From assembly GCA_903891325.1 (NCBI GenBank), contig CAITEC010000023.1, positions 19,248-83,247 of the forward strand: a stretch of DNA of 64,000 nucleotides, in the 5' to 3' direction. The notes under the pieces were generated by a model, which was not told where the DNA came from, did not search any database, and worked only from the letters and a program-made list of their open reading frames with translations. The first letter of the stretch is position 1. Each line of letters starts with the position of its first letter. The translations under genes were made by a program, and so were the position numbers. Source of the DNA: an uncultured Opitutaceae bacterium (GTDB lineage Bacteria; Verrucomicrobiota; Verrucomicrobiia; Opitutales; Opitutaceae). Below are positions 1 through 64,000 of this stretch, piece by piece.

Positions 1-57
1 CAGCGGATAATGGGAATCGATGCCCGGCTGGGCCTGGAGGGTCGCTGTGGAACTCAT
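1..57 (-). CDS. 5' fragment of a CDS cut by the window edge
   Basis: An ATG on the minus strand overlaps the stop codon of the GxGYxYP gene in an ATGA arrangement, and the frame stays open for 19 codons to the window edge (begins MSSTATLQAQPGIDSHYPL). The overlap suggests translational coupling to the GxGYxYP gene. In the second cassette of this window the equivalent position is held by a MetE-C-like gene, but this N-terminus does not obviously match it. The fragment is too short to assign. Confidence 0.45.
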   Translation of the reverse strand, partial: MSSTATLQAQPGIDSHYPL

Positions 58-1703
58 GGCAGGGATGAATGGGGCGGCTCGTTGCGGTAGAACGTCGCGT
101 AGGTCTTGTTGCCCGCCGCGAGCTTCAGGAAGGTGTCGAGGGGAACCACCTCCGGGCTCTCGTCGAGCCGGGCGATGATGGATTTCACGCGCTTGATGCT
201 GTTGGACTCGCGGACGTGGATGAAGAGGTAATAGGGCCGCTTCGGGTTCAGGCGCATGAGCTCGTTCAGGTCGGCGACGACGTCGTCCACCGCGCGGTTC
301 TGGTCGAGGTAGTAGTCGTACGAGAGGAAGGCCTGGCCATTGCGCAGGTCGTAGGTGTGGGCGGCCGCGTACCCGTTCACGAAGCCGATCGCACCGGGAG
401 CATAGGCATAGAACTCGTCGACCGTTCGCTTGGGCAGGTCCCAGTAGCCGACGGGCACGGGCGCCCCCCGCTGCGTGTGGTCGAGGACGCCCACGACATG
501 CTCGTCGCACAGCGCCATCCCGCGGTTCATCTCATCCATCAGCCCGGGGAAGCGGTCCGCCGGGACGGCGACCGGGTACATGTAGCCGGACTGGCCCCCG
601 ACAAAGTAGTCGTTGGGCTTCTGGTCCCGGGAGAACATCTCGATGATCCCCGGGTACCAGCGGATGCCGTCGATTCCCACGTCCCAGGCGTAGGGGATCT
701 GGCCGCGCTCCGGCTCAATCCAGGCGCCGATGCCCATGGCGTCGGACTGCTCGAGGGCGATGTAGACCTTCTTCTCCGGGACGAGCGTCGAATTGCGGGT
801 GACGTGGTTGTTGTTGTGAAAGTGAAAGCCCGGGGAGAACCCGATCTGGCTGAGGAAGGTGCCGTTGGGAAATGTGTTCAGGCCGATCACCTTCAGCCCG
901 TAGCCGGAGGTCAGCGTGATCCACTGCCCCTCGGTGTCCTTCAGGTAGGGGTGCCACCCGAAGATGAAGGATCCGGGCTTCATCTGCGCAAGGATCCGCT
1001 TGTGAAACGCAAGCTCGTCGGGAAGCCTGGGATCCGCCGACAGGTCGGCCACGAAGGCGTGGAAGGCGATCGCGAGGTCGGCCACCCCCGGCTCCATGAC
1101 ATTCCCCGCGGCGCCGCCCATCCAGACCAGATAGTCGCGGCTGCATTGGTTCCAGTAATGGTCGTAGGCCCAGGTGTAGATCTGGGTGTCGTTCTGCCCC
1201 TCGAAGAGTCCCCGGTAGTCGGCCAGGGGCTTGAGGCCCATCTTCCGGGCCAGGGGGATCAGGTCGTCGTCGACGACCACGGCCCGCATGATTCCCGCCG
1301 CGGTGAAGGCCACGTTCAGGGAGGTGCGCACCTGCTTGTCCCAGACCACGTAGCCGCGCGCAAAGTGCCCGAGGGCCCGCAGGGCCGCCTCGGGGCCGTC
1401 GAGCTGGGTGAAGACGACATGGTGGGTCTCCTCGTAGAGCCGCTTGACCGGGCTGAAGTCGTGGAAGTGCCAGCTCACCGGGTAGTCGATGTAAAGCCGC
1501 GGCGCATCGGTGTTGGCGAGCCCCTGGAGGCTGAGGACCAGGGCGTTCTCGGGCAGCCCTCCCTTGATCTCCCAGTTGTCGCGGACCGCGATCGCAAATG
1601 CGGTCGCCGGGGCGGGGCCGGGCTCGCCCGGGGTTGCGCGCAGGCCGGGGGCGATCCAGGCCAGCGAGAGGGAGAGCAGGAGGAGAAAGAGGAATCGTTT
1701 CAT
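54..1703 (-). CDS. GxGYxYP-family secreted protein, cassette 1 (putative glycoside hydrolase)
   Basis: The 549-aa product has an N-terminal hydrophobic signal sequence (about residues 1-23) and is predicted to be exported. It aligns along its full length with the 552-aa protein at 20972-22630, sharing blocks such as 'GYVVWD', 'GLFEG', 'DAMGIGAW' and 'YDYYLD'. Both belong to the GxGYxYP family (PF14323), which is annotated as a putative glycoside hydrolase without a well-established reaction. The eponymous motif reads QSGYMYP here, so the first Gly is replaced, whereas the paralogue has GPGYMYP. The gene follows a small secreted companion gene by 12 nt, and its stop overlaps the next start. 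I infer a role in extracytoplasmic glycan processing; the substrate is unknown. Confidence 0.85.
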   Translation of the reverse strand: MKRFLFLLLLSLSLAWIAPGLRATPGEPGPAPATAFAIAVRDNWEIKGGLPENALVLSLQGLANTDAPRLYIDYPVSWHFHDFSPVKRLYEETHHVVFTQLDGPEAALRALGHFARGYVVWDKQVRTSLNVAFTAAGIMRAVVVDDDLIPLARKMGLKPLADYRGLFEGQNDTQIYTWAYDHYWNQCSRDYLVWMGGAAGNVMEPGVADLAIAFHAFVADLSADPRLPDELAFHKRILAQMKPGSFIFGWHPYLKDTEGQWITLTSGYGLKVIGLNTFPNGTFLSQIGFSPGFHFHNNNHVTRNSTLVPEKKVYIALEQSDAMGIGAWIEPERGQIPYAWDVGIDGIRWYPGIIEMFSRDQKPNDYFVGGQSGYMYPVAVPADRFPGLMDEMNRGMALCDEHVVGVLDHTQRGAPVPVGYWDLPKRTVDEFYAYAPGAIGFVNGYAAAHTYDLRNGQAFLSYDYYLDQNRAVDDVVADLNELMRLNPKRPYYLFIHVRESNSIKRVKSIIARLDESPEVVPLDTFLKLAAGNKTYATFYRNEPPHSSLP

Positions 1704-1715
1704 GGCGGGTCCGGA

Positions 1716-2240
1716 TTATTCGCGGGTGAAGACGTAGGTCAGGGCCTGGTCGCGCGTGGACCGGAGCTCGAGGAGGGTCAGCGTCCGCCCGTCCGCGGAA
1801 ACCCGGTACTCCTCATAGATATGGATGGGGAATTCGCCCTGCTGCACATTCAGCGACAGCCTCGTCTCTATCTTCAGCACGCGACCGGGCTCCAGCCACT
1901 CGCCCGAGACGCGCTTGAGGTGATCGGCGCCGATGTAGGCGTTGTTGTACCAGCTGTCGATCCAGTAGGCGACGGGATTGGCCAGGACGGTCCTGCCGTC
2001 GGCCCTGACGGAGGTCGTGTCCGAAACCCTGCGGTCCATTCCCCAGACGAACCTGCGGTCGATCGTCACCACGTCGCCGTCGGCGTGGATCACGACCGTC
2101 TCGGCGCTCCACGGCTTGATCGCCGAGCTGCGGTCGAGGTTGAGCTTCCAACGGCCGGAGAGGCCCGCCGGCGCGGCGGCGGCCGCGCAGACGAAGCCGC
2201 AGGCCGCAAGGCAGAGGCAGGCAAGGAATCGGATCTTCAT
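1716..2240 (-). CDS. Small secreted companion protein of GxGYxYP, cassette 1
   Basis: I chose the ATG at 2240 (MKIRFLACL...) over the upstream ORF start because it gives a clean signal peptide ending near 'CAAAAA'; an ATG at 2252 is an alternative. The mature part of about 150 residues starts 'LSGRWKLN' and looks like a small beta-rich, lipocalin-like domain, as in proteins that begin with an LxGxW element. It is clearly paralogous to the product at 22643-23230: both share 'LSG.W', 'DGD.VTI', 'IGA', 'QQGE.P', and a C-terminal 'LRSTR'. Both copies lie directly upstream of a GxGYxYP gene, so a functional pairing is likely. The function is unknown. Confidence 0.75.
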   Translation of the reverse strand: MKIRFLACLCLAACGFVCAAAAAPAGLSGRWKLNLDRSSAIKPWSAETVVIHADGDVVTIDRRFVWGMDRRVSDTTSVRADGRTVLANPVAYWIDSWYNNAYIGADHLKRVSGEWLEPGRVLKIETRLSLNVQQGEFPIHIYEEYRVSADGRTLTLLELRSTRDQALTYVFTRE

Positions 2241-2281
2241 GGGTCCACCCATGAAGCACCGCCCGGGCGATTGGTCAAGGT

Positions 2282-2944
2282 TCAGGGCGCCGCGATCACC
2301 CGCGGCCGCACGTCCTCGCCGAGCAGCGGGGCGGCGACGGCAACCAGGGACGGCATTGCGCTCGCCAGCGTTTCGCCCACGGCGTCCGTGCTGACCCGGG
2401 CGCACCAGAGGGGAATCTTGTTCTTCTGGGTCGCCGCCGCAAAGTCGTAGGCCTCGATGACCAGGTAGTAGCGGTGACTGGACGCGTCGCTCCGGAACTG
2501 GGTCTTCAACGCCTCGGACGGGTCGTTGATGTCGTTGCCCTTGCTCAGGCCGCCGACAAGCGTCGCCATGTCGTCGTCGAGGTTGTCGATCCGGGCAAAG
2601 TCGGAAGCGGGCGCCAGCCGTCCCCAGCGCAGGGTGAGCAGCAGGGTGGGCGGAGACTTCCTGCTGCCCAGGAGGTATCCCCGCGAGGCGAGCGCGACCG
2701 CAACCTGGCGCTGAACCTGCGCAATCGACGGCAGCGCCTCCGCGGGCCAGGCGCCCTTCTCAGAATAGCCGACCGTATAGGGAAGGTAGTAGACCGGATT
2801 TCCCGGACCGGGTGTCGCCGCGGCCTTGCCTTCAGGAGTGACATCGACAACCGCATCCACAAACACGCCCGAGGCGTGGACGGCGGCGGCGGCGACAAAG
2901 GCCGATGCGACCGCGAGCATTCTGAGAAACGACGTGGGGTTCAT
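2282..2944 (-). CDS. Secreted protein of unknown function
   Basis: The 220-aa product has an N-terminal signal sequence with likely cleavage after 'AVHASG'. The rest contains a 'VQRQVAVALASRGYLLG' stretch, typical of small periplasmic or outer-membrane proteins that resemble DUF4136 in layout (pair of beta segments around a 'RGY' helix end), but I cannot assign it firmly. The ATG lies 9 nt after the stop of the SUMF1-domain gene, and the gene continues the minus-strand run toward the cassette 1 genes. No catalytic motif is visible. Confidence 0.65.
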   Translation of the reverse strand: MNPTSFLRMLAVASAFVAAAAVHASGVFVDAVVDVTPEGKAAATPGPGNPVYYLPYTVGYSEKGAWPAEALPSIAQVQRQVAVALASRGYLLGSRKSPPTLLLTLRWGRLAPASDFARIDNLDDDMATLVGGLSKGNDINDPSEALKTQFRSDASSHRYYLVIEAYDFAAATQKNKIPLWCARVSTDAVGETLASAMPSLVAVAAPLLGEDVRPRVIAAP

Positions 2945-2953
2945 GATTTAAAA

Positions 2954-3949
2954 TCAATGGCCCATCGCTGGGGCAAGGGCGATCCTAAAACCGACAAAAA
3001 GCGTGCGGTCCGACGGGACGCTCCAGGGCCGGGAGGCGCAGCGGCACAGGGTGGCGTCGCTGTGCCAGGTGCCCCCGCGCAGGGCGCGGTCGGTGCCGCT
3101 GGGAGGCCCGGCCGGATCGGTGACCTCGCCGCCGGGCAGCCGCGTGGAGGGAAAGTCCAGGCACCACTGGTACAGGTTGCCGAGCATGTCGCTGAGCCCC
3201 CAAGGGTTGGGCGCCTTGAGCCCGACATCGCGCGGGCCCGCGAGGCCGCCGGGATACTGCTTCTCCCCCCACGCCGCGGTGTCCATGCCGCGGCCGACAT
3301 AGCCGACACTGCTGTTTCCCCCGTACCAGGCGATGTCGTCGAGGACCGGGGCGTTGCTCCGGCCGAGGAGCTCCATCGGCCCGGCCCAGGTCGGGCCCGT
3401 GGTACCCGCCCGACAGGCGTATTCCCATTCCGCCTCGGTCGGAAGACGGTATTCGTAGCCCGGCGGCAGTGAACCGTCCCGCCGTGCGAGCCGGTTCAGC
3501 CGGGCGCAGAACGCGGCGGCGTCGTACCAGTTCACATAATACATGGCCACATTGTCGCCCGTGCCGAGCAGGAAGCGGGACACGTCGACATCCGCCCTCA
3601 CGGCCTTCCGCACCTGGGCTGAAAGGTCCGTTCCCATGACCGCCTTCCACTGCCCGTGGGTCACGGCGGTGCGGCCGAGCCAGAAGGGCCGCGAAAGGGT
3701 CACGCGCGTCAGGGGGCCCTCGCAGGCGTCGCGGCCCGGCTCGCCGGGCGGGCTGCCCATGACGAAGGTCCCGGCCGGGATGGGGACCAGATCGAGCCCG
3801 ATTCCCGGCAGCGTAAAGCCCCGGCCTGCGGCGATCTCCCCGGCCCCGAGGCGGGCAGCCGCCGCCAGGGCGGCGACGGCCAGGACGAGGGCGGCAACGC
3901 GGCGGAAACCGCGGCGGTCATCCCGCCTGGACAATGGCTCCATGTTCAT
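2954..3949 (-). CDS. SUMF1/formylglycine-generating-enzyme-domain protein, membrane anchored
   Basis: The 331-aa product has an N-terminal transmembrane or signal segment (about residues 18-34) followed by one SUMF1 (FGE-sulfatase) domain. Landmarks are 'TFVMGSPPGEPGRDACEGP', 'AVTHGQWKAVMG', 'YRLPTEAEWEYACRAG' and 'LRGGTW'. In true formylglycine-generating enzymes two active-site cysteines follow the GG(S/T) element; here the first position is Ser (GGTWHS) and only the second Cys (ATLC) is kept. Copper-dependent sulfatase activation is therefore unlikely, and a binding or other role is more plausible. The start overlaps the end of the lipase-maturation-like gene by 32 nt, suggesting coupling. 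No sulfatase gene lies in the window. Confidence 0.8.
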   Translation of the reverse strand: MNMEPLSRRDDRRGFRRVAALVLAVAALAAAARLGAGEIAAGRGFTLPGIGLDLVPIPAGTFVMGSPPGEPGRDACEGPLTRVTLSRPFWLGRTAVTHGQWKAVMGTDLSAQVRKAVRADVDVSRFLLGTGDNVAMYYVNWYDAAAFCARLNRLARRDGSLPPGYEYRLPTEAEWEYACRAGTTGPTWAGPMELLGRSNAPVLDDIAWYGGNSSVGYVGRGMDTAAWGEKQYPGGLAGPRDVGLKAPNPWGLSDMLGNLYQWCLDFPSTRLPGGEVTDPAGPPSGTDRALRGGTWHSDATLCRCASRPWSVPSDRTLFVGFRIALAPAMGH

Positions 3950-5513
3950 CGAGGTACATCACCGGCATATAGTCGCCCCTGTACTCCTTCGTCCAGAAAT
4001 CACCCGTCCGGGAATGCGTGTCCAGGTCCGTGAACTTCATGAGGTAAATTGACATCCGGATCATCGTCGCCGGCCGGCCCGGGAACGGGTCGCGCTCGAA
4101 CAAGGCGACCACGTCCGGATCCCTGCGAAGGAGGTGCGCGGCGACCGCCGGGAAGAGCGGGGACGCGCGGGTCACAACGCTCGTGTTCTGGAGGATCGCC
4201 TCAAACCGGGGATACCAGGGCGCGATGAAGGGGGAAATCCGGCCCTCCTGCTGGGGCATGTAGCGGAAGTCATAGGTTCGCCACGTCTCACCCCCGTCGT
4301 TGGAGCCCTCCAGTTCCACCGTGTAGCGGGAGGTCATGATGTTCCCGAAGAGCAGGTAGCCGTTCGAGCTGCGGAAAGCCCCGAAGACGCCGTTGGCTGC
4401 CCGCGCGACCGGCCCGGGCACCACCCGGGCCAGATCCGTGTCTGCGAGCAGGAAGAAGCAAAGGCCGAGCGCGAACTGGAAGCCGAGCATCACCCGCAGG
4501 CCCCAGAGCCGCCAGCCCCGGACCACCGGGGCCGGAACGGGCGGCCGGGCCAGGAAACGGGCCGCGCGGCCGATCCGCAGCCGCCGGGCCGCGTCGGCGA
4601 GCATCTGGTCGTCCAGGAAGAGGAAACCCAGGCCGATCGAGGCGACATTCAGCCAGCCGAAATTGTTCGTGAGCTGGATCCCGACGTGGAAGAGGGTCCA
4701 GGTCACGAATGCGATCCACCGGCCGCGGCGGCCGGCAAAGACGGCCAGCAGCGGGGCGGGAATCTCCACAATGAAGGTGAGGGCGATCTCCAGAACGTGG
4801 TAGGCGTGGGGCAGGTGGAAGTCGTAATACCCCAGGATCGTCGGGAAGGGCGCGGACTGGTACATGATGTCCATCGCCGTGAGGTTCCGCCAGAGCGCCC
4901 CGCCGAGCACAAATTTCGCGATCCCCGCCTCGAACATCACCCGGAAAAGGAGCAGGCGGACAGCAAAGAGCGCGATCGGGCGCGGCGGGGACGCCTCCCC
5001 CAGCCCGGGTCGGAATCCGGCCGGGGCAAAGGGAATGCACAGCAGCGCGACCTCGATCATGAGCTGGTCGGGCTGGGTCGCCGCAAAGAACTGCCCCGGA
5101 CTGACGAACGAAAGGAAGGCGGCCCAGCAGGTGAACAGCGCCATCCGGGGCCAGAGGTTGAGCACAAGCGCCGCGGCCGCCGCGAGTCCGAGCCAGCCGA
5201 CGAAGGCGATCATGCCGTCGCCCGCGTTTATCCAGAAGATACCCGGGGCCCTCAGGAACGCGGCAAGCGGCCCGGGCCCCTGCGCAAGCTGGTCCTGGAG
5301 AAAGTCCCCCATCGGTGCGAGCCCGCGGGGACCCACCAGCACCCGCGCCTGCGCGACGACCCCGGCAAAGACGACGCAATAGACAATTCCGACCGCCCGG
5401 AGCACGATCCATCGGGTCCACAGGTGCGAGCTGCCCCCGATCCCGGAAAAGTCCCTGATCCTCCGCCATACGCTTGCAAACACGCCCGGGAGCATGGGAG
5501 CGGTCGCTTTCAT
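3918..5513 (-). CDS. Lipase maturation factor (LMF) family-like membrane protein
   Basis: The 531-aa polytopic membrane protein has an N-terminal block 'RWIVLRAVGIVYCVVFAG' and a central 'LLLFRVMFEAGIAKF...GGALWRNLTAM' block. It ends in a soluble domain with 'ELEGSNDGGETWRTYDFRYMP' and 'FIAPWYPRFEAIL', matching the pattern I know from lipase maturation factor family proteins. In vertebrates LMF1 assists folding of secreted lipases; the bacterial role is not established. It lies 18 nt downstream of a TMTC-like gene and overlaps the SUMF1-domain gene, so it probably acts at the cytoplasmic membrane as part of the same transcription unit. Confidence 0.8.
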   Translation of the reverse strand: MKATAPMLPGVFASVWRRIRDFSGIGGSSHLWTRWIVLRAVGIVYCVVFAGVVAQARVLVGPRGLAPMGDFLQDQLAQGPGPLAAFLRAPGIFWINAGDGMIAFVGWLGLAAAAALVLNLWPRMALFTCWAAFLSFVSPGQFFAATQPDQLMIEVALLCIPFAPAGFRPGLGEASPPRPIALFAVRLLLFRVMFEAGIAKFVLGGALWRNLTAMDIMYQSAPFPTILGYYDFHLPHAYHVLEIALTFIVEIPAPLLAVFAGRRGRWIAFVTWTLFHVGIQLTNNFGWLNVASIGLGFLFLDDQMLADAARRLRIGRAARFLARPPVPAPVVRGWRLWGLRVMLGFQFALGLCFFLLADTDLARVVPGPVARAANGVFGAFRSSNGYLLFGNIMTSRYTVELEGSNDGGETWRTYDFRYMPQQEGRISPFIAPWYPRFEAILQNTSVVTRASPLFPAVAAHLLRRDPDVVALFERDPFPGRPATMIRMSIYLMKFTDLDTHSRTGDFWTKEYRGDYMPVMYLDEHGAIVQAG

Positions 5514-5531
5514 TTCAAACTGATTTACCGC

Positions 5532-7502
5532 CTACCGACCCGTTTGCCCGGCCGCCGCCTTCAGGCGGGCGGCCTCCTCCAGCTCGGCCCTCCCCTCCCG
5601 GTCGAACCCCTCCCCGCCCAGGATCTGGCCGAGGATATCGTGCGCGGAGGCGTAGCCCGGATCGATCCTGATGGCCTCCCGCAGCTCCGCGACGCCCTCC
5701 GGGACGTGCCCGGTCTGCGCGAGCACCGCGCCCATGTTGGTGTGAACCGCGGCGTAGTCGGGCCTGAGCTGGAGCGCCCGCCGATAGCGGCCCAGAGCAT
5801 CGGTCCATCGCTCGGCCGCCGCATAGGCGTTGCCCAGGTTGTACTCCACGTCAGGCGCGTCCGGCGCTATCCTCAGCGACTCAAGGAAGCAGGGAATCGC
5901 CTCCTCGGGGCGCCCGAGCAAGTTCAGCGCCAGGCCCAGGTTGTCAAAGGGAGCCGCCTGCGCCGGGTCGTTGCCCCGCCGGTCGTGATCCTCCAGCCGG
6001 ATCGCCCTTCGGAACTGCGGCACCGATTCCTCGATGCGGCCCGTCCTCATCAGCGCCAGGCCCAGGTTGTAGTGCGCCTCGGCGAGATCCTCCCTGACCC
6101 GCAGCGCCGAATCGTAGTGGGAGATCGCCTCCGCATAGCGCCCCTGCGCGGAATAGAGGTTGCCCAGGTTGTTATCGGACATCCAAGCCCTCGGGTTAGC
6201 GCGGAGCGTGCCGAGGTAGAGAGTCTCCTTGCTGTGATAGAGGCGGCACTGCCGCCACGTGAGCGCTCCGAGCACGACGCATACGAAAATCGGGGCGATT
6301 TTCGTAAAGGTGAAAGTAGTAATTGGTAAGTGATCACGCGAGATTCGCCTTGTCCTAACTCCCTCTCCTCCCCTCGTGCTATCCTTACTAATTACTAATT
6401 TTCCCTTTCTAATTTCAGCATCCCAGGCCCCGGCGGCCAGGGCGAAGACGCCCAGGCTGGCGAGGTACTGCCAGTGGTCGGCGACGTAGGAGAAGACGTA
6501 GGCGTAAATGTTGAAAAAGCCGATCGTCGGGACGAGCGACCCGACGAAGAAGAGCCAGGCGGCGAGCGGGGCGCGGGTCCGGCGGTGGAGCAACGCGAGC
6601 GCGAGGGTCAGCGCAATGACCGCCAGGGAAAAAAGCCATTGCCAGGCGACCGTCGCGTCCACCTGCCAGCGCGGATAGGTGAAGCTGAGGTCCAGCGGCC
6701 AGAGCAGCTTGCCGAGGTAAAAGAGGGTCACGCGTCCCGCCAGGACGAATCGGCCGGCCAGGTCCAGCGCGAAGGCCGATCCGCTCGCCCCGATGTACGT
6801 TCGCTCCACCCAGCCGGAAAAGACGCCGGCCGCCCCGCCAAGCACAATCCATGGCACCAGCGGCCTGACATCCTCCCGCCAGGAGATCCGCCCACGCCGC
6901 CACCAGGCCACGACCAGGAGCGCCGCCGGAAGGGTCGCCGATACCGTCTTGCTAAGGAGTGCCGCGACGAAGAGGAGCGTGGCCGCCCCATACAGCCGCC
7001 GCGATCCACGGCCCCCGGACTCCCACTTCAGGTAGAAAAGCGCGGCCAGCAGGTAAAACACCGTGGACTGGGTGTTCTTCTGCTCGGAAATCCACGCGAC
7101 GGACTCCACGCACACCGGGTGCAGCGCAAAGAGAAGCGCGGCGAAAAGGGGCACCCTTGACCCGGCCCCCTGCGGCAGCAGGCGCCGCAGGACGAGCATG
7201 AACAGGAACGCGGCCGCGGCATGCAGCAGGACATTCACCAGGTGGTACGCCGGCGCCCAGTCCCCCCACAGCCGATGCTCGACCCAGAAGGCGCCGTGCA
7301 GCAGCGGGTAGTACTGCTCGGTCGACCCCAATTCGAACCAGATTCGCCACAGGCCGTGCAGCCCGCGCAGCGCCGGCTTTGTCACGTACGCATCGTCGTC
7401 CCAGACAAAGCCGGCGCCCAGCGCCGGAAAATAGGCGGCCAGGGTCGCCGCGAGGATCAGCGCCCCCTCCCATCCCACCAGCCTTCGGATCCGTGATATC
7501 AT
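5532..7502 (-). CDS. TMTC-like polytopic membrane protein with C-terminal TPR repeats (copy 2)
   Basis: The 656-aa protein has an N-terminal multi-pass half with an acidic first loop 'GFVWDDD' and the conserved 'FALHPVCVESVAWISEQKN' block. The C-terminal TPR array (from about residue 430) shows 'NLGNLYSAQGRYAEAISHYDSA', 'HYNLGLALMRTG' and similar units. This is the architecture of TMTC-type GT-C glycosyltransferases and of many bacterial membrane TPR proteins. The gene starts 1 nt after the stop of its paralogue at 7504-9585. Between the last membrane helices it carries an extra lysine/arginine-rich loop of about 40 residues, encoded by an AT-rich repeat (about 6313-6402) that the paralogue lacks. 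Glycosyl transfer is inferred from family architecture only. Confidence 0.8.
   Translation of the reverse strand: MISRIRRLVGWEGALILAATLAAYFPALGAGFVWDDDAYVTKPALRGLHGLWRIWFELGSTEQYYPLLHGAFWVEHRLWGDWAPAYHLVNVLLHAAAAFLFMLVLRRLLPQGAGSRVPLFAALLFALHPVCVESVAWISEQKNTQSTVFYLLAALFYLKWESGGRGSRRLYGAATLLFVAALLSKTVSATLPAALLVVAWWRRGRISWREDVRPLVPWIVLGGAAGVFSGWVERTYIGASGSAFALDLAGRFVLAGRVTLFYLGKLLWPLDLSFTYPRWQVDATVAWQWLFSLAVIALTLALALLHRRTRAPLAAWLFFVGSLVPTIGFFNIYAYVFSYVADHWQYLASLGVFALAAGAWDAEIRKGKLVISKDSTRGGEGVRTRRISRDHLPITTFTFTKIAPIFVCVVLGALTWRQCRLYHSKETLYLGTLRANPRAWMSDNNLGNLYSAQGRYAEAISHYDSALRVREDLAEAHYNLGLALMRTGRIEESVPQFRRAIRLEDHDRRGNDPAQAAPFDNLGLALNLLGRPEEAIPCFLESLRIAPDAPDVEYNLGNAYAAAERWTDALGRYRRALQLRPDYAAVHTNMGAVLAQTGHVPEGVAELREAIRIDPGYASAHDILGQILGGEGFDREGRAELEEAARLKAAAGQTGR
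6313..6402. repeat. AT-rich imperfect inverted repeat inserted in frame in a coding region
   Basis: The arms aaagtagtaattggtaag (6313-6330) and cttactaattactaattt (6384-6401) match as an imperfect inverted repeat at 16 of 18 positions. The block is visibly AT-richer than its flanks and sits inside the TMTC-like gene without breaking the frame. A related AT-rich motif occurs in the intergenic region at 11881-11912. This looks like a small REP or MITE-like element. Confidence 0.65.
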
Positions 7503-7503
7503 G

Positions 7504-9585
7504 CTAGTTGCCCGCGCCGGCGCGCCGCGCGGCCTCCTCCTCGCCCCTCGCCTCGCCCTCGCGGCCCAGTGCCCTCAGGATCACGGCCAGGTTCCGGTGA
7601 ATCTGCGCGTAGCCGGGATTGAGCTGCTCGGCCTTCCGCAACTCTCCGACCGCCTCGTCGAGCCGGCCCGCATTGACCAGCGCGGACCCCAGGTTGGCGT
7701 GCGCCTCCGCGTAGTCTGGCTTCAGCGCGACCGCCCTGCCGAAGGCGTCGATCGCCTCGGGCAGGCGCCCGGCCTGGGCCAGGAGATTCCCGAGGTTGAA
7801 CAGGAGACTGGGCTGGTTCGAACCCAGCCGAATCGCCGACTGATAGGCCCTGATCGCCTCGTCTGCCCGCCCCGTGTCGGCAAGGGCCGCGCCGAGGTAT
7901 CCGTACGCGTCGGCGTTCTCGGGCCTGAGCCTGACCGCCTCGCCGAATGCCGCCGCGGCCTCGGGCAGCCGTCCCTCGGCCACCAGCGCGATCCCCAGGT
8001 CGCTTTGCGCGTCCGCGTTTCCGGGCTCAAGCACGAGCGCGCGCTGGAAATCGGCGATCGCCTCCCCGGTGCGTCCTTCGCCCTTGAGGACCAAGCCCTG
8101 GTTGACGAGCGCCTCCGGATCGTGGGGATTGAGCCGCAGCGCCTCGTCGAACTCGGCCGCCGCCTCCGGGAGCCGGCCCATCTGGGCGAGGATCATCCCG
8201 ATGTTGTTGTGCGCATTCGGGAGCGCGGGGTCGATCCGGAGCGCCTCGCGGTAATGGGCGAGAGCCTCGTCGGGGCGCCCGGCCGCGTTGAGGTCGTTCC
8301 CGAGGTTGTTCTGGGCGGGAATGGACTCCGGGTTTGCCGCCAGGACGCTCGACCAGAGGCTGCGGGAGTCGTGGTAGATCCCGCACTGGCGCCACGTGAG
8401 GACGGCGAGGGCGACGATCACCGCGCCCCCGGCGAGCCGGGCCGGGGTGACCGGGGCGCCCCGAACCACCGCCACCGGCCGGGACCGGGCGTCCCAGCGC
8501 GCCCATCCCGCTCCCGCCAGGCAAACCACGCCGATGAGCGCAAGGTGCGCATAGTGGTCGGCCACGAGCGAGAATTTCATGAAGTAGACGTCGGTGAAGC
8601 CCATCACCGGGACCAGCGCCGCGCAGAAATAGCACCAGCCGAAAAGCAGGGGACGGGCGGGTCCCGCGCGGCGGCGGTAGAGCAGCGCGGTGAAACCAAG
8701 CGCGGCCAGTAGCGGAATCCACCAGAGCGGATTTCCCGCGCGGATGTGCCACTGGGGATAGACAAACACCAGGTTGAGCGGAAGGACCGCCTTGTAGAGG
8801 TAGAACCAGACAGCGGCCCCCGCCCCGGCAAGCCGCTCCGCCAGCCCGGCGTCCCGGATTGCCACCCCGGTCCCGTGCTTCTGGAACCACACGTCCACTG
8901 CCGCCAGCGCCGCGGCCGCGCAGAAAAAGGGCGCCGACCAGAGCGCGTCGCGGCGCGACAGTCGCCGCTTCCACGCGGCGATGCCCAGGAGCACGAGGGG
9001 CAGCGGCGCGACCGAGCCCTTGCTCAGCATGGCGAGGGCGAAGCAGAGCAGGCTCAGGGCATACCACCTTCCCTTCCGCAGAGGTTCCGCCGCGGGGATT
9101 CCCGACTCCAGGAAACACCGGACGCAGGCCAAAGTGAAGAGCATCGCCATCAGGTTTTTCAACTGGATGATCCAGGCGACCGACTCGACGTTCACCGGAT
9201 GCACCGCAAACAGGAAGGCGGCAAGGTAAGCACCCGGGAGACGGAGCCGGCGGAGGATTCCCCAGAGCATCAGCGCCTCGGCGCCATGGAGGGCGATGTT
9301 GACGGCGTGGTAGCCAAGGGGGTGCGCGCCCCAGAGCCGCCATTCGGCCCAGAAGGCCGTGTAGGTCACCGGCCAATAGTCGGTCTGCAGGGTGCTGAAC
9401 CAGAATCGCCGCAGGCCGGCCGAGGACCGGATGAGGTCGCTTTGGATCAGGAAGGGTCCGTCATCGAAGACGAAGCCGCCGGACAGCGCCGGCCAATAGG
9501 CGGCCAGGACCACGCCGAACAGCAGCGCTCCCGCCAGGAACAGGCGGGTCCGTTCAGGTGGAATCGCGGGGCTACTTTCCAACAT
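7504..9585 (-). CDS. TMTC-like polytopic membrane protein with C-terminal TPR repeats (copy 1)
   Basis: The 693-aa paralogue of the next gene has an acidic first periplasmic-loop motif 'GGFVFDDGPFL' and the block 'FAVHPVNVESVAWIIQLKN'. Further hydrophobic segments run to about residue 410, then a long TPR array begins with 'NNLGNDLNAAGRPDEALAHYREAL' and contains roughly eight 34-residue units. The acidic loop and the HP.NVES block are typical of TMTC/GT-C-like proteins, so a lipid-linked-sugar-dependent glycosyltransferase is possible. Its start overlaps the end of the glycosidase-like gene by 14 nt, and its stop lies 1 nt before the second copy. Tandem duplication is evident. Confidence 0.8.
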   Translation of the reverse strand: MLESSPAIPPERTRLFLAGALLFGVVLAAYWPALSGGFVFDDGPFLIQSDLIRSSAGLRRFWFSTLQTDYWPVTYTAFWAEWRLWGAHPLGYHAVNIALHGAEALMLWGILRRLRLPGAYLAAFLFAVHPVNVESVAWIIQLKNLMAMLFTLACVRCFLESGIPAAEPLRKGRWYALSLLCFALAMLSKGSVAPLPLVLLGIAAWKRRLSRRDALWSAPFFCAAAALAAVDVWFQKHGTGVAIRDAGLAERLAGAGAAVWFYLYKAVLPLNLVFVYPQWHIRAGNPLWWIPLLAALGFTALLYRRRAGPARPLLFGWCYFCAALVPVMGFTDVYFMKFSLVADHYAHLALIGVVCLAGAGWARWDARSRPVAVVRGAPVTPARLAGGAVIVALAVLTWRQCGIYHDSRSLWSSVLAANPESIPAQNNLGNDLNAAGRPDEALAHYREALRIDPALPNAHNNIGMILAQMGRLPEAAAEFDEALRLNPHDPEALVNQGLVLKGEGRTGEAIADFQRALVLEPGNADAQSDLGIALVAEGRLPEAAAAFGEAVRLRPENADAYGYLGAALADTGRADEAIRAYQSAIRLGSNQPSLLFNLGNLLAQAGRLPEAIDAFGRAVALKPDYAEAHANLGSALVNAGRLDEAVGELRKAEQLNPGYAQIHRNLAVILRALGREGEARGEEEAARRAGAGN

Positions 9586-11764
9586 CCGCCGTGAAGCTGA
9601 GGCGAGCCGGGGGATTTGTCCATTCGACGGTCGCGCCCCCGTCCACGATCCGGGCGGAGGGATCGGAAACGGTCCGGATGGACAATCCGTCGGGCAGCCG
9701 GACGTGCACCCTCAGGACCGCGGGCGGACGGCCCCCCACGAGCGAAACGGCGCCCGACACCCGGCCGGGCGCCGACCGGTAGTCAAGCCGGTAGGAAAGC
9801 GTGCCGAAGTGCGTCCTGAATCCGTCGCCCCCAACCGGACCCCGGGCCAGCCACGAGCGGTCGGCGCCGCGGGCGAGGTGCAGCGTGTCGCCATCCTCGA
9901 AGACCAGGCTGTCGCGAATCGCGCGGACGACGGCGACCGGCGTCCACAGGTGCTGGCGGTCCCCGCTGGTCTTTGCCGCCCCGCGCTCCGGGCCGCGCTC
10001 CTCGCACCAGGAGTAAAGCGGCGTCCCGTGGTTGATCGTCGCGTAAAGGTATTTTGCAAAGGAGTCGCCGTCTCCGCGCAGCAGCTCGGCCTCCGCCAGG
10101 TTGTCGAGGGTGATCGCCACCCACATCCCATCCTCCATCCAGCCGGTGTGCATGGGAATTCCGCCCGGGCTCTCCCTCGACTCGATCTTCCGGATTGTCC
10201 CGGTGATCAACGGATCGTCGGGTGCAAGCAGCCTGCAGGGCAGGGCCGCATTGAGGGCGCCCCAGCGGCTGCCGGAGGTCTTGCCGGCGACACCCGGAAT
10301 CCAGCGGTAACCCTCCTCCTGGATGGCGCCGCCCCGGATCGCCACCAGCAGGTCGGCCCGGCCCGCCTCGTAGATCGCCCCGGCCTCCGCCGCCTCCGCC
10401 CGCAGCCCGAGGATCCGCGCCGCGCGCAGCGTCATCTCGTCGGCATAGAGGGCCCAGATATTGTGGGGAAGAAACACCCCGTAGAGGCTGTCGCCGTTCT
10501 TCAGCCCGGCGTCGCCCATGCCGGGCGGAAGCAGCCCGTAGTCGAGGGTCCTGCGGCCGTTCACCAGGACGCGGGTGCGGGCGCGGGCGCGCCCCTGCCA
10601 GCGGGTGTTGGCGAGCATCCGCGGAAAGATCGTCTCCAGGAAGGCGCGGTCCCGGGTGTCCAGGTAGTGCTCCATGGTGAACCAGGCCTTGAATCCCGAG
10701 GCCATCCAGCAGTCGTGCGTCCATCCCTGCGGTTCCTCCCAGCATCCGTCAAAGCCCTGAAGGTCGAGGTTGAGCCGGTAGCCCACGAGCGCCTCGACGG
10801 GCAGTCCCGCCTGGTCGAGGTCGACCCCGGCGATCGCCGATTCGCAGGGATTGGCCGCCCGGTACATCTCCGTGCCGGGCGTCGTCCCGATGTAGCCGTG
10901 GGGCACGGGCTCGCGCATGATGAACACGTCCGCCAGCCCCGCATAGTAGGCATTGCGGATCCCCGGATCGGGGAGTTCCAGCCGGGCGGCCCGGTCAATC
11001 AGCTTCCGCCACACAAGCTCGGAAGCGGCGAATTCCCCGGCCCAGTCCCGGCTCCTGATCTCCGGGAGCATGGACGGGTAGGCCTCGTAGGGCCGGATGA
11101 TCCAGAGCACCTTCGTCTCGCCGGGCCCAAGCGTGACCTCGGGGTAGACCGTGTTGTCGCCGCCCCGGTACTTTTCCCCGCCGAATCCGGCGATGATCAC
11201 CCGGTCCGCCCGAGCCATCCATCCGGCGACCAGGACGTCGTGGGGACGGAGGGGATCCGTCGGATCCACGAAGCTCGGATTGACGCCCAGCCAATGCCCG
11301 GGAACGGTGCAGTCAATGCCCACCCGGTGGCTCCGCGACGTGTCGACGCTCCTGAATTCCACGCGGACAATCGCAGCGGATGCCGCGCCGACGATCTCCA
11401 TCCGCGCCGTGACGCCCGGACTGGTGAAGACGTCGTCCAGGACCGGCAGCCATCCGCCGGCCCGGCTCCACGAGCCCCCGGGGAATTTTTCGCCGTCAAC
11501 CTCCGGCCTGAGCACGACATGCCACTGGGTCCTGGGTGTCTCGAAGGTGGCAACCGGCAGCGTCATGAGGTTGTCGTAGGTCCACGACAGGGTGACCTGC
11601 CCCGGCGCGCAGTCGACGAGGGTCTTGTCACCGCTGTCCGGGAGAGCGACGGTTATCCGGTGCGGGTAGCCGAAGGCGTAGCCAAAATCGACCTGCGGGG
11701 CGGCGGACGCCGCGGGGATTGCCGCGAGGGCAAATGCCAGGGCGACAAACGGGGGAAATCTCAT
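9572..11764 (-). CDS. Secreted six-hairpin glycosidase-like protein
   Basis: I chose the ATG at 11764 (MRFPPFVAL...), which gives a clear signal peptide ending near 'AAIPAASAAPQ'; the longer ORF start adds a non-conserved extension. The 730-aa product has an N-terminal beta-sandwich-like half, then a helical half with 'EEPQGWTHDCWMASGFKAWFTMEHYL', 'LLPPGMGDAG' and 'GIPMHTGWMEDGMWVAIT'. These resemble (alpha/alpha)6-barrel glycosidases, and the C-terminus is a beta-sandwich. I cannot name a GH family. It heads the minus-strand run of region 1, and its 3' end overlaps the TMTC-like gene, so co-transcription is likely. It probably acts on an oligosaccharide in the periplasm. Confidence 0.7.
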   Translation of the reverse strand: MRFPPFVALAFALAAIPAASAAPQVDFGYAFGYPHRITVALPDSGDKTLVDCAPGQVTLSWTYDNLMTLPVATFETPRTQWHVVLRPEVDGEKFPGGSWSRAGGWLPVLDDVFTSPGVTARMEIVGAASAAIVRVEFRSVDTSRSHRVGIDCTVPGHWLGVNPSFVDPTDPLRPHDVLVAGWMARADRVIIAGFGGEKYRGGDNTVYPEVTLGPGETKVLWIIRPYEAYPSMLPEIRSRDWAGEFAASELVWRKLIDRAARLELPDPGIRNAYYAGLADVFIMREPVPHGYIGTTPGTEMYRAANPCESAIAGVDLDQAGLPVEALVGYRLNLDLQGFDGCWEEPQGWTHDCWMASGFKAWFTMEHYLDTRDRAFLETIFPRMLANTRWQGRARARTRVLVNGRRTLDYGLLPPGMGDAGLKNGDSLYGVFLPHNIWALYADEMTLRAARILGLRAEAAEAGAIYEAGRADLLVAIRGGAIQEEGYRWIPGVAGKTSGSRWGALNAALPCRLLAPDDPLITGTIRKIESRESPGGIPMHTGWMEDGMWVAITLDNLAEAELLRGDGDSFAKYLYATINHGTPLYSWCEERGPERGAAKTSGDRQHLWTPVAVVRAIRDSLVFEDGDTLHLARGADRSWLARGPVGGDGFRTHFGTLSYRLDYRSAPGRVSGAVSLVGGRPPAVLRVHVRLPDGLSIRTVSDPSARIVDGGATVEWTNPPARLSFTADVGK

Positions 11765-11997
11765 GCCGGAATCGGTAGTGGAAGGACGCGACGCAGTAAA
11801 CCCATTTGGGCCAAAAGTGGAAATTAGCCGTTGGCAATGATCGAGGACGGTAAAATACCCAACCGACCGGCGCTCCAAAACCTACTAACTACCAATTACT
11901 AATTACTACTTTCCGAAAGTTCCTGTCCCGGGGCAAAATTAGTCTCGCCCGCCTTTTGCCCCCATGATGAGGATCGGCCCTCCCATCTCCCTTTCCC
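11765..11997. promoter_or_regulatory. Divergent intergenic region with a second AT-rich repeat copy
   Basis: This 233-bp region separates the minus-strand glycosidase-like gene from the plus-strand TIM-barrel gene and must hold both promoters. At 11881-11912 it contains an AT-rich stretch built from 'accaattact' and 'aattactact' units, related to the inverted repeat inside the TMTC-like gene. I see no convincing -35/-10 pair or known operator. Confidence 0.4.
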
Positions 11998-14316
11998 ATG
12001 CCCACGCTTCCCTCCACTCTGAACCTCACCGGGATCAATTTTCCCTCCAATCCCGCTCCCGCCGAGCGCACCGCCGCAATGGAGCTCGCCGGCATGGTGG
12101 GCAAGGCGGCCCGGCCCGCGGGGCGGCCCGGCCGCGGGGTCTCGGTCGCCCTGGCCAGCCGCAAGTGGTTCCGCCTGCCGTCCGCGGCGGGCAAGGCCGC
12201 GCCGGGATGGATCTGGATCCGCATCGCCGACGGCGCAGGCGAGATTTGCGCCGACGAACCGGCCCTCCTCTACGCGGCCGTCCGTCTTCTGGCCGGCGGC
12301 CTGCCCGACCGGGCCCTGGCCCGGCTTGAGCGCGGCGTCTTCCTGCCCGCAAGCTTCGGCTGGCACCGCCCGCTCTGGGACGGGTGTTTCACCGGCTACT
12401 GGCGTTCGGCCCGCGGCTTTGACCCTGAGCGCTATGTCGCGACGCTGGCGGAGACAGGGTTCACCCACGTCGAGGTGAACGGGCTCCAGGCCCACCTACC
12501 CTACGAGGACACGGTACCCTTCGAGTACTACCCGCAGTTCTACACCTACGCGCCGGGATTCAACCACTTTGTGGCCACGCCGCTGAGCGCGGGCATCTGG
12601 CCGACCATGTATCTCGAGGCGAACCTCCGGCACATGCAGCACCTGGCCGGGTTGGGCCGCCAGTACGGCCTGAAGCCGGGATTGTGCATGTTTGAGCCGC
12701 GTTCCTTCCCCGAGCGTTTCTTCGTGAAATTTCCGACCCTTCGGGGGGCCCGGGTCGACCATCCCTTCCGGTCCCGGCTGCCCCGATACTGCCTGGCCCA
12801 GGACCATCCCGTGTCCCGCGAGCATTATCGGTCGGCGATCAAGCAGGTCATCCAGGCCGTGCCGGATCTCTCCTACCTGTCCATCTGGTCAAACGACAGC
12901 GGGGCCGGCTTTGAGCACACGGCCTCCCTCTACGTCGGTCGGAACGGCGGGCCCTACATGATCCGCGAGTGGCGCAACCACGAGAAGGTCGCTGTCGCCG
13001 CCGGCGAGAGCATCGCCCGCTTCCTCCGCAATCTCCAGACCGCGGCCGCGGAAATCAACCCGGACTTCGACGTCCTTCTCCGGATCGAGCCCTTCAAGAT
13101 CGAGCACGACACGATCAAGGCCGGCATGGGCCGCCACGTCGCCTGGGAGGCGCCCTCGCTCCTGGTCCGCGGCTACTCGCTTCCCTACGCGCATCCCCGC
13201 TACCCGAAGCAGCTTGGGGTGGCCGGCACGATATTCCACACCGAGATGGACCCGGCCGAGCGCACCGTCCTCAGGGAGTCCCGCGCGCGCGGGATCGAGC
13301 CCGCGGTCCACTATTCGCCCGGACCGGTCATGAACCAGGAGCCGCTCCTGGGAATTCCCTTTCCCGGCGCCATCCACAGGAAGCTCCTGGCGATGCGCGA
13401 AACGGGGATCAGCCGGGCAAGCGCCCTCGGGGGGCTCTCCCACCCCCAGCACGCCCCGTGGTGGCCCAATCCGGCCGCCATTCGCGCCGCGCAGCTCTTC
13501 CCCCGGGTCCCCCTCGCGGAAGTCCTCACGGCGCAGGCGGCCCATTGGGTGGGCGAATCGCAGGCCCCGGAGCTTGTCGCCGCGTGGAACGCATTTGAGG
13601 AGGCGGTGAGCTGGCAGCCCAACGTGCCGCTCTTCACCGCGTTTGGCTTCTGCTGGCAGCGCACCTGGGACCGCCCCATCGTCCCGGACATCGAGGCGAT
13701 CCCGGAGAAGGACCGCGCCTACTACGAGACCCAGGGCTGCTTCCAGCACAACAATCCCAGCCTGTTTGACTTGGGCAAGGACGTGCTCTTCGACCTCATC
13801 AGCCGCGAGTACGGACGGGATGCGACCCGCAATTTCGACTCGAGCGTCCTCCCAAGGCTGGACCGGCTCATCGCCCGCCTGTCCCGGCGGATCGCCGCGA
13901 CCGCCGCCGATCCCCGCGCCCAGGCCGTGTTCGCCGACCTGCGCGATCGCGCCCTCGCCTACCGGCACTGGTGCCATTCGCTGCGCAGCGTCTGCGCCTG
14001 GTGCGCCGATGTCTACGGCTGGCTCGAGGCGCCGAATGCGGCGAAGCGCCGGCAGCACGCCCGCGCCCTCCAGGCGACGATCGACCTCGAGCTCGAGAAC
14101 ACGCGGGGCCTGATCGCCCTGCTGGAAAATTCCGCCACCCCGGTAATTGCGGTGTCGGCGGCCGGCGACAACACCTTCTTCTATGGCGAAAACCTCACCG
14201 AACTTTTGCGAAAGAAGATCGTGCTGATGGAGAAGTACCGGCACCGGGATCCGCGGATCCCCGGCGACGTCATGTGGAAGCCGAATCCGGGGACGGTGTG
14301 GCCGAAGTTTGAGTGA
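11998..14316 (+). CDS. Glycoside-hydrolase-like TIM-barrel protein (alpha-glucuronidase/GH20-like layout)
   Basis: The 772-aa product has no obvious signal peptide. Residues about 1-110 resemble the small N-terminal alpha/beta domain found before GH67/GH20-type barrels ('EICADEPALLYAAVRLLAGGL'). A barrel-like region follows with 'FTHVEVNGLQAH', 'GLKPGLCMFEP', 'YLSIWSNDSGAGF' and 'LLRIEPFKIEHDTI'. The C-terminal part is helical. Acidic residues in 'SNDSGAGFEH' and 'RIEPF' are candidate active-site positions, but I cannot pick catalytic residues with confidence. It is the first gene of the plus-strand group, 60 nt before a PhyH gene, and may act in the cytoplasm on imported oligosaccharides. 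Confidence 0.65.
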   Translation: MPTLPSTLNLTGINFPSNPAPAERTAAMELAGMVGKAARPAGRPGRGVSVALASRKWFRLPSAAGKAAPGWIWIRIADGAGEICADEPALLYAAVRLLAGGLPDRALARLERGVFLPASFGWHRPLWDGCFTGYWRSARGFDPERYVATLAETGFTHVEVNGLQAHLPYEDTVPFEYYPQFYTYAPGFNHFVATPLSAGIWPTMYLEANLRHMQHLAGLGRQYGLKPGLCMFEPRSFPERFFVKFPTLRGARVDHPFRSRLPRYCLAQDHPVSREHYRSAIKQVIQAVPDLSYLSIWSNDSGAGFEHTASLYVGRNGGPYMIREWRNHEKVAVAAGESIARFLRNLQTAAAEINPDFDVLLRIEPFKIEHDTIKAGMGRHVAWEAPSLLVRGYSLPYAHPRYPKQLGVAGTIFHTEMDPAERTVLRESRARGIEPAVHYSPGPVMNQEPLLGIPFPGAIHRKLLAMRETGISRASALGGLSHPQHAPWWPNPAAIRAAQLFPRVPLAEVLTAQAAHWVGESQAPELVAAWNAFEEAVSWQPNVPLFTAFGFCWQRTWDRPIVPDIEAIPEKDRAYYETQGCFQHNNPSLFDLGKDVLFDLISREYGRDATRNFDSSVLPRLDRLIARLSRRIAATAADPRAQAVFADLRDRALAYRHWCHSLRSVCAWCADVYGWLEAPNAAKRRQHARALQATIDLELENTRGLIALLENSATPVIAVSAAGDNTFFYGENLTELLRKKIVLMEKYRHRDPRIPGDVMWKPNPGTVWPKFE

Positions 14317-14319
14317 TCG

Positions 14320-14336
14320 CCCCTCCGGGGGAGGGG
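14320..14336 (+). terminator. Short GC-rich hairpin after the glycosidase-like gene
   Basis: A 7-bp stem CCCCTCC/GGAGGGG with a 3-nt loop lies just after the stop codon. No T-tract follows, so it may act as a weak terminator or as an mRNA 3'-end stabiliser. Confidence 0.3.
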
Positions 14337-14376
14337 GACTTGACGCGCCTTCGTCTCCCCATAGCCTTATCATCCA

Positions 14377-15300
14377 ATGAGCACGATGACGCTTCCCGCG
14401 CTGACCGCACATGGGCACGCCCTTGACCTGGACGAGGACAAGCTCGGCATCCTTCGCGACTCCTCCGGCGCGGCGGGCGATTTCCCGGAGCTGCGCCGCC
14501 GGTTCGCCGAGGACGGCTACCTGTACATGAAGGGTTACCTCGAGCGCGACGCCGTGCTGGCCGCGCGCGCCACCCTCACCGAGCGCCTGGCGGGGCTTGG
14601 AATGATCGACACCGGCCACCCCGTGATCGACGCGGTGGCCAGGCCCGGCGCGGAGAACGTCTCGCACAGCCAGGAGCTCACGGTGGGCAACGAGCCCCTG
14701 CAGCGGCTGCTCTACTCGGGCCGGCTGGTCGACTTTTACCGCCAGTTCTATGGCGAGGAGGTCCGGCACTACGACTTCACCTGGCTGAGGGCGATTCCCC
14801 CGGGCCTGGGGACCACGCCCCACTGCGACCTTCCCTACATGGGCCGGGGAACGCATCGGCACATGACCTGCTGGATCCCCTATGGTGACGTTTCCTTCGA
14901 GCTCGGCGGGCTTATCATCCTCGAGGGATCGCACAAGCGCATGGATATCCTGGAAAACTACGTCTATCGCGATGTCGACACCTACTGCGAGAACAAGGCC
15001 AACGAGAAGGAGGCCGCGCGCGAGGGAAAATGGACCTTCCGGGGCGTCCTGTCCCGCAATCCCCCCCAGGTGCGCTCCAAGTTCGGCGGGCGCTGGCTGG
15101 CCGCGGAGTTCTCGGCCGGGGATTTCCTCACCTTCGGAATGTTCACGGTCCATGCCTCACTCGACAACCGGAGCGCCGATCGCCTGCGGATTTCGAGCGA
15201 CACGCGCTACCAGCGGGCGAGCGACCCGATCGATGAGCGCTGGATCGGCGCCAATCCCGCGGCCCACGGGCTCGCGGGCAAGCGCGGGAGAGTCTGCTAG
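14377..15300 (+). CDS. Phytanoyl-CoA dioxygenase (PhyH) family protein
   Basis: The 307-aa protein has the Fe(II)/2-oxoglutarate dioxygenase pattern of the PhyH family. The proximal HxD iron ligands are in 'TTPHCDLPYM', and the distal His plus 2-oxoglutarate-binding Arg lie in 'FTVHASLDNRSADRLRISSD'. It should hydroxylate an unknown small molecule; bacterial PhyH members of this kind are poorly characterised and often lie in sugar or secondary-metabolite clusters. The next gene, an NAD(P)-dependent Gfo/Idh/MocA oxidoreductase, begins 19 nt downstream, suggesting sequential oxidation of the same substrate. Confidence 0.85.
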   Translation: MSTMTLPALTAHGHALDLDEDKLGILRDSSGAAGDFPELRRRFAEDGYLYMKGYLERDAVLAARATLTERLAGLGMIDTGHPVIDAVARPGAENVSHSQELTVGNEPLQRLLYSGRLVDFYRQFYGEEVRHYDFTWLRAIPPGLGTTPHCDLPYMGRGTHRHMTCWIPYGDVSFELGGLIILEGSHKRMDILENYVYRDVDTYCENKANEKEAAREGKWTFRGVLSRNPPQVRSKFGGRWLAAEFSAGDFLTFGMFTVHASLDNRSADRLRISSDTRYQRASDPIDERWIGANPAAHGLAGKRGRVC

Positions 15301-15319
15301 GAAGGGCCCGCCCGGACAC

Positions 15320-16414
15320 ATGGAAAAGACCTATCGAGCCGTGCTCGTCGGCACCGGCGGCATCGGCGACGCCCACGTGGCCGCTGTCGCGTCCTCGGGC
15401 GGCCGGGTGTCCCTGGTCGCCGCCTGCGACGTTGACGCCGCCCGGGCCACCGCCTTCTGCCAGCGCCACGGGATCGCCGCCTCCTACGCCGACTATGCGA
15501 CGATGCTCCGCGCCGAGCGGCCCGACCTGGTCCTGATCGCCGCGCCGCCCTCCCTTCACGCGGGCATGAGCATCGCCGCCATGGAGGCCGGCGCCTGCGT
15601 CCTCTGTGAAAAGCCTCTCTGCGCGTCGCTGGCCGAGCTCGATGCGATCGGGGCCGCCGAGGCGCGGACCGGCCGCTTCACGGCCAGCGTCTTCCAGATG
15701 CGCTTCGCTTCGTCCAACGCGCATGTGCGGGGCCTGCTTGCGTCGGGGATCCTGGGGAGGCCGCTTGTCGCGGTCTGCAACACGCTCTGGCACCGCGACG
15801 CCGCCTACTACGCGGTTCCCTGGAGGGGCCGCTGGGCCACGGAGCTGGGCGGCCCGACCATGAGCCAGGGCATCCACACGATGGACCACCTGCTCGACCT
15901 GTTGGGGGAATGGGACGAGGTCAGGGCGGTGGCTGACACCCTCCTTCACCGGATCGAGGTGGAGGACCTCTCGATGGCCCTGGTGAAATTCTCAAGCGGG
16001 GCGCGCGCCTCGATCATCAACAGCACGCTCTCGCCCCGGCAGGAGACCTACGTGCGGATCGACTGCGAGCGGGCCACCATCGAGCTCACCCACCTCTACG
16101 CGTACAAGCGCGAGAACTGGCGGATGACCCAGGTGGAGCCCGCCGACCCGGCCCTGGCCCGGGCCTGGGACGCCTTTCCCCCGGATGTCGGCTCGACCCA
16201 TGGCGCGCAGCTCCAGGAGATCGTCCGTTGCATGGACTCCGGTGCGCGGCCGTCGACCTCGGGCGACGGCGCCCGCCGCACGATCGAGTTCCTGACCTCG
16301 CTTTACAAGTCGGCCTTCACGGGCGGCGCGGTCGAGCGGGGCTCCATCCGGCCGGGCGACCCCTTCTACGCCGCGCTCCACGGGGGCCTTGCGCCGAAGC
16401 GGGTGAAGGCCTGA
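15320..16414 (+). CDS. Gfo/Idh/MocA-family oxidoreductase
   Basis: I chose the ATG at 15320 because the Rossmann motif 'VLVGTGGIGDAHVAA' then lies at the N-terminus; the longer ORF start at 14882 runs through the PhyH gene. The 364-aa protein has an NAD(P)-binding domain (about 1-125), the 'CEKPLCASLAELD' motif containing the EKP signature, and a C-terminal alpha/beta domain. Members oxidise or reduce hydroxyl groups of sugars and cyclitols. It lies between a PhyH dioxygenase and an ABC exporter with gaps of 19 and 11 nt, so the three are probably one operon. Confidence 0.9.
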   Translation: MEKTYRAVLVGTGGIGDAHVAAVASSGGRVSLVAACDVDAARATAFCQRHGIAASYADYATMLRAERPDLVLIAAPPSLHAGMSIAAMEAGACVLCEKPLCASLAELDAIGAAEARTGRFTASVFQMRFASSNAHVRGLLASGILGRPLVAVCNTLWHRDAAYYAVPWRGRWATELGGPTMSQGIHTMDHLLDLLGEWDEVRAVADTLLHRIEVEDLSMALVKFSSGARASIINSTLSPRQETYVRIDCERATIELTHLYAYKRENWRMTQVEPADPALARAWDAFPPDVGSTHGAQLQEIVRCMDSGARPSTSGDGARRTIEFLTSLYKSAFTGGAVERGSIRPGDPFYAALHGGLAPKRVKA

Positions 16415-16425
16415 GCCGCGCCCGC

Positions 16426-18189
16426 ATGAGCGCCCGCCAACCCGACCCGCTGGAACAAAAAACGCTGCTCGCCTACCTCTGGGCGACGCGGCGGGAACTG
16501 CGCGGGGGCGCGGCGCTCGCGCTGCTGCGCAGCCTCGCGGCATTCCCGACGACACTGATCTTCCAGCGCATTGTCGACGGCCCGCTCAGGACCGGGAGCG
16601 TTCGCGGCATCCTGTCCCTCGCCGGAATTTTCCTCCTTTGCATGCTCGCCCACTACGTCTTCTCCATCTGGGGCGCGAACTCCATCGCCAAGGCGATGGC
16701 GCGCCTGATGGTCGGGATGCGCAGCCGGATCTTCTTCCGGCTCCAATTCCTGAGCTTCAGCTACCTCGACCAGCAGAAGACGGGCCGCCTGCTGTCCAAG
16801 TACGCCTTCGACACCCAGAAGGTCCAGGCGCTCCTGACGACGGTCCTCAACCAGCTCCTCCCCTCCATCCTGATGAGCGCGTGCGTCTTCGCGACCCTCG
16901 CCTACATGAACTGGAAACTGATGCTCATCCTGCTCCTGGTGATCCCCGTCTACTCGGTCGCGAAGTTCTACTTCTTCGGCCGGATTCAGCGGGTGAACAC
17001 CGAGGCCCGGCTGGCCCAGGAAAAGCTGACGGGCACCGCCTCGGAGTACATTTCCGCCCTCAGGCTGGTCCGCAGCTTCGGCGAGGAGAAGCAGGCGGAG
17101 CAGGAGCTCGACCGCACGAGCGAGTCCTACGCCCGGACTAGCGTGGACCAGTCCTACGTGAGCGCGCTTTTCGGCACCTACGTCTACGTCGGGATGCAGG
17201 TGATCTCCATGATCGTCGTGGCCGGGGGCGCCATCCTGGCGATCCACGGCCACCTCACGATCGGCACGCTCTTCGCCTTCATGGCCGGGTTTGGATACAT
17301 CCTCGCGCCGATCCACATGTTCATCACGCTCAGCGACCCCTATTTCGCGGCAAAGGAGGGTTACGCGAGCATCAAGGAGCTGGTCGATTCCCGCTACGTC
17401 GAGGCCTGGCACGGGACCCGGCGGCAGGATCGGATCCGCGGCGACATCGTCTTCGAGCACGTCTCCTTCGCCTACCCCTCCGCGCCGGACAAGGTCGTCG
17501 TCAGGGACTTCAACCTGGTCATTTCACCGGGGGAGCACATCGCCTTTGTCGGCCCCTCGGGCTCGGGCAAGAGCACGCTGGCCAACCTCCTCCTCGGGCT
17601 CTACGCGCCGACAGGCGGGCGGATCCTGATCGACGGGGTCCCCCAGTCGGAGTGGGACATGCGGTGGATCCGACGCCAGCTTGCGGTCGTCATGCAGGAC
17701 AGCCTCCTGCTTTCCGGCTCCGTCGGGGACAACATCCGCTTCGCCAAGCCCGAGGCCACCGACGCGGAGATCCGCCAGGCCGCGCGGTTGGCTAACGCCG
17801 AGGAGTTCATCCTGCGCATGCGGGAGGGATTCGACACCCCCGTGGGCGAGCGCGGCGTCGCGCTCTCCGGCGGCCAGCGCCAGCGGATTGCGATTGCCCG
17901 GTCCATCCTGCGCAACCCGCCCGTCCTGATCCTCGACGAGGCAACCTCAGCCCTGGACTATGAGAGCGAGCGCCTGATCCAGGAGGCCCTCGACCGGCTG
18001 TCGCGCGACCGAACCGTGATCACGATCGCCCACCGGCTGAGCACGATCAGGAACGCAACCCGCGTCGTCGTGCTGAACGGCGGGGTCATCGTCGAGCAGG
18101 GCGGCTACGCGGAGCTTGTCGCCCGCGGCGGTGTCTTCGCCTCGCTGATCGCCGCCCAGGGCATGGGGTCGGATTTCATCAAGGATTGA
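16426..18189 (+). CDS. ABC transporter, fused permease and ATPase (MsbA-like exporter)
   Basis: With the ATG at 16426 the product is 587 aa, the usual size for a half-transporter of the type I exporter family. An N-terminal six-helix membrane domain (about residues 20-320) precedes a nucleotide-binding domain with Walker A 'GPSGSGKST', signature 'LSGGQ', Walker B 'VLILDEAT' and the switch His in 'TIAHRLS'. The protein should act as a homodimer exporting a lipid, glycan or peptide. It is the third gene of the PhyH/oxidoreductase group, so the exported compound could be the modified product, but this is conjecture. Confidence 0.92.
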   Translation: MSARQPDPLEQKTLLAYLWATRRELRGGAALALLRSLAAFPTTLIFQRIVDGPLRTGSVRGILSLAGIFLLCMLAHYVFSIWGANSIAKAMARLMVGMRSRIFFRLQFLSFSYLDQQKTGRLLSKYAFDTQKVQALLTTVLNQLLPSILMSACVFATLAYMNWKLMLILLLVIPVYSVAKFYFFGRIQRVNTEARLAQEKLTGTASEYISALRLVRSFGEEKQAEQELDRTSESYARTSVDQSYVSALFGTYVYVGMQVISMIVVAGGAILAIHGHLTIGTLFAFMAGFGYILAPIHMFITLSDPYFAAKEGYASIKELVDSRYVEAWHGTRRQDRIRGDIVFEHVSFAYPSAPDKVVVRDFNLVISPGEHIAFVGPSGSGKSTLANLLLGLYAPTGGRILIDGVPQSEWDMRWIRRQLAVVMQDSLLLSGSVGDNIRFAKPEATDAEIRQAARLANAEEFILRMREGFDTPVGERGVALSGGQRQRIAIARSILRNPPVLILDEATSALDYESERLIQEALDRLSRDRTVITIAHRLSTIRNATRVVVLNGGVIVEQGGYAELVARGGVFASLIAAQGMGSDFIKD

Positions 18190-18249
18190 GCCGGCGGGGC
18201 GGCAATTGGGCATTGGCAAGGCGCAGCCCGGCGATTTAGGATTTTCGCC

Positions 18250-18774
18250 ATGATTCTTCGCCCCATCCTCCTGTTATCCCTCCTGGCCACGGCGGCCTTC
18301 GCCGACACGGATTTCCCCGGCCTGAAGCAGGTCATGACCCCCCGGGAGTGGGAACACGCGGGGCTGGACCAGCTCACACCCGACCAGATCGCTATCGTCG
18401 ACTCCGCGCTCACGCGTCACTACGCCCACACCGTGACCGAGGCGGCAAAGGAGGCCACTGCGCGCGCCGTGCAGCTGGAAAGGGAACGCGCCGCGCGCAT
18501 AGCAGCGGACAGCAAGGAGACCTGGGTGGACCGGTTCGGAAAATCCAACGAAACCGCGGGCCCCCGCGAGGAGACGGTCATGAGTGCGAAGGTCATCGGC
18601 TGGGTGACTGCAAACCGCTTCATGCTCGACAACCGGCAGGTCTGGGAGGGCGTTGACTACATCCCCTACCAGCTCACCGGGCACAAGATCGCGATCCTGC
18701 CCAGGCCTTTCGGGGAATTCGTCCTGGTCCTGGATGGGAAGTCGACGACGATAAGGGTGAGGCGCATCGAATAG
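18250..18774 (+). CDS. Secreted small protein of unknown function
   Basis: The 174-aa product has a signal peptide (cleavage near 'TAAFADT'), a 'EHAGLDQLTPDQIAIVDSAL' segment, and a lysine/glutamate/arginine-rich helix around residues 65-85. A C-terminal beta-rich part follows ('WVTANRFMLDNRQVWEG'). Similar short exported proteins with a 'GL.KL....I..L...L' segment occur in Gram-negative genomes without known function. The gene lies 60 nt downstream of the ABC exporter and could be transcribed with it. Confidence 0.65.
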   Translation: MILRPILLLSLLATAAFADTDFPGLKQVMTPREWEHAGLDQLTPDQIAIVDSALTRHYAHTVTEAAKEATARAVQLERERAARIAADSKETWVDRFGKSNETAGPREETVMSAKVIGWVTANRFMLDNRQVWEGVDYIPYQLTGHKIAILPRPFGEFVLVLDGKSTTIRVRRIE

Positions 18775-18790
18775 GATTCGACGCGCCTCT

Positions 18791-18865
18791 GCAGAAACCT
18801 GAGACCTGAGACCTGAGACATCTTTGCAGAGGGCGGAGGGCGGAAACCTGAAACCTGAAATCTGA
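18791..18865. repeat. Short tandem/degenerate repeats (acctgag / aacctga)
   Basis: The intergenic stretch holds consecutive 'acctgag' units followed by 'aacctgaaacctgaaatctga', and 'ctgcagaaacc' resembles 'tttgcagagg' about 40 nt later. It lies between two plus-strand genes. It looks like a dispersed microsatellite-type repeat with no gene in it. Confidence 0.5.
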
Positions 18866-18899
18866 TTCGGAGGCGCCAAAGGGCCTATACCACGACTCC

Positions 18900-19763
18900 A
18901 TGCTTACGCTCTCGAGTGAGGAACTGAAGGTGGAGCTCCTGGATCCGGGGAATGCTGGGGAGCGGAGACACCAGGGGTCCCGGTTTTGCTGGGGGGGGTA
19001 TGTCTGGCGCGTGGTGGACCCGGTGGCCGGCGACCTTGTCGCGGGGCCGGAGTGGCCGGAGGCCAGTCCGCGGGCTTTCAACGGGCAGGGGCTGCCGGAG
19101 TCATTTCGGCACAGTTCGTTCCCCGATCAGCGGCCGCTGACAATGGTTGGCGGGCGCGGCTTTGTCATTGGCGTGGGCGAGGTGGGGCCCGGGCCGGAAA
19201 GCCAGCCGGTGGTCGAGAACCCCTGCTACTGGGAAGTGAACCAATCGGATCGGTCTCTGAAATTCGAGACCCGCCAGGCGTCCCAGGGATGGGAAACCGA
19301 CCTGGTGCGAATCGTCTCAATCGCCGGCCGGACCCTGGCCTCGGTGTCCCGGCTGACAAACCGGGGCAATCGTCCCCTGCCCCTGCACTGGTTCGCGCAT
19401 CCCTTCTTCGCGTTGGGCGGCGGCAGGCTCACCTGCGACCTCCCCGCGGGGTACGCCTTCGACGAGAACCCCGGATTCGCCCTTTCAGCTTCCGGGCGAC
19501 TCTCCTTCAAGCGGCCCTTTCACGGCGTCGACGACGGCCAGTTCCAGCTCCTGAAGATTCCGCCGAACACGCCCCTCTCGGTGAACGTCTCCCACCCCCG
19601 GCTTTCCTTCGTCCGCTTCGCCGCGGACTTCACGCCCGACGTCTGTCCCGTCTGGGGAAACGGAAACACCTGGTCGATCGAGCCCTACATCGTGACAACG
19701 CTCGCCCCCGGGGAATCCAGGACCTGGAAGCTCACTTATGAGTTCGGGCCGGTCTCGTCATAG
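18900..19763 (+). CDS. Aldose 1-epimerase/mutarotase-fold protein
   Basis: The 287-aa protein is beta-rich, with a galactose-mutarotase-like layout: an N-terminal 'GGYVWRVVDP', a central 'RLTNRGNRPLPLHWFAHPFFAL' and a C-terminal 'ETRTW'-like ending (read as 'ESRTWKLTYEF'). No signal peptide is visible. The His in 'LHWFAHPFF' is a candidate active-site residue. It may interconvert sugar anomers or simply bind a carbohydrate. It is the last gene of the plus-strand group and is followed by a long palindromic repeat between convergent genes. Confidence 0.6.
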   Translation: MLTLSSEELKVELLDPGNAGERRHQGSRFCWGGYVWRVVDPVAGDLVAGPEWPEASPRAFNGQGLPESFRHSSFPDQRPLTMVGGRGFVIGVGEVGPGPESQPVVENPCYWEVNQSDRSLKFETRQASQGWETDLVRIVSIAGRTLASVSRLTNRGNRPLPLHWFAHPFFALGGGRLTCDLPAGYAFDENPGFALSASGRLSFKRPFHGVDDGQFQLLKIPPNTPLSVNVSHPRLSFVRFAADFTPDVCPVWGNGNTWSIEPYIVTTLAPGESRTWKLTYEFGPVSS

Positions 19764-19781
19764 CCAGCCTTTCAGATCGAT

Positions 19782-19915
19782 CGATGTAGCCGGGGTCCCA
19801 GACCCCGGGGCTTGGGGTCCTATTTCCGATCTCCAATCCCCGGCCTTGGAGCTTGCCCGGCGCAGCGAAGTAAAGACAGGCGGCCGGACCGGGGTCTGGG
19901 ACCCCGGCTACATCG
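19782..19915. repeat. Palindromic repeat, family 1, copy A
   Basis: Arms of 27 bases form a perfect inverted repeat (core tgtagccggggtcccagacc, with its complement ending near 19915), separated by about 80 bases. A second copy with the same arms and the same internal 'gcttggggtcctatt' segment lies at 44560-44651. Here it sits between convergent genes, where it could also act as a bidirectional terminator. Confidence 0.85.
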
Positions 19916-19924
19916 GAGAACGCC

Positions 19925-20959
19925 TCACCCTATACCGAGATATTTGTTCCTGCCCGCCACCAGCGCCCGCATCTTCGCGTCGGCGATCGAGCGCTTGAGC
20001 ATCCAGAAACCGCAGTCGGGATGGACCCAGCGAACGCGGCCGGGGCCGACCTTCCTCTCGACCGCCTCGATCCTGGAGGCGACCTCGTCAGCGGTCTCGA
20101 CGTGGTTGACCTTGATGTCGATCACCCCGATTCCCAGGCCGATTTTCGCGTCAATGTCCTTGAGTGCGTTGATGTCGCTTGAGGGGCGGTGCGCCAGTTC
20201 GAGGACGAGATGCCCCGTGTGCAGGGAATTGAGGAAATCCGTGAGGGCCCGCCACGAACCCTTCTGGATGGTCTGCCCGCCGTAGTTGCCGAAGCAGAAG
20301 TGAACCGATCTCTCGGTGGAAGGATCGACCGCATCGAGCACGCGATTGATCGCGCTGGCCGCGAGGGGCGCGTCGCCGGGATTCCCGGGAATGTTGGCCT
20401 CGTCCACCTGGACGCAGGCGCAGGGCAGCCCCCGAACCTGCTCGGCCAGGACGTCGGCGAGGGAGAGCGTCAGCTTCTCAAAGCTGCCGTAATGCCGGTC
20501 CAGGAGCGTCCGGGCCAGCATGTAGGGGCTGGTGACCGTGAACTTGAAGGGCCCGCCGGCGACATCGGCGGCGCGGCGGCAGTCGCCCATGAGGTTGAGC
20601 GAACCCTCGCCCAGCGCACCGACGACGATCCCGGCCGGCTTGCGACGGAACTTCATGCCGGACTGGCGCGAGAATTCGTCCGCCGCGGAGCGGCCAACCT
20701 CGCCGGAAACGCCGGCCATCGGCCGGATGAAGTATTCGATCATCCCGTTGGTGTCGGGATGATTGACATCGAAACGGTAGAGTTCGCCGTCGGTCGGCAG
20801 GTCGATTCCCGCGTCGCGCTGGATGGCAAAGATGACGCGGGTCGCGTCGATCACGGCCTGCTCGCTGGGGAGCGCGGCCAGCCAGTCGGGGACGGGGTAG
20901 GATCCGACGGTCGTCGTGAGAATTCGGGGCAGGCCCGGCTTGGTCTTGGCGTTTTTCAT
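19925..20959 (-). CDS. Cobalamin-independent methionine synthase C-terminal-like (MetE-C/UROD superfamily) protein
   Basis: The 344-aa protein starts with 'TTTVGSYPVPDWL', the typical beginning of stand-alone MetE-C-like proteins. It keeps the zinc-ligand set as H220-x-C222 ('VHFCFG'), E254 ('LELA') and C316 ('HPDCGF'), so methyl transfer to a thiol is plausible. It lacks the N-terminal MetE half, as in archaeal-type and uncharacterised homologues that may use another methyl donor. It lies 12 nt downstream of the cassette 2 GxGYxYP gene, and a corrinoid methyl-transfer operon occurs elsewhere in the window. Confidence 0.82.
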   Translation of the reverse strand: MKNAKTKPGLPRILTTTVGSYPVPDWLAALPSEQAVIDATRVIFAIQRDAGIDLPTDGELYRFDVNHPDTNGMIEYFIRPMAGVSGEVGRSAADEFSRQSGMKFRRKPAGIVVGALGEGSLNLMGDCRRAADVAGGPFKFTVTSPYMLARTLLDRHYGSFEKLTLSLADVLAEQVRGLPCACVQVDEANIPGNPGDAPLAASAINRVLDAVDPSTERSVHFCFGNYGGQTIQKGSWRALTDFLNSLHTGHLVLELAHRPSSDINALKDIDAKIGLGIGVIDIKVNHVETADEVASRIEAVERKVGPGRVRWVHPDCGFWMLKRSIADAKMRALVAGRNKYLGIG

Positions 20960-20971
20960 GGAAGGGGTGTC

Positions 20972-22630
20972 TCAGGGCATCAGGTTGACGGGGTCGCCGT
21001 CCTCCTGGTAGCGGGTCCTGTAGGTCTTGTCGCTCGCGGCGAGCTTGAGGAAGACGTCGAGGGGGACGACTTCCACGGGCTCGCTCATACGATTGAGGAT
21101 CTGCGCAACCTTTTCCACAGAATTTCTCTCGCGGACGTGCATGAGCAGAAAATAGGGGCGCTTCGTGTTCAGGCGGGTGAGCTCGTCGAGATCGGCGGCC
21201 GCCTGGTCAACCGGACGGACCAGGTCCAGGTAGTAGTCGTAGCTGATCATCGGGATGCCGTCCCTCAGGTCGTAGGTCCGGGCGGAGCCGTATCCATTGA
21301 TGAAGCCGAGGATTCCGGGGAACTGGGCGTAGTAGCGGTCGACCACGGCCTTGGTCAGGTCCGTGTTGCCGAGGTGCCGGTTGCCCTGGGAATAGTCCAT
21401 GATCTCCATCACATGGAGGTCCAGCCGGCCCATCAGGTCGCGGGCCTGGGCCATCAGTTCCGGGAACTTGGCCGCCGGGACGGCCTTCGGGTACATGTAT
21501 CCCGGGCCGCTCAATCCGCCGATGAAATAGTCGTTGGGGGTCCTGCTTTCATAAAAGTACTGCAGGATCGGGGGATTCAGCCATATCCAGTTCACGATCA
21601 CCTGCCACGCGTAGGGTATTTTTCCCCGGCCCGGCTTGGTCCATGCGCCGATTCCCATGGCATCCGTTGAGATCGCGGCCAGGTACACCTTCTTTTCCGC
21701 CTTGTAATGCCTGCCGGGCAGGAGGTTGCTCACATTGGTGAACTTGAAATCCGGCGTGAGGGGTATCTGGGAGGTAAAGGAGACGTTGGGCACATTGTTC
21801 AATCCCTCCATCCGCAGTCCGTAATGGCTGGTGAGCGTTGTGTGTTCACCCTCCGTGTCCTTCCCATAGGAGTGCCAGCCAAGGACGATGCTCGCAGGGT
21901 GCTGGAGCCCGAGAATCCGCGACTCGAGGGCCCGTTCCGCGGGATTCGCCGGGCTCGCCGAGAGGTCCGTGAAGAACGCCCGTTGCTGGATGCCGAAGTC
22001 GGCTATGCCCGGCTCCATCGCCGGACCCGCGACGCCCCCCAGCAGGACATAATAGTCCCGCGAGCAGCGCGCCCAATAGCGGTCGAACGCCCATTGGTAG
22101 ATCTCCACGTCGGACTTCCCCTCAAAGAGCCCGCGAAAGTCCGCCCGTTGCCTCAGGCCGTGCTTTTCCGCCAGCGGGATGTGCGCCGCGTCCACGACAA
22201 TGGCGTCCTCCAGGCCCGCAACCGTGAAGGCCACGAGCAGGGAAGATCGCACCTTGGTGTCCCACACCACATATCCCTTCGCATACTTGCCGAATAGCGC
22301 CAGCGCCGCATCGGCATCATCCGTGCCCAGCCGATGGAAGGTCATCCCGTGCCGCTTTTCCATGAACGTGATCAGCGGCCGCACAATCTCCCACTGCCAA
22401 TCGACCGGGTATTCCAGGTAGATGCGGGGCTGGCCGCGATTGGCGAGGCCCTGAAGCGAGATGATGAGCGAGTGGACCGGCAGGTCGCCGTCTATCCGCC
22501 AATTTTCGGAGAGAGGGATCAATGTCGCGGAGGCGGGAACGACGGAGACCTTTGGGGGCTCGGGCATTGCCGCCGCACGAAACGTTGCTCCCGTGAGGGC
22601 GAGCGCGAAGAGGAGTGTTCGGATTCTCAT
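20972..22630 (-). CDS. GxGYxYP-family secreted protein, cassette 2 (putative glycoside hydrolase)
   Basis: The 552-aa product has a signal peptide ending near 'TFRAAAMPE' and the family motif GPGYMYP at about residue 380. It is paralogous over its whole length to the product at 54-1703. The gene sits 12 nt downstream of its small companion and 12 nt upstream of the MetE-C-like gene. Upstream on the same strand lie the TonB receptor and a LacI regulator, which points to regulated glycan use. The family (PF14323) is a predicted glycosidase; I infer periplasmic or surface action after or alongside receptor uptake. Confidence 0.88.
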   Translation of the reverse strand: MRIRTLLFALALTGATFRAAAMPEPPKVSVVPASATLIPLSENWRIDGDLPVHSLIISLQGLANRGQPRIYLEYPVDWQWEIVRPLITFMEKRHGMTFHRLGTDDADAALALFGKYAKGYVVWDTKVRSSLLVAFTVAGLEDAIVVDAAHIPLAEKHGLRQRADFRGLFEGKSDVEIYQWAFDRYWARCSRDYYVLLGGVAGPAMEPGIADFGIQQRAFFTDLSASPANPAERALESRILGLQHPASIVLGWHSYGKDTEGEHTTLTSHYGLRMEGLNNVPNVSFTSQIPLTPDFKFTNVSNLLPGRHYKAEKKVYLAAISTDAMGIGAWTKPGRGKIPYAWQVIVNWIWLNPPILQYFYESRTPNDYFIGGLSGPGYMYPKAVPAAKFPELMAQARDLMGRLDLHVMEIMDYSQGNRHLGNTDLTKAVVDRYYAQFPGILGFINGYGSARTYDLRDGIPMISYDYYLDLVRPVDQAAADLDELTRLNTKRPYFLLMHVRERNSVEKVAQILNRMSEPVEVVPLDVFLKLAASDKTYRTRYQEDGDPVNLMP

Positions 22631-22642
22631 GGAGGGAATGAC

Positions 22643-23230
22643 TCAGGGTTGCGCCGTCGACGGATCAACCGGTTTCCCCCTTGGGGAAACGCGATGGAGG
22701 ATGTAGACGATGGGAATCTCGCGCGTGCTTCGGAGTTGGGTGATCGCGAGCTCGCTGCCGCTTGGCGAAATCTTGTAGTCGGTGAGGATATTCACCGGCC
22801 TTTCGCCCTGTTGGGTATCGAGCACAAGATCCGCCTCGGTGCGGAGGATTCGTCCCCCGTCGATGAGCCGTCCCCTGATCCGCTCATTGCGATCGCCCCC
22901 GATATAGGCCCCGATATGCCGGTTGTCGGACCACCAGGGTATTCGGACGACATTCGACGGGTTGGACAGGTCGAAGGCCGCAACCGTGTCGATCGCCCGG
23001 TTTCCGGATGCGAACTGGTTCCTGATGGTCACCCGGTCGCCGTCAATGGCGATATGGACGACGAGGGTCCGCCAAGGGCTCAGGTCGGTGCTGCGCTCCG
23101 GCACCAATTCCCAATCGCCCGAAAGCGGGGGAATGGCTGCATCCGGGGTGCTTCCCGCTGCCCTGGCGATGGATCCGGGCGCCTGCAACCCGATGATAAT
23201 CGCCGCTAGAATTTGAAGTTTTAGGTTCAT
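22643..23230 (-). CDS. Small secreted companion protein of GxGYxYP, cassette 2
   Basis: I chose the ATG at 23230 (MNLKLQILA...); the longer ORF start would place coding sequence inside the intrinsic terminator. The 195-aa product has a signal peptide and then an 'LSGDWELVPERS' start. It is paralogous to the cassette 1 companion, with 'DGDRVTI', 'IGAYIGG', 'QQGERPVNI' and 'LRSTRE' in the same order. Its C-terminal tail is longer by about 12 residues. The gene lies just downstream of the TonB-receptor terminator, so it may be expressed at lower level or from readthrough. The function is unknown; association with GxGYxYP is inferred from the repeated pairing. Confidence 0.75.
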   Translation of the reverse strand: MNLKLQILAAIIIGLQAPGSIARAAGSTPDAAIPPLSGDWELVPERSTDLSPWRTLVVHIAIDGDRVTIRNQFASGNRAIDTVAAFDLSNPSNVVRIPWWSDNRHIGAYIGGDRNERIRGRLIDGGRILRTEADLVLDTQQGERPVNILTDYKISPSGSELAITQLRSTREIPIVYILHRVSPRGKPVDPSTAQP

Positions 23231-23241
23231 GGTGATTTTTT

Positions 23242-23282
23242 GCAAAAAAAAGGGCCCGCGGTATTTAACCGCGGGCCCTTGA
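23242..23282 (-). terminator. Strong Rho-independent terminator after the TonB receptor gene
   Basis: Read on the minus strand, a 13-bp perfect GC-rich stem (aagggcccgcggt and its complement) with a 5-nt loop is followed directly by a run of T. It lies between the TonB receptor stop (23302) and the companion start (23230), where it could terminate or attenuate transcription so that receptor and downstream genes differ in level. Confidence 0.9.
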
Positions 23283-23301
23283 TCAAACAAGCGAGATCAG
23301 A

Positions 23302-26300
23302 TTAGAACGACAGTGTCGTGTCGCAGATCCAGTTGAAGAGCGGATCCGGGGTGAGATCAAATCCACCGAAGTGGGTCTGATTGGTCAGGTTGTAGAGCCC
23401 GATCTTGGTCTTGAACTTGTAGCCAAGGATCTCGTACGGGTACGTGATATTGGCATCCAAGTCCCAGAAGGCCGGGAGCATCAGACCACCGTTCAACGGA
23501 TTGTAGGCCATTGACTGGCTGTACACGCGCGCGCCCAGATAGCGGATACCAAGGGCAAGGGAGAGGCCGCGGGCCGGTCCCGTGTCAAAGGTATACTTGT
23601 TCCAGAGGCTGACGGTCTCCTTCGGAACGTTCGCCAGGCGCGAGTCGAATATGATGTTGTAGTTGATCGCGTTCGTCACGCTGCTGGCCTGGTAGGCCGG
23701 GGTGTAGACCAAGCTGCTGGTCTGCTTGGCGGACGGCAGGTAACCGATATTCACAACCGATTGGAAGTTGCGGATCGGCGTGATGACACCCGTGAACTCG
23801 GTACCGTAGATCACGTACTCCTGGCCCGTTGTGCGCCAGCGGAAGTTACGCGAGTTGTAGTACGAGCTGCCGGATGCGAACAGCGTGGTGCTGTAGTTGA
23901 ACGGCTCGGCGCCGTTGCTCTGCGCAACGCTGTCGTCGGTGGAGACGTTGGAACGCGTGCCCTCGAAGAAGGCGAGCGTGCCGGACAGTTTGCCATCCCA
24001 CAGGGACGTCTTGATGCCGCCCTCGTAGTTGTAACCGGTCTCGTTGGACAGCGGCTGCAGGGCGCCACGGCCGACCGCGATCGCTGTTCCCTGGCTGACC
24101 GAGGTGACGGTCTGGCCGAGGTAGACGTAGCTTCCACCACCGTTTTGCAGGGCGGCGGTGATCAGGTTGGTCAAGTCGACGTTGCCGGCCGCTTCACCAC
24201 CACGGTAAGACTGGTTGAACTTGAACGTCTTGGAGAAGTTCACGTAAACCGTCAGCTCCTTGGTGATGTCGAAGGTCGCACCGTACTGGAACGCGCTGCC
24301 GCGGAAGGTGCCGAAGTTCGTCTGCTCATACGCGGCGCTGTAGTCATACACGTTCTGATTGTAGACGCCCTGCTGCGCGAAGGAATTCGGCGGGGGCGAG
24401 AAGTACGGGTAGTTCGACGTCAGGTTCTGGCCCTGATTGCGGATTTCCTGGTTGCGGTAACCGTACATCACGTGGAGGCGGTCATGCATGAACGCCATCT
24501 GGTCCATCCAGTACCATTCGTTGTACTGGAGGATGTAACCGTCCAGATTGGTGCGGAAGAACGGCTGGAGGGCCGCATCATCGGGCTGCACGTTGAACGC
24601 CGGATCCCAGTTGCTGTACACCTGGGCGACGGTCAGGACCTGGCCGGAGCGGCTGTAGAGAACCTGGTCAACCGGCACGAAGCTCGGGGCTGCGCCGTTG
24701 GTGTTCTGCAGGCCGATCGCAACGTAGGTGTTGCCCGGATTGCCCAGGGCGTTTGTGGCGCCGGGGGTGCTGGCATAGAACAGGGAGGTCAGCGTGGACC
24801 CGCCGACAGGCGTGCCCGACTGGTACTGGATGATCGACTTCTGGTAGAGGAAGCCGCCGAACAGCTTGTTCTTGATGCCCCACTTCTCGAAGGTCGCAAC
24901 CGCGTCACCCTGGTGATTCTCAGCGTGGTTGTAGTAACCGGAGCTGACGGCGCCGCTGTCGGCGACGAAGGTGTAGCCGTCGGCGTTCGGGGTATTGTTG
25001 CCCTCGACGTCGTTGAAGAGCTCGGCGCTGCGCGAGTACGTGTAGTGCAGATCGAGCCAATCGGTGGGCGAGGCGGCGACGGTCATCGTGAAGATGTTGT
25101 CATCCTCGTCGACCTGGGCGCCGCGATTGTGGAAGTTGAAGTTCGCATCCTTCACGCGCTGGCCGGTCGTGTTGTTGTAGTAACCGGCGCCGGAGAGCAT
25201 CGAGTTCGTGTACACCGGGAGGCCGGCATTGTTGTTCGTCGCGCCGGTGATGACACCGGGGGCGATCGAATTCACCACGTCACCCAGGTAGTTGGCCTGG
25301 CTGTTGAAGATGCGGTACTGGTACTGCTGCTGGGGCGTGAGACCCGCACCGTTGTTGGTGGTGGTCACGATGCCGGCGGCCTGCATCAGCGCGTTCGAGG
25401 GATTGTAGTAGGCGTTGAACCAGCTGCCGGTGGCGAGCCACCCGTTGCAGTTGAAGTTGTCGCTGTTCTGCATGTACTGGTCCTCGATCGTGATCTTCAG
25501 CTTTTCCGACTTGAAGGGGGACACTGCGATCTCGGGCGTGATGTTGAAGTTCTTCAGGAACTCAAAGTGCCTCTGACCCTGGCTGTTCGTCCAGGCACCA
25601 ACAACGCGGACAGCGGCTTTGTCGCTGAAGGATTGGTTGGTGTCGAATACCACCTTGCGGTCCTCGTTCTGGCCGAATGTGAAGTCGACCGTGGTCGGCA
25701 GGCGGCTGAACTGGGGCTGCTTGGTGATGAAGTTGATGACGCCGCCAGGATAGCCGGCGCCGTAGAGAACGGCGGCGGGACCTTCGACGACCTCAACGCG
25801 GTCGATGTTGTCCAGATTGAAGTCCGAGAAAGCGGCGGCGGTGTTGCCGTCGCGCTCAATCGTGTTCAGGGTGAAACCACGGATGGTGGCCGCGAGCGTC
25901 GGTGTGGCGCTGTTGGTCGGGCGATCGCTCACGAAGCGATTGTCGCCGGATGCCGTCGCCGTGTACTTCAGGATGTCCGTGAGATTCTGCGAGTTCGTGT
26001 CGCTCAGAAAGTCGGAGCTCAAGACCTGAATGTACTGCGGGGTTTCCTGAATGGGTTGCGCAACGCGCGTTCCGATCGTCGCATTACCTTCCAGGTAACC
26101 CTGCGCGCCCGTGGTCTCGACTTCGAACGGCGAGAGGACGGTGACGCCCTCGCCACCGGTGGCCGCCGCCGGGCTGCCCGCGGTCGTCGTGGTGGTTGAG
26201 GAGGTGGTGGTAGTTGCGGTGGCGGGCCCCGTCTGGTTAAGACGGGCCTCGAGGTCGGCGACCTGCTGGCGCAGGGCGGCATTCTCATCTTGCAGCTTTT

Positions 26301-26433
26301 GCGAATCCGACTGCTGCGCGTGAGCCACGGGGGCTGCCGCAATCGTCAGAACGCCTAGGCACATTGCCAGGTATTTTCCAATCGGTGACGTGTGTTCCGG
26401 TTTCATTCTTGTTGGTTTGGGATGTTCTTGCAT
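23302..26433 (-). CDS. TonB-dependent outer-membrane receptor
   Basis: The product is 1043 aa; an inner ATG at 26406 (MKPEHT...) is an equally good start. After the signal peptide (ending 'APVAHAQQ') comes a predicted coiled coil ('LQDENAALRQQVADLEARL') and a Thr-rich linker. The segment 'VLSPFEVETT' follows, then the plug domain (about 120-260) and a long 22-strand-type barrel ending in aromatic 'TLSF'. I associate the 'SPFEV' segment with Opitutaceae receptors. It should import an oligosaccharide across the outer membrane. It lies downstream of a LacI regulator and upstream of cassette 2, and is followed by a strong terminator. Confidence 0.92.
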   Translation of the reverse strand: MQEHPKPTRMKPEHTSPIGKYLAMCLGVLTIAAAPVAHAQQSDSQKLQDENAALRQQVADLEARLNQTGPATATTTTSSTTTTTAGSPAAATGGEGVTVLSPFEVETTGAQGYLEGNATIGTRVAQPIQETPQYIQVLSSDFLSDTNSQNLTDILKYTATASGDNRFVSDRPTNSATPTLAATIRGFTLNTIERDGNTAAAFSDFNLDNIDRVEVVEGPAAVLYGAGYPGGVINFITKQPQFSRLPTTVDFTFGQNEDRKVVFDTNQSFSDKAAVRVVGAWTNSQGQRHFEFLKNFNITPEIAVSPFKSEKLKITIEDQYMQNSDNFNCNGWLATGSWFNAYYNPSNALMQAAGIVTTTNNGAGLTPQQQYQYRIFNSQANYLGDVVNSIAPGVITGATNNNAGLPVYTNSMLSGAGYYNNTTGQRVKDANFNFHNRGAQVDEDDNIFTMTVAASPTDWLDLHYTYSRSAELFNDVEGNNTPNADGYTFVADSGAVSSGYYNHAENHQGDAVATFEKWGIKNKLFGGFLYQKSIIQYQSGTPVGGSTLTSLFYASTPGATNALGNPGNTYVAIGLQNTNGAAPSFVPVDQVLYSRSGQVLTVAQVYSNWDPAFNVQPDDAALQPFFRTNLDGYILQYNEWYWMDQMAFMHDRLHVMYGYRNQEIRNQGQNLTSNYPYFSPPPNSFAQQGVYNQNVYDYSAAYEQTNFGTFRGSAFQYGATFDITKELTVYVNFSKTFKFNQSYRGGEAAGNVDLTNLITAALQNGGGSYVYLGQTVTSVSQGTAIAVGRGALQPLSNETGYNYEGGIKTSLWDGKLSGTLAFFEGTRSNVSTDDSVAQSNGAEPFNYSTTLFASGSSYYNSRNFRWRTTGQEYVIYGTEFTGVITPIRNFQSVVNIGYLPSAKQTSSLVYTPAYQASSVTNAINYNIIFDSRLANVPKETVSLWNKYTFDTGPARGLSLALGIRYLGARVYSQSMAYNPLNGGLMLPAFWDLDANITYPYEILGYKFKTKIGLYNLTNQTHFGGFDLTPDPLFNWICDTTLSF

Positions 26434-26567
26434 TGCCTGGGCCTGGCCCCGCCGTGAAGCAGGGTCAAACGTAGGTAAAAGTACTCAGAAATGGGGTTGT
26501 CAGGGGTGTCGCTGGCAAGGGGGTTTCTCCAGATTTCAAGTGACAAAAGGGTGTCGGCGGAAACTTG
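26434..26567 (-). promoter_or_regulatory. Leader/promoter region of the TonB receptor with candidate LacI operator
   Basis: The region between the LacI stop and the receptor start contains 'tcagaaatgg' (26485-26494), a 10-mer also found in the inverted repeat upstream of the lacI-type gene (27645-27654). On the minus strand a TTGACA box (near 26570) and a CTGACA box (near 26500) each have a 17-nt spacer to weak -10-like hexamers. This is consistent with a promoter controlled by the neighbouring LacI protein but is not proven. Confidence 0.4.
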
Positions 26568-27614
26568 TCAAGCACTCATCTGTTTTGAGATTGTTACCGC
26601 TGAAATCAGGCTGGGCGCCACAGTTATGCCAACCCTCCCATCAATCCGGGGATTCTCAATTCTCCAGATCAGGTGGTCGACCGCCTTCCGGACCAGTGTC
26701 GGCAGATTGATGTCGAGGGCGGCGGGCAGATGGTCCAGATTGTGGTAGATGGAGGGGTTGTAATTGCCCAGGATGGCCTCAAAATCGACCTCCGCCCGCA
26801 ATCCCGCTGCCCGCATCGACCGAAAAAGGGAGCCACAGAAGTGGTCAACGGGAATATAAACCCCTATGGGTTCGCGGGTAAACTCCATAAACTGCCTGAC
26901 CAACCAATCGCTTTCCTCATGGAGAGGCGTGACCTCAAGGTAGCTGAGGGGTTTTGGCTTCCCTAGGATGCTGTGCACCGTCAGGCCGAGTTCGCGGGCG
27001 TGGTCGGCAAAAGCCCGAACCCTCCAGGCCACGGCGCTGTAGCCGACGTCGGCCGCTATCACGGCGACCGCCTTGTAATTCCTGCCCCGCAGGTGCTCGG
27101 CAGCCATCCTCCCGTTCAGGTCGTTGTCGGGCTCAACGTAGTCGCCCGGGTAGGTGCTCGTCCGGCGGGTCATGAACCAGACGGAGGGCAGGTCGCCGAG
27201 CTGGGCGAGCGCCCGGGCCGACGGCTCCATGCCCTGGATGATGACCCCGTCGACGTCCCCCGCCGCAAGCGCCCGGGGGCACTCGTCGGGGCTTTCGGAG
27301 AAAACGACGCTCAGCTCCACGCGCAGGCGGTCGTTCGAGTGGCAGGTTTGGAGCAATTGCTCCTGAAACCAGCTGAAATTCGAGTTTCTCTGGACTCCGA
27401 CATACCAGAGCGCGATCCGCTTGGCCACCGGGAGCCGGGACTTCGGGCCCCTGCGCCGATGGATGGGGGTTGGCACATATCCGAGGTCGCTCATGACGTC
27501 GCGAACCTGCTGAAGCCGGCCGGGTGCAACCAGGTGGGGCTGGTTGATGACACGGGAGACCGTCGCCGGGGACACCCGGGCCTTACGAGCTATATCCGCT
27601 ATCAACAAAGACAT
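26568..27614 (-). CDS. LacI-family transcriptional regulator
   Basis: The 348-aa protein has an N-terminal LacI helix-turn-helix and hinge (residues 1-60, 'IADIARKARVSPATVSRVINQPHLV'). A periplasmic-binding-like effector domain with 'GVIIQGMEPSA' and 'GYSAVAWRVRAFADHA' follows. It probably senses a sugar and represses the adjacent TonB receptor and cassette 2 genes. Its own upstream region contains TTTCAG-N7-CTGAAA dyads overlapping a TTGACA box, which suggests autoregulation. It lies 134 nt upstream of the receptor ORF start, on the same strand. Confidence 0.9.
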   Translation of the reverse strand: MSLLIADIARKARVSPATVSRVINQPHLVAPGRLQQVRDVMSDLGYVPTPIHRRRGPKSRLPVAKRIALWYVGVQRNSNFSWFQEQLLQTCHSNDRLRVELSVVFSESPDECPRALAAGDVDGVIIQGMEPSARALAQLGDLPSVWFMTRRTSTYPGDYVEPDNDLNGRMAAEHLRGRNYKAVAVIAADVGYSAVAWRVRAFADHARELGLTVHSILGKPKPLSYLEVTPLHEESDWLVRQFMEFTREPIGVYIPVDHFCGSLFRSMRAAGLRAEVDFEAILGNYNPSIYHNLDHLPAALDINLPTLVRKAVDHLIWRIENPRIDGRVGITVAPSLISAVTISKQMSA

Positions 27615-27636
27615 ACGTCGGGGTAACGGGGTAACG

Positions 27637-27678
27637 CTGAATTTTCAGAAATGGACTGAAATAGCCTGAAAATGTCAA
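27637..27678 (-). promoter_or_regulatory. Promoter and dyad operator upstream of the lacI-type gene
   Basis: The minus strand carries TTGACA (27673-27678) followed by TTTCAG repeats. TTTCAG-N7-CTGAAA forms a perfect dyad at 27643-27661, and ctgaattttcag (27637-27648) is a second imperfect palindrome. Half-site spacing fits LacI-family operators. CTGAAA-type half-sites recur near 28602 in the next divergent promoter region. Confidence 0.55.
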
Positions 27679-27707
27679 GCAATCCTCACCCAAACGTAAC
27701 CCCCCGC

Positions 27708-28580
27708 TCAAAAACCCGTGCGCTTAAGCGCCCGCCGCCATGCCGCGGCAAAGGCGCGCCGGGCGACGATCGCGTCCGGCCAGGGGTGCGGGTGGGTGCT
27801 CAGGTGGTAGCCGTGCGACATCCCAAGCTCGGGGCAGGTCCAGAGCTCCCCGCCGGGCCGCGGGCCGGCCAGCCAGAGCGCGAACAGGTCCTCGACAAAC
27901 TTCATGTAGTCCCGGAACTCGGGCGTCAGCCGCCCCCGGCCGTCGGTCACCGGCACCTGGCAGTGCTGGCTGTTGAAGGGCCGGAGGTGGAAAAGGCGGG
28001 AGTTTTGTATCAGTTTTTTCCATACAAGCAGCCGCCGCGAGTAGTCGGCGGGCATCATGTGCTTGGAAACGGCGAAGTGGGAGTGGTCCCAGGTGACCGG
28101 CATGAGCGCCCCGGTCGCGCGCCGGTAGCGCCTTGCGATCTCGTCGAACTTCTCGGGGGTCTCCGTCGCCGTGTCGCGGTGGGTCTCGATGTGCGGGTCC
28201 AGCCCCATGCTCCGGGCCACCCGGACCAGCCGGGGGATGCCCCGGGCCGCGACCGCCGGAGGCGTGTCGTCGTCCATCCACTGCACGTTGATCAGCGGCA
28301 CCCCGACGGCACGGTGGGCGCGGAAGTGGGGCATGGCCTCGGCGAGGCTGCCGGCGGATATCCCGCTGAAGATCCGCAACCCCGCGCGGTCGGCCTCCGC
28401 CTTGACCTCCGGGGTCGCATACGAGGCGATTCCGTCGAAGCCGGCCGCCTTGATCGCGGCGATCTGCTTTTTCAGGGGCCAGGTCCGGCCGGCGGAGGGC
28501 CATCCGATCATCGACCAGGGTGTTGCGCACTGGATCAGGCGCGGGGCTTTGGGGCGGGATTTCATGACATGAAATTTCAT
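27708..28580 (-). CDS. Sugar phosphate isomerase/epimerase-like TIM-barrel protein
   Basis: The 290-aa product shows the xylose-isomerase-like TIM-barrel (AP endonuclease 2) pattern: 'IAAIKAAGFDGIASYATPEVKAEADRAGLRIFSG', and a metal-site-like Glu in 'PHIETHRDT' followed later by 'VTWDHSHFAVSKHM'. The reaction is unknown; members isomerise or epimerise keto-sugars or act on cyclitols. A second start (MKSRPK, 28565) is possible because a CATGAAATTTCATG palindrome overlaps the first. The gene is divergent from the GH78-led operon with a 53-bp gap and lies upstream of the LacI gene on the same strand. Confidence 0.72.
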   Translation of the reverse strand: MKFHVMKSRPKAPRLIQCATPWSMIGWPSAGRTWPLKKQIAAIKAAGFDGIASYATPEVKAEADRAGLRIFSGISAGSLAEAMPHFRAHRAVGVPLINVQWMDDDTPPAVAARGIPRLVRVARSMGLDPHIETHRDTATETPEKFDEIARRYRRATGALMPVTWDHSHFAVSKHMMPADYSRRLLVWKKLIQNSRLFHLRPFNSQHCQVPVTDGRGRLTPEFRDYMKFVEDLFALWLAGPRPGGELWTCPELGMSHGYHLSTHPHPWPDAIVARRAFAAAWRRALKRTGF

Positions 28581-28633
28581 GCAAAATTCTGTTTAAAAAA
28601 ACTGAAATGACGAGCTGAATCCAAGCCCAACCC
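28568..28633. promoter_or_regulatory. Divergent promoter region with a 14-bp palindrome
   Basis: The short region between the isomerase-like gene and the GH78 operon starts with the perfect palindrome catgaaatttcatg (28568-28581) overlapping the minus-strand start codon. It also contains 'actgaaatg' and 'ttctgttt', similar to the CTGAAA half-sites of the lacI-type upstream region. This fits coordinated control of both operons. Confidence 0.45.
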
Positions 28634-31072
28634 ATGTCCAAGCCTTTCGTCCAATCAGCGTCGTGGATCTGGTCAGCCGAGGGCATCCACTCGGTCCCGG
28701 CCCCGGGCGCCGCATCCCCGTCCCAGTATCAGGTCCGCTATTTCCGCCGGAATTTCACCGTCGCGGACCCCGGGGCGGCCGCGCTGGCCGTCCACGTGTC
28801 GGCCGACAGCCGCTTTCTGCTCTACTGCAACGGCGCCCTGGTTGGGCGGGGGCCGGCAAAGGGCGATGTCAATCACCAGTTCTACGACAGCTTCGACCTG
28901 ACCCCGCTCCTGCGGAAGGGCGCGAACACGCTGGCCGCGCTCGTCTTCGACATGTCGCGCGTGGCGCTCTATCCCTCCCTCCTCGGGGCCCCCGGCTCGA
29001 TCATGCCCTATGCGGGCGGTTTCGTCCTCGAGGGCGCCCTGACGTCCGGGGACGGCTCCGTCATTGAAGACCTGCGGACCGACGCCTCCTGGAAGGTCGC
29101 CGTCGACTCCGGCCACCAGTTTCAAAACGAGAACACCCGCTTTGAGGGCTACCACGGCTATTTCGAGCGGCGCGCCGAGGCCCGGATCCCGCGGGGTTGG
29201 ACGGGAGTCTCGTTCGACGACGCTGCGTGGCCCGCCGCGCGCGTGCTCTACCGGGCGGAGCGCATCGAGGACAGGCGCGACCCGACCAGTCCCTACGGGC
29301 TCCTGCCGCGAATGATCCCGCCGCTGGTCGAGGAGGATCCGGCGACCTTCTCGGAGGTTTTTTCAGCGGGCGGCGCGCCCGCGCCCGCAGGCTGGGCCGA
29401 GCTTGTCCGAAGCGGCCGGCCCCTGACCCTGCCCCCCGGGTCGATCGTGGACGTGATCCTCGACGCCGGCCGGCTCACGACGGGCTATCCCTCGATTTCC
29501 GTGTCAGGGGGCGCCGGCAGCACGATCCGGCTCACCTACGCGGAGGCGCTGCGCCTCCGCTGGGACACGCCCGGGGCCACGCTCTTCGGGCGCCAGCAGC
29601 CGCTGGGGAACCTGGCATCGGTCTTTGCCGACGAGACGACGGGGTGGACCTTCGACCGGCGCGGCGCCATTACCGGATGGGGCGACATCTGGGAGCCGGA
29701 CGGCCGCGGCGAGCCCTTCGAGCCCTGGCACTGGCGGGCCTTCCAGTTTGTCGGGCTGAGGATCGCCGTCGGGGCCGAGCCGCTCACGCTGAAGTCCCTC
29801 GCGCACCGATTCACCGGCTATCCCTACCGGATGACCGCCTCGTTCGCCTCCTCGGATCCCGCCCTGGACCGGATATGGCCGGTCGGCCTGCACACCATGC
29901 GGCTCTGCTCGCACGAGACCTTCGAGGATGGACCCCATTATGAGCAGATGCAGTACGCGGGCGACAGCATGATCACCTCGCTGATCGGCCTCCTCACCTC
30001 CGGCGACGGCCGGCTGAGCCGCCAGGAGCTCCATCACATGGACTGGTCCCGCCTGTCCGACGGGCTCACGCAGAGCCGCTACCCGTCCCGCCTCGTGCAG
30101 ATCATACCGAGCTGGTCGCTTCACTGGATCACGACCGCGCGGGACTATCTCCTCTATTCCGGCGACGCCGCGACCGTGCGGGAGATTTGGCCCGGAGTGC
30201 GCAGCGTGATCGACTGGTTCCGCCGGCACTGCGACGCGGGAGGGCTCCCCGGCGCCCTTCCCTACTGGAATATCACCGACTGGTGCGCGTGGTGGCCGCG
30301 GGGCGTTGTTCCCGGCGCCGACAGCGGCCCGACGACCATTATCGCATCCCAATACATCGTGGCCCTGGACGAGGCGGCCTGGATCGCCGGGCACCTGGGG
30401 CTCCCCGCCGACGCGGCTGCGCTGGCAGCCGAGGCCGCCGCACTCAGGCCCCGACTCCATGCCCTGATGTGGAGCGAGGAGCAGGGTCTTTACTTCGATC
30501 GGCCCGGCGGTCCCGAGGTCAGCCAGTACGGCAACGCGTGGGCTGTCGTCGCCGGCGTGGCCGGCCCCCGCGAGCGCGAGCGCCTTGGCGCCCGGTTCCC
30601 GCTTGATCCGGCGCTCGCGCCCGGTTCGTTCTTCTGCTGGCACACCGTGTTTGCCGCGCTGCGCCTCTGCGGGCGTTACGACGAGATGCCCCGCTACCTC
30701 GGCACCTGGCACGAGTCGATCAGCTACGGCCTGTCGACCTTCGTCGAGGAAAACTCCTACTGGCGCTCAATGTGCCACGCGTGGTCGGCGCACCCGGTCA
30801 TCGAGTTCCTCACCGGGGTGCTCGGGGTGACGCCGACCGAGCCGGGATTCGGCCGCGTCACCGTCGCGCCGCACCGCTGCGGGCTGGACCACGCGGCGGG
30901 AAGCGTGTGCACGCCGCGCGGCCCGATCGACGTGGCCTGGCGCGCGGCCGGCGGCCGCTTCACGCTGAAGATCACGGCCCCCGAGGGAATGCCCGTCGAC
31001 GTTGTCGCGCCGGGCGGCGCCAAGCGCAGCTTCCCGGGCGGGCGCTTCGAGGAGTCCTTTCCCCTATCATGA
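28634..31072 (+). CDS. Alpha-L-rhamnosidase-like glycosidase (GH78-type)
   Basis: The 812-aa protein opens with a carbohydrate-binding/beta-sandwich part ('ASWIWSAEG', 'YQVRYFRRNFTV', 'LYCNGALVGRGPA'). An (alpha/alpha)6 catalytic region follows, with 'TFEDGPHYEQMQYAGDSMI', typical of GH78-like enzymes, and 'NITDWCAWWPRG'. The C-terminal beta-sandwich ends with 'TPRGPIDVAWRAAGGRFTLKI'. The acidic residues in the 'EDGPHYEQMQYAGD' element are the likely catalytic set. No signal peptide is evident, so it may act on imported oligosaccharides. The stop overlaps the next start (ATGA). Removal of terminal L-rhamnose fits the rhamnose genes further right. Confidence 0.82.
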   Translation: MSKPFVQSASWIWSAEGIHSVPAPGAASPSQYQVRYFRRNFTVADPGAAALAVHVSADSRFLLYCNGALVGRGPAKGDVNHQFYDSFDLTPLLRKGANTLAALVFDMSRVALYPSLLGAPGSIMPYAGGFVLEGALTSGDGSVIEDLRTDASWKVAVDSGHQFQNENTRFEGYHGYFERRAEARIPRGWTGVSFDDAAWPAARVLYRAERIEDRRDPTSPYGLLPRMIPPLVEEDPATFSEVFSAGGAPAPAGWAELVRSGRPLTLPPGSIVDVILDAGRLTTGYPSISVSGGAGSTIRLTYAEALRLRWDTPGATLFGRQQPLGNLASVFADETTGWTFDRRGAITGWGDIWEPDGRGEPFEPWHWRAFQFVGLRIAVGAEPLTLKSLAHRFTGYPYRMTASFASSDPALDRIWPVGLHTMRLCSHETFEDGPHYEQMQYAGDSMITSLIGLLTSGDGRLSRQELHHMDWSRLSDGLTQSRYPSRLVQIIPSWSLHWITTARDYLLYSGDAATVREIWPGVRSVIDWFRRHCDAGGLPGALPYWNITDWCAWWPRGVVPGADSGPTTIIASQYIVALDEAAWIAGHLGLPADAAALAAEAAALRPRLHALMWSEEQGLYFDRPGGPEVSQYGNAWAVVAGVAGPRERERLGARFPLDPALAPGSFFCWHTVFAALRLCGRYDEMPRYLGTWHESISYGLSTFVEENSYWRSMCHAWSAHPVIEFLTGVLGVTPTEPGFGRVTVAPHRCGLDHAAGSVCTPRGPIDVAWRAAGGRFTLKITAPEGMPVDVVAPGGAKRSFPGGRFEESFPLS

Positions 31073-31923
31073 ACCCATCCGCCCTCAGCCTCGACCACGA
31101 AGCCGGCCGCGCCGTGACGATATCCGCCGGCGGCGCAGTCCTCTTCCGGTACGTCTACGCGCCCGGGACCCAGCCCGGCGAGTCGCCCCGCCCCTACGCC
31201 CATCCCGTCAATTCCCTGGCCGGCGACCGGCTCAGCGGATTTCGCCCGAACGACCACCCGTGGCACCAGGGCCTGAGCCTGACGGTCACCAACCTGTCCG
31301 GGGTCAATTTCTGGGGCGGTCCGACCTACCGGCGCGAGGACAGCTACCGCTGGCGGAACGATCACGGGGAGCAGCGCCACCGGGAGTGGCTCGAGCTCAG
31401 TCCGGCGCGCCTAAGGCACACGCTGGCCTGGCACGCCACCGCGACCGGCGAAGTGATGCTCGACGAGACGCGCGAGCTCCTGGTCTCCGCGGCCGCGGGG
31501 AGCTGGAGCCTCGAATGGGCGAGCCGGCTGGTGAATGTCACCGGGCGGACGCTCGAGTTTGGCGATCCGGATACGGCCGGCCTCCCCGGCTCCCACTACA
31601 CCGGACTGCAGTTTCGCGGCGCGCGGGCGCTGCTCGACGACCACGGCGACGCCGCGATCCGCCTCTGCTCCGAGGGAGCGAACGAGGGGGAAAAGGCCGT
31701 GCACGGCGCCCCGGGTCGCTGGATGGAATGGCACGTCCAGTCCGACGAGACCCTGCGCCGGACGCTGATCCGCTTCGAGAATCCCTCCGCGCCGATCCGG
31801 TGGTTTGTGCGCAGGGCCTATCCCCTCGCCGCGTTTTCCCTCAACCGGGAGCCCGGGCTCACCCTCCCGGCCGGGGGGGCGATCGACCTCCGCCACCGGC
31901 TGACCTTCGCCGACGTGCCATGA
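31069..31923 (+). CDS. PmoA/DUF6807-family protein
   Basis: I chose the ATG at 31069, which overlaps the GH78 stop by 4 nt and gives a 284-aa product without the non-homologous extension of the track ORF. Recognisable pieces are 'FRYVYAPG', 'RPNDHPWHQGLSLTVTNLSGVNFWGG' and 'GSHYTGLQFRGARALLDDHGDA'. They match the PmoA (DUF6807) family, beta-sandwich proteins common in polysaccharide-utilisation operons, where the catalytic role is not established. The His-rich 'NDHPWHQG' element is the most conserved and could bind metal or sugar. It is coupled on both sides by 4-nt overlaps. Confidence 0.85.
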   Translation: MNPSALSLDHEAGRAVTISAGGAVLFRYVYAPGTQPGESPRPYAHPVNSLAGDRLSGFRPNDHPWHQGLSLTVTNLSGVNFWGGPTYRREDSYRWRNDHGEQRHREWLELSPARLRHTLAWHATATGEVMLDETRELLVSAAAGSWSLEWASRLVNVTGRTLEFGDPDTAGLPGSHYTGLQFRGARALLDDHGDAAIRLCSEGANEGEKAVHGAPGRWMEWHVQSDETLRRTLIRFENPSAPIRWFVRRAYPLAAFSLNREPGLTLPAGGAIDLRHRLTFADVP

Positions 31924-33203
31924 ACCTGGATCGAAAGGATTTCCTTCGCTGTGTCGGTGCCGGCGCCCTCGGCGCCCTGGCCCTTCCCTCGCGCGGGTCC
32001 GTGACCGTTGCGTCCGAGCCGCCGCTTCCGGCATTTTCCAGCGGTACCGCCGAGGGCTATTGGAGCGCGGTCCGCGCCCGCTTTCCCCTGGATCCCGGAC
32101 TGGCCTACTTCAATACCGGCGGACTGGGCCCGGCCTCCTCGCCCGTCCTCGAGCTCTTCACGCGGACGATGATGGCCCACCAGCGCATCTCCGACACCGG
32201 TTTCGAGGGATTCGCCCCGGCGCGCGCGACCGCGGCCCGCTTCCTCGGCGTGTCCCCCCAGGAAATCGCCTTCAGCCGCAACACGACGGAGGGCAACTCC
32301 ATCGTGGCGGCCGGGCTCAGGCTTGGACCGGGCGACGAGGTGATCCTCGATTCCCACGCCCATCCGGGCGGCTCGTTTCCCTGGTACAACCAGGCGAAGG
32401 CCCGCGGCGTCGTCGTCAAGCTCTTCGAACCCGACCCGGCGACCGCCGCCGGCAACGTCGAGCGGATCCGCGCCCTGGTCACCCCGCGCACGCGGGTCAT
32501 CCAGGTGAGCCACGTGACAGCCCCGACCGGTATCGTCATGCCCGCGGCCGACATCGGCGCGCTCGCGCGCGCCCACGGGGCGTGGTTCCACGTGGACGGC
32601 GCGCAGTCGGCCGGGATGATCCGGTTCAGCGTGCGCGACCTGGGGTGCGATTCCTTCGCGACCAGCGGGCACAAGTGGCTCGGCGGTCCGCATGAGACGG
32701 GCATTTTCTTTGTCCGAAAGGAACGGCTTGACGAGGTGTCCCCGCCCGAGGTCGGGGCGCACTCGGGAAGGCTCCCCGTCCTTCCCGGGGTCCTTCACTA
32801 CAGCCCGACGGCCCTCCGCTACGAATACGGGACCCGGAACGCCGCGAGCGTCGTCGCGCTTGCGGCCGCGCTGCGCTGGCAGGAGGAAATCGGCCGGGAC
32901 CGGATCGAGGAACGGGGCCGGGAGCTGTCATCGCGCGTCAGGGCGGACCTCAGGGCGATTCCCGACATCGAGTTCCTGACGCCGGAGGCCCCCGGCCTTT
33001 CCGGGTCGATGCTGACCTTCCGGACCCCGCGGATGCCGTTTGCGACCCTGTTCGGCCGGCTTGAGAAGGGTTACCGGATCCGCTGCAGGCCGGTGAGCGA
33101 GCAGAACCTGAACGCCGTCCGCGTCTCGACCCATTTCTTCAACTCCCCCGCGGAATGCGACCGGCTGGTCGAGGCCGTGGGCAGCATCCTCAAGGAAGCC
33201 TGA
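31920..33203 (+). CDS. Class V PLP-dependent aminotransferase-like protein, exported type N-terminus
   Basis: The 427-aa product begins 'MNLDRKDFLRCVGAGALGALALP', a Tat-like leader with RK instead of a twin Arg, so export is uncertain. The class V aminotransferase core follows: 'GLGPASSPVLE', the PLP-binding 'HVDGAQSAG', and the Schiff-base Lys in 'TSGHKWLGG'. It resembles isopenicillin-N-epimerase-like members. Its substrate is unknown, and an aminotransferase is unusual between glycosidase genes. Overlap of 4 nt with PmoA/DUF6807 and a 4-nt gap to GH127 argue for real co-expression. Confidence 0.88.
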   Translation: MNLDRKDFLRCVGAGALGALALPSRGSVTVASEPPLPAFSSGTAEGYWSAVRARFPLDPGLAYFNTGGLGPASSPVLELFTRTMMAHQRISDTGFEGFAPARATAARFLGVSPQEIAFSRNTTEGNSIVAAGLRLGPGDEVILDSHAHPGGSFPWYNQAKARGVVVKLFEPDPATAAGNVERIRALVTPRTRVIQVSHVTAPTGIVMPAADIGALARAHGAWFHVDGAQSAGMIRFSVRDLGCDSFATSGHKWLGGPHETGIFFVRKERLDEVSPPEVGAHSGRLPVLPGVLHYSPTALRYEYGTRNAASVVALAAALRWQEEIGRDRIEERGRELSSRVRADLRAIPDIEFLTPEAPGLSGSMLTFRTPRMPFATLFGRLEKGYRIRCRPVSEQNLNAVRVSTHFFNSPAECDRLVEAVGSILKEA

Positions 33204-33207
33204 CACC

Positions 33208-35139
33208 ATGGCCAACGCCTCATCCCCGCCGCTGGGCAAGGTCCGCTTTACCGGCGGGCTCCTGGCCGAACGAATCGCCCTGGTGCACGGGGTCATGATC
33301 CCCTACCAATGGGAGGCGCTCAACGACCGGGTCGAGGGGGCCGAGCGCAGCGGCGCGGTCCAGAATGTGCGGATCGCCGCCGGGGAGATCGCGGGAAAAT
33401 TCCACGGGCACTGCTTCCAGGACTCCGACCTCCACAAGTGGATCGAGGCGGCCAGCCACCGGCTGGCGACCGCGCCCGACCCCGCGCTCGATGCCGCGCT
33501 CGACGGGATCATCGCCACGCTCGCCCGCGCGCAACTGCCCGACGGCTATCTCAACACCTACGTCCAGGTTTCCGCCCCGGACCAGCGCTTCGCCAACCTT
33601 CGCGACAACCACGAGCTCTACTGTGCCGGCCACCTCATCGAGGCGGGCGTCGCCCACTTCGCGGCGACCGGGAAGCGAAGCCTGCTGGACGTGTGCCGCC
33701 GGCTTGCGGACATGGTCGACCGGACGTTCGGCCCCGGGCCCGGCCAGATCCGGGGCTACCCGGGGCACGAGGAGCTCGAGCTCGCGCTCGTCAAGCTGGC
33801 CGGCGCCGCCGGTGAGCCCCGCTACGCCCGGCTCGCCGCCTGGTTCGTCCTCCAGCGCGGCGCCCAGCCGCCCTATTTTGAGGAGGAGGCCCGCCGCCGA
33901 AAGGAGGACAAGCTTCCGTACTTTGTCCACGTCGACGGGCTCTCCTACTGGCAGGCGCACCGGCCCGTGGTCGAGCAGACCGAGCCCGTCGGCCACGCCG
34001 TCCGCGCGATGTACCTTTATACCGCCATGGCCGACGTGGCCCGGGAGACCGGCGACGCCGCGCTTGCCCGCGCCTGCCGCACCCTCTGGGACTCGCTGGT
34101 CCGCCGCCACCTCTACATCACGGGAGGGGTCGGAGCCGATCCCTGGGGCGAAAAATTTTCCGAGGGATTGGACCTGCCGAACGACCGCGCCTACGCCGAG
34201 ACCTGCGCGTCGGTGGGGCTTGTCTTCTTCGCGCGGCGGATGCTCGACCTTGAGCTGCGCGGCGAGTTCGGCGACGTCATGGAGCGCGCCCTCTACAACA
34301 ACGTCCTGGCCGGCATGGCGCTCGACGGCCGGAAATTCTTCTACGTGAACCCGCTCGAGGTGCGCCCCGCGGTCGCCCGGCGGCGCTACGACTGCCACTC
34401 GGTCAAGGTGACGCGGGTCGGCTGGTTCGGCTGCGCCTGTTGCCCGCCGAATATCGCCCGGCTTCTGGCCTCGGCCGGCGCCTACGCCTACGCGACGATG
34501 CCCGACGGGCTCGCCATCCACCTGTACGCCGAGGGCGGGATCGATTTCACCGCCGCCGGCGGCACGGCGGTCCGGGTGGATGTTCGCACCCAGTATCCCT
34601 GGGACGGGGAAATCGCGCTCGCAATCGGGCCGGCGGATCCGGCGACATTCGCGCTGCGGCTCAGGATCCCCGGCTGGTGCCGCGGGGCGGCCGCCGCGGT
34701 TAACGGGCGCGCGGTGACGGACGCCGCGCGCGACGGCTATCTGGAGATCAGGCGGGAGTGGCGGAAGGGCGACACGGTATCCCTGTCGCTCCCGATGCCC
34801 GTCGAGCGCGTCCGGGCCGACCCCCGGGTGTCGGCCGACGCGGGCTGCGTCGCCCTCCAGCGGGGCCCCCTGGTCTACTGCCTGGAGGAGGCCGACAACG
34901 GCGCCGACCTTGCGGCCCTTTCCCTGCCGCGCTCCGCGGGGCTGCGGGTGCGCCGCGACCCGGCGCTCCTCGGCGGCTGCGCCGTCGTCGAGGGCGACGG
35001 CGCGCGGGAGCTCGCCGGCGACTCCCTTTACACGATGGATCCTCCGCGGGCCTCGCCCGCGCCGATCCGCGCGATTCCCTACGCGCTTTGGGCGAATAGG
35101 GGCGAGGGGGAGATGCGCGTGTGGATCCGCGAGACGTGA
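33208..35139 (+). CDS. GH127-family beta-L-arabinofuranosidase-like glycosidase
   Basis: The 643-aa protein matches the GH127 (former DUF1680) layout, with 'VHGVMIPYQWEALND' near the start and 'LARAQLPDGYLNTY'. It shows the cysteine-glycosidase metal set as E331-x-C333 ('YAETCAS') and C411-C412 ('CACCPPN'). Their spacing (2, 78 and 1) is close to the Zn-binding set and nucleophile Cys of characterised beta-L-arabinofuranosidases. It should release L-arabinofuranose (or a related sugar) from oligosaccharides. The C-terminal beta domains follow as expected. It overlaps the MFS gene start by 19 nt if the GTG start there is correct. Confidence 0.9.
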   Translation: MANASSPPLGKVRFTGGLLAERIALVHGVMIPYQWEALNDRVEGAERSGAVQNVRIAAGEIAGKFHGHCFQDSDLHKWIEAASHRLATAPDPALDAALDGIIATLARAQLPDGYLNTYVQVSAPDQRFANLRDNHELYCAGHLIEAGVAHFAATGKRSLLDVCRRLADMVDRTFGPGPGQIRGYPGHEELELALVKLAGAAGEPRYARLAAWFVLQRGAQPPYFEEEARRRKEDKLPYFVHVDGLSYWQAHRPVVEQTEPVGHAVRAMYLYTAMADVARETGDAALARACRTLWDSLVRRHLYITGGVGADPWGEKFSEGLDLPNDRAYAETCASVGLVFFARRMLDLELRGEFGDVMERALYNNVLAGMALDGRKFFYVNPLEVRPAVARRRYDCHSVKVTRVGWFGCACCPPNIARLLASAGAYAYATMPDGLAIHLYAEGGIDFTAAGGTAVRVDVRTQYPWDGEIALAIGPADPATFALRLRIPGWCRGAAAAVNGRAVTDAARDGYLEIRREWRKGDTVSLSLPMPVERVRADPRVSADAGCVALQRGPLVYCLEEADNGADLAALSLPRSAGLRVRRDPALLGGCAVVEGDGARELAGDSLYTMDPPRASPAPIRAIPYALWANRGEGEMRVWIRET

Positions 35140-36596
35140 GCGCGGCATCGGGCAGTCCGCCTTCCGGCGCGGGCGCGGGAGGCTCCCCCGGGAGCCGGAA
35201 GTCCGGCCTGATGCGCTGCTTCGAGCTCTCGACCGCGGACGGGATCTCCGCGACGCCGCTGGTCACGATGTCCGTGCCGGTCAACCTGTTCCTGACCGCG
35301 CTGGTCACGACGACCTACCCGCTGGCAGCCTCCGCGATCGGCCTCTTCACAGCGGCGCCCTACGTCGCGAACTTCCTTCACATCTTCGCGATGCCGGCGC
35401 TCACCCGCTGGAAGGCGCCCAAGGCGCTCACGGTGGCGGCCGCCACGCTGCACCTTGTCACCTGGGTCGCGCTCGGCGTGATGCTGCCCTGGCTCCCGCG
35501 CGACAATCCCGCGCTCGCGGGCCGGTGGCTGATCGCCTGGTTCTTCGTCTCCAGCATCTTCGCCGCAATCATGGGCGTGTCGTGGAACTCCTGGGTCCAG
35601 GAGTGGGTCCCGCCGCGGCTCATGGGAAAGTACTTCGGCCCGCGGAACCGGCTCGTGCAGATTGCCACGCTCCTCTTCCTCCTGATTGCGGGCTGGATCA
35701 TCGGCCACTGGCGCTACGCCATCCCCGCGTTCCAGGGGATCATCGCCGGCGCCGCCATCCTGCGCCTCTTCTCCCTGCGGTGGCAGTGGGTAAGCCCGAC
35801 CCGCCCGCTGCGCCCCCCGAAGGGGGCCGGTCTCACCGTCGGCGAGCAGCTCGGTGTCCTGCGGCGCTCGGGATCATTCCTCGCATTCGTCGCCTTCGGC
35901 TGCATCTGGTCGTTCGCCGCCAATTGCTTCGGGGCCTTCTACCAGGTGTTCATGTTCAACCAGGTGCACCTCTCCGCCTTCGAGGTCGGGGTCACGGCCA
36001 CGCTCGCCCAGCTCGGAGGCGCCCTATCGCTGCCCGCATGGGGCGTGCTCCTCGACCGCTATGGGAACAAGCCGGTGATGATCGTCTCCCTCCTGCTCTG
36101 GCAGCTCTCGAACTTCTTCTGGTGCTTCGCGACCCCGTCCAACCCCTTCCTGCTGTATCTGCTCTGGCTTTGGGCAGGGGCGACCAGCGCAGGATTCGTG
36201 CTCGGCCAGTTCACGATCCTGCTCCGCGTGCTGCCGGTGGAGGCGAAGAACCTGGCGATCGGCTTCAACCTGGCCGTCACCTCCCTGTTTGCCGCGAGCG
36301 CCCCGATCATCGGCGGCTTCCTCCTTGAATGGGCGCTCTCGCTCCATGCGGACACCCTGGCCGTCTACCATGTCTGCTTCCTCCTTCAGCCCATCATGGC
36401 GCTCGCGGGAGCGTTCGTCCTCTTCCGCGTGCACGAGCCGGAGGCGAGCCCCCTCCACGTCGTGGTCGGCGCGATGCGCAACATCCGGACCCTCGGCGGC
36501 GTGCTCGGTTTGAGCTTTCTGACGAACTATTTTTTCCAGTCTTCGGCGCGGCAGAAAAAACATTCCCCGTCTTTCTTTACGGGCATGCCGGACTAA
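35121..36596 (+). CDS. MFS transporter, GTG start
   Basis: The 491-aa polytopic protein has about 12 hydrophobic segments. Motifs include 'GVSWNSWVQEWVPPRLMGKYFGPRNRL' after the first repeat half and 'GVLLDRYGNKPVMIV', the MFS loop signature in the middle. The first 30 residues are hydrophilic and Gly/Ser-rich, so a start at 35211 (MRCFELS) is possible. The last about 20 residues ('SSARQKKHSPSFFTGMPD') run toward a palindromic repeat and look unlike a typical MFS end. It closes the GH78-led operon and probably takes up the mono- or oligosaccharides released. Confidence 0.85.
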   Translation: MDPRDVSAASGSPPSGAGAGGSPGSRKSGLMRCFELSTADGISATPLVTMSVPVNLFLTALVTTTYPLAASAIGLFTAAPYVANFLHIFAMPALTRWKAPKALTVAAATLHLVTWVALGVMLPWLPRDNPALAGRWLIAWFFVSSIFAAIMGVSWNSWVQEWVPPRLMGKYFGPRNRLVQIATLLFLLIAGWIIGHWRYAIPAFQGIIAGAAILRLFSLRWQWVSPTRPLRPPKGAGLTVGEQLGVLRRSGSFLAFVAFGCIWSFAANCFGAFYQVFMFNQVHLSAFEVGVTATLAQLGGALSLPAWGVLLDRYGNKPVMIVSLLLWQLSNFFWCFATPSNPFLLYLLWLWAGATSAGFVLGQFTILLRVLPVEAKNLAIGFNLAVTSLFAASAPIIGGFLLEWALSLHADTLAVYHVCFLLQPIMALAGAFVLFRVHEPEASPLHVVVGAMRNIRTLGGVLGLSFLTNYFFQSSARQKKHSPSFFTGMPD

Positions 36597-36617
36597 AACA
36601 GGTCGCGAAACATTTTT

Positions 36618-36768
36618 AACAGGAAGGCCGGGAAGATCGGAAAGGCCTGAAAAGAAGGGCCCAAAACCCAAAAATAAGAACAGATTACCGGCTCGGAATC
36701 CCGTCGTATCGCAGGAAGGAGTTGGATTGTGACGGATCGCACTTCCCGCGCTTCCCGATCTTCCTGTT
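36618..36768. repeat. Imperfect palindromic repeat, family 2
   Basis: The 27-base arms at 36618-36644 and 36742-36768 (core aacaggaag..cgggaag) match at 22 of 27 positions as an inverted repeat, with about 100 bases between. It fills most of the gap between the convergent MFS and ribokinase genes. It looks like a dispersed REP-like element and may end both transcripts. Confidence 0.7.
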
Positions 36769-36795
36769 CAAATCCGAAAGAGAATTCGAAATCAG

Positions 36796-37716
36796 TCAGT
36801 TTCCCTGAGCTATAAGGAAGGCCTCGACCTCCGCCCTCGTCGGGATGCCCGCCTGGGCGCCGGGGCGCTGGACCTTCAGGGCGGAGGCGGCGTTCGCGAA
36901 GCGGCAGGCTTCGAAGAGGTCGCGGGTCTCGAGCCAGCGGCTGATCATCGCCCCGGCAAAGCAATCGCCGGCTCCGACGGTATCGACGGCCTTGGCCGGA
37001 AATCCGGCGAGGATTTCCCGCCTGCCGCCCGATGAGACCGCGCAGCCGCGCGCCCCCAGTTTCACGACAACGTTCGCCGCGCCCCGGCGGTGCAGGATCG
37101 CGGCCGCCGCGAGCGCCGCCTCGGGGGTCGTCGGGTCGATCCCGGTGAGCACGCGGGTCTCCTGCTCGTTGGGGGTGACGAAGTCCGCCAGGCCCAGGAT
37201 ACTGTCCGGGATCTCGCGGGCCGGGGCGGGATCGAGCAGGACGGGCACGCCGGCGCGGCGGGCGATCTCCATCGCCCGCTCGACGATGGGCAGCGGTATT
37301 TCCAGCTGAACGAGCAGCGCGTCGGCGCCGGTGATCCGCGCCGCGTTCAGGTCGAGGTGCGCCGGGGGCAGGTCGTCGTTCGCGCCCCGCAGCACGAGGA
37401 TCGTGTTGCCCGCCGCCGCATCGATGACGACGAAGGCGATGCCGGTCCGCGATCGTTCCGAGCGAAAGATCCCATCGGAGACCACCCCGGCCCGCCCCAG
37501 CGATTCCAGGGCGATTCCCGCAAAGGCATCCGCTCCAATCGATCCGATCAGCCCGGCCTCGCAGCCCATCCGCGCGCAGGCCACCGCCTGGTTCGCCCCC
37601 TTTCCCCCGGGGACGATGTCGAGCGAATCACCGGTGACCGTCTCGCCCGCAAGCGGGGGGCGCGCGGCGCGGGCGACCAGGTCAACGATGATGCTGCCGA
37701 CAATCGCAATCTTCAT
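36796..37716 (-). CDS. rbsK: Ribokinase-family sugar kinase
   Basis: The 306-aa protein has the PfkB/ribokinase pattern. The N-terminal sugar-binding 'VPGGKGANQAVACARMG' is clear, and the C-terminal signature 'DTVGAGDCFAGAM' holds the catalytic Asp and anion hole. It should phosphorylate D-ribose or a related pentose/ketose. Its start overlaps the stop of the upstream 3-epimerase gene by 4 nt, so the two are translated together. The symbol rests on family resemblance; other sugars are possible. Confidence 0.88.
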   Translation of the reverse strand: MKIAIVGSIIVDLVARAARPPLAGETVTGDSLDIVPGGKGANQAVACARMGCEAGLIGSIGADAFAGIALESLGRAGVVSDGIFRSERSRTGIAFVVIDAAAGNTILVLRGANDDLPPAHLDLNAARITGADALLVQLEIPLPIVERAMEIARRAGVPVLLDPAPAREIPDSILGLADFVTPNEQETRVLTGIDPTTPEAALAAAAILHRRGAANVVVKLGARGCAVSSGGRREILAGFPAKAVDTVGAGDCFAGAMISRWLETRDLFEACRFANAASALKVQRPGAQAGIPTRAEVEAFLIAQGN

Positions 37717-38417
37717 GGATGAACGGCCGCCATTGCGGCGAGTGCGCCGCGGACGCGAACCACCTCGTCGGCGGGCGTCGCGCCCGCGTGAAAGATCGCC
37801 GAGGTCCCGCCCACGAGCAGGGAGGCGCCCCGGTCCAGCAGCGCGGGAATGCGGGACAGGCCGACCGCGCCGTCGACCTGGATCCTCGCCCGGGAGCCCG
37901 TCGATCGGATCAGGGCCGCGAGTTCGTCCAGCTTGGGCAGGACCGACTCGATGAAGGACTGGCCGGCAAAGCCGGGCTCGACGGTCATCACGCAGACCAG
38001 GTCGAGCGCGCGGATCGCCGGCGCGAGGACCGAGACCGGTGTGGCCGGATTGATTGCCGCGCCGGCCTTCCGGCCCGTTTTCCGGATCGCCTCCACCGCG
38101 ACCGCCAGATCCGCCGCGGCTTCCGCATGGATCGTGATCGAGTCCGCGCCGGCCGCCGCGAAGGCGGCGATGTGCCGTTCGGGATGGACGACCATGAGGT
38201 GGGCGTCAAAGGGCCTCCGCGTGGCGGGCCGCAGCGCCCGCATCTGGTCGGCGCCCAGGGCGAAGTTCCTCACGAAGGAACCGTCCATGACGTCGAAATG
38301 AAAGAAGTCTATCCCCGCCCGGTCCAGGTCGACCACGACCCGCCGAAGGTCCCCCTGGTCCGCGCACATCAGGGACGCCCCCAGCTCAACCGCGGCCGCA
38401 TTGACCAGGCCTGGCAT
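37713..38417 (-). CDS. Ribulose-phosphate 3-epimerase-like protein
   Basis: The 234-aa TIM-barrel protein has the family's key elements: 'GASLMCAD' (Ser), 'FFHFDVMDGSFV' (metal-binding His/Asp), 'FDAHLMVVHPE' (His), 'VEPGFAGQSF', and 'IQVDGAVG' with the second catalytic Asp. It may act on D-ribulose-5-phosphate or, because it is paired with a ribokinase-type gene rather than pentose-phosphate genes, on D-allulose-6-phosphate. The start lies 11 nt after the PhyH gene stop at 38429. Confidence 0.85.
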   Translation of the reverse strand: MPGLVNAAAVELGASLMCADQGDLRRVVVDLDRAGIDFFHFDVMDGSFVRNFALGADQMRALRPATRRPFDAHLMVVHPERHIAAFAAAGADSITIHAEAAADLAVAVEAIRKTGRKAGAAINPATPVSVLAPAIRALDLVCVMTVEPGFAGQSFIESVLPKLDELAALIRSTGSRARIQVDGAVGLSRIPALLDRGASLLVGGTSAIFHAGATPADEVVRVRGALAAMAAVHP

Positions 38418-38428
38418 CGCGGGCGGCC

Positions 38429-39244
38429 CTAGGCCTTGGCGGCGCCGACATCCTCCACACTGACGGCCTTGAAGGCCGGGCGCCCGTAGCGCTGCGCCGG
38501 CTTGCGCCCCTCGGGGTTGTGGTGGAACCGGTCGACCCCGCGCGCCAGGTAGGCCTTGAAATTGGGGTTCACCGAAAGGTCGTTTTTGACCTCCGTGGTG
38601 CTGTACCTGAGGGTGAGCCCGGCCCGGCGGCGATCCGACGGGTTCGCAGGCGAACCGTGCACGGCCCGGTCGTCGTGGAGCGAGACCTCCCCGGCCTTGA
38701 GCGTGAATTGCACCGCGGTGTCCTCCCGAAAACTGCCGCCCTCAAGTTCGAGCAGGAGGACGGAGTCAGTCTGGGTCGAGCGCTTGTGCGTGATGATGCC
38801 GGAAGCGTGGGAACCGGGGATGATCTTCATGGCACCGTTCACCGCATCCACGTCGTCGAAGGCGAGCCAGACGGTTACCGTGCGGCCCTGGGGCGCCATG
38901 GGCCAGTAATAGGCGTCCTGATGCCAGCCCACAACGGCGGTCGTGCGGGGATCCTTGATGAAGAAATTGCTGGCCCAGAGGTAGAAGTCCGGCCCGAGGA
39001 TCCCCTCGACCAGGTCGAGGATCTTCGGGTTCATGGCGATATCGTACAGGTAGAGGCTCTCCTCGTGCCACTCCCGGATGTCCTTGGACGACTCGCCGGG
39101 CTTGAGCAGCGCCAGCAGCGGGGGAAGGTCCGCGTTGATCCGCCGCATTTCGTCGGCCGAATAGATCGCGGGCAGCCCGATCACGTAGCCGTTCTTGTGG
39201 TAAAATTCCTTCTGCTCCTCGCTGAGGCGGTGGGTCGGGCTCAT
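38429..39244 (-). CDS. Phytanoyl-CoA dioxygenase (PhyH) family protein, second copy
   Basis: I chose the ATG at 39244 (MSPTHRLSEEQ...), which matches the usual start just before 'QKEFYHKNGYVI'; the track ORF extends into the promoter region. The 271-aa protein has 'GWHQDAYYWPM' (HxD iron ligands) and 'LHDDRAVHGSPANPSDRRRAGLTLRY' (distal His and 2-oxoglutarate Arg). It is an Fe(II)/2OG oxygenase with unknown substrate, only distantly similar to the one at 14377. It heads the minus-strand group with the epimerase and ribokinase. Confidence 0.87.
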   Translation of the reverse strand: MSPTHRLSEEQKEFYHKNGYVIGLPAIYSADEMRRINADLPPLLALLKPGESSKDIREWHEESLYLYDIAMNPKILDLVEGILGPDFYLWASNFFIKDPRTTAVVGWHQDAYYWPMAPQGRTVTVWLAFDDVDAVNGAMKIIPGSHASGIITHKRSTQTDSVLLLELEGGSFREDTAVQFTLKAGEVSLHDDRAVHGSPANPSDRRRAGLTLRYSTTEVKNDLSVNPNFKAYLARGVDRFHHNPEGRKPAQRYGRPAFKAVSVEDVGAAKA

Positions 39245-39335
39245 TTTTTGGGTGGGAACCCCGGATCGTAGCCAATCCCCCGCCCGCTGCAAGCCGTCAC
39301 GACGAGGTAGCTTGAGACGGAATTCATTATTATGT

Positions 39336-39347
39336 TTACAATCGTAA
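39336..39347 (+). promoter_or_regulatory. Candidate BlaI operator
   Basis: The 12-bp dyad ttacaatcgtaa lies 25 nt before the BlaI-type start codon, in the 127-bp divergent region, and contains the TACA half-site typical of BlaI/MecI operators. Its two halves match at 10 of 12 positions. A related ttacatctgt lies a few bases downstream. Confidence 0.5.
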
Positions 39348-39371
39348 TCATTTCTGCGTTTACATCTGTCA

Positions 39372-39749
39372 ATGGAGCTTCCGCGCATATCCGACGCCGA
39401 GTGGGAAGTGATGAAGGTGGTCTGGAGGCAGGCCCCCTGTTCAGCCCACGACGTGGTCTCGGCGCTTGCATCCTCCAAGACCTGGAGTGCGGCGACAATC
39501 AAGACCCTCCTCAACCGCCTTCATTCGAAAGGCGCCCTGCGGTTCGAGAAGGTTGGAAAGTCATACCTCTACCATCCCGCATTCACCGAGGACCGGCTCC
39601 GCTCAGCCGAGGCTGAGTCCTTCGTCGACCGCGTCTTCGACGGCTCGCTCTCACCCATGATCGCGCATTTCGCCCGCTCGAAGAAATTGAGCGAAAAAGA
39701 CCTCGACGAACTGGAGCGGATACTCCGGAAGGGAAGGACGCGCCAATGA
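39372..39749 (+). CDS. BlaI/MecI/CopY-family repressor
   Basis: The 125-aa protein starts 'MELPRISDAEWEVMKVVW', the standard winged-helix start of BlaI-type repressors. It continues with 'WSAATIKTLLNRLHSKGAL' (recognition helix) and ends in a charged dimerisation helix. It should repress itself and the downstream genes until cleaved or released through the BlaR1-like protease. The stop overlaps the BlaR1-like start (ATGA), which is the classical regulatory pair arrangement. Confidence 0.92.
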   Translation: MELPRISDAEWEVMKVVWRQAPCSAHDVVSALASSKTWSAATIKTLLNRLHSKGALRFEKVGKSYLYHPAFTEDRLRSAEAESFVDRVFDGSLSPMIAHFARSKKLSEKDLDELERILRKGRTRQ

Positions 39750-41068
39750 GCCTCCTGTTCGATCTGACGCTCCGCGGCTCGATTGCGGCGCTGGTTGTCA
39801 TCGCCCTCGACCGAATCGCGTCGGGGATGATGGCCGGGCGGTCGCGGCGCTGGTGGTGGTGCTTCATCCCCATCGCATTCCTTGTCCCGCTGCGGGTTCC
39901 CATGCTTCCGGGGCCCAGCCGCCTCCCGGCCGTCGCGATGGCGTGGAACCACACATTGATGAAGATCCCCAACGGGGTCACCTCGGCCGGCCAGACCGGA
40001 ACCGGCCACGCCTTCCTCGCTGAGGGACTTTGGTTGATCGGCGCCATCGCCTACGTCGCCCTCGTGGCAGTCCAGACCGCCCGCGCCTCGCGCCGGTGGT
40101 CCCGAGAGCGCCTGTCCACCGACCACGCGCTCCTCGAGCTCCTGGAGGACTGCAAGGCGGAGACGGGCGTGACCGCACCGATCGGTCTGGTGATTTCGAA
40201 TTCCGTGCCTTCCCCTGCAATCATGGGCTGGCTGCGCCCCCGGATACTGATCCCCGCTTCGCTCGCGGATTCCGCGCATATAGGGGAAATGCGGCCGATA
40301 ATGCTGCACGAATTGGCCCACTTCCGCTGGTACGACGTGCCCTTCAGCTGGTTGCTCACCGTCGTTCGCGCGGCCCACTGGTTCAATCCGCTCGCTCACG
40401 CTGCAGCATTCGCCTGGGCTCGCTTCCGCGAGGAGGCGGCGGACGAAGCCGCGATGAAATGGATGCGCGACGATTCCGGCCAAGCCTATGGAATGGCCCT
40501 GATGCAAACCCTTCGCCAGACCCGGAACGGCTCGGTTCCCTTTGGCTCGCTGGCCATCGTCGAATCCGTCGGACAACTCAAAAGGAGAATCACAATGATC
40601 AACCGTTGCAAGGATAGGGCGCCTCGAATTCTGCTTGCGGCCTTGGTTTCACTTCTGCTGACCGTTGTGGTTTTTTCGAAGGCGGCCCACGCGGTTGGCA
40701 GCGCCACAGGCGACCAGAAAGCCGCGGTTTTTTCCGGGATTAAAACCTGGCTGGCGGAGGTGGACGGCGGAAAGTACGCACTAAGCTGGACGGATGCCTC
40801 CAGCCTGTTCAAAACGCAGGTTGGTTCCGACAAGTGGGTTGAGATGTTGACCGACGTGAGGGCTCCTTTGGGAAAGTGCGTCCAGCGCGCGAAGGTATCG
40901 TTCGCCTTTGAAAAGAATCCGGACCCGAAGGGTGTCATCAAGGGAGATTTCGCGATGGTGCAATTCGAGTCATCCTTCGAAAATATGAAGCACGCCGTGG
41001 AGACCGTCGCCTTTTTCAAGGAGGCGGACGGAACCTGGAAGGCTGCCGGCTACGTGATCCGCCCTTAA
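39746..41068 (+). CDS. BlaR1-like M56 metallopeptidase with C-terminal DUF4019-like domain
   Basis: The 440-aa membrane protein has several N-terminal helices and the gluzincin zinc site HELAH (residues 188-192), with further acidic residues in 'REEAADEAA' (about 228-236). A last helix lies near residue 295. The extracytoplasmic C-terminal about 120 residues ('GIKTWLAEVDGGKYALSW...FESSFENMKHAVETVAFF') resemble DUF4019, not the penicillin-binding sensor of classical BlaR1. The signal it detects may therefore not be a beta-lactam. It overlaps the repressor gene by 4 nt. Confidence 0.85.
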   Translation: MSLLFDLTLRGSIAALVVIALDRIASGMMAGRSRRWWWCFIPIAFLVPLRVPMLPGPSRLPAVAMAWNHTLMKIPNGVTSAGQTGTGHAFLAEGLWLIGAIAYVALVAVQTARASRRWSRERLSTDHALLELLEDCKAETGVTAPIGLVISNSVPSPAIMGWLRPRILIPASLADSAHIGEMRPIMLHELAHFRWYDVPFSWLLTVVRAAHWFNPLAHAAAFAWARFREEAADEAAMKWMRDDSGQAYGMALMQTLRQTRNGSVPFGSLAIVESVGQLKRRITMINRCKDRAPRILLAALVSLLLTVVVFSKAAHAVGSATGDQKAAVFSGIKTWLAEVDGGKYALSWTDASSLFKTQVGSDKWVEMLTDVRAPLGKCVQRAKVSFAFEKNPDPKGVIKGDFAMVQFESSFENMKHAVETVAFFKEADGTWKAAGYVIRP

Positions 41069-41102
41069 GGATCCGGCAATTGCGTTCGAAGCGGTTTCAC
41101 GC

Positions 41103-42501
41103 ATGAAAATCTTCCTTTTGTCGGCCGTGGTGGCGCTAATTTCGCAAATCCCAAGCGCCAGCGCCCAGCCTCCTTCCGTTCTGCCGACACCGTCGGACGC
41201 GGACATCCGGCGCATCCTGGTCAGACGGATTGACGTGGAGAAACAGGGCATCGGGATCGTCGTCGGCATCGTTTCTCCCGCTGGTCGCCGCATTGTCGCC
41301 TATGGAAGCCCTGGGGTTGGCGACAAGCGTCCGCTGGATGGCGACACCCTATTCGAGATCGGCTCGATGACCAAGGTCTTCACGTCGCTGATCCTGATGG
41401 ACATGGTGCAGAAACACGAAGTTTCTCTCGACGACCCGGTTTCAAAATTCCTGCCTGCGTCCGTCAATGTGCCGGAAAGGGCCGGAAGGAAAATAACTCT
41501 CCGGGACCTGTCGACTCAGACCTCCGGTTTGCCCCGAATGCCGACGAATTTCCATCCAAGGGATCCGGGCAATCCGTACGCCGACTACACCGAAGATCGA
41601 CTCTTCAGCTACCTCTCGGCTTATACCCTGCCGCGGGACATCGGCAGCATATACGAGTACTCCAACGTGGGAGTGGGGTTGCTGGGGACGGCTCTTGGAC
41701 GAAAGGCGGGCGAAAGCTACGAATCGATGGTCCCGAATCCTGGGTGTGCTCGGGATGAATGATACGGCTGTGGCGCTTTCCCCGCGTTTGAAGTCCCGGT
41801 TGGCGATTGGACACAATACCGCCCTGAAGCCAGTCCGAAACTGGGACTTCAGTGCGCTGGCCGGCGCAGGGGCGCTGCGTTCAACCGCCAACGATATGCT
41901 CACGTTTCTTGCGGCAAATCTGGATTTGGTAAAATCCCCGCTGGCGCCGGCCATGGCTGCAGAGGTTTCCGCTCGCAGACCCACGCTGACCCCGCATTTG
42001 GAAATCGCGTACGGCTGGCATGTGTTCACCTCAAACGGGAAGGTGATTTACTGGCACAACGGTCAGACAGCCGGCTATCATGGATTCATGGGATACGATC
42101 CCGCGACTCATGTTGGAGTCGTAATTCTGTCGAACGTCGGCTCCTTCACCGGCATCGACGACCTTGGTCACCATCTTCTGGACCCGGCGGCGCCACTGGC
42201 CAAGTTCACCCCGCCCAAGACCCACATGGCAATTTCGGTTGATGAGAAAAGTCTCGAGCCATTTCCGGGAGAGTACCAGCTGGCGCCCAATTTCGTCATA
42301 ACCGTTACGATGTCGGGAGACCACCTCTTCGCCCAGGCGACCGGTCAGATTCGGTTCGAGCTCTTTCCGGAGGGCCCCGGGATGTTCTTCGCAAAAGTCA
42401 CTGAACTTGCGATCGTCTTCAAAACCGACGCAAAAGGTGTGACGACGGGCCTCATTCTCCATCAGGCTGGAATGGATATGGCTGCCAAGCGCATCCCGTA
42501 G
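41103..42501 (+). pseudogene. Frameshifted serine beta-lactamase/class C-like hydrolase
   Basis: Two overlapping frames together encode one protein. Frame 1 (41103-41762) has a signal peptide, SxxK as S88-M-T-K91, and YSN at 186-188. Frame 2 (from about 41734) continues with 'RILGVLGMNDTAVAL', and later has 'YWHNGQTAGYHGFMGYD' (the HxG-type element) and a C-terminal beta domain. The break lies at the CCC tract 41732-41734; removing one C restores 'ESMV-RILG'. It could be a real pseudogene, a sequencing error or a slippage site. It sits in the BlaI-BlaR1 operon and probably encoded a penicillin-recognising esterase or peptidase. Confidence 0.85.
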
Positions 42502-42525
42502 CCTTCCAAGGCAAACATCGCCCGC

Positions 42526-43269
42526 GTGATTTCCACCCATCTGCTGACCAAGTCGTTCCAAGACAGGCGGCGCGGTGCCATCCTCGCGGTTGACGGGGTC
42601 TCGCTTGAGGTGCGTCCGGGCCAGATCTACGGCCTGCTTGGAGCCAATGGCGCGGGAAAGACGACCGTCATGCGGCTGCTGGCCACCCTCATCCGCCCGT
42701 CGGGCGGTTCCGCCACGGTCGGCGGGCATGACGTCGTGCGCGACGCGGCGGCCGTCCGATCCAAGGTCGGGTTTCTTGCCGCCAGCACCGCGCTGTACGG
42801 CCGCCTGACCGCGCGCGAGGTGATAACCTACTTCGGGGAGTTGAACGGCCTCGGCCGCGCGCAGCTCCGCGCGCGGATTGATCAGCTCGCCACCGACCTG
42901 GACATGCATGGCTTTCTGGACCGGCGCTGCGAGGGGCTCTCGACCGGAATGAAGCAAAAGACGTCGATTGCCCGCACGCTCGTGCATGATCCGGCCGTCA
43001 TGATTTTCGACGAGCCCACGCTCGGTCTCGATGTCACCACGGCGCGGGCCATTGTTCAATTCGTCCGCAACTGCCGGGCCATGGGCAAGACCGTCATCTA
43101 CTCCACCCACATGATGCACGAGGTTGAAAAGCTTTGCGACCGGATCGGCATCATCCACGGCGGCCGCCTCCTTGCCGAGGGGACCCTGCAGGAACTCCGC
43201 CAGCGGACGGGGGAAGATGACATGGAAGAGGTGTTCATCAGGATCATCGGCCAAAGGGAGGCTCCATGA
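42526..43269 (+). CDS. ABC transporter ATP-binding protein (NatA-like), GTG start
   Basis: The 247-aa protein has Walker A 'GANGAGKTT', signature 'LSTGMKQK', and Walker B '[12 protein letters not shown]', plus the switch His in '[10 protein letters not shown]'. It is of the NatA/CcmA type that works with a separate ABC-2 permease. It starts with GTG 24 nt after the beta-lactamase pseudogene and overlaps the permease start by 4 nt. It may export a compound or sodium; the neighbouring BlaI-BlaR1 genes suggest induced efflux. Confidence 0.92.
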
Positions 43270-44459
43270 GCCTGAAGTCGATCGCCGTCGTTTACCGAAA
43301 GGAATTGCGGGACCTGCTCCGGGACCGGCGCACCCTGCGCTCGATGGTTGTATTTCCGCTGCTCATGATGCCCCTGATGATAGTCGGATTGGGGAAGGTC
43401 ACCCGGGTCGTCGACGCCCGGGCGCGCGCGGAAATTCCCGCAATCCAGATCCAGGGCGGTGAGGACTCGCCGGGCGTGCTTGCGCGGCTTCGGTCCGACA
43501 ACAAGCTGAGGATCGAGCCGTCGACCGCCGACTGGCGCCAGCTCATCGCAGACAAGAAAATAAGGGCGGTCGTCGTGATACCCGCTCACTTTGAGGCGGA
43601 CATCCGGGCGGGCGCCGAGTCGAGGATTTCAATATTCCAGTACGAGGGCGAAATCCGCTCGGGAATTGCCGCAGCCGAACTGGAGGGGCTATTCCGGCGG
43701 TTGAGCGCGGAAACCGTGCAAGGGCGCCTGGCGGCACGCCGACTCCCGCCGAGCCTGATTCATCCATTTGAGATCCGAAGGGAGAACGCGGCCTCCCCCG
43801 AGAAAGTCACGGGAAACCGGATCGGAGGGCTCGTCCCCTATCTTATCCTGATCTTCTGCTTCGTGGGCGCCATCTATCCGGCCATCGACCTTTCCGCGGG
43901 AGAGAAGGAGCGCGGCACGATGGAAACCCTGCTGTGCTCGCCGGTGGGCCGGACGGACATCGTGCTGGGAAAATTCCTGATGGTTCTCACAAGCTCGCTC
44001 GCCGCCGTGGCGCTTGCCTGCCTGTCGCTGGCGTTCAGCCTTCGTTTTGGGGGTATTGGCAAGGGTGCGGCGGAACTCGGGCTTACCCACGTCGACCCCG
44101 CCGGAGTCGCGGGCACGCTCGTGCTGATCCTGCCCGTTGCGGTGTTTTTCTCAGCCGCGATGTTCACCCTCGGCCTTTGTGCGCGCAATCATCGCGAGGC
44201 GTTGAGCTATCTCCAGCCCCTGATGTTTGTCATCGTCCTGCCCGCGGTGATCGGGATGATGCCCGGCATCGAGCTGAACACCCGGCTCGCCCTCGTTCCG
44301 ATCCTGAATATTTCCCTCGCCTCCCGCGAAATGCTGACGGGCGCGTGGCACTGGCCCGAGCTTGCTCTCATTTTTGCCTCCACCACCGCCTACGCATCCG
44401 CCGCCCTTGCGGTTGCCGTGCGGATGTTTGGCCGCGAGTCCGTCGTCTTCCGGGTCTGA
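43266..44459 (+). CDS. ABC-2 type permease (NatB-like)
   Basis: The 397-aa protein has an N-terminal helix ('LRSMVVFPLLMMPLMIVGL') followed by a large extracytoplasmic domain of about 130 residues. A membrane block with 'PYLILIFCFVGAIYPAIDLSAGEKERGTMETLLCSPV' follows; the 'GEKERGTMETLL' segment is characteristic of the NatB family. The partner ATPase is encoded immediately upstream with a 4-nt overlap. The gene ends the BlaI-led operon; a palindromic repeat follows 100 nt later. Confidence 0.9.
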   Translation: MSLKSIAVVYRKELRDLLRDRRTLRSMVVFPLLMMPLMIVGLGKVTRVVDARARAEIPAIQIQGGEDSPGVLARLRSDNKLRIEPSTADWRQLIADKKIRAVVVIPAHFEADIRAGAESRISIFQYEGEIRSGIAAAELEGLFRRLSAETVQGRLAARRLPPSLIHPFEIRRENAASPEKVTGNRIGGLVPYLILIFCFVGAIYPAIDLSAGEKERGTMETLLCSPVGRTDIVLGKFLMVLTSSLAAVALACLSLAFSLRFGGIGKGAAELGLTHVDPAGVAGTLVLILPVAVFFSAAMFTLGLCARNHREALSYLQPLMFVIVLPAVIGMMPGIELNTRLALVPILNISLASREMLTGAWHWPELALIFASTTAYASAALAVAVRMFGRESVVFRV

Positions 44460-44559
44460 CCTCAGCGTTCCGCCGGCCGGGTTGCGACGGAGCGTGCAGG
44501 CGGGCTCGAACGTGGTGATGAGGGACCGCGGGTTAATATTCGATCGGGCCTCCATCCGT

Positions 44560-44651
44560 TGTAGCCGGGTCCCAGACCCCGGTGCTTGGGGTCCTATTTT
44601 CGATCCCCCGGCCTCCTTGAGGCCGGGCCGGGGTCTGGGACCCCGGCTACA
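44560..44651. repeat. Palindromic repeat, family 1, copy B
   Basis: The inverted arms (gtagccgggtcccagaccc and its complement near 44651) and the internal 'gcttggggtcctatt' segment repeat copy A at 19782. This copy is shorter in the centre and lacks one G in the left arm. It separates the NatAB operon from the toxin-antitoxin-like pair. Confidence 0.85.
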
Positions 44652-44751
44652 TCGGAGTCCACAGCCGTCACGTGCGTTGCTGTTGCCTATATAGAACGAG
44701 ATGACGCGAAAATCACTTGATCAATCCAGGCATAGTAATACGGTATTACCA

Positions 44752-44994
44752 ATGCCAACCCTCACGTTTAAGGTCACGGTTGACGAGGCCCACATTATCC
44801 GGGCGAAGGCGCGGGGCAGGAAGCTGACCCTTTCGGAGTACGTCCGCCGGCGGGCCCTGAACGACGGGAAAAGGCCCGGACGCGTCCGCCGGATCCCCTG
44901 CGGCCACACCGGGGCGCTGATATTCTCCTCGCCGGCCGGGGCGCCCCCGCTCACGACCGAGACCGTGCGCGGGATGCTCGCCGACTTCCCGTGA
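44752..44994 (+). CDS. Antitoxin-like small protein (VapB-type partner)
   Basis: The ATG at 44752 (MPTLTFKVTVDEAHIIR) is preferred over the ORF start at 44701 because it begins at the recognisable 'FKVTVDEAHIIRAKARGRKLTLSEYVRRRALND', a ribbon-helix-helix-like segment. The 80-aa protein ends with 'TGALIFSS' and 'LTTETVRGMLADFP', probably the toxin-binding tail. It overlaps the PIN-domain gene by 4 nt, the usual arrangement of VapBC modules. Confidence 0.7.
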   Translation: MPTLTFKVTVDEAHIIRAKARGRKLTLSEYVRRRALNDGKRPGRVRRIPCGHTGALIFSSPAGAPPLTTETVRGMLADFP

Positions 44995-45395
44995 ACTACC
45001 TTCTCGATGTCAACGTGCTGGTTGCCTGGGGATGGAGCGAGCACGCCGACCATGGGCGCGTCGCCCGGTGGATCGGCCGGGAGCGCGGGCGGCCGGGAGT
45101 CCGCCTCCTGACCTCGCCCATCCCGGAACTGGGTTTCATCCGGGTCTCCGTTCAGCGGGGCGCCGGGGCGGTCGCCGTCAGCGAGGCTTGCGCGGTCCTG
45201 GATGGAATGATCGCCAGCCTGGGAGCGGTCCACTCCTTCATCGCCGACGACCAGCGGGCGACACGGCTCCCGGCGTGGTGCAGGGAAGCCTCCCGGACGA
45301 CAGACGCCCACCTGCTCGCGCTGGCCGGCGCGCACGGCGCGACACTCGCGACCCTGGACAGGGGCATTCCCGGCTCATTCGCCATCCCGTCGTAG
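44991..45395 (+). CDS. PIN-domain toxin (VapC-like), GTG start
   Basis: The 134-aa protein starts with GTG (MNYLLDVNVLVAWGW). It has the PIN-domain acidic set: Asp6 in 'LLDVNVLV', a Glu in 'PELGFIR', Asp in 'TTDAHLLALA' and Asp in 'TLDRGI'. VapC toxins are Mg-dependent RNases that cleave tRNA or rRNA; the target here is unknown. It overlaps the antitoxin stop by 4 nt and lies between a palindromic repeat and the rhamnose genes. Confidence 0.88.
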   Translation: MNYLLDVNVLVAWGWSEHADHGRVARWIGRERGRPGVRLLTSPIPELGFIRVSVQRGAGAVAVSEACAVLDGMIASLGAVHSFIADDQRATRLPAWCREASRTTDAHLLALAGAHGATLATLDRGIPGSFAIPS

Positions 45396-45478
45396 CCGGG
45401 CGGCGCACTTTTTGTCGTGGATTCCTGCGCGGCAGGGGCTAGAACTTTTCCTCCGCCCCGGACCCCGACTTTTCCCGC

Positions 45479-46729
45479 ATGAACTCCTACAGCCTCGCCC
45501 GCGAAGCCTACGCCGCCAACGGCGTGGACACCGAAACGGCGCTTGCGACCCTCGCGCGCACGCCCATCTCCCTGCACTGCTGGCAGGGCGACGATGTCGG
45601 GGGCTTCGAGAGGCCCGGGGCGACGCTCGACGGCGGCGGCATCCAGGCGACAGGCAACTATCCGGGCAAGGCCCGCACGATCGCCGAGCTGCGCGGCGAC
45701 CTGGAGCAGGCGCTTCGGCTGATCCCCGGAAGGCACCGGATCAATCTCCACGCAAGCTACGCGGACTTTGCCGGGAAGAAGGTCGAGCGCAACGAGGTGT
45801 CGGTGGCCCACTTCCGGACGTGGATCGACTGGTGCAAGGCGAACGGGCTGGGGATGGACTTCAATCCCACCTACTTCTCGCATCCCCTGGCGGCCGACGG
45901 CTACACCCTCGCCCATCCCGACGCCGCAGTCCGGAAATTCTGGATCGACCACGGCATCGCCTGCCGGCGGATCGCCGCGGCGGTCGGCAGGGAGTTGGGA
46001 TCGACCGTCGTCAACAACGTCTGGATCCCGGACGGCTGCAAGGACTCGCCCGTCGACCGGAAGGGCCCCCGGCTCCGGCTCGAGGAGTCCCTCGACGCGA
46101 TGTTCGCCGAGCCGCTGCCGCCCGCGCACACGCTCGACGCCGTCGAATGCAAGCTTTTCGGGATCGGGTCAGAGTCCTATGTTGTCGGCTCCCACGAGTT
46201 CTACCTGGCCTACGCGGTCAAGCGCCAGAAGCTGCTCTGCCTGGACATGGGCCACTTCCACCCGACCGAGTCGGTCGCCGACAAGATTTCCTCGGTGCTC
46301 CAGTTCATCCCCGAATTGCTCCTCCATGTCAGCCGCGGCGTGCGGTGGGACAGCGACCACGTCGTCCTCTTCGACGACCCGACCCGGGCGATGATGGAGG
46401 AGGTTGTCCGCGGCGGATTCCTCGCGCGAACCCACATCGGCCTGGACTTTTTCGATGCGAGCATCAACCGCGTCGCCGCATGGGTGATCGGCACCCGCGA
46501 CGCGCAGAAGTGCCTGCTCGCGGCCCTCCTCGAGCCCATCGCCGCGCTCCGGACCGCGGAGAACGCAGGCGATTTCACGACCCGCCTGGCCCTCGTCGAG
46601 GAGGCGAAGACCCTTCCCCTGGGCGCCGTGTGGGACGAATTCTGCCGCCGCGCCGGCGTCCCCGTCGGCTCCGCGTGGCTCGCCGAGGTGAAGCGCTACG
46701 AGAAGGAAGTCCTCAGCGGCCGCGGCTGA
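45479..46729 (+). CDS. rhaA: L-rhamnose isomerase
   Basis: The 416-aa product matches L-rhamnose isomerase along its length: '[15 protein letters not shown]' near the N-terminus, 'HASYADF', '[12 protein letters not shown]', 'VWIPDGCKD', '[18 protein letters not shown]' with metal-binding Asp/His, and 'WDSDHVV'. It converts L-rhamnose to L-rhamnulose in the cytoplasm using Mn. It is followed after 8 nt by a rhamnose-type ABC importer and preceded by a GH78 operon about 9 kb to the left. No rhamnulose kinase or aldolase is in the window. Confidence 0.95.
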
Positions 46730-46737
46730 GCCGAGCC

Positions 46738-48225
46738 GTGCCCCCACCCCTTCTCGAGCTCAGGGCGGGGTCCAGGACCTATCCGGGCGCCCGGGCGCTG
46801 CGGGAAGTCGATTTTGATCTCCGGCCCGGCGAGGTCCACGCGCTCCTCGGCGAGAACGGCGCGGGAAAGAGCACCCTGATCCGGCTGCTCACCGGAATGG
46901 AGCGCTCCGACGCGGGCGGCTCTCTGCTTGTGGACGGGGCCGTCGTCGCCGAGCCGACGCCCCGGCTCATGAATGCCATGGGGATCGCCGCCGTCTATCA
47001 GAACCCGACGCTCTTCGACGAGCTCTCCGTCATGGAGAACCTGTGCATCGGCGAGGGCGGTCCGCTGGTCTCCTGGCGCAAACGCCGCGCCGAGGCGCGC
47101 TCGCGGCTGGCCCGGGTCGGGGTGGAGCTCGACCTGGACCGTCCGGTCCGCCACCTGCGGATGGCGGAGAAGCAGGCGATCGAGATCGCCCGCGCCCTGG
47201 GGCAGCGGGCCCGGGCGCTGATCCTCGACGAGCCCACCGCGTCCCTCGCCCAGAACGAGGCCGGCCGGCTTCTCGACCTGGTCGAGTCGCTCCGCGCCGC
47301 GGGCACCGGCATCCTGTATATTTCCCACCGGCTCGAGGAGGTGATGCGGATCGCCGACCGGTTTACCGTCCTGCGCGACGGCGTCCGCGTCGGCACCCAC
47401 GCGAGGGGGTCCGTGGACAGGGCCGGGCTGCTGCGGATGATGGCCGGGCGCGACCTCGCCGAGCTCTTTCCAAAGGAGAAGGTGCCGATTGGCGAGGTCG
47501 CCCTGGAGACACGGGGCCTGGGCTGCGAGTCAGGCGGAGTCAGCGGTGTCAGCCTCACCGTGCGCCGCGGCGAGATCCTCGGGATCGGGGGGCTCGTCGG
47601 GTCAGGCCGCACCGAGCTCGCCCGGATCCTCTTCGGGCTCACCCCCGCCGATTCCGGCGAGATCCGGATCGGGGGGAAACCGGTCGCCATCCGGTCGGTC
47701 GGCGACGCGATGGCGCGGGGACTGGCGTACGTACCGGAGGATCGCAAGGCCCACGGCGTGATCGCCGAATTGCCCGTGTGGGAAAATGTGACCCTGGCGG
47801 CGCTGCGCCGGCTCTGCGGAAACTGGCCCGACGAGCCGCGGGAGGAGGCGCTGGCCGCCGGGCTTGCAGCCGAACTCGGCGTCAGGGCCCCCTCGCTCCA
47901 CGCCGCCACCTCGACCCTGTCCGGGGGCAACCAGCAAAAGGTTGCGCTCGCCCGCTGGATCGCGACCGGGCCCTCGGTCCTGATCCTCGACGAGCCGACC
48001 CAGGGGATCGATGTGGGCGCCAAGGCGGAAATCCACCGCCTCATGGGGGCGCTCGCCCGCCGCGGGCTGGCGATCATCCTGATCTCGTCGGAACTCGCTG
48101 AGCTCCTTGCCCTGGCGGACCGCATCGCCGTGATGCGCAGGGGGCGCCTGGCCGGGATCCTTCCGGCCGCGGAGGCCGGCCGCGAGGAATTGCTCCGCCT
48201 CGCGCTCGGGGAGGAACGATCATGA
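46738..48225 (+). CDS. Sugar ABC importer ATP-binding protein (CUT2 type), GTG start
   Basis: I chose the GTG at 46738, giving 495 aa, the usual size of CUT2 ATPases with two nucleotide-binding domains. NBD1 has Walker A 'GENGAGKST' and 'LILDEPTASL'. NBD2 has the degenerate P-loop 'GLVGSGRTELARI', signature 'LSGGNQQK' and Walker B 'VLILDEPTQGIDVG'. The degenerate second Walker A is normal for the RbsA/RhaT type. Location just after rhaA supports L-rhamnose as substrate. It overlaps the first permease gene by 4 nt. Confidence 0.92.
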   Translation: MPPPLLELRAGSRTYPGARALREVDFDLRPGEVHALLGENGAGKSTLIRLLTGMERSDAGGSLLVDGAVVAEPTPRLMNAMGIAAVYQNPTLFDELSVMENLCIGEGGPLVSWRKRRAEARSRLARVGVELDLDRPVRHLRMAEKQAIEIARALGQRARALILDEPTASLAQNEAGRLLDLVESLRAAGTGILYISHRLEEVMRIADRFTVLRDGVRVGTHARGSVDRAGLLRMMAGRDLAELFPKEKVPIGEVALETRGLGCESGGVSGVSLTVRRGEILGIGGLVGSGRTELARILFGLTPADSGEIRIGGKPVAIRSVGDAMARGLAYVPEDRKAHGVIAELPVWENVTLAALRRLCGNWPDEPREEALAAGLAAELGVRAPSLHAATSTLSGGNQQKVALARWIATGPSVLILDEPTQGIDVGAKAEIHRLMGALARRGLAIILISSELAELLALADRIAVMRRGRLAGILPAAEAGREELLRLALGEERS

Positions 48226-49157
48226 GGGCGGCCCGGCGCGAACTTGCCTTGGTGGCCGCGATCGCCGTCGTCGGCCTGCTTCCCCTCTTCGGGGTGCCCG
48301 GATTCTACCGCGCCGGCAACCTGAGGAACCTGGCGATCGACAACCTCCCCGTCCTCGTGGCTGGGATCGGCATGACCGTGGTCATTATTTCGGCGGAAAT
48401 CGACATATCGATCGGGTCCCTCTTCGCCGTCTGCGGCGCCCTGTCCGGGCTGGCCGCGAAGGCGGGATGGCCGATGCCGCTGGTGGCGCTGGCGACGCTC
48501 GCCGCGGGGGCCGTGATCGGCGCCGCAAACGGGCTGCTGGTCGCGCGCGCCCGCGTCCCGGCGATCATCGCGACCCTGGCAACGATGGCCATTCTGCGCA
48601 ACGCGATCATCCGTGCGACGGGCGGAGCGTGGATACAGGACCTCCCCGCCGGATTCCAATGGTTCGGCCTGCCCCAGGCGGTCGCCCAGCCCGTCTACCT
48701 CGGCGCCGCCGCGGCGCTCTTCCTTGCCGCCGCCTGGGCCCTGCGGCACACCGCCGCCGGTCGCTCGTTTTATGCGGTCGGATGCGACCATGAGGCCGCG
48801 CGCCGGATCGGCCTGGCGCCCGGTCGGGTCGTGCTGGCGGCGTTCACGATCATGGGGGCGCTGGCCGGCGCGGCCGCGCTGCTCAATTTCACCCGCTACC
48901 CGACGATCGAGACCAACGCGGGCGTCGGCCTCGAGCTGCAGGTGATCGCCGCGGTGGTCGTCGGCGGCGCCGCGGTGACGGGCGGGCGCGGCACGCTCCT
49001 GGGCACGCTCCTGGGCGTCATTCTCCTGGGCATGATCGGCACGGTCTTCACCTTCCTGCACGTCAACCCGGCGTGGGGGAAGGCGATCCAGGGAGCCATC
49101 ATCCTGGCGGCGGTTGTCAGCGACACGGCCTTCGGAAAGAGGGAACGCGATGACTGA
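48222..49157 (+). CDS. Sugar ABC importer permease, first subunit (CUT2 type)
   Basis: The 311-aa polytopic protein has the family landmarks 'VVIISAEIDISIGSLFAVCGALSG', 'ARVPAIIATLATMAILRNAI' and 'VVVGGAAVTGGRGTLLGT'. It forms half of the heterodimeric inner-membrane channel for rhamnose. It overlaps the ATPase gene by 4 nt and the fused permease gene by 8 nt. No fusion or truncation is seen in this subunit. Confidence 0.92.
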   Translation: MRAARRELALVAAIAVVGLLPLFGVPGFYRAGNLRNLAIDNLPVLVAGIGMTVVIISAEIDISIGSLFAVCGALSGLAAKAGWPMPLVALATLAAGAVIGAANGLLVARARVPAIIATLATMAILRNAIIRATGGAWIQDLPAGFQWFGLPQAVAQPVYLGAAAALFLAAAWALRHTAAGRSFYAVGCDHEAARRIGLAPGRVVLAAFTIMGALAGAAALLNFTRYPTIETNAGVGLELQVIAAVVVGGAAVTGGRGTLLGTLLGVILLGMIGTVFTFLHVNPAWGKAIQGAIILAAVVSDTAFGKRERDD

Positions 49158-51213
49158 GGCCCCCGCTGTCCGGCCCGGTTCCGCGGCGCGCTGGTTTCCC
49201 AACGCGGAGTGGATCCTGCTGCTCCTCCTCGGCGCTGAGGGGGCCGCCTTCGGCGTCTTCGGCGACCACTTCCTCACGGCCGCAAACGGCTTCGAGGTCG
49301 TCCGCCTCGCCGCGGAAGTCGGGCTCCTCGCCTTCGGCCTCACGCCGGTCATCAAGGCGGGAGGGATCGACCTGTCCGTGGGATCGATGATGGGCCTCGC
49401 CGCGGTCGTCCTCGGGGGCGCCTGGTCGTCGCTCGGCCTGCCGCTCTGGCTGGCCGCCGCGTTCGCCCTTGCCGTCGGCGCCGCGGGGGGGGCCTTCCAC
49501 GGGCTGCTCATCACGCGACTGCGCGTGCCGCCGCTGATCGCGACCCTCGGCACCTACTCCCTTTACCGGGGAATCGCCGAGGCGGTCACCGGCGGGTACG
49601 GGAGCACCTCGGGGTTTCCCGCATGGTTCCTCGACCTGGGCCAGGGCTACCTGGGGGGCGTCGTGCCCGTCCAGCTCCCAATCGTCGCGGCCGTCTTCAT
49701 CGCGCTCTGGGTGATGCTGCACCGGGCCACGATCGGCCGGGAGATCACGGCGATCGGGTTCAGCCCGGAGGGCGCGCGCTTCGCCGGGATCAGGACGGCC
49801 CGCGCCACGGTGCGCGTCTACGCTACCTGCGGCACCTGCGCCGCCCTCGCGGGGATCCTCTATGTTTCCCGGATCGGCCAGGCGAAGGCGGACGCCGGGC
49901 TCGGGTACGAGCTGACCGCGATTGCCGCGGTCGTCCTTGGCGGCACGTCGATCACGGGCGGGCGCGGAACGCTGCAGGGCACGCTCCTGGGCCTGCTCTG
50001 CCTGGTCGTCCTCCAGGACGGCCTCCGTCTGTCCGGCCAGCCCGGCGAGATTGCCGGTCTCTGCGCTGGCCTTGTCCTGCTCCTGGCCATCATGCTCAAC
50101 CAGTCCTGGTCGCGCGCGCGGCGCGCCTCCCAGGTCGAAGGCCTCCGAAACCCCGATCCCAAATCCCCAGGGAAATTCAAGATGAAGAACAGCCAGATTG
50201 CTGTCCTCGTGGCAGCCATCCTCGCCGGTGCCCTGCTCATCGCCGGCTCAAACTGGTGGCTCGTGCGCTCCCTCGGCCGCGCGCCGGCCGGCCCCGTGCC
50301 GCCGGCGCGCCGGATCACCGTTGCGATGACCCCGAAGACAGTCACCGACCCGTACTTTGTCACCTGCCGGGAGGGGGCCGCCGAGGCCGCGCGCGAACTG
50401 GGGGTGGACCTCCTCTGGGACGGCCCGGAATACGCCGACCCGGCGATCCAGAATGAGATCGTGGACGGCTGGATCACAAAGGGTGTCGACGTGGTGGCGG
50501 CCAGCCTCGTGAACCCCAAGGCCATCTCGTCGGTCCTGCGCAAGGCCCAGGAGCACGGCATCAGCGTCGTCACCTGGGACTCCGACGCGGAGACTGACGC
50601 GCGGGCGTTCTTCGTGAACCAGGCCACCGCCGCGGGGATCGGCTCGACCCTTTCCGACGAGGGCGCCCGGCTCGCGGGCGGCCGCGGCCAGTATGCGATC
50701 ATCACCACGACCCTCACCGACACGAACCAGAATGAGTGGATCCGCGCGATCGAGGAGCGCATGGCGGCCGCCCACCCGGCGATGGAGCTGGCCACGATCC
50801 ATCCCTGCGACGGGCAGCGCGACAAGGCGATGACCGAGGCGCGCAACATCATCCGTGCCTATCCCGGCGTGAGGGTCCTGATCGCGATCTGCTCGCCGGC
50901 CGTCCCGGGCGCGGCCGAGGCGCTCAAGCAGGAGGACAACCGGCGGGTCATGCTGACGGGGCTCTCGACGCCCAACCTGTGCCGGAGCTACGTCCACGAC
51001 GGCTGGGTCGGGAGCATCGTGCTTTGGAACACGCGCGACCTCGGCTACCTGACCGTCTACGCCGCCGCCGCCGTCCGCGACGGCAGGCTGAAGCGCGGGG
51101 ACAGCGCCTTCGCCGCCGGCCGGCTCGGCACGCTGCGGGTCGAGGGCGACCAGATTCTCCTGGGCAAGCCCTTCGTCTTCAACCGCGCGAATATCGACGA
51201 CTTCCGTTTTTGA
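49150..51213 (+). CDS. Natural fusion of a CUT2 permease and a periplasmic sugar-binding protein
   Basis: The ATG at 49150 gives 687 aa. Residues 1 to about 325 are a complete second permease ('GLTPVIKAGGIDLSVGSMMGL', 'LGGTSITGGRGTLQGTLLG'). A hydrophilic linker follows (about 326-344, 'RRASQVEGLRNPDPKSPG'). From residue 345 a signal-anchor-like helix ('IAVLVAAILAGALLIAGSNWW') precedes a ribose/rhamnose-binding-protein-like domain ('AMTPKTVTDPYFVTCREGAAEAA', 'VVTWDSDAE'). No stop codon separates the halves. Topology fits: permease C-terminus inside, anchor crossing outward, binding domain in the periplasm. An internal ATG (50182) with AGGGA 8 nt upstream could also give free binding protein. 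Confidence 0.88.
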   Translation: MTEAPAVRPGSAARWFPNAEWILLLLLGAEGAAFGVFGDHFLTAANGFEVVRLAAEVGLLAFGLTPVIKAGGIDLSVGSMMGLAAVVLGGAWSSLGLPLWLAAAFALAVGAAGGAFHGLLITRLRVPPLIATLGTYSLYRGIAEAVTGGYGSTSGFPAWFLDLGQGYLGGVVPVQLPIVAAVFIALWVMLHRATIGREITAIGFSPEGARFAGIRTARATVRVYATCGTCAALAGILYVSRIGQAKADAGLGYELTAIAAVVLGGTSITGGRGTLQGTLLGLLCLVVLQDGLRLSGQPGEIAGLCAGLVLLLAIMLNQSWSRARRASQVEGLRNPDPKSPGKFKMKNSQIAVLVAAILAGALLIAGSNWWLVRSLGRAPAGPVPPARRITVAMTPKTVTDPYFVTCREGAAEAARELGVDLLWDGPEYADPAIQNEIVDGWITKGVDVVAASLVNPKAISSVLRKAQEHGISVVTWDSDAETDARAFFVNQATAAGIGSTLSDEGARLAGGRGQYAIITTTLTDTNQNEWIRAIEERMAAAHPAMELATIHPCDGQRDKAMTEARNIIRAYPGVRVLIAICSPAVPGAAEALKQEDNRRVMLTGLSTPNLCRSYVHDGWVGSIVLWNTRDLGYLTVYAAAAVRDGRLKRGDSAFAAGRLGTLRVEGDQILLGKPFVFNRANIDDFRF
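50169..50184 (+). promoter_or_regulatory. Internal ribosome-binding site and ATG inside the fusion gene
   Basis: AGGGA (50169-50173) lies 8 nt before an in-frame ATG (50182) that starts exactly at the signal-anchor-like segment of the binding-protein half. It is probably the ancestral start of a once separate binding-protein gene and may still be used. Confidence 0.55.
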
Positions 51214-51221
51214 TCATCCGA

Positions 51222-51557
51222 TCAGCGCTCAAGCCAGAGTTTCCCCTCCTCCGCGTAGACACGCACTCCCAGCTTCGAACCCGCCTCCTCAAGCGCTGCG
51301 CGAAGCATGACGACCGGATCCCGGCTGACGGTCAGCCGCCGCATCAATCCCTCCCCCTTCTGCGTTCCCAGCGTGATCGTGACCTTCAGGCCGCGGCGCT
51401 TGACGGAAAAGGGGACGCCGTCGGCCAGCGCGCGGGGCGCCTTCAGCGGCTTCAGGATTGCGTCCACGTAGTGCACGCCGATGCCGGAACGGTCGTTCTT
51501 TTCGGGCTTCAGCAGGTCCGGCGCGGACGGGTTCTCGGGGCAGAGTTCGATTTTCAT
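51222..51557 (-). CDS. Small protein of unknown function, last gene of the corrinoid operon
   Basis: I chose the ATG at 51557 (MKIELCPENPS...), which overlaps the preceding stop by 4 nt; the longer track ORF uses an antisense-like frame. The 111-aa product shows 'GIGVHYVDAILKPLKAP', a beta-rich middle 'FSVKRRGLKVTITLG', and 'AALEEAGSKLGVRVY'. There is no signal peptide and no recognised domain; one Cys is present. Position at the end of a tightly overlapped methyl-transfer operon suggests an accessory role. It is convergent with the fused rhamnose transporter, with an 8-nt gap. Confidence 0.65.
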   Translation of the reverse strand: MKIELCPENPSAPDLLKPEKNDRSGIGVHYVDAILKPLKAPRALADGVPFSVKRRGLKVTITLGTQKGEGLMRRLTVSRDPVVMLRAALEEAGSKLGVRVYAEEGKLWLER

Positions 51558-52021
51558 GGTAAGGGTGCGGCGAGGACGGGCGGGTTCCCGCAGAGCGCGA
51601 AATGCAGGGTCTGGAGGACGGCGAGCCACTTGTGCGCCCGGCTTGCGGCGGCGCAGACGCAGCCGGCCGGGGAGGTCGCGGGCCGCCACGCGAGCGCCGC
51701 CCGCAGCGGCTCGCCCAGCAGCGGCTGCTCCCCCGCCATGACCGCGAGGATCCGGCCCGCATTCTCGAAATAGCTGCACATCCGGGTGTGCCCGGAGTCG
51801 CCCGCTTCCGGCGCGCAGCCCATGCCGGAAATCCGGTATTCCTCGGCCGCCGGCGCGAGCCGGACCGAGTAGAGGAGGGTCAGCGGGATGTTTCCGCAGG
51901 TGCTCCCCTCGAATCGGAAAGTTGCGCTGACGCCCCCGTCCGGATGCGCCGCGATCGAGAGCCGGCGGTCCCTCCACGTCTGGAGCGTGCGGGCCGAGAA
52001 GGCATAGGCGGGCTCGCTCAT
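51554..52021 (-). CDS. Cys-containing small protein, possibly IscU/NifU-scaffold-like
   Basis: The 155-aa product has Cys at 42, 69, 82, 121, 123 and 144. The pieces 'STCGN', 'ISGMGCA' and 'SRAHKWLAVLQTL' follow the order and rough spacing of IscU/NifU scaffolds (first Cys-Gly, then a GxGCA element, then a His-Cys before a helix). The third scaffold Cys appears to be replaced by Lys here (H130-K131), with a nearby C121-x-C123 pair. It might assemble or repair the iron-sulfur cluster of the adjacent corrinoid activator. The similarity is weak and judged by eye. The gene overlaps both neighbours by 4 nt. Confidence 0.6.
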   Translation of the reverse strand: MSEPAYAFSARTLQTWRDRRLSIAAHPDGGVSATFRFEGSTCGNIPLTLLYSVRLAPAAEEYRISGMGCAPEAGDSGHTRMCSYFENAGRILAVMAGEQPLLGEPLRAALAWRPATSPAGCVCAAASRAHKWLAVLQTLHFALCGNPPVLAAPLP

Positions 52022-52653
52022 CGGTCGGCGGGCGCTCCGGGCACCGTGAAGCCCACGGCGGACAACTGGGACTTCTTGGGCCGCAGCATGCCCGAGGAAA
52101 GGGTCTCGAGCGGGCCGGGCAAAGGGCCGCGGGAGCGCAGCAGCTCGAGAAGACCGGGCGCGTCGGCGATCGTCCAACCCGGGTAGCCGGGGCAGTAGTA
52201 GGCGGACCGCTCAAGCCCGCGCAACCGGGCCATCGGCTCCAGCCGGCGCCGGGCCTCCGCGAGCATCGCCTCGACGACGGCGGAGGCGTAGGACTCGAGG
52301 AAGAAGTAAAGGTCCGGCTCGTCGTCCGCCCAGCGGGCGGCCGCCTCGGCCTCGGCCTCGGGGCCGGCGCTCGCGGCGACGACCGCCGCCTCGGAGACAC
52401 CGGCAAAGCGCAGCCCGAGCTCCGGGCCGCCGAAGCGCCGCCCGCCGATGACAATCCCGGATTCGCCCCCGGACAGGGCGGGGACAAAGTCCGCACACAG
52501 CCAGGGCCTGCCGTTCGCCGCGTACCAGGAGCGCGCCCAGGCGGCGTTGTCGGCGATGGGCCCGGGATAGTCCCTGAGCGGGGGCAGCTTGAGGAAGCGC
52601 TTGAAGTCCTCCTCGGCCACCTCCGGGTGAAAGCCAGTCAGCGCGAGGATCAC
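52018..52653 (-). CDS. Vitamin-B12-dependent methionine synthase activation-domain-like protein
   Basis: The 211-aa protein resembles stand-alone versions of the MetH reactivation domain. Recognisable pieces are 'DLYFFLESYASAVVEAMLAEARRRL', 'AYYCPGYPGWTIADAPGLLELL' and 'LSSGMLRPKKSQLSAVGF', which correspond to the S-adenosylmethionine-binding 'RxxxGYxxxP' area and the C-terminal 'M.P..S.SG' element. In corrinoid methyltransferase operons such proteins may help handle or reactivate the corrinoid protein; the exact role is not established. It overlaps the RACo-like gene and the Cys-rich gene by 4 nt each. Confidence 0.78.
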   Translation of the reverse strand: MILALTGFHPEVAEEDFKRFLKLPPLRDYPGPIADNAAWARSWYAANGRPWLCADFVPALSGGESGIVIGGRRFGGPELGLRFAGVSEAAVVAASAGPEAEAEAAARWADDEPDLYFFLESYASAVVEAMLAEARRRLEPMARLRGLERSAYYCPGYPGWTIADAPGLLELLRSRGPLPGPLETLSSGMLRPKKSQLSAVGFTVPGAPADR

Positions 52654-54293
52654 GCGGGCGCCTCCCTTCCCGAGGCGATCGGCCGGAACTGGCAGCCGGC
52701 GACGAACTGGTCGAAGAAACCCGGGTCGGTTTCCAGTTCCACGTGCCCGATCGTCGCAACGAGGGCCTCCAACTCGCGGCGGCGGCTGACGGAGAGCAGG
52801 GCGATCGAGGCCCCCTCGATCGAGGTGTTGCCGACCGGCACGATCCGGCCGGAAGGAAGGTCCGGGATGAGCCCGATCCGGCGCGCGGCATCCACGTCGA
52901 TGTGCCGCCCGAACCCGCCCGCAAGGTAGAACACGTTGATGTCCTCCAGGGCGATCCCGTAGCGCTGCGCGACGATTCGCAGCCCGGCGACATTCGCGCC
53001 CTTTGCCTGGGCGAGCTCGTTGATGTCGCTTTCCCTCAGTGAAATTCCAGCCGCGGCGTCCACGACGAAGGCCTCGTCTCCGTTCTCGAGGCGGCCGAAG
53101 GCGTTCATCCGCCCGGTGCGCAGCAGCTCCGAGAGAAGGTCGATCAGCCCCGAGCCGCAGATTCCCTGGGGGGACTCGCCGCCGATCACCTGGCAGGCGA
53201 CCGCCCCGTCGTCACCGATCGCGACGCGCGCAATCGCCCCGGCAAGCCCCGGCATCCCGCAGCTGATCGCCCCGCCCTCGAAGGCCGGACCCGCCGGGCA
53301 GGAAGCGGCCAGCAGCCGGTGCCGGTTGCCAATGACCAGCTCGGTGTTCGTCCCGATGTCCATGATCGCTACCCGGCGCTCGCCCAGGTGCGGGCGGATC
53401 GCCAGGAGGCAGGCGGCCGCGTCCGATCCCACATGCCCGCCGATCAGCGGAAGCCCGTAGACCCTCGCCCGCGGGTGGCCGGGCAGCCCGAGGGACCGGG
53501 CGCCGGCGAGAAGGCTTGTCCCGGGGCGGCGCCCCTCGCGAAATTCGCGCTGGGTGAGCGACCAGTAGGGCCGCTGGCCGATCGAGCGCACGTCCAGGCC
53601 GAAGAGAAGGTCGCGCATCGTCGGATTTCCGGCGACGGCGTACTCGTAGATCGAACCGGTGTCCAGCGGCAGGGACTCAATCGCGCGGGTGAGGTAGCCG
53701 GCCAGCGTCCGGCGGAGGATTCCCCCCGGGTGCTCCGTGTCGTACTGGATCCGCGCCATCACGTCGCTGCCCCCGAAGCGCTGCGGGTTCTCGAAGGACG
53801 CCGTGGCCACGACCGCGCCCGTCTCCAGGTTGATGGCGCGGGCGACGACCGTGGTCGTTCCCACGTCGATCGCGACCCCGTGGATCGGACCGGCGCCCGT
53901 TGCGATCCGGGCGCCGTCCAGGAAGATAGTGTCGCCGTCGCGGGTGACCGCCGGATCGGGCCGGTCGGCGCCGGATCCCGGGGCAAGGTTGATCGCGCCG
54001 GTCTCGATCTGGAGCAGCGCCCGGCCCAGAAGGTGGCACTTCACCTCGCCCCCGGCGGCCGCGACCGCGCAGCGGCAGGCCAGCCGGTAGTTCCCCCGCA
54101 GGTGGGACTCCTCGGGCGCGCGGGGGGTGAGCCATTCCATTCCCGCCGCCACCTCGATCAGGCATTCCCGGCACTTGCCCTGCCTGCGGCACGACGAGGG
54201 CACGGTGAAGCCCATCCGCTCGGCGGCGTCAAAGAGCGAGACGCCCGGCTCGGCAGCGGCGACCGCGGAGTTGATGGAAAGCGCAAGGGCCAT
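52650..54293 (-). CDS. RACo-like corrinoid-activating ATPase with N-terminal [2Fe-2S] ferredoxin domain
   Basis: The 547-aa protein has an N-terminal ferredoxin-like domain with cluster ligands C35-x5-C41-x2-C44 and C73. It is followed by a linker and a large ASKHA-fold domain (from about residue 135, 'GVAIDVGTTTVVARAINLETG', 'MDIGTNTELVIGN', 'GSGLIDLLSELL'). This is the RACo/DUF4445 architecture of proteins that use ATP to drive reduction of inactive Co(II) corrinoid to Co(I). It is clustered with corrinoid protein and methyltransferase genes, exactly the expected partners. It overlaps the next gene by 4 nt. Confidence 0.92.
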   Translation of the reverse strand: MALALSINSAVAAAEPGVSLFDAAERMGFTVPSSCRRQGKCRECLIEVAAGMEWLTPRAPEESHLRGNYRLACRCAVAAAGGEVKCHLLGRALLQIETGAINLAPGSGADRPDPAVTRDGDTIFLDGARIATGAGPIHGVAIDVGTTTVVARAINLETGAVVATASFENPQRFGGSDVMARIQYDTEHPGGILRRTLAGYLTRAIESLPLDTGSIYEYAVAGNPTMRDLLFGLDVRSIGQRPYWSLTQREFREGRRPGTSLLAGARSLGLPGHPRARVYGLPLIGGHVGSDAAACLLAIRPHLGERRVAIMDIGTNTELVIGNRHRLLAASCPAGPAFEGGAISCGMPGLAGAIARVAIGDDGAVACQVIGGESPQGICGSGLIDLLSELLRTGRMNAFGRLENGDEAFVVDAAAGISLRESDINELAQAKGANVAGLRIVAQRYGIALEDINVFYLAGGFGRHIDVDAARRIGLIPDLPSGRIVPVGNTSIEGASIALLSVSRRRELEALVATIGHVELETDPGFFDQFVAGCQFRPIASGREAPA

Positions 54294-54316
54294 GCCTGGG
54301 AAATCCGCCCGGCCCC

Positions 54317-55252
54317 TCAGGGCTCCGGATAGGAGTTGCAGATGTCCATGATCCGCTCGGCCTGCCGGAATCCGGCGGCCTCGACGGATTCGCCGCCCGA
54401 GACGCGGCCGGCGGCAAGCGCGGACTCAAGCTGCGCGACGATCGGGTCCTCGTCGGGAAGCGGTTCGGAGTTGTGCTCGACGTTGGCGAGCGCGAAGTCG
54501 AGCCCGGCGCGGGAGGCCAGCGTCAGGTAGGCGCGCTCCAGCCGGTCCTTGACCCACTTGGGCGTGCCCCACGCGAAATTCGAGAGCCCCACCGAGAAGT
54601 GAATGCCCCTGAGGGTCGGGTCCGCGGTGCAGAGCCTCATCGTGTCCAGGCCGATGTTCACCAGCCCGTAGGTGTCCGCCCCGACCGGCGCCAGGCCCGG
54701 GTCGACGATGATGTCGTCGGTCGTCCGCCCGGCCTCCGTCACCAGCCGATCGACAAAGCGCTTCACCGTCGCGTAGCTGTCCGCCGGGTTGAGGCTCTGG
54801 CCGCTGCGGCCCCCGGGAAGGAACTTCTCCGAGGCCATGACGATGCAGCGCATGTCGTGGTCGCGGACAAGGCCGATCAGCGCGTCGAGGTCCCGGCGCG
54901 AGGCGGCGAGCGAGTTGAGGATCGGCTTTCCGCGGGAGCGGCCCCGCTCGAAGACGGCAAGGGCGGCGCGGTGATAATCGATCCCCGGGTTGTCGAAGCT
55001 CAGCGGCACGTCGGTGACCGCCTGGATCGCGGGGATCAGGTCGGGCAGAAAGGCGATCATTTCCGCCGGGCGGACGGAGACGCGCTGCGTCCCGTCGATG
55101 TTGACGTTCACCGCCTCGACGCCGGCGCCCGCCTGGAGCGCCGCCAGGGCCTGGAATCCGGCGACGTCGCGCGCCTCCCAGGCGCGCCGCGCCCGGGCGT
55201 AGGCATTGTTGATCAGTTCACCGATGACCCGGATCCGGCGCGGCTGACTCAT
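54317..55252 (-). CDS. Methyltetrahydrofolate:corrinoid methyltransferase-like protein (MeTr/AcsE-type)
   Basis: The 311-aa TIM-barrel protein has the pterin-binding-family pattern: 'VIGELINNAY' at the N-terminus (Asn-containing loop), 'VNVNIDGTQR', 'PLSFDNPGIDYH', 'KPILNSLA', 'IIVDPGLAP' and 'FSVGLSNFAWG'. Enzymes of this type move a methyl group between a corrinoid protein and tetrahydrofolate. In this operon it would form methyl-THF from methyl-corrinoid, or the reverse. It overlaps the MetF-MetV gene by 4 nt and lies 23 nt before the RACo-like gene. Confidence 0.9.
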   Translation of the reverse strand: MSQPRRIRVIGELINNAYARARRAWEARDVAGFQALAALQAGAGVEAVNVNIDGTQRVSVRPAEMIAFLPDLIPAIQAVTDVPLSFDNPGIDYHRAALAVFERGRSRGKPILNSLAASRRDLDALIGLVRDHDMRCIVMASEKFLPGGRSGQSLNPADSYATVKRFVDRLVTEAGRTTDDIIVDPGLAPVGADTYGLVNIGLDTMRLCTADPTLRGIHFSVGLSNFAWGTPKWVKDRLERAYLTLASRAGLDFALANVEHNSEPLPDEDPIVAQLESALAAGRVSGGESVEAAGFRQAERIMDICNSYPEP

Positions 55253-56829
55253 GGGCTCGGCTTCTTCGCGAGGTGGTCGCGCCCAAGCCAGGTGTTCGCC
55301 CAGCTCGACGTGCCCCGAAGCCCCTGGTCCTGGAGGACGGGTGCGTGCGCGAGGAGTTGCTGCTCCCGGCCCGCCCCCTTGAGCCGGTCATAGGCCAGCG
55401 TCCAGATGCAGGGGAAATCCCCCGTCTCGCAAAGACCGTCGCGGGTGCCGCCGCAGGGCCCGTTGCGCTGGTTCTTCGCGCAGGAGGACTCCGGGCAAAG
55501 GAATGCGATGTCGAGCAGCGAGCAGTCCCCGCAGTCCTTGCAGCCAAAGAGGGCGACCTTGCTCGCGTGCTCGACGGCCCGCATGAGCGCGGGCCCCTGC
55601 CGCGGGTCGCGGGAGCGCTCGCACAGGCGGGCTCCCAGGTTCCACAGGCCGCGGCCCGGCGTGAACATTACCGCGTGCGCGACCTTGGACACCCGGTAGG
55701 AAAAGGCTCCGTGGCTGCGCCCCGACCGGCTCGGGACCGGTGCGCTCGCGCGACCCGGGTCGGCAAGCCCGGTGTCCGGGTCCTCGCCATAGACGAAATA
55801 CTCGCCGGGCCGGGAATACCGGATTTCCCGGGCGAAGGCCTTCCAGTCCCCGGGGGCAAAGCCGCGCTCGATCTCCAGTATCCTCTCAAGGTCGGCAACC
55901 GCGTGCACGCCGCCGAGGTAGGCGCCCCGGTAGCCCAGACCGCGGTAGATCGCGACCTGGCGGGCGGCCAAATCAAGGAAGTACGCCCTGCCCTTGTCCG
56001 GGGAGGCCTCCATGCGTTCGCACTGCGCGGCGAGCTCGTCGGAGACGACGATCCCGGGCACAACCTGGCGACGGAACACCTTCGCAACGGCCGGATTGAG
56101 CACGTACACGTTCCCGATAAGCGGCACATGGCCGAGCCCGCGGAGCCGGACCCAGGCGGCGAGTTCGGATATCTTCCGCGAGTCGTAGCCGATCTGGTTG
56201 ACGACCCAGCGGGCCCCCGTCGCGATCTTCTTCTCAAGCTTGAGAAGCTGCGGGACCACCTCGTTCTCGTGCAGCTTGAAATTGGTGACGACGCACCCCG
56301 GGAAAAAGTGCGTCCCTTCGAGCCGGGAGGGGGGACGTGAGCCGGAGCGCTTGACCTCGAGGCCCGCGTTCATCCGGCCGATCAGCGAGAGGAGCCCGAC
56401 CGAGTCGATGTCGAATACCGGCTTGGCCCCGCCGGCAATTCCCCGGCCCGCGGCGTCGCCCGTCAGGACGAGCAGGTTGTGAAACCCCTCGCTGGCGAGC
56501 TGCCAGGCCTCTGACTCCAGCCCGTTGCGGTTGAAATCCTTGCAGGAAAGGTGAATCACGACCTCCCGGCCCCCATCGCGGACGGGCCGGCCGAGCGCGA
56601 GGGGCGCGAGCATCGGATTGCCGCCGGCATTGTCGGTGATCGACACCCAGTCGACCGCCGGGCACCCGGCGAGCTCCCGTGAATAGGCGATCGTCCGGCC
56701 CGGGCCGGGATCGGCGAGGGTGCCGCGGGTTGAGACCAGCTCCGCCCCGATCAGGAAGGCGGAGGAGTCCTCGAGTTTCTGCTGGAGGGAGGCCATGGTG
56801 TTTTCGGTGCAGGATTGGGACAATCCCAT
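55249..56829 (-). CDS. MetF-MetV fusion: methylenetetrahydrofolate reductase with C-terminal Cys-rich domain
   Basis: The 526-aa protein has a MetF-type TIM barrel (about 1-320) with 'WVSITDNAGGNPMLAP', 'GFHNLLVLTGDAAGRG' and 'GARWVVNQIGYDSRKI'. A C-terminal Cys-rich domain has 'FGCKDCGDCSLLDIAFLCPESSCAKNQRNGPCGG', matching MetV, the small subunit of acetogen-type reductases. In acetogens MetF and MetV are separate; here they are one chain. An inner ATG at 56796 is possible. It should interconvert methyl- and methylene-THF. The gene starts 5 nt after the corrinoid-protein stop. Confidence 0.88.
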   Translation of the reverse strand: MGLSQSCTENTMASLQQKLEDSSAFLIGAELVSTRGTLADPGPGRTIAYSRELAGCPAVDWVSITDNAGGNPMLAPLALGRPVRDGGREVVIHLSCKDFNRNGLESEAWQLASEGFHNLLVLTGDAAGRGIAGGAKPVFDIDSVGLLSLIGRMNAGLEVKRSGSRPPSRLEGTHFFPGCVVTNFKLHENEVVPQLLKLEKKIATGARWVVNQIGYDSRKISELAAWVRLRGLGHVPLIGNVYVLNPAVAKVFRRQVVPGIVVSDELAAQCERMEASPDKGRAYFLDLAARQVAIYRGLGYRGAYLGGVHAVADLERILEIERGFAPGDWKAFAREIRYSRPGEYFVYGEDPDTGLADPGRASAPVPSRSGRSHGAFSYRVSKVAHAVMFTPGRGLWNLGARLCERSRDPRQGPALMRAVEHASKVALFGCKDCGDCSLLDIAFLCPESSCAKNQRNGPCGGTRDGLCETGDFPCIWTLAYDRLKGAGREQQLLAHAPVLQDQGLRGTSSWANTWLGRDHLAKKPSP

Positions 56830-56834
56830 CCCGT

Positions 56835-57479
<645 letters not shown>

Positions 57480-57492
57480 GGGAGGGATGGGC

Positions 57493-58554
57493 TCAGGCCC
57501 GGGCGGCGTCGAGGCAGGCCCGCTTGACCGCCAGGATGTTCTCGGTCGGCGTGCCGAAGGGGATGACCGCCGTCCCCATGATGAAGCCGGGCAGGTCCTT
57601 CCCCCGTGCGATCTCCCGAACGGCGACATCGTAAACCTGGTCGGGGGGCGAGGTCTCAATGAGCCGCGGGGAAATATTCCGGCGCATGGATTTGCCCGCC
57701 GCGCGGCACGCGGCCGCCCACTCGTCGAAATCCGCCGTGAAGTCGCACAGCAGGTTGTTGCAGCCGGTCCGGACCTGAAGGTCGGCGATCGGGGTCGCAT
57801 TGCCGCCAATGATCAGCGGCAGGTTGCGCACGCCCTGGGATGCCGCCCAGGCGGCAAGCTCGGCGGTTATCGGGAGGACGAACTCCTCGTACATCGGCGG
57901 GGAGAGCAGTTCCGGGGAGGACTGCGAGTCGAAGACGACCAGGCCGACCCCCGCGTCGATGTAGGCCTTCGAGAATTCCATGATGATCCGCCCCGAGTAG
58001 GCGAGGACCGACCGGACCCAGTCGGGCTTGTCGAGGCAGGCGAGGAAGAGCGCCTCGGCCCCGACCAGCGAGATGGCGAGCGAGAAGGGGCCGGAGATCG
58101 CGCCGCGCAGCCAGATGTCCCCGCCGAGGGCCGCGCGGACGCGCCGTGCAGCCTCGATATTGATCGGCATCCGGCCGTCCCGCAGGGGATTGGGGAGCCT
58201 CGCCGCGGAGAGGTCGTCGCCGACCCGCACGACGTGGTTGCCCGGCTTGATCCCGGGAATGCTCGTGTCGGCCCCCTCGTAGAAGGTCACCTTGCACCCG
58301 ACCGACTCGGCCTCGAGGTTGTAGACGTCCACCCCGACGGTGAGCGCATCCGGGCCAACCGCCTCGAACTCGGCAAGCATCGCCCGGGTCAGAAGGTCCG
58401 CGTCGCGGCTGACCGCCGAGGGCGTGCTGCCGACAAACCACGCCTTGTGCTCGTAGATCGCCGGCAGGAAGAGCGGCACCGGGCGCGGCGCGCCGCAGGC
58501 GAGGACGGATTCGACCTCTGCGCGGGTCGCGGGGGTGTGGGCGGGTCTGGGCAT
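57493..58554 (-). CDS. Uroporphyrinogen-decarboxylase-family methyltransferase (MtaA/MtgA/CmuA-like)
   Basis: I chose the ATG at 58554 (MPRPAHTPAT...); upstream residues of the track ORF overlap the AraC promoter. The 353-aa TIM-barrel protein has 'VGVDVYNLEAESVGCKVTF', 'RGAISGPFSLA', 'YIDAGVGLVVFDSQSSPELLSPPMYEEFVLP' and 'FIMGTAVIPFGTPTENI', typical of corrinoid-linked UroD-type methyltransferases. The usual zinc-ligand H-x-C after the 'P' of strand 6 is absent; the equivalent stretch reads 'LPLIIGGNAT' (about 245-254). The methyl donor is unknown. It heads the operon, divergent from an AraC regulator. Confidence 0.85.
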   Translation of the reverse strand: MPRPAHTPATRAEVESVLACGAPRPVPLFLPAIYEHKAWFVGSTPSAVSRDADLLTRAMLAEFEAVGPDALTVGVDVYNLEAESVGCKVTFYEGADTSIPGIKPGNHVVRVGDDLSAARLPNPLRDGRMPINIEAARRVRAALGGDIWLRGAISGPFSLAISLVGAEALFLACLDKPDWVRSVLAYSGRIIMEFSKAYIDAGVGLVVFDSQSSPELLSPPMYEEFVLPITAELAAWAASQGVRNLPLIIGGNATPIADLQVRTGCNNLLCDFTADFDEWAAACRAAGKSMRRNISPRLIETSPPDQVYDVAVREIARGKDLPGFIMGTAVIPFGTPTENILAVKRACLDAARA

Positions 58555-58569
58555 TTCGGGGCGGGTGGA

Positions 58570-58649
58570 CGGGCAAACCACCCTCTCACAAAGGCGTTGC
58601 CACGTCTTGGGGGATCGGGTTTTGATTGATTTGCAGATCGGGCAAACCA
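58570..58649. promoter_or_regulatory. Direct repeats in the divergent corrinoid-operon/AraC promoter
   Basis: An 11-base direct repeat, cgggcaaacca, occurs at 58570-58580 and 58639-58649; the second copy touches the AraC start codon. Direct repeats of this size are typical AraC/XylS binding sites. They would let the regulator control both its own gene and the methyltransferase operon. Confidence 0.5.
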
Positions 58650-59488
58650 TGTCGCTCCCCCACGTTTCCCGGCCCGTCGCCGTCTCCCTGCCCCGCCATG
58701 GCGTCTTCTTCGCGGAGAGCAGCCACGACGCGCGCTTCCGGATGGCCTGGCGCCGAGACCCCTTCCACAAGCTCATCTACGTCCTGCAGAACCAGACGGC
58801 CTACCAGGAGCGGGGGCGGGAGGCGCTCCTGGCCGCCGGGTCCATCGTCGCGATCCCCGCGGGCGTCGAGCACCGGCTCCACGACCGCGATCCGGCCACC
58901 CTTTTCCTGCTCTGCCTCTCGCCCGGCTTCGCGCAGGCCGACCGGGAGATGGCGGCGGTCTGGCAGGCGGCGCTTCGGGCATGCGGCGGCGGCCGCCGGC
59001 TCGCGCCCTGGTGGCGCCGGCGGATGGACGGCCTCTGGCGGCGGGCGATCTGGGAACAGTCCGCGGGGCAGGAGGGAGGGACGGTCGCCGTGAGGTCAGC
59101 GGCCGCGCAGGTCCTCGTGCAGCTTGCCCGGCTTCCAGCGGGCCACCCCGGCGACGACGGCGGCAGGCGGGTTGTCTCCGTCCTGCGGGACATCGAGCAG
59201 TCCTTCTTCGACGAATGGAGCCTGGACCGGGCGGCGGCGCGGGCGGAGATGTCCCGGAGATCCTTCAGCGCCCGGTTCCGCGCGGAGACCGGCATGACCT
59301 TCCTCGAGAAGCTGACCGAGCTCCGGCTGGGCCACGCGGCCCGGCTGCTCCGGCAGGGGCAGCACTCGATCGTCGGCGCGGCCTTCTCCTCGGGTTACGC
59401 CGACCTCTCCCACTTTTATCGCCTGTTCTCGCGGCGCTTCGGCGCCACGCCCCGGGAGTGGATGCGCTCAGCGGATGCCGCCCATTAG
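58649..59488 (+). CDS. AraC-family transcriptional regulator
   Basis: The ATG at 58649 (MSLPHVSRPVAV...) gives 279 aa. The N-terminal half is a cupin-like sensor ('KLIYVLQNQTAYQERG', 'SIVAIPAGVEHRLHDRDPATLFLL'). The C-terminal half has two helix-turn-helix motifs ('SLDRAAARAEMSRRSFSARFRAETGMTFLEKL' and 'SIVGAAFSSGYADLSHFYRLFSRRFG'). It is transcribed away from the corrinoid operon and likely activates it in response to the methyl donor or its product. Its 3' end overlaps the convergent POT gene by 21 nt. Confidence 0.9.
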   Translation: MSLPHVSRPVAVSLPRHGVFFAESSHDARFRMAWRRDPFHKLIYVLQNQTAYQERGREALLAAGSIVAIPAGVEHRLHDRDPATLFLLCLSPGFAQADREMAAVWQAALRACGGGRRLAPWWRRRMDGLWRRAIWEQSAGQEGGTVAVRSAAAQVLVQLARLPAGHPGDDGGRRVVSVLRDIEQSFFDEWSLDRAAARAEMSRRSFSARFRAETGMTFLEKLTELRLGHAARLLRQGQHSIVGAAFSSGYADLSHFYRLFSRRFGATPREWMRSADAAH

Positions 59489-60955
59489 CCGCTTCACCCA
59501 GGGCACGAGGAGCAGGAGGAGGACCGCGCATCCGGCCACAATCGCCGCCTGCCAGCCGAAGAATGCGGCAAGCCACCTCGGATCGCTCCGAAATTCGCCG
59601 GCGAAGAGCCCGGCGACCTTGTTGCCCAGCGCGTCGGCCAGGAACCAGATCGAGAGGATCATCCCGACCAGCCGCGGCGGGGCCAGGCGCGTCATCGCGC
59701 TCAACCCCACGGGGCTCAGGCAGAGCTCGCCAAGGGTCTGCAGGAGGAAGAGGCCAACTATCCACAATGGACTCACCCGCCCCTCCCCGGTCAGGCGCGC
59801 GGCGGGCACCATCAGCGCGAACGACAGGCCGAGGAAGACCAGCCCGAAAACGAACTTGAGCGGGCTGGACGGCTGCCGGTCGCCCAGCTTCACCCAGAGC
59901 CACGAGTAGATCGGGGCCAGCGCGATCACAAAGAAGGGATTCACCGACTGGAACCAGGACGAGGGAAAGGTCAGGCCGAAGATGCTGTTGCGGGTGAGCC
60001 GGTCCCCAAATATGGCGATCGTCGACCCGGCCTGCTCGAAGATCATCCAGAAAACCATCGCCGCCACGAAGAGGACAAAGACGGCGGCCAGCCGCCTCGC
60101 GTCGACGGTCTTCTGGAAGCCGAAGATCACCGCGCCGGCGACCGGCGCGATCACGTAGGCGGACCTCATCCACTGGAAGCCCGGCTCGTCGGACTTCGTC
60201 ACGTAGACGAGGAAGGCCGCGATCCCGGCGAGGACCAGGACCAGGCGGCCCCAGGGGCGCGGCGTCCCCGGCGCGGGCGGAAGCCCGACGTGCGCGATCC
60301 GGCGACCGGTGGCGACGTAGACGACAAGGCCGATCGTCATCCCGACCCCGGCGGCGGCGAATCCCCAATGCCAGCTGCGGACCGGGTCGAAGCCCATCGC
60401 CGAAAGGCAGTCCTTCCACCGGGCGCTCTGCGCCAGGAACCCGGTGACGATGGGGGCGGCGAGGGCGCCGACGTTGATGCCCATGTAGAAGATGGTGAAG
60501 CCGGCCTCCCGCCGCGGGTCGTCGGCCTCGTAGAGGCCGCCGACCATCGAGCTCATGTTTGGCTTTAGGAGCCCGGAGCCGAGCGCCACAAGCGCGAGCC
60601 CCGCGAAGAAGGAGGATTGGGATTCCAGCGCCAGCGTGAAGTGGCCCATGGCAATGATGAACACCGCCCAGAGGACCGCGCGGCGCGCCCCGACGAAATT
60701 GTCGGCGATGAATCCGCCCAGGATCGAGAGGACGTACACGCTCAGGGTGTAGGTTCCGTACACCAGTCCGCTGCGGTGGGCCGTGAAGCCGAGACCCCCG
60801 GCGGCCGGCGCAGCGAGCATGTAGAGGGTGAGCAGCGCCCTCATCCCGTAGTAGCTGAAGCGTTCCCACATCTCGGTGAAGAACAGCGTTGTGAGGCCTC
60901 GGGGATGGTGGGTCATCGTCTTGAAATGTCGGTTGCTCCTTCCCGCAGCTTTCAC
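59468..60955 (-). CDS. POT/PTR-family proton-dependent oligopeptide transporter
   Basis: The 495-aa polytopic protein has the family motif 'EMWERFSYYGMRALL' (ExxERFxYYG) in helix 1, 'GGFIADNFVGARRAV', and 'NPFFVIALAPIYSWLW'. It has about 12-14 membrane segments. The shorter start at 60916 (MTHHPRG) is likely the real one, because the extension is hydrophilic. It should take up di- and tripeptides with protons. The divergent neighbour is a prolyl oligopeptidase, consistent with peptide use. Confidence 0.9.
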   Translation of the reverse strand: MKAAGRSNRHFKTMTHHPRGLTTLFFTEMWERFSYYGMRALLTLYMLAAPAAGGLGFTAHRSGLVYGTYTLSVYVLSILGGFIADNFVGARRAVLWAVFIIAMGHFTLALESQSSFFAGLALVALGSGLLKPNMSSMVGGLYEADDPRREAGFTIFYMGINVGALAAPIVTGFLAQSARWKDCLSAMGFDPVRSWHWGFAAAGVGMTIGLVVYVATGRRIAHVGLPPAPGTPRPWGRLVLVLAGIAAFLVYVTKSDEPGFQWMRSAYVIAPVAGAVIFGFQKTVDARRLAAVFVLFVAAMVFWMIFEQAGSTIAIFGDRLTRNSIFGLTFPSSWFQSVNPFFVIALAPIYSWLWVKLGDRQPSSPLKFVFGLVFLGLSFALMVPAARLTGEGRVSPLWIVGLFLLQTLGELCLSPVGLSAMTRLAPPRLVGMILSIWFLADALGNKVAGLFAGEFRSDPRWLAAFFGWQAAIVAGCAVLLLLLVPWVKRLMGGIR

Positions 60956-60966
60956 ACGCTGGTCCC

Positions 60967-63129
60967 GTGCGCAATCGCGTAACTCTCATGCTTGTTTCCG
61001 CGCTCCTGGCCTCCACGACCCATGCCTCCCCCGCAGCCTCCGCCGGCCACGGCTGGGATTACCCGCCGGCCCACCGGGGTCCGGTCGTTGACGACTACCA
61101 CGGCACCCCCGTGGCCGACCCGTACCGATGGCTCGAGGACCTGGATTCCCCGGAAACCCGCGGCTGGGTGCAGGCCGAAAACAATCTCACGTTCAGCGTC
61201 CTGCGCGCCCTGCCCGACAGGGAGCGGTTCCACGAGAGGCTGACCCGGCTCTGGGATTACGCCCGCTTCGGTCTGCCCTTCACCGAGGGGGGCCGGACAT
61301 TCTTCACGAAGAACGAGGGCCTGCAGAACCAGTCCGCCCTCTATGTCCAGGATCAGGGCGGGGCGCCCCGCCTGCTGCTGGACCCGAACACCCTGGCGAG
61401 CGACGGCACAGTGGCCCTCGCCTCCGCCCAGGTCTCCCACGACGGCGCGTGGCTCGCCTACGGGACCGCGGCGGCCGGCTCCGATTGGAACGAGATCCGC
61501 GTCCGGTCGGTCGCCACCGGCGCCGACACGACCGACCTCATCCGCTGGGTCAAGTTCTCGGAGCCGTCGTGGACCCGGGACGGACGCGGCTTTTTCTACG
61601 CGCGCTTTCCCGAGCCGAAGGCCAACGGCGAGTCGGGAAAGACCTTCGGGGCGCTCGCCCACCAGAAGGTCCACTATCACCGGCTGGGAACCCCGCAGTC
61701 CGGGGACGCGCTGGTCTTCGAGTTGCCCGAACAGCCCCAGTGGTTCGTCAACGCCGGCGTCACCGAGGACGGGCGATACGCGGTGATCACGATCCAGCGC
61801 GGCGATTCCGACGACAATCTCCTGCGGATCGCCGACCTGGGCGACCCGCTCGCGCCCAGGGTCGGCGCGCCGATCACCCGGCTTGTGGACGAGTGGAACG
61901 CGGAATACGAGGTGATCGGAAACGACGGGCCCGTGCTTTTTGTCCGCACGAACCTTGACGCACCGCGGTCCCGGATCATCGCGATCGACACCCGCTCGCC
62001 CGCTCCCGCCGCCTGGCGGACGGTCGTGCCGCAGACCGCCGACACGATCGACGCGGCGGCCCTCGTGGGGGGAAAACTCGTCGTCCTGGTGATGCGCGAC
62101 GCCAGCAGCCGCCTCGGGGTCTACGGCCGCGACGGCGCTCCCGCCGGCGAGATCACGCTCCCCGGCGTCGGGACGGTCGCGGGCATAAACGGGCACGCCG
62201 ACGATCCGGCCTTCTATTACAATTTCACGTCCTACACGCGGCCCGCGGCGAACTTTCGCCACGACCTGTCCACCGGGAGGAGCGAGGTCTTCAACGCGCC
62301 CGCGCTCGTCTTCGACCCCACGGCCTACGAGACCGTCCAGGTCTTCTACCCTTCCCGGGACGGCACGCGGATCCCGATGTTCATCACCTCCCGGAAGGGA
62401 ATGAAGCGCGACGGCTCCACCCCCACCCTCCTCTACGGCTACGGCGGTTTTGAGATTTCGCTCACGCCCGCCTTCTCCGTGCCGACCCTTGCGTGGCTGG
62501 AGGGCGGCGGAATCTACGCGGTCCCCAACCTGCGCGGCGGCGGAGAATACGGCCGGTCCTGGCATGAGGCCGGGCAGAAGGGGAAAAAGCAGAACGTCTT
62601 CGACGACTTCATCGCGGCGGCGGAGTGGCTCTTCGCCAACCGCTACACCTCGCCCGCGCACCTGGTCATCAGCGGGGGCAGCAACGGGGGCCTGCTCGTC
62701 GGGGCGACCCTCAACCAGCGGCCCGACCTCTGCCGGGCCGCGCTCCCGGCGGTCGGCGTCATGGACATGCTCCGGTTCCAGAAATTCACGGTCGGGTACG
62801 CCTGGGTTGCCGACTATGGATCGAGCGACGACCCGGAGGGGTTCAAGGCCCTTCGCGCCTATTCGCCCCTTCACACGATCAGGGCGGGCGCCGCGTACCC
62901 GGCGGTCCTCGTGACCACCGGGGACCACGACGACCGGGTTTTTCCGGCGCACAGCTTCAAATACGCGGCCGCGATGCAGGCCGCCGTTGCGAACGGGCCC
63001 GGCGCGCTGCCGGTCCTCATCCGGATTGAGACCCGCGCCGGCCATGGCGCGGGAAAGCCGACCTCGAAACTGATCGATGAGGCGGCCGACAAGCTCGCCT
63101 TCGCGGCGTATTTCACGGGATTGCGCTGA
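60967..63129 (+). CDS. Prolyl oligopeptidase (S9A family), exported
   Basis: The 720-aa protein has a signal peptide (cleavage near 'HASPAAS'), then 'YHGTPVADPYRWLEDLDSPETRGWV', the standard beginning of prolyl oligopeptidases. A seven-bladed propeller domain (about 90-430) precedes the alpha/beta-hydrolase domain. The catalytic Ser is S572 in GGSNGG, the Asp lies in 'DHDDRV' (about 653-658) and the His is H693 in 'GHGAGK'. It should cleave after proline in short peptides, probably in the periplasm. Its stop overlaps the next start (TGATG), and it is divergent from a peptide transporter. Confidence 0.95.
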   Translation: MRNRVTLMLVSALLASTTHASPAASAGHGWDYPPAHRGPVVDDYHGTPVADPYRWLEDLDSPETRGWVQAENNLTFSVLRALPDRERFHERLTRLWDYARFGLPFTEGGRTFFTKNEGLQNQSALYVQDQGGAPRLLLDPNTLASDGTVALASAQVSHDGAWLAYGTAAAGSDWNEIRVRSVATGADTTDLIRWVKFSEPSWTRDGRGFFYARFPEPKANGESGKTFGALAHQKVHYHRLGTPQSGDALVFELPEQPQWFVNAGVTEDGRYAVITIQRGDSDDNLLRIADLGDPLAPRVGAPITRLVDEWNAEYEVIGNDGPVLFVRTNLDAPRSRIIAIDTRSPAPAAWRTVVPQTADTIDAAALVGGKLVVLVMRDASSRLGVYGRDGAPAGEITLPGVGTVAGINGHADDPAFYYNFTSYTRPAANFRHDLSTGRSEVFNAPALVFDPTAYETVQVFYPSRDGTRIPMFITSRKGMKRDGSTPTLLYGYGGFEISLTPAFSVPTLAWLEGGGIYAVPNLRGGGEYGRSWHEAGQKGKKQNVFDDFIAAAEWLFANRYTSPAHLVISGGSNGGLLVGATLNQRPDLCRAALPAVGVMDMLRFQKFTVGYAWVADYGSSDDPEGFKALRAYSPLHTIRAGAAYPAVLVTTGDHDDRVFPAHSFKYAAAMQAAVANGPGALPVLIRIETRAGHGAGKPTSKLIDEAADKLAFAAYFTGLR

Positions 63130-63926
63130 TGGCCTACACCCGCGCCTTTTCCACGCTCGGCTTCCCGGAGGGAACGATCGACTCGGTGCTCGCGCTGGCC
63201 GAGTCCCATTCCCTCGACGCGGTCGAGATCCGCGCGCTCGGCGGGACGATCGATGTCCCTTCCCATCTCGCCGCGGCGTGGGCCACGCCCGCGGCCCTTG
63301 CCCGGCGGCTGGGCTCCTCCCGGGTGCGGGTCGTCTCGCTGGACACGTCCCTTCACCTGATCGGCGGCACGGAGGCGGAGCGCTCCAAGTTCCTGGAGTT
63401 CCTGCCCTGGGCCGAGGCAGCCGGGATCCCGTGGCTGCGGGTCTTTGACGGCGGCGGGAAGGCCGGCGACGCCGGAATCGACGAGGCCGCCGCGACCGTC
63501 CGGTGGTGGCGCGACCTGCGCCGCGACCGGGGCCTCAGCGTGGACATCATGGTCGAGACCCACGATTCGCTCCTGTCCGCGGCGCCGATCGCCCGGTTCC
63601 TGGATCGCGCACCGGGGACGGCGATCCTCTGGGACTCCTTCAACACCTGGCTCCGGAGCGGCGAGGCGCCCCTGGCGACCTGGGAGGCCATCCGGCCCGC
63701 CGTTGTGCACGTCCACGTGAAGGACTGCCTCCGGATCCCCAGCGGCGCCCATCCGTTCACCTACGTCGTTCCCGGGACGGGCGAGTTCCCGATGGCCCCC
63801 CTTCGCGCCGCCTTGCAGGCCGGATTCGGCGGCGCGGTCAGCCTGGAATGGGAGCGGCTCTGGCATCCGCAGCTCGCGCCGCTGGACGAGGCGCTGGCCT
63901 CGGCCACCCGCCTCGGCTGGTGGTAG
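63129..63926 (+). CDS. Sugar phosphate isomerase/epimerase-like TIM-barrel protein, second copy
   Basis: The 265-aa protein has 'VLALAESHSLDAVEIRALGGTIDVP', a metal-ligand Glu in 'DIMVETHDSLLS', Asp/Asn in 'ILWDSFNTW', His in 'VVHVHVKDC' and a final Glu in 'VSLEWERLWHP'. This is the full E-D-H-E type metal set of the xylose-isomerase-like superfamily. The substrate is unknown; candidates are keto-sugars or inositols. It overlaps the peptidase stop by 1 nt, an odd functional pairing that may reflect operon convenience. Confidence 0.82.
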   Translation: MAYTRAFSTLGFPEGTIDSVLALAESHSLDAVEIRALGGTIDVPSHLAAAWATPAALARRLGSSRVRVVSLDTSLHLIGGTEAERSKFLEFLPWAEAAGIPWLRVFDGGGKAGDAGIDEAAATVRWWRDLRRDRGLSVDIMVETHDSLLSAAPIARFLDRAPGTAILWDSFNTWLRSGEAPLATWEAIRPAVVHVHVKDCLRIPSGAHPFTYVVPGTGEFPMAPLRAALQAGFGGAVSLEWERLWHPQLAPLDEALASATRLGWW

Positions 63927-63938
63927 GATTGAGGTGGA

Positions 63939-64000
63939 GCGCGATCTCCGAGCGCGCTTGCTCGACTCAGTTGCCGGACAAGCGCGCTCGGAGATCGCGC
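63939..64000. repeat. Palindromic repeat, family 3, cut by the window edge
   Basis: The 21-base arms (core gcgcgatctccgagcgcgct at 63939, with its complement ending at 64000) form a perfect inverted repeat with a 20-base loop. It starts 12 nt after the last gene and may continue beyond the edge. It looks like a REP-like element and could also terminate transcription. Confidence 0.8.

Follow-up and report, generated by a model that had tools for sequence, protein, structure and literature searches.

How did about 40 residues encoded by an AT-rich palindrome come to lie in a loop of a membrane protein, and are they a mobile repeat captured in frame or an old part of the protein? The gene in question lies in the window, i.e. 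the whole 64,000-nucleotide stretch analysed here (G000:C23:19248-83247), which belongs to a source assembly of 3.29 Mb in 140 contigs.

The element and its host gene

The features on which the argument rests are the following:

5532..7502 (-): TMTC-like gene (copy 2), the insert carrier; 656 aa, ORF intact, membrane domain plus TPR repeats (TPR family matches)
6297..6419 (-): in-frame insert of ~41 aa, residues 362-402, AEIRKGKLVISKDSTRGGEGVRTRRISRDHLPITTFTFTKI; missing from C29, C116c, C20, and the sister species
6311..6330 (+): family-1 arm A, GTGAAAGTAGTAATTGGTAAG region; recovered by searching the genome for arms, with 2 mismatches to GGAAAGTAGTAATTAGTAA
6331..6383 (no strand): core flanked by the two arms, diverged from the canonical core; full-length consensus match, 72% identity, E 7e-5
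6384..6409 (-): family-1 arm B, coding strand GAAAGGGAAAATTAGTAATTAGTAAG; differs from the arm at 2 positions, base-pairs with arm A in the fold
7504..9585 (-): adjacent TMTC-like paralogue (copy 1), element-free by paralogue comparison
11881..11915 (-): another family-1 copy within the window, one arm only, intergenic; exact GGAAAGTAGTAATTAGTAA

The ORF at 5532-7502 (-) stays open across the whole AT-rich imperfect palindrome. On the coding strand, arm B (6384-6409) is the 5' arm and is translated KGKLVISK, and arm A (6311-6330) is the 3' arm, translated LPITTF. The DNA strand of the element folds at -14.2 kcal/mol vs -5.75 for its shuffles (z = -4.4), beating 200 of 200 of them, and two intergenic copies of the family reach z values of -8.1 and -9.5, whereas the corresponding region of the insert-free paralogue C29 gives +1.2. 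We therefore regard the palindrome as real and not as a chance pattern. A sequence-only reading of this DNA had described an inverted repeat adding about 40 in-frame residues, a recurrence of its motif at 11881, and a paralogue free of it; all three descriptions hold, the paralogue at 7504-9585 lacking the element although its own loop is fairly long. Within the window, ATTACTAATTACTA has 5 matches with up to 2 mismatches, compared with 0 in shuffles.

Two other identities were considered and rejected, i.e. a structured RNA (an Rfam search gave no match over the element) and a phage origin of the insert region (no match among phage records). A perfect 9-bp inverted repeat, CGAAAATCG-GGG-CGATTTTCG, is also present in coding sequence at 6283-6303 and adjoins the element's outer side.

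The name TMTC-like is based on architecture and an aspartate-rich first loop: these proteins have at least 8 hydrophobic helices (hydropathy) followed by TPR repeats (TPR families), and their membrane domain matches no Pfam family or PDB sequence. The 3.3-Mb genome harbors 46 such ORFs, totalling 95 kb or 2.9% of its length. They often stand in tandem clusters (e.g. C15, C75, C116, C36, and 5532-9585 of the window), and the same search in sister species returns 6-39 matches. Family-1 sequence is found in the loop preceding the last membrane helix in 6 of the 46 genes, all among the nine closest paralogues; the carriers are C23 (window), C22a, C22b, C109, C116a, and C116b, and the translation is LLITNYSF or a variant. 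The remaining three of the nine (C29, C116c, and C20) have no family-1 insert. Human TMTCs have 11 helices, a cytoplasmic N-terminus, and a lumenal TPR part (PMC7801869), and by analogy with that topology the insert-bearing last loop would be cytoplasmic.

Two palindromic repeat families

The motif recurs well beyond the window, as a search of the genome proposed in the sequence-only reading makes clear. Specifically, AGTAATTRGTAA has 27 matches in the whole genome and none in the reversed control, and, when up to 3 mismatches are allowed, GGAAAGTAGTAATTAGTAA has 48 arm matches at ~22 places (control 0), in a census by pattern search that may miss diverged copies. The canonical family-1 copy is CGGAAAGTAGTAATTAGTAAGTGATGGTT..core..CCATCACTTACTAATTACTACTTTCCG, with arms based on a TTACTAA heptamer and a variable core. 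Copies measure roughly 30-130 bp (complete ones 99-126 bp, arms-only ones less), and one copy reaches 264 bp through an internal insertion. Complete or near-complete copies are located on C61, C72 (two), C36, and C79, and elsewhere the copies are partial or single-arm. Outside TMTC-like genes, all family-1 copies are intergenic or at gene ends. The family combines small size and terminal inverted repeats with no coding capacity for transposition.

Some family-1 copies touch neighboring sequences. At the intergenic copies L132 (C61:2849), L130 (C36:41430), L134 (C79:25210), and L217 (C12:41642), the upstream ORF ends inside the repeat, and a family-1 arm seems to supply its stop codon. At L131 (C53:5722-5985), L133 (C62), and L124 (C126), copies contain or adjoin further repeats, namely a GGTGGAACGCGATCTCCGAGCGCG palindrome and CAGGTTTCAGGTCTCAGG runs, as if repeats were nested within repeats.

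As far as the collections show, family 1 is confined to the source species. Twelve sister genomes of the same genus yielded no copy, and with one mismatch allowed the source genome is the sole match among 384 genomes of the class (0 of 383 others). An exact 19-mer search of 84,980 species genomes, a collection that may omit records very close to the source genome, returned nothing beyond two stray matches.

A second family consists of GAACAGGAAGGYCGGGAAG palindromes of 67-153 bp that form strong hairpins at ~46 places in the genome. It is unrelated to family 1, with no sequence similarity between the two, and its matches in relatives are at control level, so it is also specific to the source species. 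The window holds one intergenic copy:

36617..36769 (+): family-2 copy, TAACAGGAAGGCCGGGAAG...CTTCCCGATCTTCCTGTTC; found in the family-2 search, non-coding

Five family-2 copies are in frame, all of them in TMTC-like genes. Three (C36:76516, C36:78538, and C65:21029) occupy the same last loop as family 1 and are translated EQEGREEREG...LPVLPVQ or a variant, and two (C75:1566 and C75:7642) lie in an earlier loop, for which a cytoplasmic position is likewise predicted. Family-2 copies (L185-L230) fall into length groups around 152, 104, and 76 bp, which points to discrete classes of internal deletion; the copies in frame in TMTC-like genes belong to the shortest class or are single arms. A further palindromic family, GGGGTCCCAGACCCCGG...CCGGGGTCTGGGACCCCGG, has two near-identical copies in the window, at 19782-19918 and 44567-44657.

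Origin of the coding copies

Across both families, 11 coding copies were confirmed, and all 11 lie in TMTC-like genes with ORFs open across the repeat, to which they add at most about 40 residues. Further candidates were rejected: C109:6606, C21:4880, and C126:1552 are upstream of starts or in spurious reading frames, C110:4594 and C62:47162 are upstream of starts, and C12:41642 is at the 3' end of its gene. In tests formulated after the pattern was seen, 11 of 69 repeat places fall inside TMTC-like ORFs (P = 5e-6), and 9 of 69 fall inside the ~2.8 kb of last loops, a total that assumes an estimated 60-nt loop per gene (P = 1e-17 under uniform placement). Counting fewer independent events leaves 8 of 66 for ORFs (P = 6e-4) and 5 of 65 for last loops (P = 3e-9).

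An old, conserved protein loop whose repeat-like DNA is a coincidence would agree with the intact ORF and with the similar residues in six paralogues. Yet the element-derived sequence is present in none of 51 TMTC-like homologues from 12 sister species, the same DNA occurs between genes, and only the source genome among the 384 of its class has the repeat. A loop conserved in all orthologues, which the sequence-only reading had named as the outcome that would speak against a captured repeat, is therefore not what the sister species show; their comparison rules out the old loop, to which we give a negligible probability. Comparable inserts in the TMTC-like loops of sister species amount to two weak GC-rich inverted repeats. 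The repeat also does not mark a site at which membrane and TPR modules were exchanged, given that identity within the C22 pair falls ~60 residues past the element and not at it.

Whether the coding copies arose by several insertions or by one is a closer matter. The family-1 arms of C22a/b, C116a, and C116b agree with the consensus at 24-25 of 26 positions, that of C109 at 25 of 26 (aligned by hand), and the window copy, the most diverged carrier, at 20 of 26, while membrane-domain DNA identity between family-1 carriers is 66-72% (85% for the C22 pair). Similarly, family-2 arms are 22-24/24 identical in four genes (18-19 in C36b), and the membrane domains of their carriers share 56-65% of nucleotides. 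Such near-identical arms in host genes that are ~56-72% alike fit better with several recent insertions than with one old one, judging from sequence comparison.

One or a few ancestral insertions, spread by gene duplication and kept alike by local gene conversion, would account for part of the pattern. C109, C116a, and C116b form a weakly supported group (SH-aLRT 84) and have the element ending at the same codon, as a single ancestral insertion would also predict; the C22 pair, at 85% identity, is a plain duplication; and an AU test does not reject a single clade of the six family-1 carriers (P = 0.29), which leaves room for gene conversion. Still, the arms of the carriers are near-identical to intergenic copies despite flanks of 66-72% identity, the elements of C22 and the window end at other positions, and the cores of C109 and C22 run in opposite orientations (both by inspection). 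The carriers need three changes on the tree, the insert-less C116c being sister to the C22 pair (SH-aLRT 99), and the unrelated family 2 repeats the same pattern. On balance, we consider an ancestral origin unlikely.

The in-frame capture of a mobile repeat, as the sequence-only reading had supposed, hence remains the best account of an insert that is seen in 0 of 51 sister homologues and of a repeat that is scattered between genes. We infer the mobility of family 1 from its copy number, recency, and species restriction. Overall, we give a probability of roughly 0.78 to the view that these are non-autonomous, species-specific palindromic mobile repeats, similar in action to Rickettsia palindromic elements (RPE), that survive in tolerant loops of a redundant gene family. 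Copies would insert at scattered genomic places, and those falling in most coding genes would be purged. Copies could persist in the short, poorly constrained cytoplasmic loop of the redundant 46-member TMTC-like family, provided that one reading frame remains open.

The form of the coding copies can be set beside this scheme. In most family-1 coding copies a single arm is left, read in the same frame each time (LLITNYSF), and the stop-containing arm is missing. By sequence inspection, the coding strand of the heptamer arm is open in a single frame (TTA CTA ATT ACT AAT TAC), and in longer arms each of the 3 frames of its complement contains stops, which would explain coding copies with one arm and one frame. 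The window copy retains both arms because its 5' arm is short enough for one open frame (KLVISK). The one-arm copies look like the result of selection for frame-compatible partial copies, and the extra residues are likely to be neutral or almost neutral.

A targeted hot spot, where a mobilising enzyme recognises DNA in the loop (e.g. the CCGAT beside the element end) and directs insertion there, would explain why a single short loop accounts for 9 of the 11 coding copies (P about 1e-17 if placement were uniform), and CCGAT follows several family-1 ends, both genic and intergenic (by inspection). However, the loop is used by two families that share no sequence similarity, another loop holds two of the family-2 copies, end positions differ by several codons, and tolerance by itself would also concentrate copies in loops, all of which makes targeting improbable in our view. 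We find it still somewhat less probable that the repeats are steered into the cytoplasmic TMTC-like loops, or retained there, because of a diversifying effect, with unrelated families independently providing raw material for new loops.

Target-site duplications, which the sequence-only reading had raised, were not found: none was seen by eye for family 1, and for family 2 a 4-base direct repeat in 1 of 33 copies is not above shuffled pairs. The search for a transposase link covered the six Y1_Tnp (RAYT-like) loci, and as 0 of 6 carry family-1 arms nearby, RAYT mobilisation of family 1 was rejected. One Y1_Tnp gene, L235 (C110:11294-11629), is flanked by GGGGTCATGCCCCAACTCCTTAATTTTT-type sequences on either side, with one family-2 arm lying upstream of it.

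Relation to known palindromic elements

RPE measure 100-150 bp and occur in frame within ORFs, often at solvent-exposed sites and in orthologues of several species (PMC3767692, PMC10969869). The repeats described here resemble the palindromic elements of Rickettsia and Wolbachia (PMC3767692, PMC2229807, PMC10969869) in being palindromes of ~100-150 bp with several families per genome, located both between genes and in frame within ORFs, at places the protein tolerates, and they share with RPE the lack of a clear target-site duplication (none is recorded for RPE). As in protein-coding palindromic elements, the palindromes are dispersed and 11 ORFs remain open over inserts that homologues lack. 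Insertion in many unrelated genes, typical of RPE proper, was not found: the confirmed coding copies all belong to a single amplified family of membrane proteins. In addition, RPE are often common to orthologues of several species, whereas these repeats are confined to one. We call them RPE-like as a kind and do not claim that they are RPE proper, as the repeat was not found outside the source species.

Other small bacterial mobile repeats also make in-frame ORF fusions (PMC2229807). Like the bacterial MITEs ERIC, YPAL, and Correia/NEMIS (PMC2229807), the present repeats are small and non-autonomous, with terminal inverted repeats and occasional in-frame ORF fusions; unlike MITEs, they show no target-site duplication, and no autonomous partner was identified among the Y1_Tnp genes examined. 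GTAG REPs with RAYTs are present in Verrucomicrobia and abundant in Opitutus terrae (PMC3733652). Palindromic repeats, a genome encoding six Y1_Tnp proteins, and the location of some REPs inside genes are points of likeness with that system (PMC3733652). By contrast, GTAG REPs are 20-40 bp hairpins with GTAG at one end, and here the palindrome arms form the outer ends; REPs often flank a RAYT gene, and here no Y1_Tnp gene has nearby family-1 arms and one (C110) has a family-2 arm upstream.

Selfish palindromes captured in frame are familiar mainly from Rickettsia and Wolbachia, in which they occur across unrelated genes. Here, in a different kind of bacterium, two unrelated, species-specific families converge on shared loops of a single amplified family of membrane proteins. 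Near-identical arms in strongly diverged host genes amount to a natural replicate experiment, and such replicates let one ask whether hot spots stem from targeted insertion, from tolerance of the protein, or from positive selection, and also whether non-coding repeats provide new protein segments.
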